From a virus: a stretch of DNA of 42,978 bases. The translations under genes and the position numbers were made by a program. Location of the stretch: the IMG/VR virus record IMGVR_UViG_3300049432_000212, positions 1 to 42,978 of that record. One strand, written 5' to 3'. Positions 1 to 42,978 of the stretch are shown in pieces. How positions within the stretch are numbered: the first letter of the stretch is position 1; every line of letters starts with the position of its first letter. The notes under the pieces are model-generated. The model saw only the letters and a program-made list of their open reading frames with translations. It did no database searches and was not told where the DNA came from.

Positions 1-542
<542 letters not shown>

Positions 543-546
<4 letters not shown>

Positions 547-692
547 ACCAGGGCCTTTCCCAGTTTGATGGCGAGCCAGACGGCTCCAGGGGCAATCACT
601 TGAGCAAAGAGGATCGCCGTCACGGCGAGGCCGAGCGCGGCGGTGACGCTGTTGCGGGCCTCGGCGGCCACCGCGCGAATGATCGCGCTCAC
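543..692 (-). CDS. Small membrane protein, 49 aa
   Basis: This is a 49-residue frame with a GTG start that overlaps the preceding stop as GTGA; its own stop overlaps the next start as ATGA. A hydrophobic stretch of about 25 residues (roughly 16-40, rich in Ala, Val, Leu and Ile) should form one membrane helix with a short basic tail ending LGKALV. The function is unknown. It is paired with another one-helix protein immediately upstream, so the two may act together at the inner membrane, for example as exclusion or holin-like factors; that is only a guess from size and topology. Confidence 0.6.
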
Positions 693-802
693 AGGCCGAG
701 CCCGAAATGGAGGGCGACGGCGAGAACGATTGCGAGCCGGATGAGGGCGCGGTCGAGATCGTCGCGGCGGCGCCAGCGACGCGCGATGAGGCGGCCGATC
801 AT
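689..802 (-). CDS. Small membrane protein, 37 aa
   Basis: This is a 37-residue frame whose ATG overlaps the stop of the zinc-ribbon gene as ATGA, while its TGA overlaps the next gene's GTG. The N-terminal half is strongly basic (an RRWRRR cluster) and the C-terminal half is a hydrophobic helix ending LHFGLGL, so a single-pass membrane protein with a cytoplasmic basic tail is likely. The exact chaining of stops and starts argues that it is translated. The family is not recognised. Confidence 0.55.
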   Translation of the reverse strand: MIGRLIARRWRRRDDLDRALIRLAIVLAVALHFGLGL

Positions 803-1032
803 GGCCGGACTTCCGCGCGGCCGCGCTTCCAGACCGAGCCGCCAGCCCCGCTGTTCGGGGCTCCGACGAGCGGTAGAGCGGTGCCGCAGAAGGCGCATTC
901 GGCGCTGACGCGGCCGACATGGAAATGGGATCGCCCGCAGCCGGGGCAGACGTCGGCGCCGCCGCCGCGATAGGCGACATGATAGCCGCGTTGCGCGGGT
1001 GCGCCCTGATGGGTGAGAGCGATAGCGCTCAT
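799..1032 (-). CDS. Small zinc-ribbon protein, 77 aa
   Basis: The start at 1032 overlaps the stop of the Lar-like gene (ATGA); an in-frame ATG at 1044 is possible but lies further inside that gene. The protein contains CPGCG and, about 20 residues later, CAFCG, two Cys-X2-Cys knuckles that should bind one zinc, as in rubredoxin-like ribbons. The C-terminus ends in a basic WKRGRAEVRP tail. It could bind nucleic acid or a host protein, but nothing in the sequence says which. It is the third gene of the leftward operon. Confidence 0.65.
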   Translation of the reverse strand: MSAIALTHQGAPAQRGYHVAYRGGGADVCPGCGRSHFHVGRVSAECAFCGTALPLVGAPNSGAGGSVWKRGRAEVRP

Positions 1033-1205
1033 CGCGCGTTCCATTGAGCGGCGGCTGCTTCCTTCGTGGGGGAATCGGGCCGGCATCGGAAATCGCAATC
1101 GTGGCAGACGGGGAAGAAGCGATTTCCGCCGCCCGCCGAGATGATCTCGACGCCGCGGCTTCGACAGCATGGGCAAGCCTTCAGGCGGATTTTGGGGTCC
1201 GTCAT
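1029..1205 (-). CDS. Lar-like restriction alleviation family protein, 58 aa
   Basis: The 58-residue protein has a CPCC knuckle near residue 11, a second VCHDC knuckle near residue 33, and ends TKEAAAAQWNAR. This matches the layout of Lar-family proteins: a C-P-x-C knuckle, a second Cys pair, and a C-terminal ...eAi..WN.R signature. Lar of the Rac prophage relieves host type I restriction by modulating the restriction enzyme, so an anti-restriction role is plausible. Both ends overlap neighbours as ATGA. The assignment rests on motif layout only; many phage Lar-like proteins are untested. Confidence 0.65.
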   Translation of the reverse strand: MTDPKIRLKACPCCRSRGVEIISAGGGNRFFPVCHDCDFRCRPDSPTKEAAAAQWNAR

Positions 1206-1576
1206 GCCGCTTGCCCCTGCCGTTCCAGACTACGTCTGTGGCGGGCGAGCAGGCCTTCGAGGACTGGGGCGTTGGCCTGGCGGTCGAGCAGGACGTTGAA
1301 TCGCTGGAGCTTTTTCGCCGGGACGCGAGCCTTGCCGGCCATTTCGCGGTCGAGCTTCGCCAGCTCGGCGACTTCCGCGTCCGTCAGCGGCGTCCCGTCG
1401 ATCAGATCGGTGAGGGGCACCCGCTTGGTCGCGGACGCGCGGAAGTGATTGCCGATGAAGACGGTGCGCGTGCCGTCGTCATGCACCAGGTTGATGCGGG
1501 CGAGGGCGCGGCTGCCGTCCAGATCGATGAGCGCGGCGCTGCCCGCAAGTGGGAATGGAGCGTGGTTGTCGAGCAT
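1202..1576 (-). CDS. Hypothetical phage protein, first gene of leftward operon
   Basis: This 124-residue soluble protein begins MLDNHAPFPL. It is preceded by a strong AGGAGG ribosome site 5 bases before the ATG, and that site lies in one arm of a perfect inverted repeat (1581-1599). The first half looks like a small beta domain (ALIDLDGSRALARINLV, TRTVFIGNHF) and the second half is helical and charged. I do not recognise the family. It is first after the leftward promoter, so it should be the most strongly expressed and most tightly repressed gene of the operon, the slot often taken by recombination or anti-restriction factors. Confidence 0.75.
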   Translation of the reverse strand: MLDNHAPFPLAGSAALIDLDGSRALARINLVHDDGTRTVFIGNHFRASATKRVPLTDLIDGTPLTDAEVAELAKLDREMAGKARVPAKKLQRFNVLLDRQANAPVLEGLLARHRRSLERQGQAA

Positions 1577-1580
1577 GGGG

Positions 1581-1599
1581 CCTCCTGAGGTTCAGGAGG
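1581..1599 (-). promoter_or_regulatory. Perfect inverted repeat containing the ribosome binding site
   Basis: CCTCCTGA (1581-1588) and TCAGGAGG (1592-1599) are perfect 8-bp arms around a 3-base loop. Read on the minus strand, the 3' arm ends in AGGAGG, the ribosome binding site of the 1202-1576 gene, and the 5' arm is its complement. A transcript containing both arms would hide the site. The predicted start of the leftward promoter (about 1596) falls inside the 5' arm, so only transcripts starting further upstream would form the full hairpin. Confidence 0.6.
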
Positions 1600-1602
1600 C
1601 GG

Positions 1603-1630
1603 ATAATACGTGCCGTAACGCCCGTGTCAA
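1603..1630 (-). promoter_or_regulatory. Leftward early promoter (PL-like)
   Basis: On the minus strand a consensus TTGACA (1630-1625) is followed by a 16-bp spacer and TATTAT (1608-1603). It lies just upstream of the leftward operon. The -35 box overlaps one operator and the -10 box overlaps another, the same geometry as the rightward promoter near 2430. Confidence 0.75.
1605..1619. promoter_or_regulatory. Repressor operator, degenerate half (OL, inner)
   Basis: AATACGTGCCGTAAC has one good half-site (AATACG) and one degraded half. Its centre is 24 bp from the next operator, the same spacing as the rightward pair, and it covers the -10 box of the leftward promoter. Confidence 0.5.
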
Positions 1631-1643
1631 TACGTTATGTATT
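1629..1643. promoter_or_regulatory. Repressor operator (OL, outer)
   Basis: AATACGTTATGTATT fits the pattern AATAC-N5-GTATT. It overlaps the -35 box of the leftward promoter and the last bases of the repressor gene. Confidence 0.7.
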
Positions 1644-2379
1644 ATTGGAGCGTCGTCGCGCTGCTTGCTGGAGGTGGAAAGCTCGCCAAGACTGCGCGGC
1701 GCACGACGCCGATCACTCGTGTCTCTTCGTCCGCCGCATGCTCAAGATCGGGCGCGCCTAAGACGATCGGTTTCTGGAATTCAGGCCGATCCGATTCGCT
1801 AAGGAGGACATAATGACCATCGATCAGCGCCAGCCTTTTGCAGGTAAGCTCCACCAGGTCGTGCGATTGGCGCTGGACGATCACCAGCTCGCCAGGCTTG
1901 GCCTCGATCCTGCCGAACGCGATGCGCCGGCAAATAAGGGTGGCCGCGGTCGGGAGGGTCAGGTTCATGCTCTGGCCCTCCAGATTGACTGCGAACATCT
2001 CCTCCCCCTCATCACCGGTCAAAGCGGTAAAGTCGATTTCCTGAGGCTCGTCGGCATCAAGCACCGACGCTTCGCGCCAAATCCCGGCGGCCACAGTTCC
2101 GAGCAGCGGGATCTTCCGAACGACGCTGTAGCCGCGAGCGGCCCCGTACTCTGGCGCCTCGATGTGATCCAGGCCTAGCAACCAACCCGGCTGGCGCCTG
2201 AAGGCGCGCGCGTAACGAAGGGCTGCATCCACATCGAAGCCGCGAGTTCCGTTCTCGTGGCTGGTAAGCGTGGCCGGGGACCAACCGAACGCTTCGGCCG
2301 CGGCGGCGACCGTGCCGTACCCGGCGCCCTGTCGGGCTTCCCGCAGCCGTTCGGCCATAATGTCCTTGCGGCTCGCCAT
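1642..2379 (-). CDS. LexA/CI-type phage repressor (XRE HTH + S24 peptidase)
   Basis: From the start at 2379 this is 245 residues. The N-terminal 65 residues are an XRE helix-turn-helix (the AEAFGWSPATLTSHENGTR segment). The C-terminal half is an S24 self-cleaving domain: a likely Ala-Gly cleavage site in GTVAAG (residues 98-99), catalytic Ser137 in EGQSM and Lys181 in ELTCKRL, a Ser-Lys spacing of 44 close to lambda CI. It should repress both flanking promoters and be inactivated through RecA in the SOS response. A second start at 2358 has a better ribosome site (AAGGA) and would give 238 residues. It is transcribed away from the rightward early genes. Confidence 0.9.
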   Translation of the reverse strand: MASRKDIMAERLREARQGAGYGTVAAAAEAFGWSPATLTSHENGTRGFDVDAALRYARAFRRQPGWLLGLDHIEAPEYGAARGYSVVRKIPLLGTVAAGIWREASVLDADEPQEIDFTALTGDEGEEMFAVNLEGQSMNLTLPTAATLICRRIAFGRIEAKPGELVIVQRQSHDLVELTCKRLALIDGHYVLLSESDRPEFQKPIVLGAPDLEHAADEETRVIGVVRRAVLASFPPPASSATTLQ

Positions 2380-2403
2380 AATGCGCAGCGTAGCAAATTC
2401 TGT

Positions 2404-2418
2404 AATACAGTGGGTATT
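2404..2418. promoter_or_regulatory. Repressor operator (OR, outer)
   Basis: AATACAGTGGGTATT matches AATAC-N5-GTATT. It touches the -35 box of the rightward promoter and contains the best -10-like hexamer (TATTAC on the minus strand) for the repressor's own promoter, so occupancy could affect both directions. Confidence 0.7.
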
Positions 2419-2444
2419 GACAGGAATAATACGATGCGTATTAC
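2417..2444 (+). promoter_or_regulatory. Rightward early promoter (PR-like)
   Basis: TTGACA (2417-2422), a 16-bp spacer and TATTAC (2439-2444) form a good sigma-70-type promoter. The predicted start is about 2450-2452, one to three bases before the ATG of the Cro-like gene at 2453, so the transcript would be leaderless or nearly so. Confidence 0.75.
2428..2442. promoter_or_regulatory. Repressor operator (OR, inner)
   Basis: AATACGATGCGTATT is the most symmetric copy. With one flanking base on each side it is a perfect palindrome of two 7-base arms around 3 bases. It lies over the spacer and the -10 box of the rightward promoter, 24 bp centre to centre from the other copy. Confidence 0.75.
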
Positions 2445-2452
2445 GTGACAGC

Positions 2453-2896
2453 ATGTCACATCACCTCCAGCCCATATACAATGTGTGGGGCGGCAACGCC
2501 GAAGCGATGGCCGCAGACATCGACGAGCTCGGCGTCACCGTGCGGCAATGGCGCAATCGACGCGACATCCCCTCCCGCGCTTGGCCTAAGATAATCAAGG
2601 CAGCGGCCGCTAAGGGCGGCCTCTTGCGGCTGGAGGATTTCCTGCCCCCCGAGGCCAAGAGCGATCTCGCATTGCATGCGGGAAGTTCTGAACCCGAATG
2701 GCCGATCCAGTCAGCAAATAACGGCGCCGAAATTATCCGCCCGGATGAGGAGGCCGGCCCCGGCCACCCTTTCTCTGTGACCTGTTCCAGAACGTCGACC
2801 CGCCCGCAGGTCGACGCGAGAGCCGATCAATTGGGGTCGAACACCCCAGTCTCTTCGCCTGGAGCGTCAGCCATGCCGCCGGCTGACGCGGCATGA
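2453..2896 (+). CDS. Cro-like regulator, carph-isopro-type DNA-binding protein
   Basis: This 147-residue protein is the first gene after the rightward promoter. Its N-terminal 60 residues read as a helix-turn-helix of the YdaS/carph-isopro kind: a GGNAEAMAADI start, TVRQWRNRRDIPSRAW as recognition region, then an IIKAAAAKG helix. Such proteins take the Cro place in many alphaproteobacterial phages. The C-terminal 80 residues are Ser/Pro-rich and look disordered. The start at 2453 has no ribosome site and sits at the predicted transcription start, so leaderless translation is likely. Its stop overlaps the next ATG (ATGA). Confidence 0.75.
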   Translation: MSHHLQPIYNVWGGNAEAMAADIDELGVTVRQWRNRRDIPSRAWPKIIKAAAAKGGLLRLEDFLPPEAKSDLALHAGSSEPEWPIQSANNGAEIIRPDEEAGPGHPFSVTCSRTSTRPQVDARADQLGSNTPVSSPGASAMPPADAA

Positions 2897-3384
2897 ATGG
2901 CGACCGCGAAATCGTTCATCCGCCGCAGCTGCAGGGCGGCAAGGCGGCGACGAAGGCGCTGATCCGCGCCTTCGGCGGGCAGGAAGCGGCGGCGGCGGAG
3001 ACCGGCAAATCGCAGGCCCGACTGAGCACCTATGGCGGGCCGAACACGCCCGACTTCGTGGGTATTGACGTGGTGGTGAGCCTCGAGGGGCGCACCCACG
3101 GCACGCCCGGCCATCCGCACGTGACGCGGTGGCTCGCCGCGGAGGCCGGTTACATGCTCGTGGCCAAGCCAGCGGCTCTGCTGGCTACGGCGGATTGGTG
3201 TGCTGCGCTCGGCGATGCCGTCGCGGATTTCAACGATGTCCAGGAGCGCCTGCTGCGCGCGCTGCCCGGCGGGGTGTCGGCGGCTGAAATCAGGGCCGCC
3301 GACATTCGCGCGCAGATCGCCGAAGCCCAAGAGCGCCTTGCACAACTGGACCAGCTTGCCGCGCGAGCCTTGGAGGAAAGTTGA
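2893..3384 (+). CDS. CII-like phage regulatory protein
   Basis: This 163-residue protein overlaps the Cro-like gene by 4 bases. Residues 15-70 (ATKALIRAFGGQEAAAAETG then QARLSTYGG) look like a helix-turn-helix, followed by a VTRWLAAEAGYML helix, a layout seen in phage CII-type regulators of the P2/Mu kind. The last 40 residues (EIRAADIRAQIAEAQERLAQ) are a probable coiled coil for oligomerisation. A role in lysis-lysogeny or early transcription is inferred from position and fold only; a replication accessory role is the alternative. Confidence 0.55.
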   Translation: MNGDREIVHPPQLQGGKAATKALIRAFGGQEAAAAETGKSQARLSTYGGPNTPDFVGIDVVVSLEGRTHGTPGHPHVTRWLAAEAGYMLVAKPAALLATADWCAALGDAVADFNDVQERLLRALPGGVSAAEIRAADIRAQIAEAQERLAQLDQLAARALEES

Positions 3385-3938
3385 TGGCGCGGGGGGGCGA
3401 GGGCGCGGAGATGGAGAGGGTCTGGACCCTGTCGGCGCCCGCGGTCGAGAAGTGGCTGGAGAAAGCCAGATCCGGCGATCAGGTCGTTTATGCGAGGGGC
3501 GACCGGCTCCACCCCTCCGACGGGGTTCGGGCGCTCCAGGTGGCCCATGATGAGGGTCGCGTCACATTCAAGCAGGTGAAGCACGCCGAGTTCGATCGTT
3601 CTTACATCGCCCAGCGCTGCGCCGACCCTCGCCGACCAGGCCCGGCCCAACGCCTGGCGCGCCCGATACCGAGCGAGGACAATGACGAGATTGCGCTGCT
3701 TATGGCGGCGCTCCGGCGGCGCGCCGCACGCTCGGAGCCGATGGGCACCAACCGCGAACTTGGCGAGGATATTGCCGAGCTCGCCGGGATGAGCGCGCCG
3801 GTCTTGCCCGACCGCGTCGCCTATCTGCTGCGCAAGCAGATCAGCGCGGGGCGGCTCAGGGTCGAGGCGGCCGCCATCGGCTGCAGGGTGGCGACGATCG
3901 TCGCCACCGGCAAGCGGACGGCGTTGGTGTCATGCTGA
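3384..3938 (+). CDS. Hypothetical early protein, 184 aa
   Basis: It starts at ATG 3384, sharing one base with the preceding stop (TGATG), with a GGAGGA ribosome site 8 bases upstream. Residues 10-75 contain TLSAPAVEKWLEKARSGDQV and later VTFKQVKHAEFDRSYIAQR, which suggest a small alpha/beta DNA-binding-type domain. The C-terminal part is helical (IALLMAALRRRAARSEPMG). I do not recognise it. Its place between regulators and methylase genes suggests a regulatory or DNA-binding role, which is a guess. Confidence 0.65.
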   Translation: MARGGEGAEMERVWTLSAPAVEKWLEKARSGDQVVYARGDRLHPSDGVRALQVAHDEGRVTFKQVKHAEFDRSYIAQRCADPRRPGPAQRLARPIPSEDNDEIALLMAALRRRAARSEPMGTNRELGEDIAELAGMSAPVLPDRVAYLLRKQISAGRLRVEAAAIGCRVATIVATGKRTALVSC

Positions 3939-4120
3939 AGGGCGATCATCTGATCACGGTCCGCGAGGCCGTCGCCGACACGCCGCGGAGCTGCGGCACG
4001 CCGCAGCTCGCCGAGCGGACGCTGAAGGGTGAGGGCGACCAGCTGCCAATGATGCAGGCCGCCGTCACAGCGGTCGAGCGCGTGCTGAACGGAATGTTCC
4101 GATCAAGGGCGGCTTCATGA
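3932..4120 (+). CDS. Hypothetical small early protein, 62 aa
   Basis: This 62-residue protein overlaps the previous gene by 7 bases and the next by 4. It has no recognisable domain; the ends are mildly basic. The gene contains a perfect inverted repeat at 3988-4009. Translation is inferred from the overlaps that tie it into the operon. Confidence 0.5.
   Translation: MLKGDHLITVREAVADTPRSCGTPQLAERTLKGEGDQLPMMQAAVTAVERVLNGMFRSRAAS
3988..4009. repeat. Inverted repeat inside an early gene
   Basis: GAGCTGCGG (3988-3996), loop CACG and CCGCAGCTC (4001-4009) form a perfect 9-bp hairpin. No U-run follows, so it is not a standard terminator. Confidence 0.6.
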
Positions 4121-4368
4121 TGGGCGCCCAGCCTGTGCGCGGGGCCGCGCCGTCGTCTGGCGTCGACTGGATCTACCGCAAGGTTGCCGCGCTGCGCGCC
4201 GCTCGTGAGTTCCTCGAGCGGGCCGGCCTGCCGCCGGTCTCCGCCTCTGGCAACCGGGATTTCTACCGCCCTGGCGGGAAATGGAAGCTGCCGGGATGGG
4301 TCGGCTGTTTCGACGATGCCGAGCTGCTCGCCTTCGCCGAAGAGCGGGGGTTTCGCCATGCCGACTAA
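4117..4368 (+). CDS. Hypothetical early protein, 83 aa
   Basis: The 83-residue protein starts at 4117 in an ATGA overlap and runs 11 bases into the DUF5131 gene. It contains a helical segment (VDWIYRKVAALRAAREFLERA) and then a patch rich in aromatic residues (NRDFYRPGGKWKLPGW). The family is not recognised. The aromatic and basic C-terminal half could bind nucleic acid, but there is no direct evidence. Confidence 0.6.
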   Translation: MMGAQPVRGAAPSSGVDWIYRKVAALRAAREFLERAGLPPVSASGNRDFYRPGGKWKLPGWVGCFDDAELLAFAEERGFRHAD

Positions 4369-5476
4369 CATCGAATGGACGGACGAGACCTGGAACCCGA
4401 TCACGGGCTGCTCGATCAAATCGCCGGGCTGCCGCGGCTGCTATGCGATGCAGCTGGCGGCGACTCGGCTGAAGCACCATCCGAGCCGCGCCGGCCTGAC
4501 CCACGAGGTCAACGGCCACCACGTCTGGACCGGCGAGGTCCGGTTCAACGAGCAGTGGCTCGATCAGCCGCTCAAATGGCGGCGGCCGCGCATGATCTTC
4601 GTCTGCGCCCATGGCGACCTGTTCCACGAGGACGTGCCCGACGAGTGGATCGATCGGGTGTTCGCGGTGATGGCGCTGGCGCCGCAGCATACGTTCCAGG
4701 TGCTGACTAAGCGCAGTGACCGGATGAGGGCCTACTTGGGCGCGGATCGCTTGCCCGTCCGGTGGGCGAATGACGGCGAGATCGCCGCCAGGATCGCATC
4801 CACCGCGCTCGACTCGTTCCGCAATGCCGGGCGCATCTATCAGGCAGGGTTTCCCCTCCCCAATGTCTGGCTCGGCGTCTCGGTCGAGGACCAGGTGCGC
4901 GCCGACGAGCGGATCCCGGACCTGTTGGCGACGCCGGCGACGGTGCGCTTCCTGAGCTGCGAGCCGTTGCTCGGGCCGATCGCCCTTACCCGCATCCATG
5001 AGACTTGGCTGGAGGAAGGCGGCGGACGCACCGATGCCTGGGAGAGCTGTCTCAATGGCAAGAGGTTCGACGAGTGGGGCGATGGCGACATCGAGGGCTG
5101 CCCCAAGGTCGATTGGGTCATCTGCGGCGGCGAGAGCGGGCCGCGGGCGCGGCCGATGCATCCGGACTGGGCGCGCTCGCTCCGCGACCAGTGCGCCGCG
5201 GCCGGGGTGCCGTTCTTCTTTAAGCAATGGGGGGCATGGGGGCCTGACACTGGCCCCGGCGGCGACGTCGATAGAACCGGCCTTCCGCGCGATCGCATTA
5301 TGGAAGGGGCGGGCCCCTGCGCGGTCCTCGTCGACCAGTCGTGGCGCCATTTCGCGGACGGGTATGAGCCGCCCATCGAGCTTTGCAGCGGCCATGCCGA
5401 GTTCGTCTATCGGCTCGGCAAGTCTCGAAATGGGCGCCTGCTCGACGGCGTGACGCATGATGGGCTGCCGGCATGA
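4358..5476 (+). CDS. DUF5131 (phage Gp37/Gp68) family protein
   Basis: This 372-residue protein begins with the family signature IEWTDETWNPITGCS and a Cys cluster C18, C25, C28 followed by YA, similar to the iron-sulfur motif of radical SAM-type enzymes. Other family marks are VLTKRSDRM, NVWLGVSVEDQ, RFLSCEPLLGP, WVICGGESGPRARP and FFFKQWG. Members are common in phages; the exact reaction is unknown to me, and a radical-SAM-like modification of nucleic acid or protein is the usual speculation. The start at 4358 overlaps the upstream gene by 11 bases. Neighbours are DNA-modification genes, which fits. Confidence 0.9.
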   Translation: MPTNIEWTDETWNPITGCSIKSPGCRGCYAMQLAATRLKHHPSRAGLTHEVNGHHVWTGEVRFNEQWLDQPLKWRRPRMIFVCAHGDLFHEDVPDEWIDRVFAVMALAPQHTFQVLTKRSDRMRAYLGADRLPVRWANDGEIAARIASTALDSFRNAGRIYQAGFPLPNVWLGVSVEDQVRADERIPDLLATPATVRFLSCEPLLGPIALTRIHETWLEEGGGRTDAWESCLNGKRFDEWGDGDIEGCPKVDWVICGGESGPRARPMHPDWARSLRDQCAAAGVPFFFKQWGAWGPDTGPGGDVDRTGLPRDRIMEGAGPCAVLVDQSWRHFADGYEPPIELCSGHAEFVYRLGKSRNGRLLDGVTHDGLPA

Positions 5477-5601
5477 GGCCCGCCGCGCGCAGCCTGCTGA
5501 TCGGGGTGGCCTATATTGCGCTCGGCACCGTGGCGACGTGCGCGCTCGCCTTCGGGCTCAAGGGCATTGCCATGCTGATGGCGCTGGCGGCGGGATCGTG
5601 A
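5473..5601 (+). CDS. Small two-segment membrane protein, 42 aa
   Basis: This 42-residue frame is held between ATGA and GTGA overlaps. It has two closely spaced hydrophobic stretches (SLLIGVAYIALGTVATCALAF and GIAMLMALAAG) that would form one long or two short membrane helices. No family is recognised. The exact overlaps at both ends are the main reason to accept it. Confidence 0.55.
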   Translation: MRPAARSLLIGVAYIALGTVATCALAFGLKGIAMLMALAAGS

Positions 5602-8243
5602 GGTACGGCTTCGCCATCCTCGCCGATTCTGGCTCCGAGCCACTGGACTATCTCGACTTCGTCAAAGCGAAGGCGGTGCGGGCGCCGGAGCTCGGGCTGC
5701 CCGTCGCGATCGGCGACGTTCATCCGCTGCTGCACCGGCATCAGCCGGTCCTGGTGAAATGGCTGGTCGAGGGCGGCCGGCGCGCGCTGTTCGCCAATTT
5801 CGGGCTCGGCAAGACGATGATCCAGCTCGAGGCGATGCGCCTCCTCGCCGAACAGATCGAGCGGGGCGAAGCGCGCTGGCCACTGTGCCTGATCGTCATC
5901 CCGCTCACCGTGGTCACCGAGTTCAAGACGGACGCGGCCAAGCTCGGCCTGGCCGTACTCTTCGTGCGCACGACGCGCGAGATCCTCGACGCGCAGGCGG
6001 CCGGCTTCCGCGGGCTCTACCTGACCAATTACGAATCGGTCCGCGAGGGCAAGATCGACACCTCGATCCTGACAGCGGTGTCGCTCGACGAGGCATCGTG
6101 CCTGCGCGGGTTTGGCGGGACCAAGACCTTCCGCGAGTTCATGAAGCTGTTCGACGGCGTCCGGTTCAAGTTCGTCGCCACCGCCACGCCCTCGCCCAAC
6201 GAATATATCGAGCTGCTCGCCTACGCCGCCTTCCTCGAGGTGATGGACGTCGGCCAGGCCAAGACCCGCTTCTTCAAACGCAACAGCGAGAAGGCCGACG
6301 CGCTCACCATCCACCCGCACAAGGAGGCGGAGTTCTGGCTCTGGGTCAATACCTGGGCGGCCTTCATCCAGCGGCCGAGCGATCTCGGCTTCTCCGACGA
6401 GGGCTACGACCTGCCCCCGCTCGACGTCCGCTGGCACGAGGTGCCATCGGACCACGTCAAGGCCGGCGAGGAGGCGGACGGCCAGCGCCGCCTGCTCAAG
6501 CCCGCCGCGATCGGCCTGGTCGACGCGGCGCGGGAGAAGCGCGACAGCCTGCCCGCCCGGATCGCCAAGCTGATCGAGCTGCGCGGCGAGGATCCCGGGG
6601 CGCATCGGCTGCTCTGGCACGACCTCGAGGACGAGCGCCGCGCGATCGAGGCGGCCTGCCCGAACGCGGTCAGCATCTACGGGGCCCAGGACCTCGGCGA
6701 CCGAGAGCAGGCGATCATCCGCTTCTCGGACGGCGAGATACAGGAGCTGGCGGCCAAGCCGATCCTCGCCGGGTCCGGCTGCAATTTCCAGCGCCACTGC
6801 GCCTGGGCGATCTTCCTCGGCATCGGGTTCAAGTTCAACGACTTCATCCAGGCGATCCACCGCATCCAGCGATTCCTGCAGACGAAGCCGGTGCGAATCG
6901 ACCTGATCTTCACCGAAGCGGAGCGCAGCGTGCGCGCCAGCCTCGAAGGCAAATGGAAGCGGCACGAAGAAATGTGCCGGCGGATGAGCGAGATCATCCG
7001 CGAGTATGGGCTTGGCCTCGCCGGCGCCGACGATCAGCTCGGCCGGTCGATCGGCGTCGAGCGGCGCGAGGCGACGTCGGCGGCATCGATCATCGGCAAG
7101 CCGGCGTGGCGCGTCATCAACCAGGACACGGTGATCGAGACCGCCCAACTCGCCGAGAACAGCCTCGACCTGATCGTCACGTCGGAGCCCTTCTCTACCC
7201 AATATGAATATACGCCGAGCTATAACGACTTCGGCCACACCGACAATGACGCCCATTACTTCGCGCAGATGGATTATCTGCTGCCGGAACTGGTGCGCGC
7301 GCTGAAGCCGGGCCGTATGATGTGCTTCCACGTCAAGGATCGCATCCGGCCCGGCGGTCTTGACGGGGTCAGCTTCCAGAGCGTCTCGCCCTTCCATGCC
7401 GAATGCATCGCGCATCGGCGCCGGCACGGCCTGTTCTACATGGGAATGATCACGGTCGTGACCGACGTGGTGCGTGAGAACAACGCCACCTATCGGTTAG
7501 GCTGGTCGATGCAGTGCGACGACGGCAGTCGAATGAGCGTCGGCATGCCCGAATATGTGCTGCTTTTCCGCAAGCCACCAACCGACACCAGCGATGGCTA
7601 TGCCGACGAACCGGTGAAGAAGAGCAAGGCCGACTATAGCCGCGCGCGCTGGCAACTCGATGCTCACGCGCTCTGGAAGTCGCGCGGCGACCGGCTGCTC
7701 GAGCCGGAGGAGTTGCTCGGGCTGGACACCAAGACGGTCTATCGCATGTTCCGCGGCTTCTCGGCCGAGAGCGTCTACGATTACGATCGGCACGTCGCGA
7801 TCGCCAAGGCGCTCGACGACGCCAACCAGTTGCCGACGCACTTCATGACGCTACCGCCGGTGTCCCGGCATCCCGACGTCTGGTCGGACGTGACCCGGAT
7901 GCGCACGCTAAACGGGGTGCAGGTCGCCAAGGGCCGAGAGCGACACCTCTGCCCGCTACAGTTCGATATCGTCGATCGCCTGATCACCCGATTCTCCAAC
8001 CCCGGCGAGCTGGTCTACGATCCCTTCGGCGGGCTGATGACGGTGCCGTTGCGCGCCGTTCGGCTCGGCCGGCGCGGGGTCGGGGTCGAGCTCAACCCCT
8101 CTTACTTCGACGACGGCGTGACGATCCTGCGCGAGGCCGATCAAGCCCGCCAGTCCCTCACCCTGTTCGACCTGCTTGTGGCGGAGGAAGCCGCGGACCC
8201 TGGTGACGAGGACGTGCCGGAAGAACTGGAGGCGGCGGAATGA
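5598..8243 (+). CDS. Phage helicase-DNA methyltransferase fusion protein
   Basis: From a GTG at 5598 (GTGA overlap) this is 881 residues. The N-terminal half is an SF2/SNF2-like ATPase: GLGKT (69-73), DEAS (164-167), ATATPSPN (about 194-201) and QAIHRIQR (418-425). The C-terminal half is a beta-class amino-methyltransferase: a motif-IV-like TSEPFS (528-533), then a target region, and the cofactor motif DPFGG (808-812) followed by VGVELNPSYF. The expected catalytic D/N/S-P-P-Y/F is replaced by S-E-P-F. Such fusions are known in phages and probably protect phage DNA from host restriction. Whether this copy still methylates cannot be told from sequence. Confidence 0.85.
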   Translation: MRYGFAILADSGSEPLDYLDFVKAKAVRAPELGLPVAIGDVHPLLHRHQPVLVKWLVEGGRRALFANFGLGKTMIQLEAMRLLAEQIERGEARWPLCLIVIPLTVVTEFKTDAAKLGLAVLFVRTTREILDAQAAGFRGLYLTNYESVREGKIDTSILTAVSLDEASCLRGFGGTKTFREFMKLFDGVRFKFVATATPSPNEYIELLAYAAFLEVMDVGQAKTRFFKRNSEKADALTIHPHKEAEFWLWVNTWAAFIQRPSDLGFSDEGYDLPPLDVRWHEVPSDHVKAGEEADGQRRLLKPAAIGLVDAAREKRDSLPARIAKLIELRGEDPGAHRLLWHDLEDERRAIEAACPNAVSIYGAQDLGDREQAIIRFSDGEIQELAAKPILAGSGCNFQRHCAWAIFLGIGFKFNDFIQAIHRIQRFLQTKPVRIDLIFTEAERSVRASLEGKWKRHEEMCRRMSEIIREYGLGLAGADDQLGRSIGVERREATSAASIIGKPAWRVINQDTVIETAQLAENSLDLIVTSEPFSTQYEYTPSYNDFGHTDNDAHYFAQMDYLLPELVRALKPGRMMCFHVKDRIRPGGLDGVSFQSVSPFHAECIAHRRRHGLFYMGMITVVTDVVRENNATYRLGWSMQCDDGSRMSVGMPEYVLLFRKPPTDTSDGYADEPVKKSKADYSRARWQLDAHALWKSRGDRLLEPEELLGLDTKTVYRMFRGFSAESVYDYDRHVAIAKALDDANQLPTHFMTLPPVSRHPDVWSDVTRMRTLNGVQVAKGRERHLCPLQFDIVDRLITRFSNPGELVYDPFGGLMTVPLRAVRLGRRGVGVELNPSYFDDGVTILREADQARQSLTLFDLLVAEEAADPGDEDVPEELEAAE

Positions 8244-8503
8244 GCTTCACCGGCGATATCGACGCCCTGATCGCGGTCGCGGACCGCGAGGCGGAGCGGC
8301 ATCGGGGACTGGGAACCCCGTTCGGCGACGGCTACCGGCGCGCGGCTCTGCTCATCGCCGAACAGCAGCGCCCGCTGGCCGAGCGCCTGGGCGATGCGAT
8401 GCGCCTCGCCGAGGCCGAGCTGGTCGCGCAGGTGCAGGGCGATGGCTCGCCCGATTCCGCCCGGGCCATCCTCAAATCGATACGCGAGGGACAGCGCCCG
8501 TGA
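8240..8503 (+). CDS. Hypothetical early protein, 87 aa
   Basis: An 87-residue, mostly helical, charged protein (it begins MSFTGDIDALIAVADREAER) that overlaps the methylase stop as ATGA. No Cys or membrane segment and no recognised family. It may assist the large protein upstream, but only position suggests this. Confidence 0.65.
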   Translation: MSFTGDIDALIAVADREAERHRGLGTPFGDGYRRAALLIAEQQRPLAERLGDAMRLAEAELVAQVQGDGSPDSARAILKSIREGQRP

Positions 8504-8775
8504 CCCGCCGCTACCGCCAGCCCCGCGAGCTGAAGGGTTGCCTCGTCAAGGGGTGCTTCTCGATAATCGATCCGTGGAAGGTGCTGTGCGATGAGCATTT
8601 CCGTGCGTTGCCTTGGGCGACGCGCAACGCGATCCGTGCAGCGCGGGAGGCGCAGGCGCCGCACATTGTCTCGAAGCTGATGAGCGACGGCGCGGCTGCT
8701 CTGGCTGCGCGGGCCGGTGATCGGGCCGTCGCCGCGGCCGCGCGGACCGCCCGGATGATGGGGGAGCGGGAATGA
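8500..8775 (+). CDS. Small Cys-containing early protein, 91 aa
   Basis: It starts at GTG 8500 in a GTGA overlap, giving 91 residues. The N-terminal 40 residues contain GCLVKGC and LCDEHF, a possible zinc site (two Cys, then Cys and His). A basic alanine-rich helix follows (AARAGDRAVAAAARTARMMG). A small zinc-finger DNA-binding protein is plausible; no family is named. Confidence 0.6.
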   Translation: MTRRYRQPRELKGCLVKGCFSIIDPWKVLCDEHFRALPWATRNAIRAAREAQAPHIVSKLMSDGAAALAARAGDRAVAAAARTARMMGERE

Positions 8776-9152
8776 GCAGGATTCTCTGCCGAAGGTTAGC
8801 ACGAAGTCTCAACGCGCAAATGCTCGCCAATCTGTACGCGAACGACGACAAGCCAGGCTGGCGCCAAGACGATCCGCGCGTGCTCGTCAGGCGGCTCGAG
8901 GAAGAGGTCGGCGAGTTGCGCCTGGCCGTCATGAAGGCCGCGGCGATCGAAGAGTTCGCCGACCCACGGGGCCGCTGGTCCAAGCAGGGCCCGGACGGGG
9001 AGCGGGTGACTTTCCGGCGCGGCGCGGTAACCTCAATCGACCCCGATCTCTTAAGCCAAATCCGCAGCGAGGCCGCTGACGTCGCCAACTTCGCGGCGAT
9101 GGTGGTCGATCGTTGCGAGTTGCTGGCGGCGGAGCATCAGCACTATGGCTGA
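8772..9152 (+). CDS. MazG-like NTP pyrophosphohydrolase-related protein
   Basis: This 126-residue protein has the two metal-binding patches of all-alpha NTP pyrophosphohydrolases: RRLEEEVGELRLAV (E44/E45, E48) and SEAADVANFAAMV (E100, D103), an E-x-x-E ... E-x-x-D layout. The segment between them is longer than in many MazG proteins. Enzymes of this fold hydrolyse (d)NTPs or alarmones; phage versions are thought to tune nucleotide pools or (p)ppGpp. Overlaps at both ends tie it to the operon. Activity is inferred from motif only. Confidence 0.6.
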   Translation: MSRILCRRLARSLNAQMLANLYANDDKPGWRQDDPRVLVRRLEEEVGELRLAVMKAAAIEEFADPRGRWSKQGPDGERVTFRRGAVTSIDPDLLSQIRSEAADVANFAAMVVDRCELLAAEHQHYG

Positions 9153-9708
9153 GCTTGATCTGTTTGGGCGAGAGACGATGCACCGCTCCGCCCGGTTCGT
9201 GGCCAACGGACGGATCGAGCTGCGCCGCCGCTGGGGCGCGGGTCCGATCGCGTGCATGATCGGGTGCAACCCTTCGGATGCCGGCGCAGATCGCGACGAT
9301 CCGACGAGCCATTGGTGGATCAACTGGTGCCAGGTGTTCGGCTTTGGTGGCTATGTGGGCGTGAATCTATACCCCTTCATCACTTCCTCGCCGCACGAGT
9401 GCCGGGAGATCGCCACCTCTGCCTTCGCCGGCGACTGGGGCGCCCGCGATCTCCTGGCATTTGTCAATCTCCCCGCCGTTGTGAAGGCCGCCAAGGAGGC
9501 CGACCAGGTCTTCGCCTGCTGGGGCGCGATCGCTTGGGACCAAGACTGGATCGACCATGTCGTTGAGGAAATCCAGACGGGCGAGCCGCCCTATCCTGAT
9601 CTCTGGTGCTGGGGCTTCACCGCTAGCGGTGCGCCTAAGCATCCGATGGCAAGGGGCGCGCATCGAATCGCGCGAGATCAAAAGCCCTTGCTCTGGAGGG
9701 CCGCATGA
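9145..9708 (+). CDS. DUF1643 family protein
   Basis: This 187-residue protein carries the DUF1643 signature: IGCNPSDAGADRDDPTSHWW near residue 40, then GGYVGVNLYPF, and later VFACWGAIAW and a GAPKHPMA motif. The biochemical role of the family is not established; it is frequent in phages and some bacterial islands. It overlaps the MazG-like gene by 8 bases and the ASCH gene by 4. Confidence 0.85.
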   Translation: MAELDLFGRETMHRSARFVANGRIELRRRWGAGPIACMIGCNPSDAGADRDDPTSHWWINWCQVFGFGGYVGVNLYPFITSSPHECREIATSAFAGDWGARDLLAFVNLPAVVKAAKEADQVFACWGAIAWDQDWIDHVVEEIQTGEPPYPDLWCWGFTASGAPKHPMARGAHRIARDQKPLLWRAA

Positions 9709-10178
9709 AGGCGATCTCGCTCTGGCAGCCCTGGGCATCGGCGATGGCGCTTGGCCTCAAGCGGATTGAGACCCGCCATTGGTCGACCAGGTATCGCGGT
9801 CTGATCGCGATCCACGCGGCGAAGCGCTGGACCGCGGACGAGCGGGATTTCCACGCGCTCGAGCAAGAGGCGGGGCGGATGCCGGCAGAGCTGCCGCTCG
9901 GCGCGATCGTCGCCACTGCGCGCCTGGTCGACGTCAAGCGGACCGAGCAGCTGGTCGACCACATTTCCGACGGCGAGCATTGCTGGGGCAATTACGGTCC
10001 GGAGCGGTATGGATGGCTGTTCGAGGAGATCGTGGCGCTGCCGGTCCCGATCCTCTTCAAAGGGGCACAAGGCCTGTTCGACGTGCCCGACGCGGTGTTG
10101 CGGGGAGAAGTCTCACCTGAGCCGCCACCGCCCGCGTCACCCGATCCTCCACCGCCGCGCCAAGGGCTGTTGCTATGA
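9705..10178 (+). CDS. ASCH-domain protein
   Basis: This 157-residue protein begins MKAISLWQPWASAMALGLKR, followed by IETRHWSTRYRGLIAIHAAK, the typical start of ASCH (PUA-like) domains. GAIVATARLVDV and a C-terminal FKGAQGLFDV complete the fold. ASCH proteins bind RNA, and some hydrolyse modified nucleosides such as N4-acetylcytidine. The last 25 residues are a Pro-rich tail. Its placement beside DUF1643, MazG-like and PP-loop genes suggests nucleotide or RNA processing. Confidence 0.85.
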   Translation: MKAISLWQPWASAMALGLKRIETRHWSTRYRGLIAIHAAKRWTADERDFHALEQEAGRMPAELPLGAIVATARLVDVKRTEQLVDHISDGEHCWGNYGPERYGWLFEEIVALPVPILFKGAQGLFDVPDAVLRGEVSPEPPPPASPDPPPPRQGLLL

Positions 10179-10405
10179 GCCGTCGCGCGCCCGACACCAT
10201 CGAGCCCGGCCAGGCTATCCTCGTCGCCTGGGCGGGCGCTATCGATCACATGATCAAGGTGGTCGAGGCGGCCTTCCGGGAGGGGTTTTCGGCGGCGCAG
10301 TTAGGCACGGCCGACTGCGAGACCGCCTGGGAGGCCAGCTTGTCGAAGGTGTCGCGGGACGTCAACTTCCGGATTTCCGCCGCGGCCATGGACGCCGCGC
10401 TATGA
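10175..10405 (+). CDS. Hypothetical early protein, 76 aa
   Basis: A 76-residue helical protein between two ATGA overlaps. It contains AWAGAIDHMIKVVEAAFREG and no motif that I recognise. Probably a small phage accessory protein. Confidence 0.65.
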   Translation: MSRRAPDTIEPGQAILVAWAGAIDHMIKVVEAAFREGFSAAQLGTADCETAWEASLSKVSRDVNFRISAAAMDAAL

Positions 10406-10794
10406 GCCGGGACGATCCCCGCCGCGCCCACAATCAAGCCTGGCCCTGGACCACTCCTCTGGACGCGGAGCTCGTCCGCAGGGTCAAGGCGGGCGAGCGG
10501 CGCAAGACCATCGCGCATGAGATGGGCCGGCCGCTCTGGGCGGTCGGATATCGGATCGACCAGCTGCGGGAGTTGGGCCTCCTTGATTATCGCAACAGGC
10601 CGTGGAGCCCGGAGGAGACGACGAGATTGCTCGCCGCCCGCGACGCCGGCGCCCGCTGGACCGATCTTGCCCCGATCTTCAGGCGATCGCGCGCGGCGCT
10701 GCGCGAGCATGGCCTGAAGGCGCGGCGCGCCGTGCGCGAGGCCGCTGCCGCCGGCGATCTGGATCAATTCACATTGGAGCTGCGAGCTGCGTAA
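10402..10794 (+). CDS. Myb/SANT-like DNA-binding protein, 130 aa
   Basis: This 130-residue protein has two helix-turn-helix-like repeats. The first (WTTPLDAELVRRVKAGERRK, TIAHEMGRPLWAVGYRI) resembles a GcrA/SANT-type helix set; the second begins RPWSPEETTRLLAARDAG and continues WTDLAPIFRRSRAALREH, like a Myb/SANT repeat with conserved Trp. It is basic and likely binds DNA. In this position it may be a transcription factor or a replication or terminase-linked DNA binder. It shares one base with the next start (TAATG). Confidence 0.65.
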   Translation: MSRDDPRRAHNQAWPWTTPLDAELVRRVKAGERRKTIAHEMGRPLWAVGYRIDQLRELGLLDYRNRPWSPEETTRLLAARDAGARWTDLAPIFRRSRAALREHGLKARRAVREAAAAGDLDQFTLELRAA

Positions 10795-12002
10795 TGGGGC
10801 GCCCAGTCGACAATCTCTTCTCCCGTGGCGTACGCATGGTCCACGAGGAGGCGGTGGAGCTGACGCTCCAGTCGCTGCGCGCCTATTGGCCGCACCATGA
10901 CCATGTCGCCGTCGCCTGGTCTGGCGGCAAGGACAGCACGGCCACCCTCACCCTCCTTATCCACCTGATCGACGTCGGCGAGCTCGCCCAGCCCGAGCGG
11001 CTGTATGTCTTCTACGCGGACACACGCCAAGAGTTGCCGCCGCTGCAGGTGGCCGCCGAAGGTATCATGGAGAAGCTGCGCGAGCGGAACTGGATCGAGG
11101 TTAGGGTCGTGCGGGCGGCCCTCGACAAGCGATTCATGGTCTACATTCTCGGGCGGGGCGTGCCGCCCCCTAATAACAACACGCTCCGCTGGTGCACCCG
11201 GCAGATCAAGGTCGAGCCGATGGCCGCCGCGCTCGAGGAAGCGATCGCGGGGCTTCCCGGCACGGCGCTGATGATCACCGGCGTCCGTGAGGGCGAGAGC
11301 GCGGTGCGCGACGGGCGGATCAAGATGTCATGCTCGAAGGACGGGGCCGAGTGCGGCCAGGGTTGGTATCAGCAGGTCTTGCCCGAGGCGAAGGGCATCA
11401 GGGGCCGGCTCGCGACGCTGGCGCCGATCCTCCACTGGCGGGTGTGCATCGTCTGGGACTGGCTGCGCTTCTATGCCGCCCAGCCCGAGTTTGGCGGTTG
11501 GCCGACCCGGATCCTGGCGGACGCCTATGGCGGCGACGAGGCCGAGGAAATCAACGCGCGGACCGGCTGCATCGGCTGTCCGCTGGCGGCCAGGGACACA
11601 GCCCTAGAAACGGTAATCGCCATGCCCGCATGGGCACATCTGGCGCCCCTGATGGAGCTGAAGCCGATCTATCGCTGGATGCGCCTGCCGAAGCAGCGTT
11701 TGCGCAAATCGGGCGTCGAGAGGCTCAAGGACGGCTCTATCGCCAAGAACCCGCAGCGGATGGGGCCACTGACCCTGGAGGCGCGGTCGGAGGCGTTGGA
11801 GCGGATACTCGACATTCAGCGCCGTGCTGGCGTCGACCTGATCAATGACGAGGAAGAGGCGAGGATCCGCGAGCTGATCGCGGCGCGGACCTTTCCGGAC
11901 AAGTGGGAAGGTGACGAGCCGCGCGCCGACGCCTGGCTCGATGCGGTCTATGGTGACGGCTCGGTGCAGCCGATCCTCTATCGCGAGTTGGTCGGGTCGT
12001 GA
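10794..12002 (+). CDS. PP-loop PAPS-reductase/DndC-like protein
   Basis: This 402-residue protein has the ATP-pyrophosphatase PP-loop SGGKDST (43-49), then YVFYADTRQELPPL. LRWCTRQIK (C134), a pair of Cys at 180 and 187, and GCIGCPL (C259, C262) form a probable iron-sulfur site. This arrangement matches the PAPS reductase family in the branch that includes DndC of DNA phosphorothioation. No other dnd gene is present in the window, so full phosphorothioation is not expected from this cluster alone. Phages often carry such proteins with unknown substrates; nucleic-acid sulfur or modification chemistry is an inference. Confidence 0.8.
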   Translation: MGRPVDNLFSRGVRMVHEEAVELTLQSLRAYWPHHDHVAVAWSGGKDSTATLTLLIHLIDVGELAQPERLYVFYADTRQELPPLQVAAEGIMEKLRERNWIEVRVVRAALDKRFMVYILGRGVPPPNNNTLRWCTRQIKVEPMAAALEEAIAGLPGTALMITGVREGESAVRDGRIKMSCSKDGAECGQGWYQQVLPEAKGIRGRLATLAPILHWRVCIVWDWLRFYAAQPEFGGWPTRILADAYGGDEAEEINARTGCIGCPLAARDTALETVIAMPAWAHLAPLMELKPIYRWMRLPKQRLRKSGVERLKDGSIAKNPQRMGPLTLEARSEALERILDIQRRAGVDLINDEEEARIRELIAARTFPDKWEGDEPRADAWLDAVYGDGSVQPILYRELVGS

Positions 12003-15000
12003 GCCTCTCCCCACAATTCCTGGACGATCTGCGGGCGCGCACGACGCTGTCGGCGCTGATCGGCCGGTCGGTAAAGCTGACCAAGGGAGGCCGCGAAGTT
12101 AAGGGGCTCTGCCCGTTCCACAGCGAAAAAACGCCCAGCTTCACCGTCAATGACGAGAAGGCCTTCTACCACTGTTTTTCGTGCTCGGCCCATGGCGACG
12201 CGATTCGCTGGCTGACCGATCACGAAGGCCTGGCCTTCATGGATGCGGTGCGCCAACTGGCCGACGCGGCCGGAATCGCGGTGCCGGCGCGCTCGCCGGA
12301 GGCCGCGAGGCGCGAAGCCGACGTCGCCGGCACGGCCTCCGTGCTGGAGGCCGCGGCAGGATGGTATGCCGAGCGGCTCGCTGGCGAGCCCAAGATGCTG
12401 GCGGCGCTGGACGCGCGCGGCGTCGGCCAAGACGCGATCGCGCGGTTCGGGCTGGGCTTCGCGCCGCCCAAGGCCTCTGTGGCGGGTTGCGGGGTCGCGC
12501 CGGCGACGTTGGAAGCAGCCGGGCTGCTGATCCCCGACCAGGGGAGCGGATTGTGGCGGGATCGCTTCCGGGGCCGCTTCATGATCCCGATCCACGATGC
12601 CCGCGGGCGGCTGGCAGGCTTTGCGGGCCGATTGACGGGTGGAGACGATCGCGCGGCGGCCGCAAGTAAAGCGAATGCACCGCCAAAGTATCTGAACAGC
12701 CCTGAAAGTCCTCATTTCGCCAAGGGCGATCTGCTGTTCAACCTGCACCGCGCGGCGCCGGCGGCGCGGTGCGCGCGTCGGCTGATCCTCGTCGAGGGGC
12801 AGTTCGACGCGATCGCGATGGACGGCGCCGGGATCGGCGAGGTTGTGGCGCCGCAGGGCACTGCGCTGACCGATCGGCAGCTCGAGCGCACCTGGCGCGT
12901 CAACGAATGCCCGATCCTGCTGTTCGACGGTGACGACGCGGGGCGCAAGGCGGCGCTCAGGGCCTGCGAGCGGGCCATGGCGCATGTCGGGCCCGGCAGA
13001 TCGCTTCGCATCGCGTTGCTTCCCGACGGCGAGGATCCTGACAGCCTGATCCGCGCGGCTGGCTCAGCCGAGGCAGGCAGGGGCGCGATCGAGGGCGTGA
13101 TCGCGCAGGCGGCGCCGATGGCGCGCTGGTTGTGGGAGACGCTACGCGCCGCTGCCGACGTCGCCGCGCCCGAGGGCAAGGCGGCCTTGTGGTCTCGGCT
13201 GGCGGGCCTGGCACGCGCCGTCAAGGATGCGGAGACGCGCGCGCAATATCTTGCCGACTGGCGATCGCGCTTCGACGCCGCCTTTCCCCCGCCACCCCCG
13301 GGGTTGACCGAAGAAGAGATGCTTCCGGATGGAAGGGTCGCGGATTTCTCCGATCTTAAGGGGGTGGAGCGGGCGCGGCTGGAGAGCGTGGCCGGGGTGT
13401 GGCTGGGCCGCGCGCTGGAGCGGCTGCCCGACAGGCTGGCGCCGCTGTCGACGCGCGCGGCCGCGCAGGCGGCGGGGCGGTGGGCCTGGGAGCTTGGCCG
13501 ACGCGCAGGCGCTGACTTGGTCGAGGCCGGCGAGTGCGGGGACGCGCTCGACGAGATCGGGGTCACGCGCGGTGGGCTCGACGTCGAGCAGCTCCGCCGC
13601 TCCTTCTGGATCGGCTGCAGGCGCGCCGGGTCGATCGTCGAGGCAATGTTGCTCGATATGCGCTGCGCCCTCATTCACCGCACCGACAAGGGCAATAGCG
13701 AGCGATGGTTCCAGCGCTTCGGGCAGGATTATCTCTACACCACCGCCAAGGGCTGGCTGGGCTGGGACAAGCGGCGATATCGCCTGCTGAACCAGGAGAA
13801 AGACACGACGCCGGCGGACGTGCTGAAAAGCGTCTGTGCGATGATCGAGGCGATCCAGCGCGAGGCGGAGTTCGTGCGCGACAGCGGGTGGCCGGAGGAC
13901 GAAGAGATCGCGCCGGACCTGCTCGCCGAGCTCGAGCAGGATCCTCGCGCCGCCGGCGGGCTGGATCGGCTCGTGCGCGCCGGCAAGAAGGCGGAGCGGC
14001 TGTCGGTAAAGCTGGCGGCCTGGGCGCTCGCCTCCGAAGCGGCGGGGCGGATAAACTGCATCCCCGGCCTGGTGAAGCGCGACGTGACCGTCGAGCTGGG
14101 CGAATTCGACACCGATCCGATGCTGCTCAACTGCATGAACGGGACGCTACGCTTCCTGTGCGCCGACGATGACGGCCCGGCGCGGGCCGAGCTCAGGCCG
14201 CACGATCGCGCGGACCGGCTCACCAAGATCACCCCCTGCGATTACGATCAGAATGCAGCCGCTCCCCTGTTCCAGGGCGTGGTCAAATGGGCGCAGCCGG
14301 ACCGGGATCGCCGCCGCTATCTGCGCCAGTGGCTGGGCTACAACCTCACCGGCGACATGGGCGAGCAGATCTTCCACATCTGGTACGGCCCGCTCGCCGC
14401 CAACGGCAAGTCGACGATCGGCAATATCTGCCGCGAGGCGGCGGGCGATTATGGCGACATCACCAATGTCGAGACCTTCCTGGACGAGGGGCCGAAGAAG
14501 AAGGGCGACGCGGCGACGCCGGATCTCGTCCGCCTGCCCGGCGTTCGCTTCGTTACCGCCAGCGAACCGCCCAAGGGCGCCAAGGTGAACGAGCCGCTGA
14601 TCAACAGCGTCACCGGCGGCGATCCCATGCTGGCGCGCGACAATTTTCGCAGCTTCTTCCGCTTCAGCCCGATCTTCAAATTCACGCTCTGGTGCAACGA
14701 TCTTCCCGCCATCCCGCAGGGTACGGCTGGGATATGGCGGCGCGTCAAGGTCATCCCTTGGGAGCAGCATCTGGCGGAGGGCGAGCGCGACGGCGACCTG
14801 CCCGTGAAGCTTCGGGCCGAATATGCCGGCGTGCTGGCCTGGATGGTGCGCGGCACGATCGACTGGATGGAGCATGGCTTCGTCGAGCCGGAATCGGTTC
14901 AGCTGGCGTCCGCAGACTATAAGCAGGACAGCGACCCGCTCTCCAGCTTCCTCAGGCTGTGCACACAGGCCGACCCGCAAGGGCGCGTCCAATCTTCCCA

Positions 15001-15286
15001 CCTCTACGAGACCTTCTGTGCCTGGGCCAAGGCCGCGGGCGAGACCGAGTGGAAGCAGAAGGGGTTCAGCCAGGCGCTCAAGGCCAAGGGGCTGGCCAGC
15101 AAGGCATCGAACGGGATGCACTGGCTCGGGATTACGATGGTGCGCAGCGCCGGCGATTTCATCGACAGTGATGGCAAGGTGATCGGGCTCGATCGTCTCG
15201 CCGATCCGGCGGCGGACGTACCTGCCGGCATTGCGCCGCGCCCGCCCCCCGCTGGCGATGACGATTTCATCCCCGGCTTTGATTGA
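11999..15286 (+). CDS. Primase-helicase fusion (CHC2 zinc, TOPRIM, SF3 helicase)
   Basis: This 1095-residue protein has a GTG start overlapping the previous stop (GTGA). Its N-terminus is DnaG-like: zinc ligands C38, H41, C59 and C62, then a TOPRIM core with E266 (LVEGQFDAIA) and D310/D312 (FDGDDAG). The C-terminal third is a D5/P4-type SF3 helicase with Walker A GPLAANGKST (797-806), an FVTASEPPKGAKVNEPLI segment and FTLWCNDLP. It would prime and unwind phage DNA at the origin. Joining a DnaG-type primase to an SF3 helicase in one chain makes it the replication core. It is the last early gene and is followed by the repeat cluster. Confidence 0.9.
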   Translation: MSLSPQFLDDLRARTTLSALIGRSVKLTKGGREVKGLCPFHSEKTPSFTVNDEKAFYHCFSCSAHGDAIRWLTDHEGLAFMDAVRQLADAAGIAVPARSPEAARREADVAGTASVLEAAAGWYAERLAGEPKMLAALDARGVGQDAIARFGLGFAPPKASVAGCGVAPATLEAAGLLIPDQGSGLWRDRFRGRFMIPIHDARGRLAGFAGRLTGGDDRAAAASKANAPPKYLNSPESPHFAKGDLLFNLHRAAPAARCARRLILVEGQFDAIAMDGAGIGEVVAPQGTALTDRQLERTWRVNECPILLFDGDDAGRKAALRACERAMAHVGPGRSLRIALLPDGEDPDSLIRAAGSAEAGRGAIEGVIAQAAPMARWLWETLRAAADVAAPEGKAALWSRLAGLARAVKDAETRAQYLADWRSRFDAAFPPPPPGLTEEEMLPDGRVADFSDLKGVERARLESVAGVWLGRALERLPDRLAPLSTRAAAQAAGRWAWELGRRAGADLVEAGECGDALDEIGVTRGGLDVEQLRRSFWIGCRRAGSIVEAMLLDMRCALIHRTDKGNSERWFQRFGQDYLYTTAKGWLGWDKRRYRLLNQEKDTTPADVLKSVCAMIEAIQREAEFVRDSGWPEDEEIAPDLLAELEQDPRAAGGLDRLVRAGKKAERLSVKLAAWALASEAAGRINCIPGLVKRDVTVELGEFDTDPMLLNCMNGTLRFLCADDDGPARAELRPHDRADRLTKITPCDYDQNAAAPLFQGVVKWAQPDRDRRRYLRQWLGYNLTGDMGEQIFHIWYGPLAANGKSTIGNICREAAGDYGDITNVETFLDEGPKKKGDAATPDLVRLPGVRFVTASEPPKGAKVNEPLINSVTGGDPMLARDNFRSFFRFSPIFKFTLWCNDLPAIPQGTAGIWRRVKVIPWEQHLAEGERDGDLPVKLRAEYAGVLAWMVRGTIDWMEHGFVEPESVQLASADYKQDSDPLSSFLRLCTQADPQGRVQSSHLYETFCAWAKAAGETEWKQKGFSQALKAKGLASKASNGMHWLGITMVRSAGDFIDSDGKVIGLDRLADPAADVPAGIAPRPPPAGDDDFIPGFD

Positions 15287-15304
15287 GGAGAGGCTGGGGT
15301 CAAT

Positions 15305-15560
15305 CCTTCCAACTGGAAGGGTGGCGGAAGGATCATCGGAAGGGAGAAGGGGCGGATTTCCGCGCCTTTGGAAGGGTTGGAAGGGTTGCTGAGGTGGAAG
15401 TGTATGTGTGCGTGGGTGCGCGGGCGCGGATGTGCATGGATCGGATAACCTTCCGATCCTTCCAATCCTTCCATGAGAATGAACAAAAGGAATGGTCTCA
15501 ATGAATTACGCTAATACCAAAGGCGGAAGGGTCGAGGCTCAAGCTTCCAATGATGGAAGG
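15305..15560. repeat. GGAAGG/CCTTCC repeat cluster, candidate replication origin
   Basis: Eleven copies of GGAAGG or its complement lie in 256 bases: CCTTCC at 15305, 15449, 15458 and 15467; GGAAGG at 15315, 15326, 15338, 15370, 15379, 15525 and 15555. Several are spaced exactly 9 bp (15370/15379 and 15449/15458/15467), and two inverted pairs occur (15305-15320 and 15544-15560). The left group runs mostly in one orientation and the middle group in the other. Iterons next to a primase-helicase gene are typical of phage origins. The cluster extends into the next gene's first codons. Confidence 0.65.
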
Positions 15561-16109
15561 GTCGGTGATCACGCCACCTTCTGGACCTACGAGAGGGTGG
15601 AGGAGCGGCTGATCGAGACGGTGCGCTGCTGGTGGCGTATGCCCGGCGGCGGCCGCTGGCCGTTCGCGAGCGACGGGCCTTGGCATCTGATCCGCAAGGA
15701 ATGGGAGGACTGGGATGCGCGCGACCCGAAGCCGATGCGGTCGCTCCCGCTCCGCCGCGCGGAGATCGCGGCGATGGACGAGGCCACCGAGTGGATCACA
15801 TGGGTGCCCGAGGATAAGCGGCGCGTGCTCGTGCTGGCGCTCGGCAAGAAAGCCCAGGGGTTGAGCCAGGTGCCGTGGCGTTCGCTGCTCAGGACGCTCG
15901 GCCTGTCCATCGGCGCGGGCGGTCTGGAGTGGCGCTATTCGCAGGCGATCGAGCTGATCGCGAACGTCCTCAATGCCCTGTCCAGTAATTCCTATGCTCC
16001 GAAAGGGGTGCGCGTACGCTACCCCAAGGCGGTTCTGGAGATCGTGGCGCGCGTGAAAATGGCGGAAAACTGCGCCGGTAATGCGTCAAGCCCAGTAATC
16101 TCGTCGTGA
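15501..16109 (+). CDS. DUF6362-like phage protein
   Basis: From the ATG at 15501 (AAAGGA ribosome site 9 bases upstream; an ATG at 15492 is less well placed) this is 202 residues. Residues 85-155 read WVPEDKRRVLVLALGKKAQG, then SLLRTLGLS and LEWRYSQAIELIANVLN, resembling DUF6362, a phage helix-turn-helix-type family often found next to the packaging genes. The N-terminal codons include repeat units of the upstream cluster. It may be a late regulator, or bind the origin or cos region; that is inference from place and fold. Confidence 0.65.
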   Translation: MNYANTKGGRVEAQASNDGRVGDHATFWTYERVEERLIETVRCWWRMPGGGRWPFASDGPWHLIRKEWEDWDARDPKPMRSLPLRRAEIAAMDEATEWITWVPEDKRRVLVLALGKKAQGLSQVPWRSLLRTLGLSIGAGGLEWRYSQAIELIANVLNALSSNSYAPKGVRVRYPKAVLEIVARVKMAENCAGNASSPVISS

Positions 16110-16421
16110 TAAAATATTTGCACTTGGTCTCCGGGGCGCCGGGGTGCGATTTCTCGTCACACTGGGCGAACCCGTTTGCCCCTGGGGCTTCCCGAGCGAT
16201 GGAGACCGGAGACGCGCAGCTTCTGACCGTCCCCCGCCTGCCCGCGAGGGCAGCCCGGGCGCGTCGAGCGCGCTTCCTCGCGGCGAGCCGGCAGGGGTGC
16301 CCTTGGGTCCTTCCTGGCCGCCCGCGCTATACGGGGGCCAAAGGCTCGAAAAGCGCGGTTTTGCTGTATTTTTTTCGGGCTTGCTGTTGTTCTTTCGGTT
16401 TCGGTTCAATTGGTTACGGCA
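16110..16421. other. Non-coding region with candidate cos packaging site
   Basis: These 312 bases between the DUF6362-like gene and the terminase small subunit hold no convincing gene. At 16330-16374 is a lambda-cos-like arrangement: ACGGGGG, then about 20 bases later GCGCGGTTTTGCTGTATTT, to be compared with lambda ACGGGG...CGCGGGTTTTCGCTATTT. Downstream are T-rich and TTTCGG repeats (16371-16407) that could be the cosB equivalent. The position just before a Nu1-like TerS is where lambdoid phages keep cos. The GC-rich stretch 16190-16320 shows nothing else that I recognise. Confidence 0.6.
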
Positions 16422-17156
16422 ATGCGGGGTAATCTCGCGGATCTGGCCGCCACTGGGCTGGCGTCGGAGCCGACGCTACGAAAATGGATCGCTGCCGAGC
16501 CCGATCAGGCCTGGATCATAAAGCGTGGCTCGAACGGCGACGCTTACGAAATCGAGATCGAGGCGGCCGCGGGCGCCTTCCGCGCTCGGGAGGAAGCGAG
16601 GTCCCAAGAGGCTCGCGACCGCGCCGAGCAGATCAAGCAGCTCGGGCTGGACCTGGGCTTGGGCGGCAGCAGCACCGATGGGCCGGTTGGGCTGTCGATC
16701 GCCGAGCGCAAGCAGCTGCTCGAGGAAGAACTGGTCGCGATCAAGATCGCGAAGGAGCGCCGCGAGCTGGTGCCCCGTGCGTCAGTCGAAGCCGCATTCG
16801 GCGACGTGCTAGTGCGCTTCCGGCAACGCGGAACAACCTTCGCTGCGCGCCTCGCCAAGAAGGTCGATCTGTCGCGGGACCAGATAACCGCGATCGACCG
16901 GCTCGCGCTGGCCGACCAGGCCGAGCTCGCGCGCATGATGGAGAATTTAGGCAAGGATCTAGGCGATGGCGGCGGTGAGCACAGCCTCGACGCTGGCGCG
17001 GCCGCGCCAGGCGCCATCGATCCCGCCGCCGAGGTGGAGCATCCCGCCGTTCAGGACGGGCGCGGACATTGTCCGCAGCCAAGCGCACCTCTACCGGCCG
17101 CAGGAAAAACTGAGCGTAAGCGAGTGGGCCGCGCGACACCGCGAGTTCGACCCTGA
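16422..17156 (+). CDS. Terminase small subunit (Nu1-like)
   Basis: This 244-residue protein has an N-terminal winged helix-turn-helix (ADLAATGLASEPTLRKWIAA, then IIKRGSNGDAYEIE), a long charged middle, and IAERKQLLEEELVAIKIAKE followed by ELVPRASVEAAFGDVL, the layout of gpNu1. It should bind cos and recruit the large subunit. The conserved part ends near 16970; the last 60 or so residues lie in DNA that also encodes the start of TerL in another frame, an unusually long 191-base overlap. ATG 16422 is preferred; an upstream TTG at 16410 is possible. Confidence 0.8.
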   Translation: MRGNLADLAATGLASEPTLRKWIAAEPDQAWIIKRGSNGDAYEIEIEAAAGAFRAREEARSQEARDRAEQIKQLGLDLGLGGSSTDGPVGLSIAERKQLLEEELVAIKIAKERRELVPRASVEAAFGDVLVRFRQRGTTFAARLAKKVDLSRDQITAIDRLALADQAELARMMENLGKDLGDGGGEHSLDAGAAAPGAIDPAAEVEHPAVQDGRGHCPQPSAPLPAAGKTERKRVGRATPRVRP

Positions 17157-19155
17157 GAGCCTGGCCTGGCAGGCCGAAGTCATGGACGCGCTCAGCGATC
17201 CGGAAGTGTCGGAAGTCGGACTGCTCGGGCCCAGCCAAGGTGGCAAATCGCAGATCGGCCTAGCCTGGACGGGGTGGATCATCGACACCGATCCGTCGGA
17301 CATGCTGATCTGTCAGCCCGATCGGGCCATGGCTCAGAATTTCGTGAAGACGCGCCTCGATCCGATGATCGAATCGACCGCGTCGGTGAAGGCGAAGCTG
17401 CAGCCGGTCTCGAACGCGAACAATATCGACCTAAAGCTGTTCAGAGGCATGTCGCTGGCCTCAATCTGGCCCGTACCGGCGCAGTTCGCCCAGCGTCCGA
17501 TCCGCTTCGGGTGGATCGACGATTATGACCAGATCGAGGAGAATATTGGCGCTGTTGGCGGCGAGGGCGGACAAGGCTCGGCGATCTCGCTTCTCGAGGG
17601 CAGATTCACCTCGCACGAAGGTCGGGAGAAGAAGTTCGTTTCGTCATCGCCGGCTGACGATAAAGGTGGCAAGACGGAGGCCTTCGTCGCCGGCGGCACG
17701 GACGAGCGGATCAACCCGCGGTGCCCGCAATGCGAGGAGCGGTTCGAGCCCGACCTAATCCGCGACCTCCGGTTCGACGAGAAAGGCTCGGCCGACCTGG
17801 CGGAGACGACAGCGCATGTGATCTGCCCGGCCAACGGGTGCATCCTCGAGCCGAGCGATCGGCGCAAGCTGCTGGACAGCCTGGTCGCCCTGCCCGCGCG
17901 CGGCTTCGTCGCCGCAAACGGCAACGTGTCGAAACGTCGGCGGACGTTCCGCATAGACGGCCTCATGGCGCTGACCAGCTGGCCGAAGTTGGCGCGGCTC
18001 TGGCGTGAAGCGCAGATCGAGTGGGAGATCAGGCAGGACGAGAGCCTGCTTCGCACCTTCTGGAACACGAAGGCGGGGAAGAACTACCGGTCGCAGCTGA
18101 GTGGCGAGAAGCCACTGAACAGCGAAACGCTCAGGGCCCGGCGGGAGCAGGGTTTCGAGATCGGGACCATCCCCGCCGGGGTCAAAGTCTGGGGCGTCCA
18201 GGTCGACGTGCAGCACAACCGGGTCGAGTGCCAAGCCTTCGGGTGGGGCGACGACCTGGAGGGTTGGGTCCTCAAGCGCTGGCCGATCGACGTCCTCGAC
18301 GACGGGCTGACGACGCTGGCGCCGTTCAGTCACCCAGAGCACAGCGCGGTGCTGCTGCCGTTGTTCAACCTGCGGCTGCCCCTGGCAGACGGGTCTGGCC
18401 TTTCGCCGCCCCCGCTTACTGTCCAGCTGGATGTGGGTGGCGGGGGCATCAAGGGCGAGGGCGCGACCGAATTCGCTAAGGCGTTCTGGAATGCGGCGCG
18501 GGCGCTAGGCATCCATAAGTCGCGGATTACGCTGACGAAGGGCGGGAGCAGCCGGACTGGCGACCTGATGCCGCGGGCGAAGTTCGCCGACCAGAAGCGT
18601 CAAGGCGGGCCGAAGCGATCATCCGCTGAGCTCTGGCTGCCGAACGTTCACAGGTTGAAGCACATCATCGACGCGAGGTTGAGGCGCATGGATCCGGGCG
18701 CCGGTTTCATTCACCTGCCTGGCGGCAAGGTCGGTGGCGGCCAGCTCAAGCCGGGCCAGGACGAGCATGCCACGGGCCGGCTTCTCGACCAGTATATTGA
18801 CGAGTTGACGGCCGAAGAATTGAAGAAGGGGCGCTGGGTCCCGGTTCGGCCGCGAAATGAGACCTTCGACCTGGTCGTTGCCGCCTATGCCTCGATCCTT
18901 CGACCGCCATTCGCGCAGTCGCGTACGCACATGCGCTGGGTGCCCAGAGACTACCGAGTGCCGGATCAGAAGCGGGAGGCCCCAGCACGGCCGCCGCCGT
19001 CAAAAACCCGGGCCGTCAGCCAGGCTGCTGCGAGCCGGTCGCCTGAGGCCACGACTGCCCCAGAAATCGAACAGACGCCTGCGCCTCGAGCGCGGGCGAC
19101 TAGGAAAAGCTGGGTCAAGCCGCGGCGCGGCCACTGGCTCGACAGGAGACGTTAA
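16966..19155 (+). CDS. Terminase large subunit (gpA-like)
   Basis: This 729-residue protein has the gpA-type start EKLSVSEWAARHREFD and Walker A GPSQGGKS (88-95), preceded by EVGLLG. FGWIDDYDQ is a candidate Walker B/adenine region and VSSSPADDKGGKT follows. Cys pairs (CPQC; CPANGC) in the middle suggest a zinc knob. The C-terminal nuclease part has VQVDVQHNRVECQAFGWG and VQLDVGGGG acidic motifs. It cuts cos and pumps DNA into the prohead. The C-terminal 60 residues are Pro/Arg-rich and probably bind the portal. The N-terminal 60 residues overlap TerS in another frame. Its stop shares a base with the next start (TAATG). Confidence 0.95.
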   Translation: MAAVSTASTLARPRQAPSIPPPRWSIPPFRTGADIVRSQAHLYRPQEKLSVSEWAARHREFDPESLAWQAEVMDALSDPEVSEVGLLGPSQGGKSQIGLAWTGWIIDTDPSDMLICQPDRAMAQNFVKTRLDPMIESTASVKAKLQPVSNANNIDLKLFRGMSLASIWPVPAQFAQRPIRFGWIDDYDQIEENIGAVGGEGGQGSAISLLEGRFTSHEGREKKFVSSSPADDKGGKTEAFVAGGTDERINPRCPQCEERFEPDLIRDLRFDEKGSADLAETTAHVICPANGCILEPSDRRKLLDSLVALPARGFVAANGNVSKRRRTFRIDGLMALTSWPKLARLWREAQIEWEIRQDESLLRTFWNTKAGKNYRSQLSGEKPLNSETLRARREQGFEIGTIPAGVKVWGVQVDVQHNRVECQAFGWGDDLEGWVLKRWPIDVLDDGLTTLAPFSHPEHSAVLLPLFNLRLPLADGSGLSPPPLTVQLDVGGGGIKGEGATEFAKAFWNAARALGIHKSRITLTKGGSSRTGDLMPRAKFADQKRQGGPKRSSAELWLPNVHRLKHIIDARLRRMDPGAGFIHLPGGKVGGGQLKPGQDEHATGRLLDQYIDELTAEELKKGRWVPVRPRNETFDLVVAAYASILRPPFAQSRTHMRWVPRDYRVPDQKREAPARPPPSKTRAVSQAAASRSPEATTAPEIEQTPAPRARATRKSWVKPRRGHWLDRRR

Positions 19156-19370
19156 TGGCCTGGGAGCAAGCCGACCTCGACAAAGTCGACGCCGCGATCG
19201 CGAGCGGCATTCGGAGCGTCACATTCGCTGATGGCCGGAGGACCGAGTATCAAAACCTCGACCAGATGCTGGCGGCTCGCCGCGTGATCGTTGCGCAACT
19301 GACGATGGCCGAGCAAACGCAGAGCGGTGTCGTTCGGCGACGCTTCGGCGCGTTTCGAAACGGCCTTTGA
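19155..19370 (+). CDS. gpW-like head-tail joining protein
   Basis: This 71-residue protein begins MAWEQADLDKVDAAIASGIR, followed by VTFADGRRTEYQNLDQML, matching small gpW-family joining proteins that close the head after packaging and accept the connector. Its position between TerL and portal is the lambda W position. An AGGAGA ribosome site lies 5 bases before the ATG. Confidence 0.85.
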   Translation: MAWEQADLDKVDAAIASGIRSVTFADGRRTEYQNLDQMLAARRVIVAQLTMAEQTQSGVVRRRFGAFRNGL

Positions 19371-20874
19371 CGTGGGTCGCACCTTACTGGACCGCGCGAT
19401 CGCAACGATTGCGCCACGGATGGCTCTGGAGCGCGAACGTGCGCGCCTGCGGCTTTCGATGGTCGAGCGCACCAGGGCGGAATTCGACGGCGCTACTCAG
19501 GGGCGGCGGTCGCTTGGCTGGCGCAAGACGCTGCGGAGCGCAAACGGCGAGCTGACCCCGCTGGTCATGTCGGCCCTCCGGGGAGTGTCACGCGACCTGG
19601 TGCGGAACAATCCATATGCGGCCCGAGGCAAGCAGGCTTGGGCCGAGCATCTGGTTGGCACGGGCATCACCTTTCAGATCTATCGCGATGGTAAGATCGA
19701 CCAGAAGCTGACCGATCTGGCGCGCCGGCACTTCGATTCCACGGCATGCGACGCGGAAGGGCGACACGATCTCTACGGCCTCCAGCTCCAGGCCGCCGGG
19801 ACGATTGTTGAAAGCGGTTCGATCCTAGCTCGCCGCCGTTGGCGGCGCGCAACCGACAATCTGCCGGTCCCCTTTCAGATGCAGCTGCTCGAGCCGGATT
19901 ATCTGGACATGAGTAAGGATGGGCCGCTGACCGTGGGCCACCTGGTGAACGGCATCGAATTCGACGGGCTCGGCCGTCGGAAGCAATACTGGATGCGGTC
20001 CGGCCACCCCGGGGAGCGCCGGCTCTTCACGTTCGAATCTAAGGCGGTGCCGGCGGAGGATGTGATCCACTGCTATCGCGCCGATCGCCCCGAGCAGCAG
20101 CACGGGGTTCCATGGTTCGCACCGGTCATCCTGCGCATGCGCGACTTTGCCGACTTCGAAGACGCAAGGCTGATGCGCGAGAAGATCGCCTCATGTTTCA
20201 CGGTTTTTACCACGGACGCGGAAGGTGACATTACCGACCCGTCGCTGACGCCGACCAGTCCCGAGGGCGGCGACGGGGAAATGATCGAGGCGCTTGAGCC
20301 CGGGATCATCGAGCATCTGCCGCCAGGCCGGGACGTTAAATTCGCCACGCCGCCATCCGTGGACGGTTATATGGACTTCTCGCGGGTCAGCCTGCGCGCG
20401 GTCGGCGCCGGCCTACTGGGGTTGCCGTATGAAATCCTGACCGGTGACCTGTCTGACGTGAGCTTTATCTCGGGGCGTCTCGGCCGGCTGTCATTCAATC
20501 GGTCGATCTCCACGCTCCAGTGGCTGACCTTCATACCGCAATTCTGTGCGGGCGCGGGCCGTTGGTTCTTCGATGCTGCCGAGATGGCGGGCGTCGACAC
20601 CAAGGGCGCCTACTTTGAATGGACGCCGCCGCGCATAGAGATGACCGACCCGGCGAGCGAGGTCCCGGCGATCCGTGACGCGATTAGGTCCGGCCAGATG
20701 AATTTGAGTGAGGCGATCCGCGAACGCGGAATCGATCCCGACCGGCACTTTGCCGAGCGCCAAGCGGACAACGACGCTCTCGATAGGTTGGGGATCATCC
20801 TCGACAGCGATCCGCGCAAAGTGACGGCCGTCGGCAATGCGGTCCAGCCTTCACCGATCCGTGAGGGTAAATAA
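19327..20874 (+). CDS. Portal protein (lambda gpB-like)
   Basis: The longest form is 515 residues from a GTG at 19327, overlapping the gpW-like gene by 44 bases; a GTG at 19372 right after that gene's stop would also work and keeps the conserved LLDRAIATIAP start. Portal marks are RGVSRDLVRNNPYAARGKQA, VIHCYRADRPEQQHGVPWFA, MRDFADFEDARLMREKIASC and GLPYEILTGDLSDVSFISGR. It forms the dodecameric DNA channel and prohead initiator. The C-terminal part is Pro-rich, as usual. Confidence 0.9.
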   Translation: MSFGDASARFETAFDVGRTLLDRAIATIAPRMALERERARLRLSMVERTRAEFDGATQGRRSLGWRKTLRSANGELTPLVMSALRGVSRDLVRNNPYAARGKQAWAEHLVGTGITFQIYRDGKIDQKLTDLARRHFDSTACDAEGRHDLYGLQLQAAGTIVESGSILARRRWRRATDNLPVPFQMQLLEPDYLDMSKDGPLTVGHLVNGIEFDGLGRRKQYWMRSGHPGERRLFTFESKAVPAEDVIHCYRADRPEQQHGVPWFAPVILRMRDFADFEDARLMREKIASCFTVFTTDAEGDITDPSLTPTSPEGGDGEMIEALEPGIIEHLPPGRDVKFATPPSVDGYMDFSRVSLRAVGAGLLGLPYEILTGDLSDVSFISGRLGRLSFNRSISTLQWLTFIPQFCAGAGRWFFDAAEMAGVDTKGAYFEWTPPRIEMTDPASEVPAIRDAIRSGQMNLSEAIRERGIDPDRHFAERQADNDALDRLGIILDSDPRKVTAVGNAVQPSPIREGK

Positions 20875-20884
20875 GGAAATCCAG

Positions 20885-23059
20885 ATGACAGAAATCCTGA
20901 TTTACGGGATCGTCGGCGACAGCTGGGACGGTCTCGACGCGAAGACGCTCGTGCCGATGATCTCGGAGGGCGACGACGACCTGGTGATCCGGATCAACAG
21001 CCCAGGCGGCTACGTCATGGAAGGCCTGACGATCTACAACGCCCTGATCCGCGAACAGGGTAAGGGCCGGAAGGTCGACGTCTCGATCGACGGTCTGTGC
21101 GCGTCGATGGCCTCGGTCATCGCGATGGCCGGCCAAACGATCAGCATGGCCGACAACGCCCTGATGATGATCCACAACCCGTGGGATTGCGCCTGCGGAG
21201 ACGCCGCCGAGCTGCGGCGGAAGGCGGACAAGCTCGACATCATCCGCGACCAGCTCGTGGGCATCTATTCCGGGCAAACCGGGCTCAGCACCGAAGAGCT
21301 GATCCCGATGCTCGACGCCGAGACCTGGATGACCGCCGAAGAGGCGTTCGACCAAGGCTTCATCACCGAGATCGCCGCGGCCCTTCAGGTAGCCGCGGCG
21401 ATCAACGTCCACGCATTCGGGTTCCGCAAGGCCCCCGATAGCCCGCTCATCACCACCATGGCGATGAGCCTGAAAAGGGCGGCCGTGCCCGCGCCTCAAC
21501 CGAAGGAAACCATCATGGACCTCTACAAGACCCGCGCGGCGCTGGTTGCCGCAATCTCCAAGTTTCAGAAGGACGGCGGCACGCAGGCCGAGATTGACAA
21601 GATCGCCGCCTCTGCCGTGGCCCTCGAGGCGCACGACGTCCTGCCGAAGACCGGAGCTCTCGCCCCTGCGCTGGAGCTGGTCACCGCGACCGTCATCGAG
21701 CCGGTGGCCGCCCTGACCTCGGCCGACGTGCAAGCGGCTGTCACCGCCGAGCGCACTCGCGTCGCGGAGATCCGCGCGCTCGGCCAGAAGCACGGCCTCG
21801 ACGACACCTTCATCGGCCCCCTGGTCAATTCTGAGACCACGCTCGCGACCGCCCGCGAGAAGATCCTCGAGAGGCTCGCCACGCAGTCCGATAGCGCGCA
21901 GATCGGCCATAACGGGCCGATGCGGGTCACCCAGGACGTTCGCGACAAGTTTCGCGAGGGCGCGACGAACTGGATCCTCGTCAAGGCGGGAGTCGCCCGC
22001 ATGGTCGAGCAGGCGGCCGCGCTGCGCGGCGAGACCCTGAAGATCGACCCCGGCGAGTTCCGCGGCGTTCGCAACTCCGACCTGGCTCGCGAAGCCCTGC
22101 AGATCGCGGGCATTCGGGCGAACCATCGCGATCCCGACATGATCGTCCGCGAGGCGATGACGACCCGCTCGGCCATCACGCAGACGACGAGCGATTTCCC
22201 GGTGCTTTTCGAGGATGCGATGCACAAGACGCTTCAGGCGGCTTATGCGGTCACCCCGGACACCTGGACGAAATTCGCCGGGACGGGCACGGTCACCGAC
22301 TTCCGCGATCACCATCGCTATCTGCGGGGCAGCTTCGGCGCGCTCGACAGCGTCAACGAGGCCGGCGAGTTCAAGAACAAGCCGATCCCGGACCTGGCGA
22401 AGGAGAAGATCCGGGCCACGACCAAGGGCAACATCATCAACCTGTCCCGGCAGGCCATCGTCAACGACGACATGGAGGCCTTTTCCGGCCTCGCGGTCGA
22501 CCTTGGCCGTGCGGCCAAGCTGACGATCGAGATCGATGTCTATGCCTTGCTCAACTCCAACCCGGCCATGAACGACGGCGTCGCGCTGTTCCACGCCAGC
22601 CACGGCAACCTGGCCGGCTCGGGCGTCGCGCCGACCGTCGCGGCGTTCGACGCGATTCGGGTGGCGATGGCTTCGCAGAAGGATTTGAGCGGCAACGAAT
22701 ATCTCGAAATCCGTCCTGCGATCGGGCTCTTCCCGCTCGGCCTGGGCGGCGTCGCCAAGATCCTCAACGGCAGCCAATATGATCCCGATGCGGTCAACAA
22801 GCTGCAGCGGCCGAACATCGTCAACGGCCTCTTCTCCGAGATCGTCGACACGCCACGACTGACCGGCACGGCCTATTACGCCTTCGCCGATCCCAATGTG
22901 GCGCCGGCGATCGAGGTCGTGTTCCTGAACGGTGTCACCGAGCCGTTCACGGACAGCGAAGAAGGCTGGCGGGTCGACGGCGTCGAATGGAAGGTGCGGC
23001 ACGACTATGGCGTCGGCGCCGTCAACTTCCGCTCGGCGTACAAGCAGCCCGGCGCCTAA
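20885..23059 (+). CDS. ClpP-like prohead protease / major capsid protein fusion
   Basis: The start at 20885 has AAGGAA 8 bases upstream, giving 724 residues. Residues 1-190 are a ClpP-type protease: RINSPGGYVMEG, nucleophile Ser74 in CASMASV, His97 in MIHNPW, likely Asp156. Residues 210-330 are a charged helical scaffold-like part (TAERTRVAEIRALGQKHGL). The rest is a Mu/HK97-type major capsid protein (LFEDAMHKTLQAAYAVTPDT, LDSVNEAGEFKNKPI, FHASHGNLAGSG, IRPAIGLFPLGLGG, YGVGAVNFRSAYK). A separate start inside it at 21515 is listed below. The fused chain should process itself during prohead assembly. Confidence 0.95.
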   Translation: MTEILIYGIVGDSWDGLDAKTLVPMISEGDDDLVIRINSPGGYVMEGLTIYNALIREQGKGRKVDVSIDGLCASMASVIAMAGQTISMADNALMMIHNPWDCACGDAAELRRKADKLDIIRDQLVGIYSGQTGLSTEELIPMLDAETWMTAEEAFDQGFITEIAAALQVAAAINVHAFGFRKAPDSPLITTMAMSLKRAAVPAPQPKETIMDLYKTRAALVAAISKFQKDGGTQAEIDKIAASAVALEAHDVLPKTGALAPALELVTATVIEPVAALTSADVQAAVTAERTRVAEIRALGQKHGLDDTFIGPLVNSETTLATAREKILERLATQSDSAQIGHNGPMRVTQDVRDKFREGATNWILVKAGVARMVEQAAALRGETLKIDPGEFRGVRNSDLAREALQIAGIRANHRDPDMIVREAMTTRSAITQTTSDFPVLFEDAMHKTLQAAYAVTPDTWTKFAGTGTVTDFRDHHRYLRGSFGALDSVNEAGEFKNKPIPDLAKEKIRATTKGNIINLSRQAIVNDDMEAFSGLAVDLGRAAKLTIEIDVYALLNSNPAMNDGVALFHASHGNLAGSGVAPTVAAFDAIRVAMASQKDLSGNEYLEIRPAIGLFPLGLGGVAKILNGSQYDPDAVNKLQRPNIVNGLFSEIVDTPRLTGTAYYAFADPNVAPAIEVVFLNGVTEPFTDSEEGWRVDGVEWKVRHDYGVGAVNFRSAYKQPGA
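21503..21517 (+). promoter_or_regulatory. Internal ribosome site and start within protease-capsid fusion
   Basis: AAGGAA (21503-21508) stands 6 bases before an in-frame ATG (21515). Initiation here would give a 514-residue scaffold-capsid protein (starting MDLYKTRAALVAA) without the protease, much as lambda makes Nu3 from inside gene C. The bases before the ATG encode a linker (APQPKET) rather than conserved protein. Confidence 0.6.
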
Positions 23060-23091
23060 TCGCGACACCACCTTCAACAGCCAGTGAATTC

Positions 23092-23119
23092 GGAAGGGCG
23101 GCTTCGAGCCGCTCTTTCC
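23092..23119 (+). terminator. Hairpin after capsid gene
   Basis: GCGGCT-TCG-AGCCGC (23098-23112) with pairing GGAAG/CTTTCC flanks makes a strong hairpin, but no U-run longer than three follows. It could slow transcription or protect the capsid mRNA end rather than fully terminate. Confidence 0.5.
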
Positions 23120-23136
23120 GTTTCGGGAGACATAAG

Positions 23137-23487
23137 ATGAGCAAGTTCATCAAGCTTTGGACCTCAGCGATCGTCAACGGGCGCCTTCGTCATCCGTCGG
23201 AAGGCGTCCTTCACCTCGAGGACGACGAGGCAGACCGCCTGATCGAAAACGCCGCCGGCGAGGATGTGACCGGGGACTTCTCGACCCAGCAGCGCAAGGA
23301 GGCGCCGGTCGAAAGCGTCACCGTCCAGACCGGCCAGGCCTCGCCGCTTGCGGCCTTCGACCCGAGTGCCGAGAATGCTCGGATCATTGCAGAGCGCCAA
23401 GCCGCCGCGGCGCCCGATCCGCTCGACCATGACGGAGACGGCCGCAAGGGCGGCTCCAAGCCCGGTGGCGCCAAACCGAAAGACTGA
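23137..23487 (+). CDS. Small head-region protein (FI-like position), 116 aa
   Basis: This 116-residue protein starts at 23137 with a GGGAG ribosome site 8 bases upstream. The N-terminal half is compact (LWTSAIVNGRLRHPSEG, LHLEDDEADRLIENAAGEDV). The C-terminus is a disordered Gly/Lys tail with a Ca-binding-like DHDGDGRKGG motif. It sits between capsid and decoration genes, where lambda has D/FI. A DNA-packaging or head-completion helper is likely, but the family is not identified. Confidence 0.7.
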   Translation: MSKFIKLWTSAIVNGRLRHPSEGVLHLEDDEADRLIENAAGEDVTGDFSTQQRKEAPVESVTVQTGQASPLAAFDPSAENARIIAERQAAAAPDPLDHDGDGRKGGSKPGGAKPKD

Positions 23488-23534
23488 GCGCATTTCAACC
23501 CCACGCGGCTGAGGCCGCAAATGAGGACAGCACG

Positions 23535-23867
23535 ATGGCCAAGAATTTCGTTCAGCCGGGGGAAACGCTCCCCCTCACCGCTCCCTATGACGTCGTGTCG
23601 GGCGGGGGCATGCTGGTCGGGGCGCTCTTCGCGGTCGCCCTGAACACGGCACTCAGCGGCGCCGCGGTGGAGGGCCGCACGGTCGGGGTCTTCGACCTCG
23701 CGAAGACCGCCAGCAACACCTTCACTCAGGGCGCCAAGGTCTATTGGGACAACACTGCCAAGACCGTCACGAGCACTTCCAGCGGCAATACGCTGATCGG
23801 CGTCGCAACGCAGGCTGCCGCCGGCGCGGATGCCACGGCGCGGGTGCGGCTCGGCATCGTCGCTTGA
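23535..23867 (+). CDS. DUF2190 capsid-decoration-like protein
   Basis: This 110-residue protein matches DUF2190: an N-terminal MAKNFVQPGETLPLTAPYDV, then GGGMLVGALFAVAL, VGVFDLAKTASNTFTQGAKV and a C-terminal ATARVRLG. It is an all-beta protein found after capsid genes, probably trimerising on the capsid surface like gpD. It ends just before a strong hairpin terminator. Confidence 0.85.
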   Translation: MAKNFVQPGETLPLTAPYDVVSGGGMLVGALFAVALNTALSGAAVEGRTVGVFDLAKTASNTFTQGAKVYWDNTAKTVTSTSSGNTLIGVATQAAAGADATARVRLGIVA

Positions 23868-23897
23868 AGCTGAGGCTCCGCGCTGCGGAGCCAAAGG

Positions 23898-23931
23898 AAG
23901 GGGCGGCGTCTCCCCCTGCGCCGCCCCTTTT
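23898..23931 (+). terminator. Rho-independent terminator-like hairpin
   Basis: AAGGGGCGGCG (23898-23908) pairs with CGCCGCCCCTT (23919-23929) around a 10-base loop, and the 3' side runs into TTTT (23928-23931). It lies inside the late operon after the abundant capsid proteins, so it probably dampens downstream expression. Confidence 0.7.
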
Positions 23932-23957
23932 CGGTCCTCCCGCAAGGAAACTTTTCC

Positions 23958-24233
23958 ATGAAGAAGATCATCCTCAACGGACCCGCGAGCGACAGCGTGG
24001 GCAATTTCGTGGACGCGGGCGGCGAGCTCAGCGTCAGCGGGCGTCATCAGGCCGGCCATATCGACGAGGGGAGCGCGAAGGCGTTGATCGCGAGCGGTGG
24101 CGCCGAAGTGGTGCGCGTGCAGGCGTCGCCCAAGCCGAAAGCAAAGCCAATAAGCGGTGCCGGGAAAGAGCAGGCCAAATCGCCCTCGAGCCCCGCGCCT
24201 TCGCCGACACCGCCGAAGGCCGCCGACGCCTGA
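23958..24233 (+). CDS. Hypothetical head protein, 91 aa
   Basis: This 91-residue protein has an AAGGAAA ribosome site 9 bases before the ATG. The first 55 residues are a small beta domain (MKKIILNGPASDSVGNFVDA); the last 40 are Lys/Ser/Pro/Ala-rich and disordered. The family is not recognised. Placement suggests a head-completion accessory. Its stop overlaps the next start (TGATG). Confidence 0.65.
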   Translation: MKKIILNGPASDSVGNFVDAGGELSVSGRHQAGHIDEGSAKALIASGGAEVVRVQASPKPKAKPISGAGKEQAKSPSSPAPSPTPPKAADA

Positions 24234-24544
24234 TGCGCGATCACGAAGCGGCGGCCTTGGCCGACATCCGCGCCGCCTATGAGGAGCCGGTGATCTACAC
24301 CGGCGCCGGCCTCGTCGGCGCGACCATCGCGGCCATTCCCTCGGATAGCGCCGCTTTGCCGTTCCAGGGCCCGGGCTCCACGGCGCGCGAGGTCAGCTTC
24401 GAGATCGGGCAAGCCTCGCTGCCGGAGGAGCCGCGGAACGGCAATCTGATCCAGCATGGCGGCAAAAACTGGTCAGTGATCGACATCACGCAGCGCGATG
24501 ACATCGCGGCCTGGGTGCTGGTTGTCGAGGAGGCGCAGCCATGA
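24233..24544 (+). CDS. Head-tail joining protein (gpFII-like)
   Basis: This 103-residue protein has the size and pattern of gpFII-type connectors: an N-terminal helix (MRDHEAAALADIRAAYEEPV) followed by beta strands (IQHGGKNWSVIDITQRDDIA, WVLVVEEAQP). Such proteins sit under gpW and receive the tail. It overlaps its neighbours by 1 and 4 bases. The assignment rests on length, position and strand pattern. Confidence 0.65.
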   Translation: MRDHEAAALADIRAAYEEPVIYTGAGLVGATIAAIPSDSAALPFQGPGSTAREVSFEIGQASLPEEPRNGNLIQHGGKNWSVIDITQRDDIAAWVLVVEEAQP

Positions 24545-24987
24545 CCGCGCCGCTCACGACCATCTTTGCCGCGGTCGATGCCCGGCTTGAGGCGATCGAA
24601 GGGGTCGAGAGCTACCAACGCATGCCCTCCGGCGATCCGGACCGCTTCCCGGCGATCGAGGCTTACGACAACGGCGACGAGCCGGTGCCAGAGCCCGATG
24701 TCGGCTCCACGAGGCTCGGCTTGATGCTGACGGTCGCAGGCTACGTCGAGACCGGCGGCGCCCTCGCGCACGATGCGTTGATCGCGCTGCACGCGGACGC
24801 CGTGAAGGCGCTGTGCGGCGACCAAGGCTCCGATCTCGGCCTGCCCGGGCTGGTCGAATTGATCGAGATCACCGGACGTCGGCGTGTCGACATTGCGGAG
24901 CTCGCGAAGAAGCGCCGGCTCGGCTTCGAGCAGGACTTCCTGATCCAATATTCCACCGTGCGGGGCGACCCGTCGCAACCTGCCTAA
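24541..24987 (+). CDS. Tail terminator / minor tail protein U-like
   Basis: This 148-residue protein has LTTIFAAVDARLEAIEGVES, DRFPAIEAYDNGDEPV and a C-terminal LGFEQDFLIQYSTVRGDPSQ, the fold order of small tail terminator proteins (gpU-like). It caps the tail tube at its head end. The position directly before the tail tube gene supports this. The spacing to the next gene is 12 bases and holds its ribosome site. Confidence 0.75.
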   Translation: MTAPLTTIFAAVDARLEAIEGVESYQRMPSGDPDRFPAIEAYDNGDEPVPEPDVGSTRLGLMLTVAGYVETGGALAHDALIALHADAVKALCGDQGSDLGLPGLVELIEITGRRRVDIAELAKKRRLGFEQDFLIQYSTVRGDPSQPA

Positions 24988-24999
24988 AGGAGGCAATCC

Positions 25000-26232
25000 A
25001 TGGCCGATCCCGTAATTCGCCCGGACAACGGGCTGCTGCTCTTTGCGATTCAGACCGCCGAGGGCTCTCCCGTCACCCTGGACCCGACGCTTCACGCGGT
25101 CGGGATTGTCGCCGACAGCTTCACCTATGGAGCGCCGTTCGGCACCGAGGCCAGCAACGAGGCCAATGGCAGCTTCGTCGCGTCCGCGCCGATGGTGATC
25201 GGGCAGGAGGTCAAGATCGGCTTCAAGATGCGCATCAAGGGCGCGGGCGCGGGCGTGACCTATACCTCCGTGATCAAGCCGCCGATGCATGCCCCGCTCG
25301 CCGCCTGCGGCTGGCGCGGCTTCTTCCAGGCGGCGATCGCGGCCGCCGCGCTGACCGCGGGCACCACGACCTCGGGCACGCTGGGGACCGGCTATACCGG
25401 CACCGCCCAGCTTTACCGCGGCATGCCGCTGATCCTCTCCGTCGGCCCCGGCGCGGGTCATATCCCGTTCGTCACCGACTATACCGTCGGCAAGCTGGCC
25501 ACGCTCAGCGATCTGCTGGCGACCCTGACCACGGCCACGCTGGCCGCCATCCCGGCGCACTGGACCTATGCCGGCACCACCCCGATCGACGCCGCGAGCC
25601 GCCTCACCGACCATCCTTGCGCGACCATCGGCTGGTACGAGGACGGCAATTTCCACCAGTGGCAGGACGTGCGCGGGATCGTCGACTTCGAGGGCAAGAG
25701 CGCCCGCCCCGGCGAGGCGACGTTCAGCATGACCGGCACCTATCTGGGCGCAACCGTCGCCACCATGCCGCTGAATGCGGTGATCGCCAGCCACAGCGCG
25801 CCCCTGCTCGTTCAGGGCGCAGCGACGCCGCCCGCGGCGATCATCAACCGGCTTCGGCTGCCTATTTCGAGCTGGGCGCTCCGCAACGGCGGCAACATGG
25901 AATCGGTGGACGATCCGAACACGATGTACGGCTTCGGCCCGGGCCAGATCACGGGGCGCGTCCCCGTCTTCGAGGCCGATCCCCTGCGCACGCTGGTCAC
26001 CACGCGCGACGTGATGACGGAGATCGGCGCCGCCTCGAACTATCCGATCGCGCTGCGGGCGGGCGCGAGCGCCGGCAATCGTTGGGGCCTGGCCCTGCCG
26101 CTCGCTCAGCCGGTTCAGGCCGATCCGGCGATGCGCGGCAAGCTGCGCTCGGATCAGACGAAGTGGCAGGCGCTCTCGCCGGGCCGCGATGCCCAGAACC
26201 GCGACAGCGACGCGTTCCTGAGCTTCTTCTGA
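25000..26232 (+). CDS. Major tail tube protein
   Basis: This 410-residue protein is preceded by an ideal AAAGGAGG site, as expected for a highly made structural protein. FTYGAPFGTEASNEANGSFV, VKIGFKMRIKGAG, CGWRGFFQAA and GWYEDGNFHQWQDVRGIVDF with RPGEATFSMTGTYLGA are tail-tube-like beta segments. At 410 residues it is longer than lambda gpV, so it probably carries one or more extra surface domains. It polymerises around the tape measure. Confidence 0.85.
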   Translation: MADPVIRPDNGLLLFAIQTAEGSPVTLDPTLHAVGIVADSFTYGAPFGTEASNEANGSFVASAPMVIGQEVKIGFKMRIKGAGAGVTYTSVIKPPMHAPLAACGWRGFFQAAIAAAALTAGTTTSGTLGTGYTGTAQLYRGMPLILSVGPGAGHIPFVTDYTVGKLATLSDLLATLTTATLAAIPAHWTYAGTTPIDAASRLTDHPCATIGWYEDGNFHQWQDVRGIVDFEGKSARPGEATFSMTGTYLGATVATMPLNAVIASHSAPLLVQGAATPPAAIINRLRLPISSWALRNGGNMESVDDPNTMYGFGPGQITGRVPVFEADPLRTLVTTRDVMTEIGAASNYPIALRAGASAGNRWGLALPLAQPVQADPAMRGKLRSDQTKWQALSPGRDAQNRDSDAFLSFF

Positions 26233-26260
26233 TCGGCCGCTCGATCAGCCTTCCACGGCG

Positions 26261-26283
26261 GGGCCGGGGCAACGCTCCGGCCC
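26261..26283 (+). terminator. Hairpin after tail tube gene
   Basis: GGGCCGG (26261-26267) and CCGGCCC (26277-26283) form a 7-bp hairpin with a 9-base loop and no U-run. It is likely an mRNA stabiliser or weak attenuator. Confidence 0.4.
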
Positions 26284-26308
26284 TCGCCCATCAACCAATG
26301 GGGCGATT

Positions 26309-27067
26309 ATGATCTATCTCAAGACGACGCCAAAGCCGTTCACCCCGCCCTGGTATAAAGCGGGCGTGGGGCCGGTGTTCATGATCCGCGCCGGCGACGT
26401 CGCGGAGCGCGAGATGTTCGAAGCCGAACTGACGGGCGAGCATGATGCGGGGCGCGTCCTCGAATATGAGGTCAACGGCGCGTTCGAGGCCGGCGTCGCC
26501 TTCCTGCTCGCGGATGCGCCGGGCCAATTGGCCGAGCTGCAGGCCATGCTCGCCGCCGAAAAGGAGGTAGAGGCGCACAACGCCGATCTCCCCCGACGCT
26601 CGTTCGACGTTGCGGAAGCCGAGCGGCAGGCGTTCCTCGAAAAGGAGACGCGGCGCCTGCCAGACAATCAGCGACAGGATTTGGAAGAGATTCGTCGCCT
26701 CGTCGCAAAATACTGGCCCGATTATCGCGCGCTGATGGCCCAGCAGGCCCGGCGCATCGCGATGCTGCCGCTCGAAGCCTTCCGCCGCTTCTGCGTCGGC
26801 TGGGAAGGATTGAAGCAGCCCTTCCAGGCGGGCCCTGACGGCCTGGTCACCCTCGAGGCGGCCGGAGGCGTAGCTCAGAACGACATGAAGTCGGCCGGCC
26901 TTCATGCCTATCGGCTGCTCTACGGGGCGGTGACGGAGGAGGGGCGAAAAAACTCCTCTGCGCCCGCGAAGTCCGGCTCCGCCCACAAGACTTCGCCTTC
27001 GGGCGCCGGATCGACGAAAAAGGGTGGGAGGTCGCGGGCGCGCGCTGGGTCGAGAACCCCCGCCTGA
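26309..27067 (+). CDS. Tail assembly chaperone (gpG-like), zero-frame product
   Basis: This 252-residue protein follows the tail tube gene, the place of lambda G. It is helical and charged (EAERQAFLEKETRRLPDNQR, LPLEAFRRFCVGWEGLKQPF). Its codons 214-215 are AAA AAC preceded by A (26947-26953), a classic -1 slippery heptamer. After it the zero frame encodes a low-complexity Ser/Lys/Arg tail, whereas the -1 frame is a normal protein, so the tail is probably just the default ending. It helps the tape measure fold and load tube subunits. Confidence 0.85.
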   Translation: MIYLKTTPKPFTPPWYKAGVGPVFMIRAGDVAEREMFEAELTGEHDAGRVLEYEVNGAFEAGVAFLLADAPGQLAELQAMLAAEKEVEAHNADLPRRSFDVAEAERQAFLEKETRRLPDNQRQDLEEIRRLVAKYWPDYRALMAQQARRIAMLPLEAFRRFCVGWEGLKQPFQAGPDGLVTLEAAGGVAQNDMKSAGLHAYRLLYGAVTEEGRKNSSAPAKSGSAHKTSPSGAGSTKKGGRSRARAGSRTPA

Positions 27068-27243
27068 CGGTCCCAGCCTGGGCGTTTGCCGTGGTCGACC
27101 TGTGGTTCACCTGCCGGCGCAATATGGGGATGATGGGGAGCTTCACAGCCCTTCCCTGTTCCGGCGGCGTCGGCGAGCAGCCGGCCGCTCTGATGGACGC
27201 CTTCGCGCTGCTGGACAGCGACATTGGCAAGGAGGCTGAGTGA
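26309..27243 (+). CDS. Tail assembly chaperone G-T fusion by -1 frameshift
   Basis: Slipping by -1 at A-AAA-AAC (26947-26953) continues into a frame of 96 more codons, to TGA at 27241-27243, giving a 311-residue G-T product. The -1 frame reads as real protein (FGRRIDEKGWEVAGARW, PAWAFAVVDLWFTCRRN, GGVGEQPAALMDAFALLDSD) and has no start of its own. Lambda and many long-tailed phages make such a fusion at a low ratio to G, and the ratio matters for tail assembly. No strong downstream hairpin is obvious. Confidence 0.8.
26947..26953 (+). promoter_or_regulatory. Programmed -1 ribosomal frameshift site
   Basis: AAAAAAC is in the phase A AAA AAC relative to the gpG-like frame, the strongest bacterial -1 slippery class. 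The downstream -1 frame is open for 96 codons. Confidence 0.8.
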
Positions 27244-27905
27244 TGCGCTCGGCGATCGAATTCAGCGTTGATCGCAGTCAGCTAGAGCGTGAGCTCCGGC
27301 GCATCGAAACCGCCTATCTGAAGGCAGAGCGTCATGCGGTCGCGGAGACGACGCGGGAGGCTGAGAAGGCGCTGGAGGGGGCGACCGCCGCGGCCGGGCT
27401 GGGTCGACTCGGCCGGGCCTGGACGAGCAAGGTATATCCGATCGGCGGGCTCGCAAGAGAGCCGGTGGGCTACATCTTTCCGAAAGGCGGGCGGCGAACC
27501 GAGGGCGCGATGCGGTCCTTTTCCCGGGGTGCCCGCATCCGCGCACTGGACGGTGGGCCCGTCGCCATCCCCTTGCCCGCTGCTGGCGGACGAGGGCGCG
27601 GCGGGGGGCTTACGCCGGAGGACTGGGAGCGCAAGACCGGGCAGAAGCTGAGACCAGTTTACCGGCGGGGCAAGGCGCCCTTGCTGGTCGCCGATGGCAG
27701 GGTAAATATGAGGAGCGGGCGCTTCAGGAAGAACACCCAGCGCGACGCTCGACGGATCGGCCCGGGCTACGGCGCCACGGTCCCGATCTTCGTGCTGATG
27801 CCTCAAGTGAACCTCAGCGCGCGGTTCTCGATCGAGGGGACGCTGGCGCCGTTCCCGGGTCGTCTCGCCGCAGCATTCGTGCGATTGGTGAATGCGATAA
27901 GTTGA
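27243..27905 (+). CDS. DUF6441 family tail protein
   Basis: This 220-residue basic protein starts at ATG 27243, right after the GT frame stop, with GGAGG 7 bases upstream. The pattern RSAIEFSVDRSQLERELRRI, RLGRAWTSKVYPIGG, VGYIFPKGGRRTEGAMRSFS, ARIRALDGGPVAIPLP and VFVLMPQVNL-like VPIFVLMPQVN matches DUF6441. Position and charge recall lambda gpZ-type tail completion proteins. It ends 40 bases before the moron gene. Confidence 0.8.
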   Translation: MRSAIEFSVDRSQLERELRRIETAYLKAERHAVAETTREAEKALEGATAAAGLGRLGRAWTSKVYPIGGLAREPVGYIFPKGGRRTEGAMRSFSRGARIRALDGGPVAIPLPAAGGRGRGGGLTPEDWERKTGQKLRPVYRRGKAPLLVADGRVNMRSGRFRKNTQRDARRIGPGYGATVPIFVLMPQVNLSARFSIEGTLAPFPGRLAAAFVRLVNAIS

Positions 27906-27910
27906 AAAGG

Positions 27911-27939
27911 TTTGCTCACCCGAGGCAAAGCGATATGAT
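27911..27939 (+). promoter_or_regulatory. Candidate promoter for the moron gene
   Basis: TTTGCT (27911-27916), 17 bases and TATGAT (27934-27939) make a reasonable sigma-70-type promoter. The expected start is about 27946, the A of the ATG, so the message would be leaderless. No ribosome site precedes the ATG, which agrees. Confidence 0.5.
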
Positions 27940-27945
27940 TGGTCC

Positions 27946-28515
27946 ATGCTAAAAAAGGTCGTCCTCTGCCTGGCCTTGGCCACCACCTCGACTACAACCG
28001 CTTACTCTCAGCCCAAGGACGTTGTGGCGCAGGGTAATCCAGCGGGAGAGGTCTTAAATAATGTCGAGGTCATTGACGACCCATTTAGCGTCAGCGCCCT
28101 ATATCAACTCACAATCGTAGACCAGCGGGCAGCTGACGACGGCGAGCGACTGAGAGCTTGGATTATAGTTTCCGTAGACCGTCAAACCGGCACTCGCATT
28201 TGGGCCCTCAGCGGATTCATTTTCTATCGCGGTGACTGGAGGTTTTACAATTCAGCCCGACTGTTAGGTGGTCGAACGCTAGATTTAACCCCTGGCTCGC
28301 GGGACGTAGTGACCTGCAGATCGGAACCCTGTCTTTTGAGTGAGGGCTTCACAGCCTTTCTAGACGACAGTGCTATTTCGGAGGCGAGACGTAGCGGGCT
28401 GCTCGCCGTCCAAATTGGGGGGCAGAGGGGCGGCAGGTTCGAACTGAGAATCACGCAGGCTGATCTTCGGGCTTTGGAGGCCTCTATAGCGGCTCACCCT
28501 CCAGCGCGGCAGTGA
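27946..28515 (+). CDS. Secreted moron protein of unknown function, 189 aa
   Basis: This 189-residue protein has a signal peptide (MLKKVVLCLALATTSTTTAYSQ; likely cleavage after the Ala-Tyr-Ser region), so it acts in the periplasm or outside. A pair of Cys in TCRSEPC could form a disulfide. The mature part is beta-rich (ALYQLTIVDQRA, AWIIVSVDRQTGTRIWALSG). Base composition drops to roughly 55% GC against about 65% or more around it, and it has its own promoter and a following terminator. That is the signature of a moron, a cargo gene often expressed from the lysogen. Superinfection exclusion or host-surface change is possible; no family is recognised. Confidence 0.8.
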   Translation: MLKKVVLCLALATTSTTTAYSQPKDVVAQGNPAGEVLNNVEVIDDPFSVSALYQLTIVDQRAADDGERLRAWIIVSVDRQTGTRIWALSGFIFYRGDWRFYNSARLLGGRTLDLTPGSRDVVTCRSEPCLLSEGFTAFLDDSAISEARRSGLLAVQIGGQRGGRFELRITQADLRALEASIAAHPPARQ

Positions 28516-28594
28516 AGGCAGTGAAATTCAAGCTCATGCGCAGTGCAGAGCCAAAGGCAAGCGTCGCATCATAGGCCTTCTGGGCGTCTGACAT
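28484..28594 (-). CDS. Small antisense gene, 36 aa
   Basis: On the minus strand a GGAGAA ribosome site stands 7 bases before ATG (28594), and a 36-codon frame (beginning MSDAQKAYDATLAFG) ends at TAG 28484, overlapping the last 32 bases of the moron gene tail to tail. It is the only minus-strand gene candidate in the late region. It could be a small regulator of the moron or a decayed remnant. No family is recognised. Confidence 0.35.
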   Translation of the reverse strand: MSDAQKAYDATLAFGSALRMSLNFTAFTAALEGEPL

Positions 28595-28661
28595 TTACGT
28601 TCTCCGAATCATGGCGGGACAACATCCCTCGCCAGAGATTGGGAGTCGATAGGCATTTACG

Positions 28662-28686
28662 GGCCGTCCTTCGGGGCGGCCTTTTT
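28662..28686 (+). terminator. Rho-independent terminator before tape measure gene
   Basis: GGCCGTCC (28662-28669), tetraloop TTCG and GGGCGGCC (28674-28681) form an 8-bp stem (one G-U pair) followed by TTTTT. It closes the moron unit; late transcription must read through it to reach the tape measure gene. Confidence 0.8.
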
Positions 28687-28704
28687 CAATTGAGGGAGGC
28701 GTCC

Positions 28705-31700
28705 ATGGATATTATCGCGCGCCTCCGCCTCAACGGCGAGGGCTTCAGCAGCGACTTCCGCGGCCGCTTTGCGGAAATGGAGAGCGCGGCGAGCGCTTCC
28801 GCTCGGCGGATGACGGGCATCCTCAAGGGCGTCACTTCGCCGCCTCTTTCGGCCGCGAGCTCGGCCTCCGCCTTCACGACCGGCCAAGCCGCCGCCGATC
28901 GCATGTTGGCCTCCGTCGATCATGTCTTCGCTGCCCAGCTCCGCTACAATCAGCAAATCGCCAAGGCGAACGAGCTTCATGCGACCGGCATGCTCTCGAC
29001 CGCCAATTATGCCCGAGTCCAGGCCGGCCTGAAGGCCGATCTCGACCAGGCGTCGTTGGCTCAGCAACGCATGGCGGGCAGCGCCGGCATGGCTCGCGCC
29101 GGCTATCAGCAGCTCAGCTTCCAGATCGGCGACGTAACCCAGCAGCTTGCCTTGGGCGTAAATCCGGCGGTCGTTTTCGGCCAGCAGATGGGCCAGATCG
29201 CACAGGCGCTGAGCCTGATCGAGGGCGGCAAGGCGAGCGGAGCGGGCGACGCGGTTTCCTCGCTCAAGGAGGACTTCGACGGGGCTGCCGGGGCGATCGA
29301 GCAGGCGCAGGGTGCGACCGAACAACTCACCGAGGTGCTCGGTGCCGGCGCGGCGGCGACGGAAGGGAATAGCGCCGCCACAGGTGCCAATGCCGCCGCT
29401 CAGCGCGGCCGGACGGGCGCTACTGCCGGCAGTAGCGTCGCCACGGGTGCGAATTCAGCAGCCACTGCCTCCAACACCGCCGCCACCGAAGCCAATGCCG
29501 TAGCCACGACCGGCCTGGCCGCTGCGAAATCGCGGCTGGTGGGCTTCCTGGCTGGCCCATGGGGGGCCGCGCTGATCGGTGCGGTCACCGTGCTGGGGCT
29601 GTTTGGAAGCAAGATTTTCGACACCGACACCGAGCTGGAGAAGTTGACGGCCGACTTGGATGAGAATGCGCGAAAGACCACGCTGAACCGGGAAGCGCAG
29701 GAGGCCCATTCTCACACCATGGTCGGGGTCATCGACCGGATCAGGGAGCAGACGGAAGCGCTGCAGGAGCAGAATCGCACCCTTGAGGAAAATAGCACGC
29801 TCCGTGCGGAACAGGCCGGCGATCTCCTCAACGAGGCCCTCGCATCCCGCGACTGGCTGAGGGGGGCCGCCGAGAGCTTCGGAGGCAACAGGGCTTTGAA
29901 CCGGGCGATGGTCCAGGCGTTCGCGGACCCGATCGTCGCCCGGGCCGAGGCGGGGGTTAATGAGGCCGCTATCGCCGGGGTGCGTGGGGAGGCGGAAGCG
30001 CTGGGAGACGCGGTCGCGGGCATCAATCGACAATTCGACCAAGAGGTCCGCTCTGCCGAGCGGGCCGCCGTCGCGATTGGGCAAGTAACGGCCGCAACGG
30101 CCCGCGAGATCGCTGCCATCAACGTTCGTCGTCAGGTGGCCATTGAGGCCGAGCGAGAGCGCCAGCGCATCGCCGAGGCCGAGAACCGCGACTATTCTCG
30201 CGTGCCGTTCGCGGAGGTGCGGGCGCGCATCATCGCCAATGAGGCGCCGCTCAGGGTCGGCGGCTACAACGCGCTCGCCTATAATACGAGCCCGACGCAA
30301 AACGCGGCCGGCGTCCATGCGCCGGGCTTGCTGACATCGATGACGATGGGTCAGCTTTACGACTTCCAACTCAACGTCATGCGCCCGCTCACCCGCGGCC
30401 GGCGGGGCCCGCGGGACGTGGGGTCGACCGGCGCCGGCGCCTATATGTTCGAGAGCGGAACTCTGCGGGAGAACGCAGCCCTCACCTTCGGTGAGGACTG
30501 GAGAAGCCAGCTATTTTCGGTCGCCAACCAGGACCGCGTAGCCGAGACGCTGTACAACAGGGTTCGCGGCAATCGGACCCAGTTGCGCAACACCTGGGCC
30601 GCATTCCAGCCTGGCCACACCGGTCGCGACGCCGACGACGCGGCGGCCGCGGCGGCCGCTGCGGCGCAAGCCAATGCGCTCGCGCGCGAGGAGCAGGCTC
30701 GCGCCCGGATCCTCGCCCAAGCCCATGCGTCGACCGTACAGGCGGTTGAGCAGGCTCGGCTCGGCGACATGCGCGCTCGCGGCCTCGACAGCGAAGCTGC
30801 TCTCGAAGAGCAGCTCAACGCGAAGCGCGCCGAGGCTGCGGAGCGCATTGCCGGACTCCGCGAAGCGGCGGCCGAGCGCGGCGCCGGCGCGCAAGAGCAA
30901 GACGCGATCGTCGCGGCGCAGCAGCAAATTACGCCCGGTCTGCAAGAGCAACTCGACCTGCTGGACCGGCAGTCGGCCATCTTCAACCAACTGCTCTTCG
31001 CCAATCGCGATCGCGAGCACCTCACTACGGAGCAGGTCCAGGCTGAGGAGGAGGCCGCCGCAGCGCTCCAGCAGACGCGCGAACGGGCTCAGGGGCTTGC
31101 TGTCACCGTCGCGGACACGCTTGCCCTCCAGGAGAGGCAATTGCGCGTCCAGGACCGGCAGAACGCAGTGGTCGGTCGCGCTGGTGAGTTGCGCCAAAAG
31201 CAGAACCAGGCTGCCCGGATGGCGCTGGAAGAGCAGGAGCAAGAACTCGAGCAAATGAAGGAGGACATGCGCCAGCGCGAGGAGGGGCAATATCGCGAGC
31301 TGGCGGCGCTCTGGGGCGACCTGATGCGCGGCAATGTCGACAGCATCTGGGATCGCTTCAAAGAGGCCGGGATCGACGCCATCGCCGAGATCGCCGCTCA
31401 GTGGACACTGGCGATGATGACCGGGCAGAAATTCGACCTGGGCGGCACCATGGCCGGGATGGGTCAGAGCGGCGGCTTTGGGCCCTTGGGCAGCCTGCTT
31501 GGGGTGTTCGGCAAGGGGTCCGGGGGCGCCGGTAGCGGGGAAGGTTTGTGGGGATCGCTGGGCGCAGGCGGAGGCGGCGAGGCCGGCGGCGGAGGCGCCG
31601 GCGGCGTTGCACCGTACGCGGTCGCGGCGATCGCGGTTTTCTCGATCCTGAAGGGTTTGGGCGTCTTTTCCTCAACCAAACGCGGCAGTGCAACGCTCGG

Positions 31701-32739
31701 CTATTCCGGCGGTGAGCTCAGTACCGCCGCGACGCGCGGCAACAGTAGCTCGTATATCGCCGCTTCTTCGAGCGCGATGGACAGCGTCGGCAGCAGCCTC
31801 GAGCGGATCGCCGAGATGCTCGGCGGCGACGTTACCGGTGCCGGCTCGGTCTCGCTCGGCCAGCGCGACGGCAAATGGCGCGGCGACCCGTCGGGGCAGG
31901 GCATCACCAAGACCAAGAAGGGCGCGATCGACTTCGGAGAGGATCAGGAGGCGGCGATCCGCTGGGCGATCAGCGAGGCGCTGCGCGACGGCGTGATCAG
32001 CGGCATTTCGGACGCGGCCAAGCGCCTGCTTCAATCCGGTAAGGATCTGGAGAAGGCGATCGCCAAGGCGCTGATGATCGAGGAAATCCCCAAGCTGCTC
32101 AAGGCCCGCCTCGACCCGGTCGGCGCCGCGCTCGATGCGCTGAACGAGAAGTGGGACAAGACCGTCGCGGCTCTGAAGGAGGGCGGCGCGACAGCGGAGC
32201 AGACGGCCGAGGCGCAGCAGCTCTACAAGCTCGAGCTCGAGGATACGATCGCCAAGACGGCGGCGGCGTCGGCGTCGCTCAAGGAGTTCCTCGACAGCCT
32301 GAAAATGGGCTCCGACAGCCCCTATTCGCTCCGCCAGCAGGAGGAGACGGCCCGCGCCGCGCTCCAGCCCTTCCTGGACAAGATCGCCGCCGGCGAGAGC
32401 ATCGACCAGGACCAATATCAGCAGACCGCGCAGACTTATCTCGACATCGAGCGGCAGCTCTACGGGTCCACGGACCAATTCTTCGCCGCCATGGACCTGA
32501 TCATGGCCGCGACGAACAAGGCGATCGAGCGCATCGACAGCGCGGTGCCGATCAGGACGGCCGTCGACCCGTTCGTCGAGGCGACCGCGGCCAACACCGG
32601 CACAATGACCGAGCAGCTGGAGGGCCTCCAAAGCACGCTGAGCCAGATCCTCGGCGCCGTCTCGGGTGGCGCCGTCCCCACTGCGGCCAACGATTTCATT
32701 GGCGGCGGGGCCGGCTTCATCAACATGTCGGCGGCCTGA
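28705..32739 (+). CDS. Tail tape measure protein with lysozyme-like domain
   Basis: From ATG 28705 (GGGAGG site) this is 1344 residues and sets tail length. The start MDIIARLRLNGEGFSSDFRG and the AGYQQLSFQIGDVTQQLALG segment are tape-measure marks. Residues about 219-275 are a repetitive Ala/Thr/Asn tract followed by a membrane helix (WGAALIGAVTVLGLFG). Residues about 499-634 resemble a phage lysozyme-like hydrolase (IIANEAPLRVGGYNALAY with E513; STGAGAYMFESGTLRENAAL; LYNRVRGNRTQLRNTWAAFQ). Coiled coils fill about 650-900 and a Gly-rich linker lies near 930-970. The hydrolase part could open the cell wall during DNA entry. Confidence 0.92.
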   Translation: MDIIARLRLNGEGFSSDFRGRFAEMESAASASARRMTGILKGVTSPPLSAASSASAFTTGQAAADRMLASVDHVFAAQLRYNQQIAKANELHATGMLSTANYARVQAGLKADLDQASLAQQRMAGSAGMARAGYQQLSFQIGDVTQQLALGVNPAVVFGQQMGQIAQALSLIEGGKASGAGDAVSSLKEDFDGAAGAIEQAQGATEQLTEVLGAGAAATEGNSAATGANAAAQRGRTGATAGSSVATGANSAATASNTAATEANAVATTGLAAAKSRLVGFLAGPWGAALIGAVTVLGLFGSKIFDTDTELEKLTADLDENARKTTLNREAQEAHSHTMVGVIDRIREQTEALQEQNRTLEENSTLRAEQAGDLLNEALASRDWLRGAAESFGGNRALNRAMVQAFADPIVARAEAGVNEAAIAGVRGEAEALGDAVAGINRQFDQEVRSAERAAVAIGQVTAATAREIAAINVRRQVAIEAERERQRIAEAENRDYSRVPFAEVRARIIANEAPLRVGGYNALAYNTSPTQNAAGVHAPGLLTSMTMGQLYDFQLNVMRPLTRGRRGPRDVGSTGAGAYMFESGTLRENAALTFGEDWRSQLFSVANQDRVAETLYNRVRGNRTQLRNTWAAFQPGHTGRDADDAAAAAAAAAQANALAREEQARARILAQAHASTVQAVEQARLGDMRARGLDSEAALEEQLNAKRAEAAERIAGLREAAAERGAGAQEQDAIVAAQQQITPGLQEQLDLLDRQSAIFNQLLFANRDREHLTTEQVQAEEEAAAALQQTRERAQGLAVTVADTLALQERQLRVQDRQNAVVGRAGELRQKQNQAARMALEEQEQELEQMKEDMRQREEGQYRELAALWGDLMRGNVDSIWDRFKEAGIDAIAEIAAQWTLAMMTGQKFDLGGTMAGMGQSGGFGPLGSLLGVFGKGSGGAGSGEGLWGSLGAGGGGEAGGGGAGGVAPYAVAAIAVFSILKGLGVFSSTKRGSATLGYSGGELSTAATRGNSSSYIAASSSAMDSVGSSLERIAEMLGGDVTGAGSVSLGQRDGKWRGDPSGQGITKTKKGAIDFGEDQEAAIRWAISEALRDGVISGISDAAKRLLQSGKDLEKAIAKALMIEEIPKLLKARLDPVGAALDALNEKWDKTVAALKEGGATAEQTAEAQQLYKLELEDTIAKTAAASASLKEFLDSLKMGSDSPYSLRQQEETARAALQPFLDKIAAGESIDQDQYQQTAQTYLDIERQLYGSTDQFFAAMDLIMAATNKAIERIDSAVPIRTAVDPFVEATAANTGTMTEQLEGLQSTLSQILGAVSGGAVPTAANDFIGGGAGFINMSAA
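29356..29514 (+). repeat. Degenerate Asn-Ala-Ala-Thr repeat tract in tape measure gene
   Basis: In this stretch the protein repeats variants of NSAATGAN and NTAATEAN about six times. The DNA copies are degenerate, so the repetition is at protein level. Confidence 0.6.
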
Positions 32740-32740
32740 C

Positions 32741-33103
32741 ATGCCCGCGACCACTGCGGACATCACCGCCGCGTCGCGCCGGGCACGGATCGAAAGCTGG
32801 TCCGACGCGGCCGTGCAGACGCGTTATCCGAACGCCCGCGACGGCCAGGCCGAGCCGGCGGAGGGCTTCTTCGATCTCGCGGCCGACGGCGCGACGGCAA
32901 TTGCCGCGCGGGCCGCGCTGCTCGGCACCGAGCGCCGTCGCTTCACCGCGGTCGCGCATGACCTCGTCTGGCACGACCTCGAGGCCGGGTTTCCGCTCGT
33001 GAAGCTCGTGGATCCCGAGCAGGCGGTGAACGGCAACACGCTGCCCGCCCGGATCGCGCTTTCGCTCGAGGCGGAAACCACGTCCTACGAGGTGATCGGA
33101 TGA
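32741..33103 (+). CDS. Hypothetical tail protein, 120 aa
   Basis: This 120-residue protein starts one base after the tape measure stop. The sequence runs from a helix (TTADITAASRRARIESWSDA) to beta segments (FTAVAHDLVWHDLEAGFPL, LPARIALSLEAETTSYEVIG). Its place after the tape measure corresponds to distal tail proteins (M/L position). No family could be named with confidence. Confidence 0.65.
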   Translation: MPATTADITAASRRARIESWSDAAVQTRYPNARDGQAEPAEGFFDLAADGATAIAARAALLGTERRRFTAVAHDLVWHDLEAGFPLVKLVDPEQAVNGNTLPARIALSLEAETTSYEVIG

Positions 33104-33918
33104 GCAATGCCTGGGCGCTGAAGCCGCTCAACGGCACGATGAGCGCCAGCTCGACCGCGGCCGGCTTCGATCCATCCTACGTCCTGAACGACCATGCCGG
33201 CGTCGTATGGCAGAGCGCGGCCGGCGCCTCTACGCGGACGCTGACGATCGACCTCGGCGCCGGCTATGCGGCCCTCGCCATCCCTGACGCCGCTCTCTTC
33301 TTCGGCTGCACCGGCGCGACCACGGCGTGGACCTTGACCGTCGAGGCCGCGAACAGCGCCGACTTCGCGACCGCTTATTGGACCGACGGCGCCGCCGTGC
33401 AGTTCCTCGCTGGAGCGACGATGCCTTCGCACGGGCGCGGCGCGGGTCTCTGGATCGCCGCGACGACGCCGCCGGCGCGGCGCTACTGGCGCTTCACCTT
33501 CGGCAGCCTGTCCAGCGCGGCTGTCACAGTCGGGCGCCTCATGCTGGGCACCAGGCTGACGCTCGAGCGCAATTTCGGCTTCGGCGGCGTCTTCGGCGTG
33601 CGCGATCTCGGCAAGCTCGATTTCTCGGCCTTCGCCAATCTCCTGCGCCGCCGCGGCGCCAAGCTGCGCACGATGTCGATCACTTTCTCCAATGCCAAGA
33701 AGGATGAGGTGGTCGCCAAGATCCAGCCGCTGGTCGAGTTGCTTGCCGGCCAGGAAGCGTTCGCGATCGTCACCGACCCCGCGGCCGCGACCGACCGCCA
33801 GCTCCGCTGCTGGGGCGGCTGGATGGTGGGCGAGATGGGCACGATCCAGCGCGCCAGCCATGCCTGGGTCTGGAAGGTAAATTTCGTCGACCTCGTCCCG
33901 ATCCCCAAGGCGGCATGA
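33100..33918 (+). CDS. Tail protein with galactose-binding-like domain, 272 aa
   Basis: This 272-residue protein overlaps the previous gene by 4 bases. Residues 1-150 look like an F5/8-type (galactose-binding) beta sandwich: GFDPSYVLNDHAGVVWQSAA, TRTLTIDLGAGYAALAIPDA, ARRYWRFTFG. The C-terminal part (FGFGGVFGVRDLGKLDFSAF, RTMSITFSNAKKDEV) resembles distal-tail/tip proteins. It probably links tail tube to hub and may touch host sugars; that part is inferred. Confidence 0.65.
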   Translation: MSNAWALKPLNGTMSASSTAAGFDPSYVLNDHAGVVWQSAAGASTRTLTIDLGAGYAALAIPDAALFFGCTGATTAWTLTVEAANSADFATAYWTDGAAVQFLAGATMPSHGRGAGLWIAATTPPARRYWRFTFGSLSSAAVTVGRLMLGTRLTLERNFGFGGVFGVRDLGKLDFSAFANLLRRRGAKLRTMSITFSNAKKDEVVAKIQPLVELLAGQEAFAIVTDPAAATDRQLRCWGGWMVGEMGTIQRASHAWVWKVNFVDLVPIPKAA

Positions 33919-33921
33919 AGC

Positions 33922-36900
33922 GTGCCCGCCTATCTGGTCCAGATCGACGGCTACGACCCCGTAGCCCCCGCGGCGGTGACGTTGCGGGCATCGAGCGTGA
34001 ACGACGATCGCGTCTGCCATCTCGACGGCGCGAACGGGATATGGTGGCCGGCGGTCGCCCAGCTTCCCGAGCTGCGCTACGATCTCATCGACGGCGGCTT
34101 TTCCGGACGGATCACCACTCCGGACAGCCAATTGGCCCTCTCGGTCGAGCCCTGGCCGAACCTGCCTCGCTACAACCTCGCCGACGCGCGGATCCGCATC
34201 TGGGAGGGTAATGCCGGGGACGCGTGGGGCGCCTTCGTCCCGCGATTCGACGGGCGGACGCGCGCGCAACCGAACGTGGCCGAGGGCCGCGCTTCGATCA
34301 GCATCGGCGTCGACGACAAGTGGCTCGATAAGCCCCTGCTCTCGCTTTACCTCGGCACCGGCGGCGTCGAAGGTGACGCCGCGCTGAAGGGGCAGTCCAA
34401 GCCGCTGGCGCTCGGCGCGCCGCGCTTCGTGCCCGGGCTGCTCGTCGACACGAACAACCTGATTTTCCAGATGTCGGCCTATGGCCTGATCGAGGACGTC
34501 GAGGTCGCCTTCGAGCGGATCCTGCGCTTTCAGGCATCGGCGGGCGACCATGCCAGCCACGCGGCGTTGGCCGCCGCATCAATCCCGGCGGGCGCCTGGG
34601 CGACCTGCAAAGCCGAAGGCAAGGTCCGCCACGGCGCGCCGCCGGTTCAGGGCGGCCGCTTCACCTATCATGTAAAGGGCGACAAGGCCGGGCCGGACGG
34701 CTGGGTCCGCCTGCCCGGGGCGATGATCAAGCGGATCGCGCTCATCGGTGGCGGCGCGGGGCGTTTCAGCGAAGCTTCGGTCGATGCGCTCGACATCGCG
34801 CGCCCTTGGAACGTCAGCTTCTTTAGCAACGCACAGATCACGATCCGGGAGGCGATCCAGCGCATCGCGGCCAGCGTCAATGCGGTCGCGGGCGTGTCCT
34901 GGCTGAGCCAGCTGTTCGTCGCGCCGATACCGTCGCTGGCCGGCTCTGCGGCGGTGACGCTGGATGCGACCGGAGCTTCGCTGCCCCCTACGGATTCGGT
35001 CGACCAGATCCCGATCGACCCGCCCTTCTGGCGGATGGCGATCGAGACCGAGAAGACCTGGGACGTGCACGAATATAACGATATCGCCTTCACGGCCGTG
35101 CTGGCCGATCGCGGGGCCTATGTCGCTACCGACACCTATCGCGAGGGCAACATAGTCCAGGACCAGGGCGTCAACTGGTTCTACATCAATGCGGCCCCTG
35201 GGGCGGGCAACGCGCCGCCGTCGTTGCCGGCGACCTCGAACGCCTATTGGAAAGGGACCCCCGCCGGGCCGACTGTCACGCTTGCCGCTGATGCCGAGGC
35301 GTTCACATTCACGGACGGCGCGGCCGATCCCGGCGGCCAGACGATCAACTTCGCCGCGGCCCGGCAGAACAGCGCCGAGACGATCAACTTCACCACCTCC
35401 CCTGCCGTGACCTTGACCGGAACCGGGCTGACCCGTGCGCTGACCGCCGCCAACTTCGGCGCGAACCGGCAGGTCGTGGTGACCGCCACGGGGGCAACAA
35501 GCGGCGCAAAGAGCACCAAGACCATCTTCCGCCTCGAGCGGTGGACCAGCCTGGGAGGGCTCGACCCCACCGCGGCGGCGGCGCTCGCGGCGACCGCCGA
35601 CGATAATATCCTCGACAGGGGAGAGAAGGCCGACACGCTGTTGCCAAAAGTGGCCGAGCTGGGATCGCGATATACTAATCTGGTCGCTCGCGCCGCGGTT
35701 CTGAGCCTCAGCACGACCGGCGCTTCCGCGGCGCAGACGAGCGCCCTGACCTATCTCGCCGGCCTGACGCCGCCCTATGACGACGTCAACCAGGACACGA
35801 CACTCTCGGCGCCCCTGACGGTGCCCGCGCTGCCTGCCTGGTCGGGGTCGAATTCTACCAACGTGGCCAACGGCATCTACAGGACCTTCTCGGATACTTC
35901 CGCCGCCGCCTTCGGCAACGTTGGAACCATCGCGATCGCGCAGACCGTCGGCCAGAGCTACACCTTCTTGCTGGTGGTCAAGAAAGATGCGGTCCCCGGC
36001 TCCACGAGGACTGCCCTGGTGCGCATCAGCACGACCAGCACGGGCAACAAGGACATCGTGATCGACACCTCGACCGGGGTGGTGGTCAGTTCGGGCGGCG
36101 GCACCTCCAGGGGCTGCCTGAGTCTGAACGACACGGAGTGGCTCGTCTACCTTAGCTGGACCGGCAACGGCAGCGACGTCCTGGCCGACATCAACATCTA
36201 CCCCGCCGTGGGGACGGCCGGCGGTGGCCTGATCGTGACGCCGACCGGCAGCATCGACGTGCGCGACCCGACCTTCGTCGTCGGCGCCCTAGACAAGGGA
36301 GGCCGCGACGTCTTCAGATATCGCATCAAGGATTATTCGGCGGCTCTCGACGCGCTTGGCAAGGCGATAAGCGAGGTGGACGGCACAACCTCGCTCCAGA
36401 TCGACGGCAAGACCACCATCGACGTCCCCGCCACCTACCTGGGAGACGCCACGGCGTCCCTCCCGGTCCCGAACACCTACACCGCCCGCGTCGGTACGGG
36501 GGCCGTGGCGGCCGCTTGGGCGCGCACAGTCATCAGCGGCACGGTTACATCCACAATCGGCGCAGCCGATGGCATCCTGTCGATCACGGCGCTCGGCACC
36601 ACGTCGGCGGTAGTGAGGATCGACTGCACCTATAACGGGGTAGCGCAGTCCAAGACCGTCCAGATCAACCGCAAGGACGCGGACGCGCCGACAGGCGGCG
36701 GCGGCGGCGGCAACGTCAGCTCGGTCTCCGTCTACGGCACGATCAACAGCGGCACGTACACGACCATCGCGACTTTGACCCACACCGCCGGCTCGACGAC
36801 CGTCGCGCTCTCCGCTCCGGACCTGGTGATCGCGCCCGCCACAGTCGGCGGCAACGGCGGCTGGGACATCCAGTTCAAGTGGGTCCGGGAAGCGGGCGCG

Positions 36901-37107
36901 ATCGACGTCGATGTCGGCTCGGCCTCGGCGTCGAACCCCGATCCCGACGTGAGCGGGGGCGTGATGACCGAGGGCTATGCGGTCTGCAATGTGTCCGACA
37001 CCGGGCGGACGGCGACCACCGTCTACACCTACTACCTGATGGCCAGGATCAACTCGGGTGCCGCCCGGACCATGACTATCACCGGGTCGGGATACGCGAC
37101 GTCATGA
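33922..37107 (+). CDS. Tail hub / tip protein with receptor-binding domains
   Basis: This 1061-residue protein has a GTG start 3 bases after the previous stop. Residues 1-330 are hub-like (AYLVQIDGYDPVAPAAVTLR, WPNLPRYNLADARIRIWEGN, DDKWLDKPLLSLYLGTGGVE). Residues about 450-540 look like an Ig-like beta domain. About 640-800 looks like a concanavalin/LamG-like sugar-binding domain (SYTFLLVVKKDAVPGSTRT; WLVYLSWTGNGSD). A six-Gly hinge near 924-930 precedes a separate C-terminal beta domain. It occupies the lambda J position and is the best candidate for host recognition. Domain calls are from sequence texture only. Confidence 0.75.
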   Translation: MPAYLVQIDGYDPVAPAAVTLRASSVNDDRVCHLDGANGIWWPAVAQLPELRYDLIDGGFSGRITTPDSQLALSVEPWPNLPRYNLADARIRIWEGNAGDAWGAFVPRFDGRTRAQPNVAEGRASISIGVDDKWLDKPLLSLYLGTGGVEGDAALKGQSKPLALGAPRFVPGLLVDTNNLIFQMSAYGLIEDVEVAFERILRFQASAGDHASHAALAAASIPAGAWATCKAEGKVRHGAPPVQGGRFTYHVKGDKAGPDGWVRLPGAMIKRIALIGGGAGRFSEASVDALDIARPWNVSFFSNAQITIREAIQRIAASVNAVAGVSWLSQLFVAPIPSLAGSAAVTLDATGASLPPTDSVDQIPIDPPFWRMAIETEKTWDVHEYNDIAFTAVLADRGAYVATDTYREGNIVQDQGVNWFYINAAPGAGNAPPSLPATSNAYWKGTPAGPTVTLAADAEAFTFTDGAADPGGQTINFAAARQNSAETINFTTSPAVTLTGTGLTRALTAANFGANRQVVVTATGATSGAKSTKTIFRLERWTSLGGLDPTAAAALAATADDNILDRGEKADTLLPKVAELGSRYTNLVARAAVLSLSTTGASAAQTSALTYLAGLTPPYDDVNQDTTLSAPLTVPALPAWSGSNSTNVANGIYRTFSDTSAAAFGNVGTIAIAQTVGQSYTFLLVVKKDAVPGSTRTALVRISTTSTGNKDIVIDTSTGVVVSSGGGTSRGCLSLNDTEWLVYLSWTGNGSDVLADINIYPAVGTAGGGLIVTPTGSIDVRDPTFVVGALDKGGRDVFRYRIKDYSAALDALGKAISEVDGTTSLQIDGKTTIDVPATYLGDATASLPVPNTYTARVGTGAVAAAWARTVISGTVTSTIGAADGILSITALGTTSAVVRIDCTYNGVAQSKTVQINRKDADAPTGGGGGGNVSSVSVYGTINSGTYTTIATLTHTAGSTTVALSAPDLVIAPATVGGNGGWDIQFKWVREAGAIDVDVGSASASNPDPDVSGGVMTEGYAVCNVSDTGRTATTVYTYYLMARINSGAARTMTITGSGYATS

Positions 37108-37709
37108 GCCTGTACTACCTCAAGAAGGAGGGCGAGCGCCCGAAGCTGGCGTGCCCGCCTGAACCGCTTGAGGGGGATGGACGCTCTGAGGCCGAGCGCG
37201 TTCTCGATGCATATCCGGACTATGTTGTAGTTTGGAGGCTGGAGCGAGCGCCGGCGGAGTTCGAATTTATCGATCCTGCGACTGGCATAATCGAACTGGA
37301 CACCGCGGCGATCGACGCGGACCTTCACGCGAGGATCGACAACGAGGCCGGCGCGTTTCGGGGCCGCTTCCTAACCACCATCACCGGGCAACAATCGGCC
37401 TATCGCCGCAAGGAGGCCGAGGCGCGGGCGATGGTTGCCGGCGGCGATGGGCCTTGGCCGATGATCGAAGCCGAAGCGGCCGCCACCGGAGTTGAGGCGG
37501 CAGAGTTGGCCACGGCGATTATCGCCGGAGCCGATACTTGGGCCGATCTAGAACCGAAAATCGAGGCAGCGCGGCTCGGCGCGAAGAAGGCTGTCAGCGG
37601 GGCCCCGACCGCATCCGAGAAGATGGCTGCGGCAGCGGTTGACTGGGGTGAGCTCGCGGAGCCCGGTAAGCCGATATTGCCGCTGGGCGGCAAGAAGGAG
37701 GGGGCATGA
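37104..37709 (+). CDS. Tail fibre assembly/chaperone-like protein, 201 aa
   Basis: This 201-residue protein overlaps the hub gene by 4 bases. The second half has the pattern of phage fibre-assembly proteins: QQSAYRRKEAEARAMVAG, WPMIEAEAAATGVEAAELAT, AIIAGADTWADLEPKIEAAR. The C-terminus is disordered. It may fold or cap the receptor-binding tip encoded just upstream. Confidence 0.6.
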   Translation: MSLYYLKKEGERPKLACPPEPLEGDGRSEAERVLDAYPDYVVVWRLERAPAEFEFIDPATGIIELDTAAIDADLHARIDNEAGAFRGRFLTTITGQQSAYRRKEAEARAMVAGGDGPWPMIEAEAAATGVEAAELATAIIAGADTWADLEPKIEAARLGAKKAVSGAPTASEKMAAAAVDWGELAEPGKPILPLGGKKEGA

Positions 37710-38113
37710 ACGGCTGGCAGCTCGTGGCGACGCTGGCGGGCACGCTTTTCGGTGGCGGCCTAATCGGGATCATCTTCAATCACTGGCGCGAGCATCCCCG
37801 CGCCGTGGCCGACGCGCGGAAAACCCATGCGGAAGCGGAGCGGATCGAGGTGGAGGTTGAGGGTATCAAGATCAACACTCTGGAAGGGCAGATCGCCAGG
37901 CTCGATCAGCGTGTGAAGCTGCTGGAGCGCCAAGTTCAGGACTGCCACCAAGATCGAGATCTCGCCCTCGCGGCAGCACGCTACCTGTGGGACCGGCTGC
38001 AGATCGCGGCGCCCTCCGACGAGGCGGTGGCCCGGCTCCGCGACTATCTCATCAAGCCGCCAGCGCTGACTTTGCCGCGCAGCATGGAAGAAGAACTCGG
38101 CAAAGTGAACTAG
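37706..38113 (+). CDS. Membrane-anchored coiled-coil protein, 135 aa
   Basis: This 135-residue protein has an N-terminal membrane helix (LVATLAGTLFGGGLIGIIF) and then a long heptad-like helix (AEAERIEVEVEGIKINTLEG, ARLDQRVKLLERQVQ). The shape recalls a spanin inner-membrane subunit or a phage DUF-type membrane protein found before endolysins. Since a better spanin pair lies at 39909-40500, its role is uncertain. Confidence 0.65.
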   Translation: MNGWQLVATLAGTLFGGGLIGIIFNHWREHPRAVADARKTHAEAERIEVEVEGIKINTLEGQIARLDQRVKLLERQVQDCHQDRDLALAAARYLWDRLQIAAPSDEAVARLRDYLIKPPALTLPRSMEEELGKVN

Positions 38114-38151
38114 CCGGCAAGCCGTCGGCGTCACGCAAAGGAGAAAGCAAA

Positions 38152-39621
38152 ATGGGAATGCTCCCCGCGAGCAGGCCGAAGATGACGCGCGCCCAGATCG
38201 AGGCGCTCGCCGCTCAGCATGGCCTCAACCCCGCAACCGACAGGCTCTATGTCGTCGGCGTGCGCGGCTATTATCGCGACACAATGGGCGTCGCCGGCGC
38301 CAACGACCGGGGCGTCTATGACGATGCCCTGTTCCTCGTCACCCCCGATTGGTTCGGTGCCTTCAACGGCAATACCGACCCGTCGCGCTTCCGCGCAGGA
38401 GTCGGCACGGGAGCGGCCAAGGGCATCGCGATGCTCGTGCCCGGCCTCTACCGCGTCCACCGCTTCGACATTCATAACGGCAAATATATGGCCCTGTGCG
38501 AGCGCGCTGGGCCAGTGCGCGTCTTGCGCGACGGCAGCCCGCGCCCCTATGAGGATGTCGGCAGCTTCGGGATCAACATCCACCGCGGCGGCGACGGAAC
38601 CACGTCGAGCCTTGGCTGCCAGACCATTCCGCCCAGCGAATGGGCCGAGTTCTACGGGAAAGCGGAGGCAGCGGCTAAGGCCCTGTTCGGCAACGCCTGG
38701 CGCTCGACAGTCGTGCCCTATCTCCTTGTCGATAAGGCGACGGCAGACGCAGCCACGGCTGGCGGCGGAACGCCACCGCCAGCGGTCGCTCGGCCCACGC
38801 CTCCGCCCGCGCCTGCGCCTGCGGCGCAGTCCGCACCCGAATGGGGCATGGACGCCGTTCTAGGGGCCGTGGGTGGCCTCTTTGCCGGGATCGGCGGACC
38901 AGTGGCAGTTGCGGTGGCGGCCGCGCAGGATGCCGCCGCCTCGCCGCCAGCGGTAAACGGGATGATGACGCCGAAGGCGTTCATCGCTGGCTTCATCGGC
39001 ACCCACGAGGGCACGCTCTCGGTCCACCCCGACGACAACGGCAACTGGTTCGACCTGGCCCGCTATCGCCACCGCCCGGTCCTGCCTCAGCGCCGGGGCA
39101 TGGGTGTCAACGTCGGATCGAAGTTCGGCGTCACTGCCTATGCGCTGGCCGACTATCGCGTCGCCAAGGGCATGCCGCTCGATCAGGCGCTGAACATTAC
39201 CCATCAGACCATGGCAGGTCTCGATTTCGACACTGCGGTCGATGTCGGGATGGTCCTGTTCTACGGAGGGCCTGGGTTCGATCAGCTCGTCTGGAATCGG
39301 GTCACCATGTCGATCATGGACAAGGGCTGGGGCTCCGGCCCGGGCACCGCCGTTCGGATGATGCAGCGGATGATCGGCTCCAACGTCGACGGCAAGATCG
39401 GACCGAACACCGCGCGCACCTATGCCGCCTTCATCGCCCAGCACGGCGAGGAGGGCGCGGCCCACCTCTGGGCGGACGTGCGCATTGCTTTCGACCACGA
39501 CCTGGCGAGCAACGAGGGCGACGACGATCCCGACCGCAAGTTCATCGGCGGCTGGAATAACCGATCGCGCTCTTTCCTGCCCGGAACCCCCTGGTGGCGC
39601 GAAGCTGGAGGCGGGTCATGA
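38152..39621 (+). CDS. Endolysin: L,D-transpeptidase-like domain + GH108 muramidase
   Basis: From ATG 38152 (AAAGGAGA site) this is 489 residues. Residues 1-200 contain GINIHRGGDG (H144) and SSLGC (Cys156), an arrangement like the His...S-x-G-C site of YkuD-type L,D-transpeptidases. A Pro/Ala-rich linker and a hydrophobic Gly/Ala stretch (about 238-266) follow. Residues about 277-390 resemble GH108 muramidases (FIGTHEGTLSVHPDDNGNWF, catalytic Glu286; KFGVTAYALADYR). Then comes a peptidoglycan-binding-like part (VRMMQRMIGSNVDGKIGPNT). It should degrade the cell wall at lysis. The two-enzyme build is unusual. Confidence 0.8.
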   Translation: MGMLPASRPKMTRAQIEALAAQHGLNPATDRLYVVGVRGYYRDTMGVAGANDRGVYDDALFLVTPDWFGAFNGNTDPSRFRAGVGTGAAKGIAMLVPGLYRVHRFDIHNGKYMALCERAGPVRVLRDGSPRPYEDVGSFGINIHRGGDGTTSSLGCQTIPPSEWAEFYGKAEAAAKALFGNAWRSTVVPYLLVDKATADAATAGGGTPPPAVARPTPPPAPAPAAQSAPEWGMDAVLGAVGGLFAGIGGPVAVAVAAAQDAAASPPAVNGMMTPKAFIAGFIGTHEGTLSVHPDDNGNWFDLARYRHRPVLPQRRGMGVNVGSKFGVTAYALADYRVAKGMPLDQALNITHQTMAGLDFDTAVDVGMVLFYGGPGFDQLVWNRVTMSIMDKGWGSGPGTAVRMMQRMIGSNVDGKIGPNTARTYAAFIAQHGEEGAAHLWADVRIAFDHDLASNEGDDDPDRKFIGGWNNRSRSFLPGTPWWREAGGGS

Positions 39622-39890
39622 GCGGCGAGGAGCAATCCGCGCTCGACGCCGCGCCGCCCAAAGATGGGGCGAAACACCGGGGGATCATCGGGTTTGTTGC
39701 CCTCGTTGGCGGCCTGGCGATGGTCTGCGGGCTCTTCTTCATTCCAATCCCTGAGGGCAACCGCGAACCGCTGCTGCTGGCGCTGGGCCTCGTGTTGGGC
39801 TGGGGCTCAACCGTGGTCGGATACGAGTTCGGCTCGAGCCCCGCCGGCCGGAATGCCGCCGCCGCGGGGACTCGCACGCCCAGCTCCTGA
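39618..39890 (+). CDS. Holin-like membrane protein, 90 aa
   Basis: This 90-residue protein overlaps the endolysin stop as ATGA. It has two hydrophobic helices (GIIGFVALVGGLAMVCGLFF and LLLALGLVLGWGSTVVGYEF) with a short charged turn between them and polar ends, matching class II holins. Position after the endolysin supports lysis timing as its role. Confidence 0.75.
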   Translation: MSGEEQSALDAAPPKDGAKHRGIIGFVALVGGLAMVCGLFFIPIPEGNREPLLLALGLVLGWGSTVVGYEFGSSPAGRNAAAAGTRTPSS

Positions 39891-39908
39891 CAATCGAAAG
39901 GAACGACC

Positions 39909-40280
39909 ATGCCTGATTTCTCAAAACCCGTCTGGCTCGGAATCGCCGCGGCCGTCCTCGCGCTCGTCATCATCATCTTCGGTCCGATGGCGTGCGATGC
40001 GATCCGGAGCCGCGATGCTCAAAGCAAGGTGGACGCGGGCCAACAGGGCGCGCTCCGCAACAGCGCGGCCGATGCCGTCAACACCATCAGCAATGTCGCC
40101 CAGGCCGAGCGGGACAGCTCCAACCTCGGGCGTCGGAACGAGGAGGAGATACGAAATGCTCAAGGTGCTAATCAGCCTGTCGATCGCGCTGCCAATGCTG
40201 CAGGGCTGCGCGCTCTTTGCCGGCGGGAGTCCCACCGTAACGACCCAGCGTGCCGGATGCAGCAGTCTGATCCCCGCTGA
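39909..40280 (+). CDS. Inner-membrane spanin (Rz-like)
   Basis: This 123-residue protein has an N-terminal membrane helix (PVWLGIAAAVLALVIIIFGP) and a periplasmic helical part (ALRNSAADAVNTISNVAQAE) ending with Cys residues. This is the layout of i-spanins. A lipoprotein gene starts inside it in another frame, the classic Rz/Rz1 nesting. The site AAAGGAA precedes the ATG by 6 bases. Confidence 0.75.
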   Translation: MPDFSKPVWLGIAAAVLALVIIIFGPMACDAIRSRDAQSKVDAGQQGALRNSAADAVNTISNVAQAERDSSNLGRRNEEEIRNAQGANQPVDRAANAAGLRALCRRESHRNDPACRMQQSDPR

Positions 40281-40500
40281 TTGGGCGAACGGCACCCCGG
40301 CGGCGGCGATCGGCTCGGCCATTGCGGCCGGCGTGGCGACGGTCGCCGATTGGCAGGTGCAGGCCGATAGAGAGGCCGCGCGGGGTGACGTCGCCGACGA
40401 CCGGACCAAGGCGACGATCCACATTGTCTCCACGTGCGAGGCGCGGGACGCCGCGGCCGTGGCACACGCGACGCGCCGGAGGTTCCTCGGCATTTTCTGA
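40156..40500 (+). CDS. Outer-membrane lipoprotein (Rz1-like o-spanin)
   Basis: This 114-residue protein starts inside the Rz-like gene in the +1 frame with a strong AGGAGG site. It has a lipobox (LPMLQGC, Cys at residue 18), so it should be anchored to the outer membrane. It is longer than lambda Rz1 and has a hydrophobic AAAIGSAIAAGVATVADW segment and later Cys residues. Together with the overlapping gene it should fuse the membranes at the last step of lysis. Confidence 0.75.
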   Translation: MLKVLISLSIALPMLQGCALFAGGSPTVTTQRAGCSSLIPADWANGTPAAAIGSAIAAGVATVADWQVQADREAARGDVADDRTKATIHIVSTCEARDAAAVAHATRRRFLGIF

Positions 40501-40523
40501 GTGTCCAAATTATCCGGCACAGG

Positions 40524-40549
40524 GCGGGGGCTTCGGCCCCCGCTTTTTT
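40524..40549 (+). terminator. Strong rho-independent terminator at end of late operon
   Basis: GCGGGGGC (40524-40531), tetraloop TTCG and GCCCCCGC (40536-40543) form a perfect 8-bp stem followed by TTTTTT. It ends late transcription after the lysis genes. Confidence 0.92.
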
Positions 40550-40593
40550 GGGAAATTACATACATGGCTCCCTACTCAGGAAGGATGTAACAG

Positions 40594-40968
40594 ATGAGCG
40601 GCAAGCCTCGTGCAGACAGCCCATGCGGCACCCCCGGCACGGTCTACGAGACTGAGATCGACGACTCGGAAATTGTCATGCGGATGAAGTTGCCGCTGCC
40701 TGTCCTCGCTGCGCTTACCGAGGCCGAGAGAAGTAAGCTGGTCGGCGACCTTCATGGTGGAATTATCCCTGCGATGGAGTGGGTTTTCAGCCGCACATGG
40801 GCAGAGTTTTTCGCGGGTAAGCTGCTGCCGCTTGCAAGCGACGAGCGGCTCCCCGAACGGCACAGCGACTTGTTCAGGCGCAAAGTGACCGCGGGTGACG
40901 CCTTTAGTGGCAGGGCCTCCGTCTACTCCTCGCAAGGAAGCCCCGAGAGAGGGGGCGGAGCACGGTGA
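40594..40968 (+). CDS. Hypothetical protein at right prophage end, 124 aa
   Basis: This 124-residue protein begins MSGKPRADSPCGTPGTVYET, with GGAAGG 8 bases upstream of the ATG. It contains IVMRMKLPLPVLAALTEAER and AMEWVFSRTWAEFFAGKLLP and has no signal peptide. It lies after the late terminator and before the attachment site, where phages often keep cargo genes expressed in the lysogen. The family is not recognised and no clear promoter is seen. Confidence 0.6.
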   Translation: MSGKPRADSPCGTPGTVYETEIDDSEIVMRMKLPLPVLAALTEAERSKLVGDLHGGIIPAMEWVFSRTWAEFFAGKLLPLASDERLPERHSDLFRRKVTAGDAFSGRASVYSSQGSPERGGGAR

Positions 40969-41125
40969 CTAGAGCGATCAGGAGCCATGTATATAATCCG
41001 CCTTTTTGTGCCTGCTGCAATTGGCGGCCCGCCCGCGTTTTACACGCGATCGGTAAGCTATTGATCTAGAACGGGCCGGAAGTGGGCGGTTTTACCAAGC
41101 GACCGGCGGATTTCCGCCAAAGGTG

Positions 41126-41167
41126 CCAGCTTGGAAGGCTAGTGCTCTACCATTGAGCTATACCCGC
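41126..41167 (-). tRNA. tRNA-Gly(TCC), 5' half only; candidate attachment site
   Basis: Read on the minus strand from 41167, the sequence has a tRNA acceptor 5' strand (GCGGGTA), a D arm (TAGCTCAATGGTAGAGCA) and an anticodon arm CTAGC-CTTCCAA-GCTGG with anticodon TCC (41135-41133). After that no T arm or matching 3' acceptor strand follows; instead a GGCGGA/TCCGCC inverted repeat appears. The gene is therefore cut in the anticodon arm region, as expected if the prophage integrated here. An intact glycine tRNA may be rebuilt at the other end, outside the window. Confidence 0.75.
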
Positions 41168-41205
41168 CTGGGCCGCCGCTCCCTGCCAGAGCGGGCGTCG
41201 CGGCG

Positions 41206-41601
41206 TCAAGCGAAGGCGATCAGCGCCATGGCGGCGAGCGTGACCGCAAGAATCTTGAGCTCGACCGGCAGCGAGCGCGGCGCGCAGAACAGATAGAGGC
41301 GCGCCAGCTGGCCGACGCTGAAATCGCGGTTCAGCCGGCACCCCATGCGGTTGTCGTGCGACCAGCGCACGTCCGCGCCGACGCCGCCGACAAAGGGGAT
41401 GACCAGGCGGACCCGGCTGCCGGCCGCCATGGGCTCGGAGGTCACCGCCATGAAGCCCGACCGCGAGACGTTCTTCAGCGACAGCGCCAGATCGGGCAGG
41501 CCTTCCCTTTGCAAATAGACCTTGCCGAATGCCGGCAGCCGGTTCTGGCAACGCACGATATAATGGGCGGCCGAAATCAGCCGGGTCGAAAGTGCGCGCA
41601 C
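41206..41601 (-). CDS. PilZ-domain protein (host)
   Basis: From GTG 41601, with an AAGGAAG site 8 bases upstream, this is 131 residues; a longer form from GTG 41649 lacks a ribosome site. The PilZ core is NVSRSGFMAV, GSRVRLVIPFVGGVGADVRW and RMGCRLNRDF, ending with a membrane helix (LAVTLAAMALIAFA). PilZ domains often bind cyclic di-GMP, though the usual N-terminal RxxxR is not obvious. It is a host gene next to the prophage, transcribed toward the tRNA fragment. Confidence 0.75.
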   Translation of the reverse strand: MRALSTRLISAAHYIVRCQNRLPAFGKVYLQREGLPDLALSLKNVSRSGFMAVTSEPMAAGSRVRLVIPFVGGVGADVRWSHDNRMGCRLNRDFSVGQLARLYLFCAPRSLPVELKILAVTLAAMALIAFA

Positions 41602-41842
41602 CGATCGCTCTTCCTTGTGCCGTGGCAAGCCCGCCGGCGGGCGCCGCACCGCGCAACTAGGCGGGATCGTCTAAGATCGGGTTAACCACCGACAGCCGCA
41701 ACTTTGCCGCAGCTTCGGCCTCCATTTGGGACAGTGGCACCGGTGTCGTCACTGGCGCGGGACTTCCATCGCGCGTCGCGCTATAGGCGGAGCCAGGCCG
41801 GACGAGGATGTGCGGGGGCATGGTGGGGCTGGAGCGTTGCCC

Positions 41843-42364
41843 ATGACGACCGCCGCGACGAGCGGCAACGGCGCCGCGCCGCCGTTCGAGCATATCGTCG
41901 CCGATTACGGGCCGCTCATTTCGCGTATCGCCTCCTCCTACGAAGCCGATCCCAGCCTGCGCGAGGACCTCACGCAGCAGATCCTCCTGGCGGTCTGGCA
42001 GGCCCTGCCGTCCTGGCGTGCCGACGCCTCGCTCAAGACATTCATCGCCCGGGTCGCGCAGAACCGCTCGATCTCCTTCGTCACCAAGCAGGTACGCCTG
42101 CCGCCGGTCGCCGAAATTCCCGAAAAGCTCGAGGCCGAGGCGCCCAACCCTGAAGAGTATGCGATCGAATCCAACGAACGCCAGATGCTGATGGAGGCGA
42201 CGCGCAAGCTGCCTTTGCCGCAGCGTCAAGTCATCATCCTGGTCCTCGAAGGTTTTACTTACCCGGAAATCTCCGAAATGCTTGAGATAGCGCCGAATGC
42301 CTTGGCGCTCAGATTGTCCCGTGCCAAAGCGGCACTCAAGTCGATGCTGGAGCGGAATGAATGA
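41843..42364 (+). CDS. ECF-type RNA polymerase sigma factor (host)
   Basis: This 173-residue protein has sigma region 2 (YGPLISRIASSYEADPSLRE, QQILLAVWQALPSWR, SLKTFIARVAQNRSISFV) and region 4 (KLPLPQRQVIILVLEGFTYP, EISEMLEIAPNALALRLSRA). It probably directs a small stress or envelope regulon. Its stop overlaps the next ATG (ATGA), so the two proteins are co-translated, as common for ECF sigma and its membrane regulator. The start at 41843 gives the expected family length. Confidence 0.88.
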   Translation: MTTAATSGNGAAPPFEHIVADYGPLISRIASSYEADPSLREDLTQQILLAVWQALPSWRADASLKTFIARVAQNRSISFVTKQVRLPPVAEIPEKLEAEAPNPEEYAIESNERQMLMEATRKLPLPQRQVIILVLEGFTYPEISEMLEIAPNALALRLSRAKAALKSMLERNE

Positions 42365-42978
42365 CGGACTTCGACCTCGACCGTCTAGGCGACGTCTGGC
42401 GCGAGCAGCCGGATCCGGCGGAGATGGAGCGGCTGCGGCGGACCGCCGCCGCGGTGAGCCGCCGCGCGCGGCGCGCGCGGGTCGTCGACGTCGGCGCCGC
42501 TTTGGCCGTTGCGACGGCGGTGGTCCTGCTCGTTCTTTCCAACCCGAAGATCGGAACGTTCCTGGTGGGCGGCGCCGCGATCCTGTTCCTGCTGAGCAGC
42601 AACATCCGCCTGCGCCGGCTGCGAGAGGTGGAATTGAGGAGCCTGACCGGCGGCACCGAGGACATGCTCGACCAGTCGATCGAGCGGGTGGAAAAGACGC
42701 TCAAGCACAACCGCTTCAGCCTGATCGCGGCCGGCCCGGCCCTGCTCGTCGGCGGACTCGTTTCGGTGTCGGCCGGAATCCGGCGCGGCGGGTCGATCCT
42801 GCCCGTCCTCAACGACTTGCCGTTGCTCCGGATCCTGTTGCTCGGGGCCGCGATCTCCGCCCTTGTCGGCTGGGCCATTGTCTCCGCATTGGCGATGCGG
42901 CGCGGCCGGCGCGAGCTTGAGCGGCTGGTAACGATGCGGGAAGCCTATCGTCAGGAACGTGAATCCTCCGCGTCCTGA
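42361..42978 (+). CDS. Membrane protein coupled to sigma factor (host)
   Basis: This 205-residue protein has a cytoplasmic N-terminus (TDFDLDRLGDVWREQPDPAE) and about four membrane helices in two pairs (VDVGAALAVATAVVLLVLS, GTFLVGGAAILFLLS; LIAAGPALLVGGLVSVSAG, ILLLGAAISALVGWAIVSAL). The 4-base overlap with the sigma gene suggests an anti-sigma or co-regulator role, although no classic zinc anti-sigma motif is visible. It ends exactly at the window's last base. Confidence 0.75.
   Translation: MTDFDLDRLGDVWREQPDPAEMERLRRTAAAVSRRARRARVVDVGAALAVATAVVLLVLSNPKIGTFLVGGAAILFLLSSNIRLRRLREVELRSLTGGTEDMLDQSIERVEKTLKHNRFSLIAAGPALLVGGLVSVSAGIRRGGSILPVLNDLPLLRILLLGAAISALVGWAIVSALAMRRGRRELERLVTMREAYRQERESSAS

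Follow-up and report, generated by a model that had tools for sequence, protein, structure and literature searches.

Several exported or envelope proteins are known through which a resident prophage interferes with incoming phages. Ltp of the S. thermophilus phage TP-J34 and Sie2009 are exported proteins encoded in lysogeny regions that stop DNA injection (PMC3952083, PMC10883804), and in the case of Ltp the target is the tape-measure protein (TMP; PMC3952083). Phage HK97 encodes gp15, a superinfection-exclusion moron whose target has likewise been linked to TMP, and SieA provides a further precedent for exclusion (PMC10883804). Glo of Vibrio phage K139 is annotated as a periplasmic, exclusion-related protein, and the rexAB, lom and bor genes of lambda are expressed in lysogens (PMC7067206). 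That a moron within a late operon can be constitutive from its own promoter is illustrated by the tail assembly blocker Tab of phage JBD26, which is transcribed in this way in the lysogen and acts on TMP (PMC10884400).

We analysed a virus record from IMG/VR, 42,978 bases long (hereafter, the window), in which genes follow the order repressor, CII-like activator, replication, terminase, portal, head protease/capsid, tail, TMP and lysis. Almost the whole window is syntenic with a sister phage (G002), mostly at 80-98% identity; the sister's contig bears an integrase-like ORF—recognised by reading rather than by a family search—and we therefore take this phage to be temperate. In blastn alignments, identity to the sister ends at position 27900, at the stop codon of a DUF6441 tail gene (27240-27905, plus strand; PF20039, E 2.6e-19), and restarts at 28661, the first base of a terminator stem just ahead of the TMP gene (28705-32739, plus strand; phrog_24, E 2.8e-6; TMP_2, E 5e-6, a match that falls below Pfam's cut-off). 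The intervening cassette (27901-28660, plus strand; borders accurate to about ±10 nt) has no counterpart in the sister, where the same slot holds 2.47 kb of unrelated DNA. Since unrelated genes fill the slot there, the cassette is optional, swappable cargo, which upholds the designation as a moron that a first-pass annotation had given to its gene. A further phage (G001) has head genes, but no detectable tail genes, in common with the window, so that the comparison is with a refilled slot only and not with an empty one.

The sister's slot (contig L007, 5667-8133) has a similarly low GC content (0.589) and comprises a 149-aa ORF, an exported protein on the minus strand, a 134-aa ORF and a Rha regulator, with a small ORF, judged by eye to be ribbon-helix-helix-like, upstream of the exported protein. 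Elsewhere in the sister (L010, 2188-3153, plus strand), a protein with tandem AWDARDAWDA-like repeats is encoded directly before a DNA methyltransferase-like ORF. The second-lowest GC dip of the window (40501-40968; 0.589) lies exactly where synteny with the sister stops, and possibly marks another cargo site. Outside these regions, the window encodes a phosphoadenosine phosphosulfate reductase-like protein (10602-12002; phrog_12882, E 5e-220) and a protein of 928 aa with matches to DNA helicase as well as DNA methyltransferase families (5457-8243). A weak Rfam tRNA match (41105-41167, minus strand; 31.6 bits) was not confirmed by ARAGORN, and a terminal run of GCC repeats (1-90) is possibly an assembly artefact.

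The cassette's moron gene (27946-28515, plus strand) encodes a protein of 189 aa. Its N-terminus, MLKKVVLCLALATTSTTTAYSQ, combines a basic n-region and a hydrophobic core with an A-x-S ahead of Q22, giving a signal peptide of 21 residues (27946-28008, plus strand) with predicted cleavage between AYS and Q and no lipobox. N-terminal hydropathy reaches 2.15, as compared to at most 1.55 in the tail and head proteins used for comparison. The product is thus predicted, from its signal peptide, to be exported to the envelope. Base composition sets the gene apart as well: of all 570-bp windows along the record (mean 0.665, sd 0.028), the lowest fall in the cassette, whose GC content is 0.552, and third-position GC of the gene is 0.58 against 0.78 and 0.82 in its two neighbours. 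Both traits—an export signal on a protein encoded between tail genes, and a distinct composition—had been remarked upon before and are borne out here. A convergent 36-aa ORF on the minus strand (MSDAQKAYDATLAFGSALRMSLNFTAFTAALEGEPL; 28484-28594), preceded by a GGAG Shine-Dalgarno sequence, overlaps the 3' end of the moron gene; it found no match among phages. A small convergent gene occupies the corresponding place in Acinetobacter phages, too.

Directly upstream of the moron gene lies a promoter-like site (TTTGCT-N17-TATGAT; 27911-27939, plus strand), whose -10 element ends 6 nt before the ATG, a geometry typical of leaderless transcripts. Only 14 of 4292 sixty-nt stretches reach its score, the scoring being based on the E. 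coli sigma70 consensus, which may not be that of the host's sigma factor; a strict consensus scan missed the site. Among 555 plus-strand ATGs, that of the moron gene is the only one with an equally strong -10 element 5-8 nt away, and no Shine-Dalgarno sequence was found ahead of it. A leaderless mRNA from this site is therefore plausible. Of the probable leaderless transcript put forward earlier, the spacing to the start codon and the missing Shine-Dalgarno sequence hold, whereas the promoter escapes the strict scan and leaderlessness itself is no more than plausible. An inverted repeat at the promoter (TTTGC-N9-GCAAA; 27911-27929) was considered as an operator and dismissed, as about one such repeat is expected by chance and none occurs at the repressor.

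An intrinsic terminator (28661-28687, plus strand; stem 28661-28682 followed by a T-run), with a predicted folding energy of -18.2 kcal/mol (z -3.8), closes the slot on its right side, immediately ahead of TMP. The strong terminator ascribed to the moron gene in the first-pass annotation is thus real, yet it belongs to the slot: it is kept in the sister, whose cargo differs, and so marks the border between slot and TMP rather than the gene itself. We read it as a fixed boundary that would insulate TMP from whatever cargo the slot holds.

By sequence, the moron protein (P0001) matched nothing in Pfam, PHROGs, NCBIfam, PADLOC or PDB, and scanning viral and genome contigs with this protein alone returned no relatives. 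Searching phage records by tblastn, by contrast, uncovered one distant relative on a phage scaffold of faecal origin (E 1e-5 at 28.6% identity; 30% over 152 residues in a pairwise comparison). Proteins of Acinetobacter vieuviruses and Asticcacaulis plasmids were likewise retrieved by tblastn, and motif scans of viral contigs added five further homologues (L018, L021, L022, L023 and L030). Seven aligned sequences have ten invariant residues in common, including a cysteine pair (C124 and C129 in the window protein, a likely disulfide; 28315-28332, plus strand), and share the motif Y-x-G-x-W-R-x-Y (aa 94-101; 28225-28248, plus strand). The moron protein has the signal peptide of the family, its two conserved cysteines and the conserved E and G. 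A profile built without the window protein recovered it at E 2.4e-20 and, with the motif masked because it had been used to find members, still at E 2.4e-12; every member passes this leave-one-out test, and the best of 999 shuffled sequences scored about E 2. The phage homologues start with export-type N-termini, either signal peptides or lipoboxes, and several members match PHROG 8752, a model that P0001 itself does not reach. Contrary to the earlier impression of a protein without relatives, it is a member of an exported and, judging from these sequence comparisons, uncharacterised Y-x-G-x-W-R-x-Y family. None of Pfam, NCBIfam, PADLOC and PDB offers a name or function for this family, and its members gave no convincing match to PADLOC defence models.

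Lower GC, together with the lack of a close homologue (the best one found being about 30% identical), might suggest that the cassette is a decaying, non-expressed insertion of horizontally acquired DNA without a present function. We regard this as very improbable: the reading frame is intact with all ten family-invariant residues in place, a promoter-like site is positioned at the ATG, and dN/dS between two phage copies of the family—not involving the window copy—is 0.09, the signature of purifying selection on a working protein. In a pair of near twins (L002, 3245-4541; L003, 4225-5519), dS of the moron homologues is 0.54 while that of the adjacent repressors is only 0.07, so the moron seems to have been swapped independently of its neighbour.

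We then inspected where the homologues reside. Five of the seven phage lineages have the gene in the repressor (lysogeny) operon, separated from the repressor by at most one gene. The gap to an immediately preceding repressor is 12-75 nt in L018, L023 and the near twins L002 and L003; in L022 the gene comes 404 nt after a CI-type HTH gene, and in L030 one other gene separates it from the repressor. L003, L022 and L030 have well-supported repressor calls, those of L018 and L023 being weak. For 60-gene genomes and random positions, finding five of seven lineages beside the repressor has a chance of about 1e-6, under the assumption that the seven are independent; the motif scans that found them carry no location information. 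As a rescan with an AGR-codon version of the motif added no new true member, this association derives from a single sample. The exceptions are L021 and the Acinetobacter vieuviruses; in the vieuviruses, the homologue sits in a variable stretch just upstream of TMP, beside BRO/Rha genes, and a Rha gene is likewise part of the cargo in the sister's slot. The window gene occupies the same TMP-proximal slot as in these Acinetobacter members rather than a repressor operon, and its expression in the lysogen is to this extent carried over from its relatives. The homologues of L023 and L030, unlike the window gene, are preceded by clear Shine-Dalgarno sites, which fits their location within an operon.

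The distribution also bears on whether the product could be a late lytic or virion-associated protein, that is, one produced only with the late genes that assists lysis, virion release or tail function from the periplasm. That its gene lies within the late tail operon and runs in the same direction would fit such a role. However, for homologues in repressor operons late expression is excluded, the gene is wholly absent from the syntenic sister, and a signal peptide combined with a terminator makes a tail function unlikely. We consequently give a late role little credence.

What the repressor itself would control is suggested by its presumptive operators. The window encodes a CI-type repressor with HTH and S24 peptidase domains (1642-2454, minus strand; PF00717, E 4e-10), and the repeat TAATAC-N5-GTATTA occurs three times in the window, against 0.02 expected, each time flanking the repressor gene. 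Two copies (2403-2419 and 2427-2443, plus strand) lie at one end of the gene and a third (1628-1644) at its 3' end, an unusual place. Given their position, we infer that the repeats are CI operators. A scan of the window detected no such repeat at the moron promoter. With operators flanking the repressor gene only, the moron promoter should be active in the lysogen, and the simplest reading of these sequence features is that it escapes CI repression. Together, the residence of homologues in repressor operons in five of seven lineages and a moron promoter free of CI operators lend indirect support to the role in lysogenic conversion or exclusion for which the gene had been singled out.

Structure prediction and a fold search, both proposed in the first-pass annotation, pointed to an Ig-like beta-sandwich with a C-terminal helix. 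AlphaFold, run with the seven sequences, modelled the window protein at a mean pLDDT of 78.9 (rising to about 90 across most of the mature domain) and the L022 homologue, with the same fold, at 84. Bartonella IalB (PDB 3dtd) was the only solved structure to span the domain in full in each of the two models, for both of which it was the top match (Z 9.5 across 128 aa and Z 7.6 across 125 aa). Identity was 5-6%, however, and the margin over generic Ig domains about 1 Z unit, so that the match may reflect a shared Ig-like arrangement only. Neither P0001 (E up to 1) nor its relatives (E up to 0.1) matched the Pfam IalB family, and a profile search of the PDB did not retrieve IalB; we accordingly treat the modelled likeness as a hint and not as a relationship. 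The top Foldseek matches (a toxin homologue and TCR and antibody domains) had E-values above 1e-3 and low TM-scores and were discounted as generic. In BFVD, the top match was A0A0R6PKC7 (296 aa, E 6e-6), similar in length to PHROG 8752 proteins.

The resemblance to an exported alphaproteobacterial protein is also where a different kind of lysogenic conversion would find its footing. Rather than blocking phages, the protein might alter envelope physiology, for instance stress resistance, adhesion or surface interactions, as has been reported for lambda Lom and Bor. The evidence from genomic context suits this reading just as it suits exclusion, and Asticcacaulis has homologues on plasmids, outside any evident prophage, where these non-phage genes adjoin a DUF2490 gene and a two-component system. 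Along with the location of the L021 homologue away from the repressor, the plasmid copies imply that the domain also occurs outside exclusion loci. On the other hand, the IalB match has only about 5% identity, stands roughly 1 Z above Ig domains and lacks Pfam support, and the repressor-operon position in Gram-negative phages is that of the well-known exclusion genes rexAB and glo. Conversion without phage blocking is hence a serious, if not the favoured, possibility.

We consider it highly probable that the gene is an exported moron expressed in the lysogen and serving either exclusion or another form of conversion. As its specific function, superinfection exclusion is the likeliest by analogy, though we hold this with no better than even confidence; it is favoured because envelope or exported proteins of lysogens bring about exclusion in several phages (Glo, Ltp, Sie2009, HK97 gp15 and SieA). 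In the proposed scheme, a temperate siphovirus-like phage would carry the moron cassette in a variable slot between the DUF6441 gene and TMP. In the lysogen, the promoter without a CI operator would give rise to a short, probably leaderless mRNA ending at the slot terminator, such that TMP is not transcribed. The product would be exported via its signal peptide and adopt an Ig-like beta-sandwich fold in the periplasm, with the conserved Y-x-G-x-W-R-x-Y strand and a likely disulfide, and would there alter the host envelope to the benefit of the prophage, most likely by superinfection exclusion at the step of DNA entry. More tentatively still, temperate phages of Gram-negative hosts could possess, in these homologues, a hitherto undescribed family of Ig-like proteins that bring about superinfection exclusion from the periplasm, shifting between the repressor operon and the TMP-side slot and directed against the DNA-injection machinery (TMP) of incoming phages. 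Being small and easy to clone, the gene is a candidate for a factor, widespread in Gram-negative phages, that serves exclusion or lysogenic conversion in the periplasm, and the TMP-adjacent slot, refilled in the sister, is a place to mine for more such genes.

Among described systems, the closest by homology are the PHROG 8752 proteins of Acinetobacter vieuviruses (e.g. WNT46685.1), which have a homologous C-terminal domain, are exported and are encoded in a variable region upstream of TMP; they differ in their length of about 297 aa and an extra N-terminal domain, and are linked to P0001 through other members. Ltp and Sie2009, in contrast, are Gram-positive lipoproteins or membrane proteins, and HK97 gp15 is an inner-membrane protein, all three being likened to the moron protein by description and not by sequence. 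Tab is a protein of 83 aa that blocks tail assembly inside the cell, is encoded between terminase genes on the opposite strand and is paired with an anti-Tab. Glo cannot be counted as a member of the family, as the family HMM did not match it at E up to 10; like the moron protein, it is a small exported protein of a temperate phage, and like most relatives of the latter it is encoded in a cI operon. Among the phages found here, the family mostly keeps the position of lambda rexAB and K139 glo.
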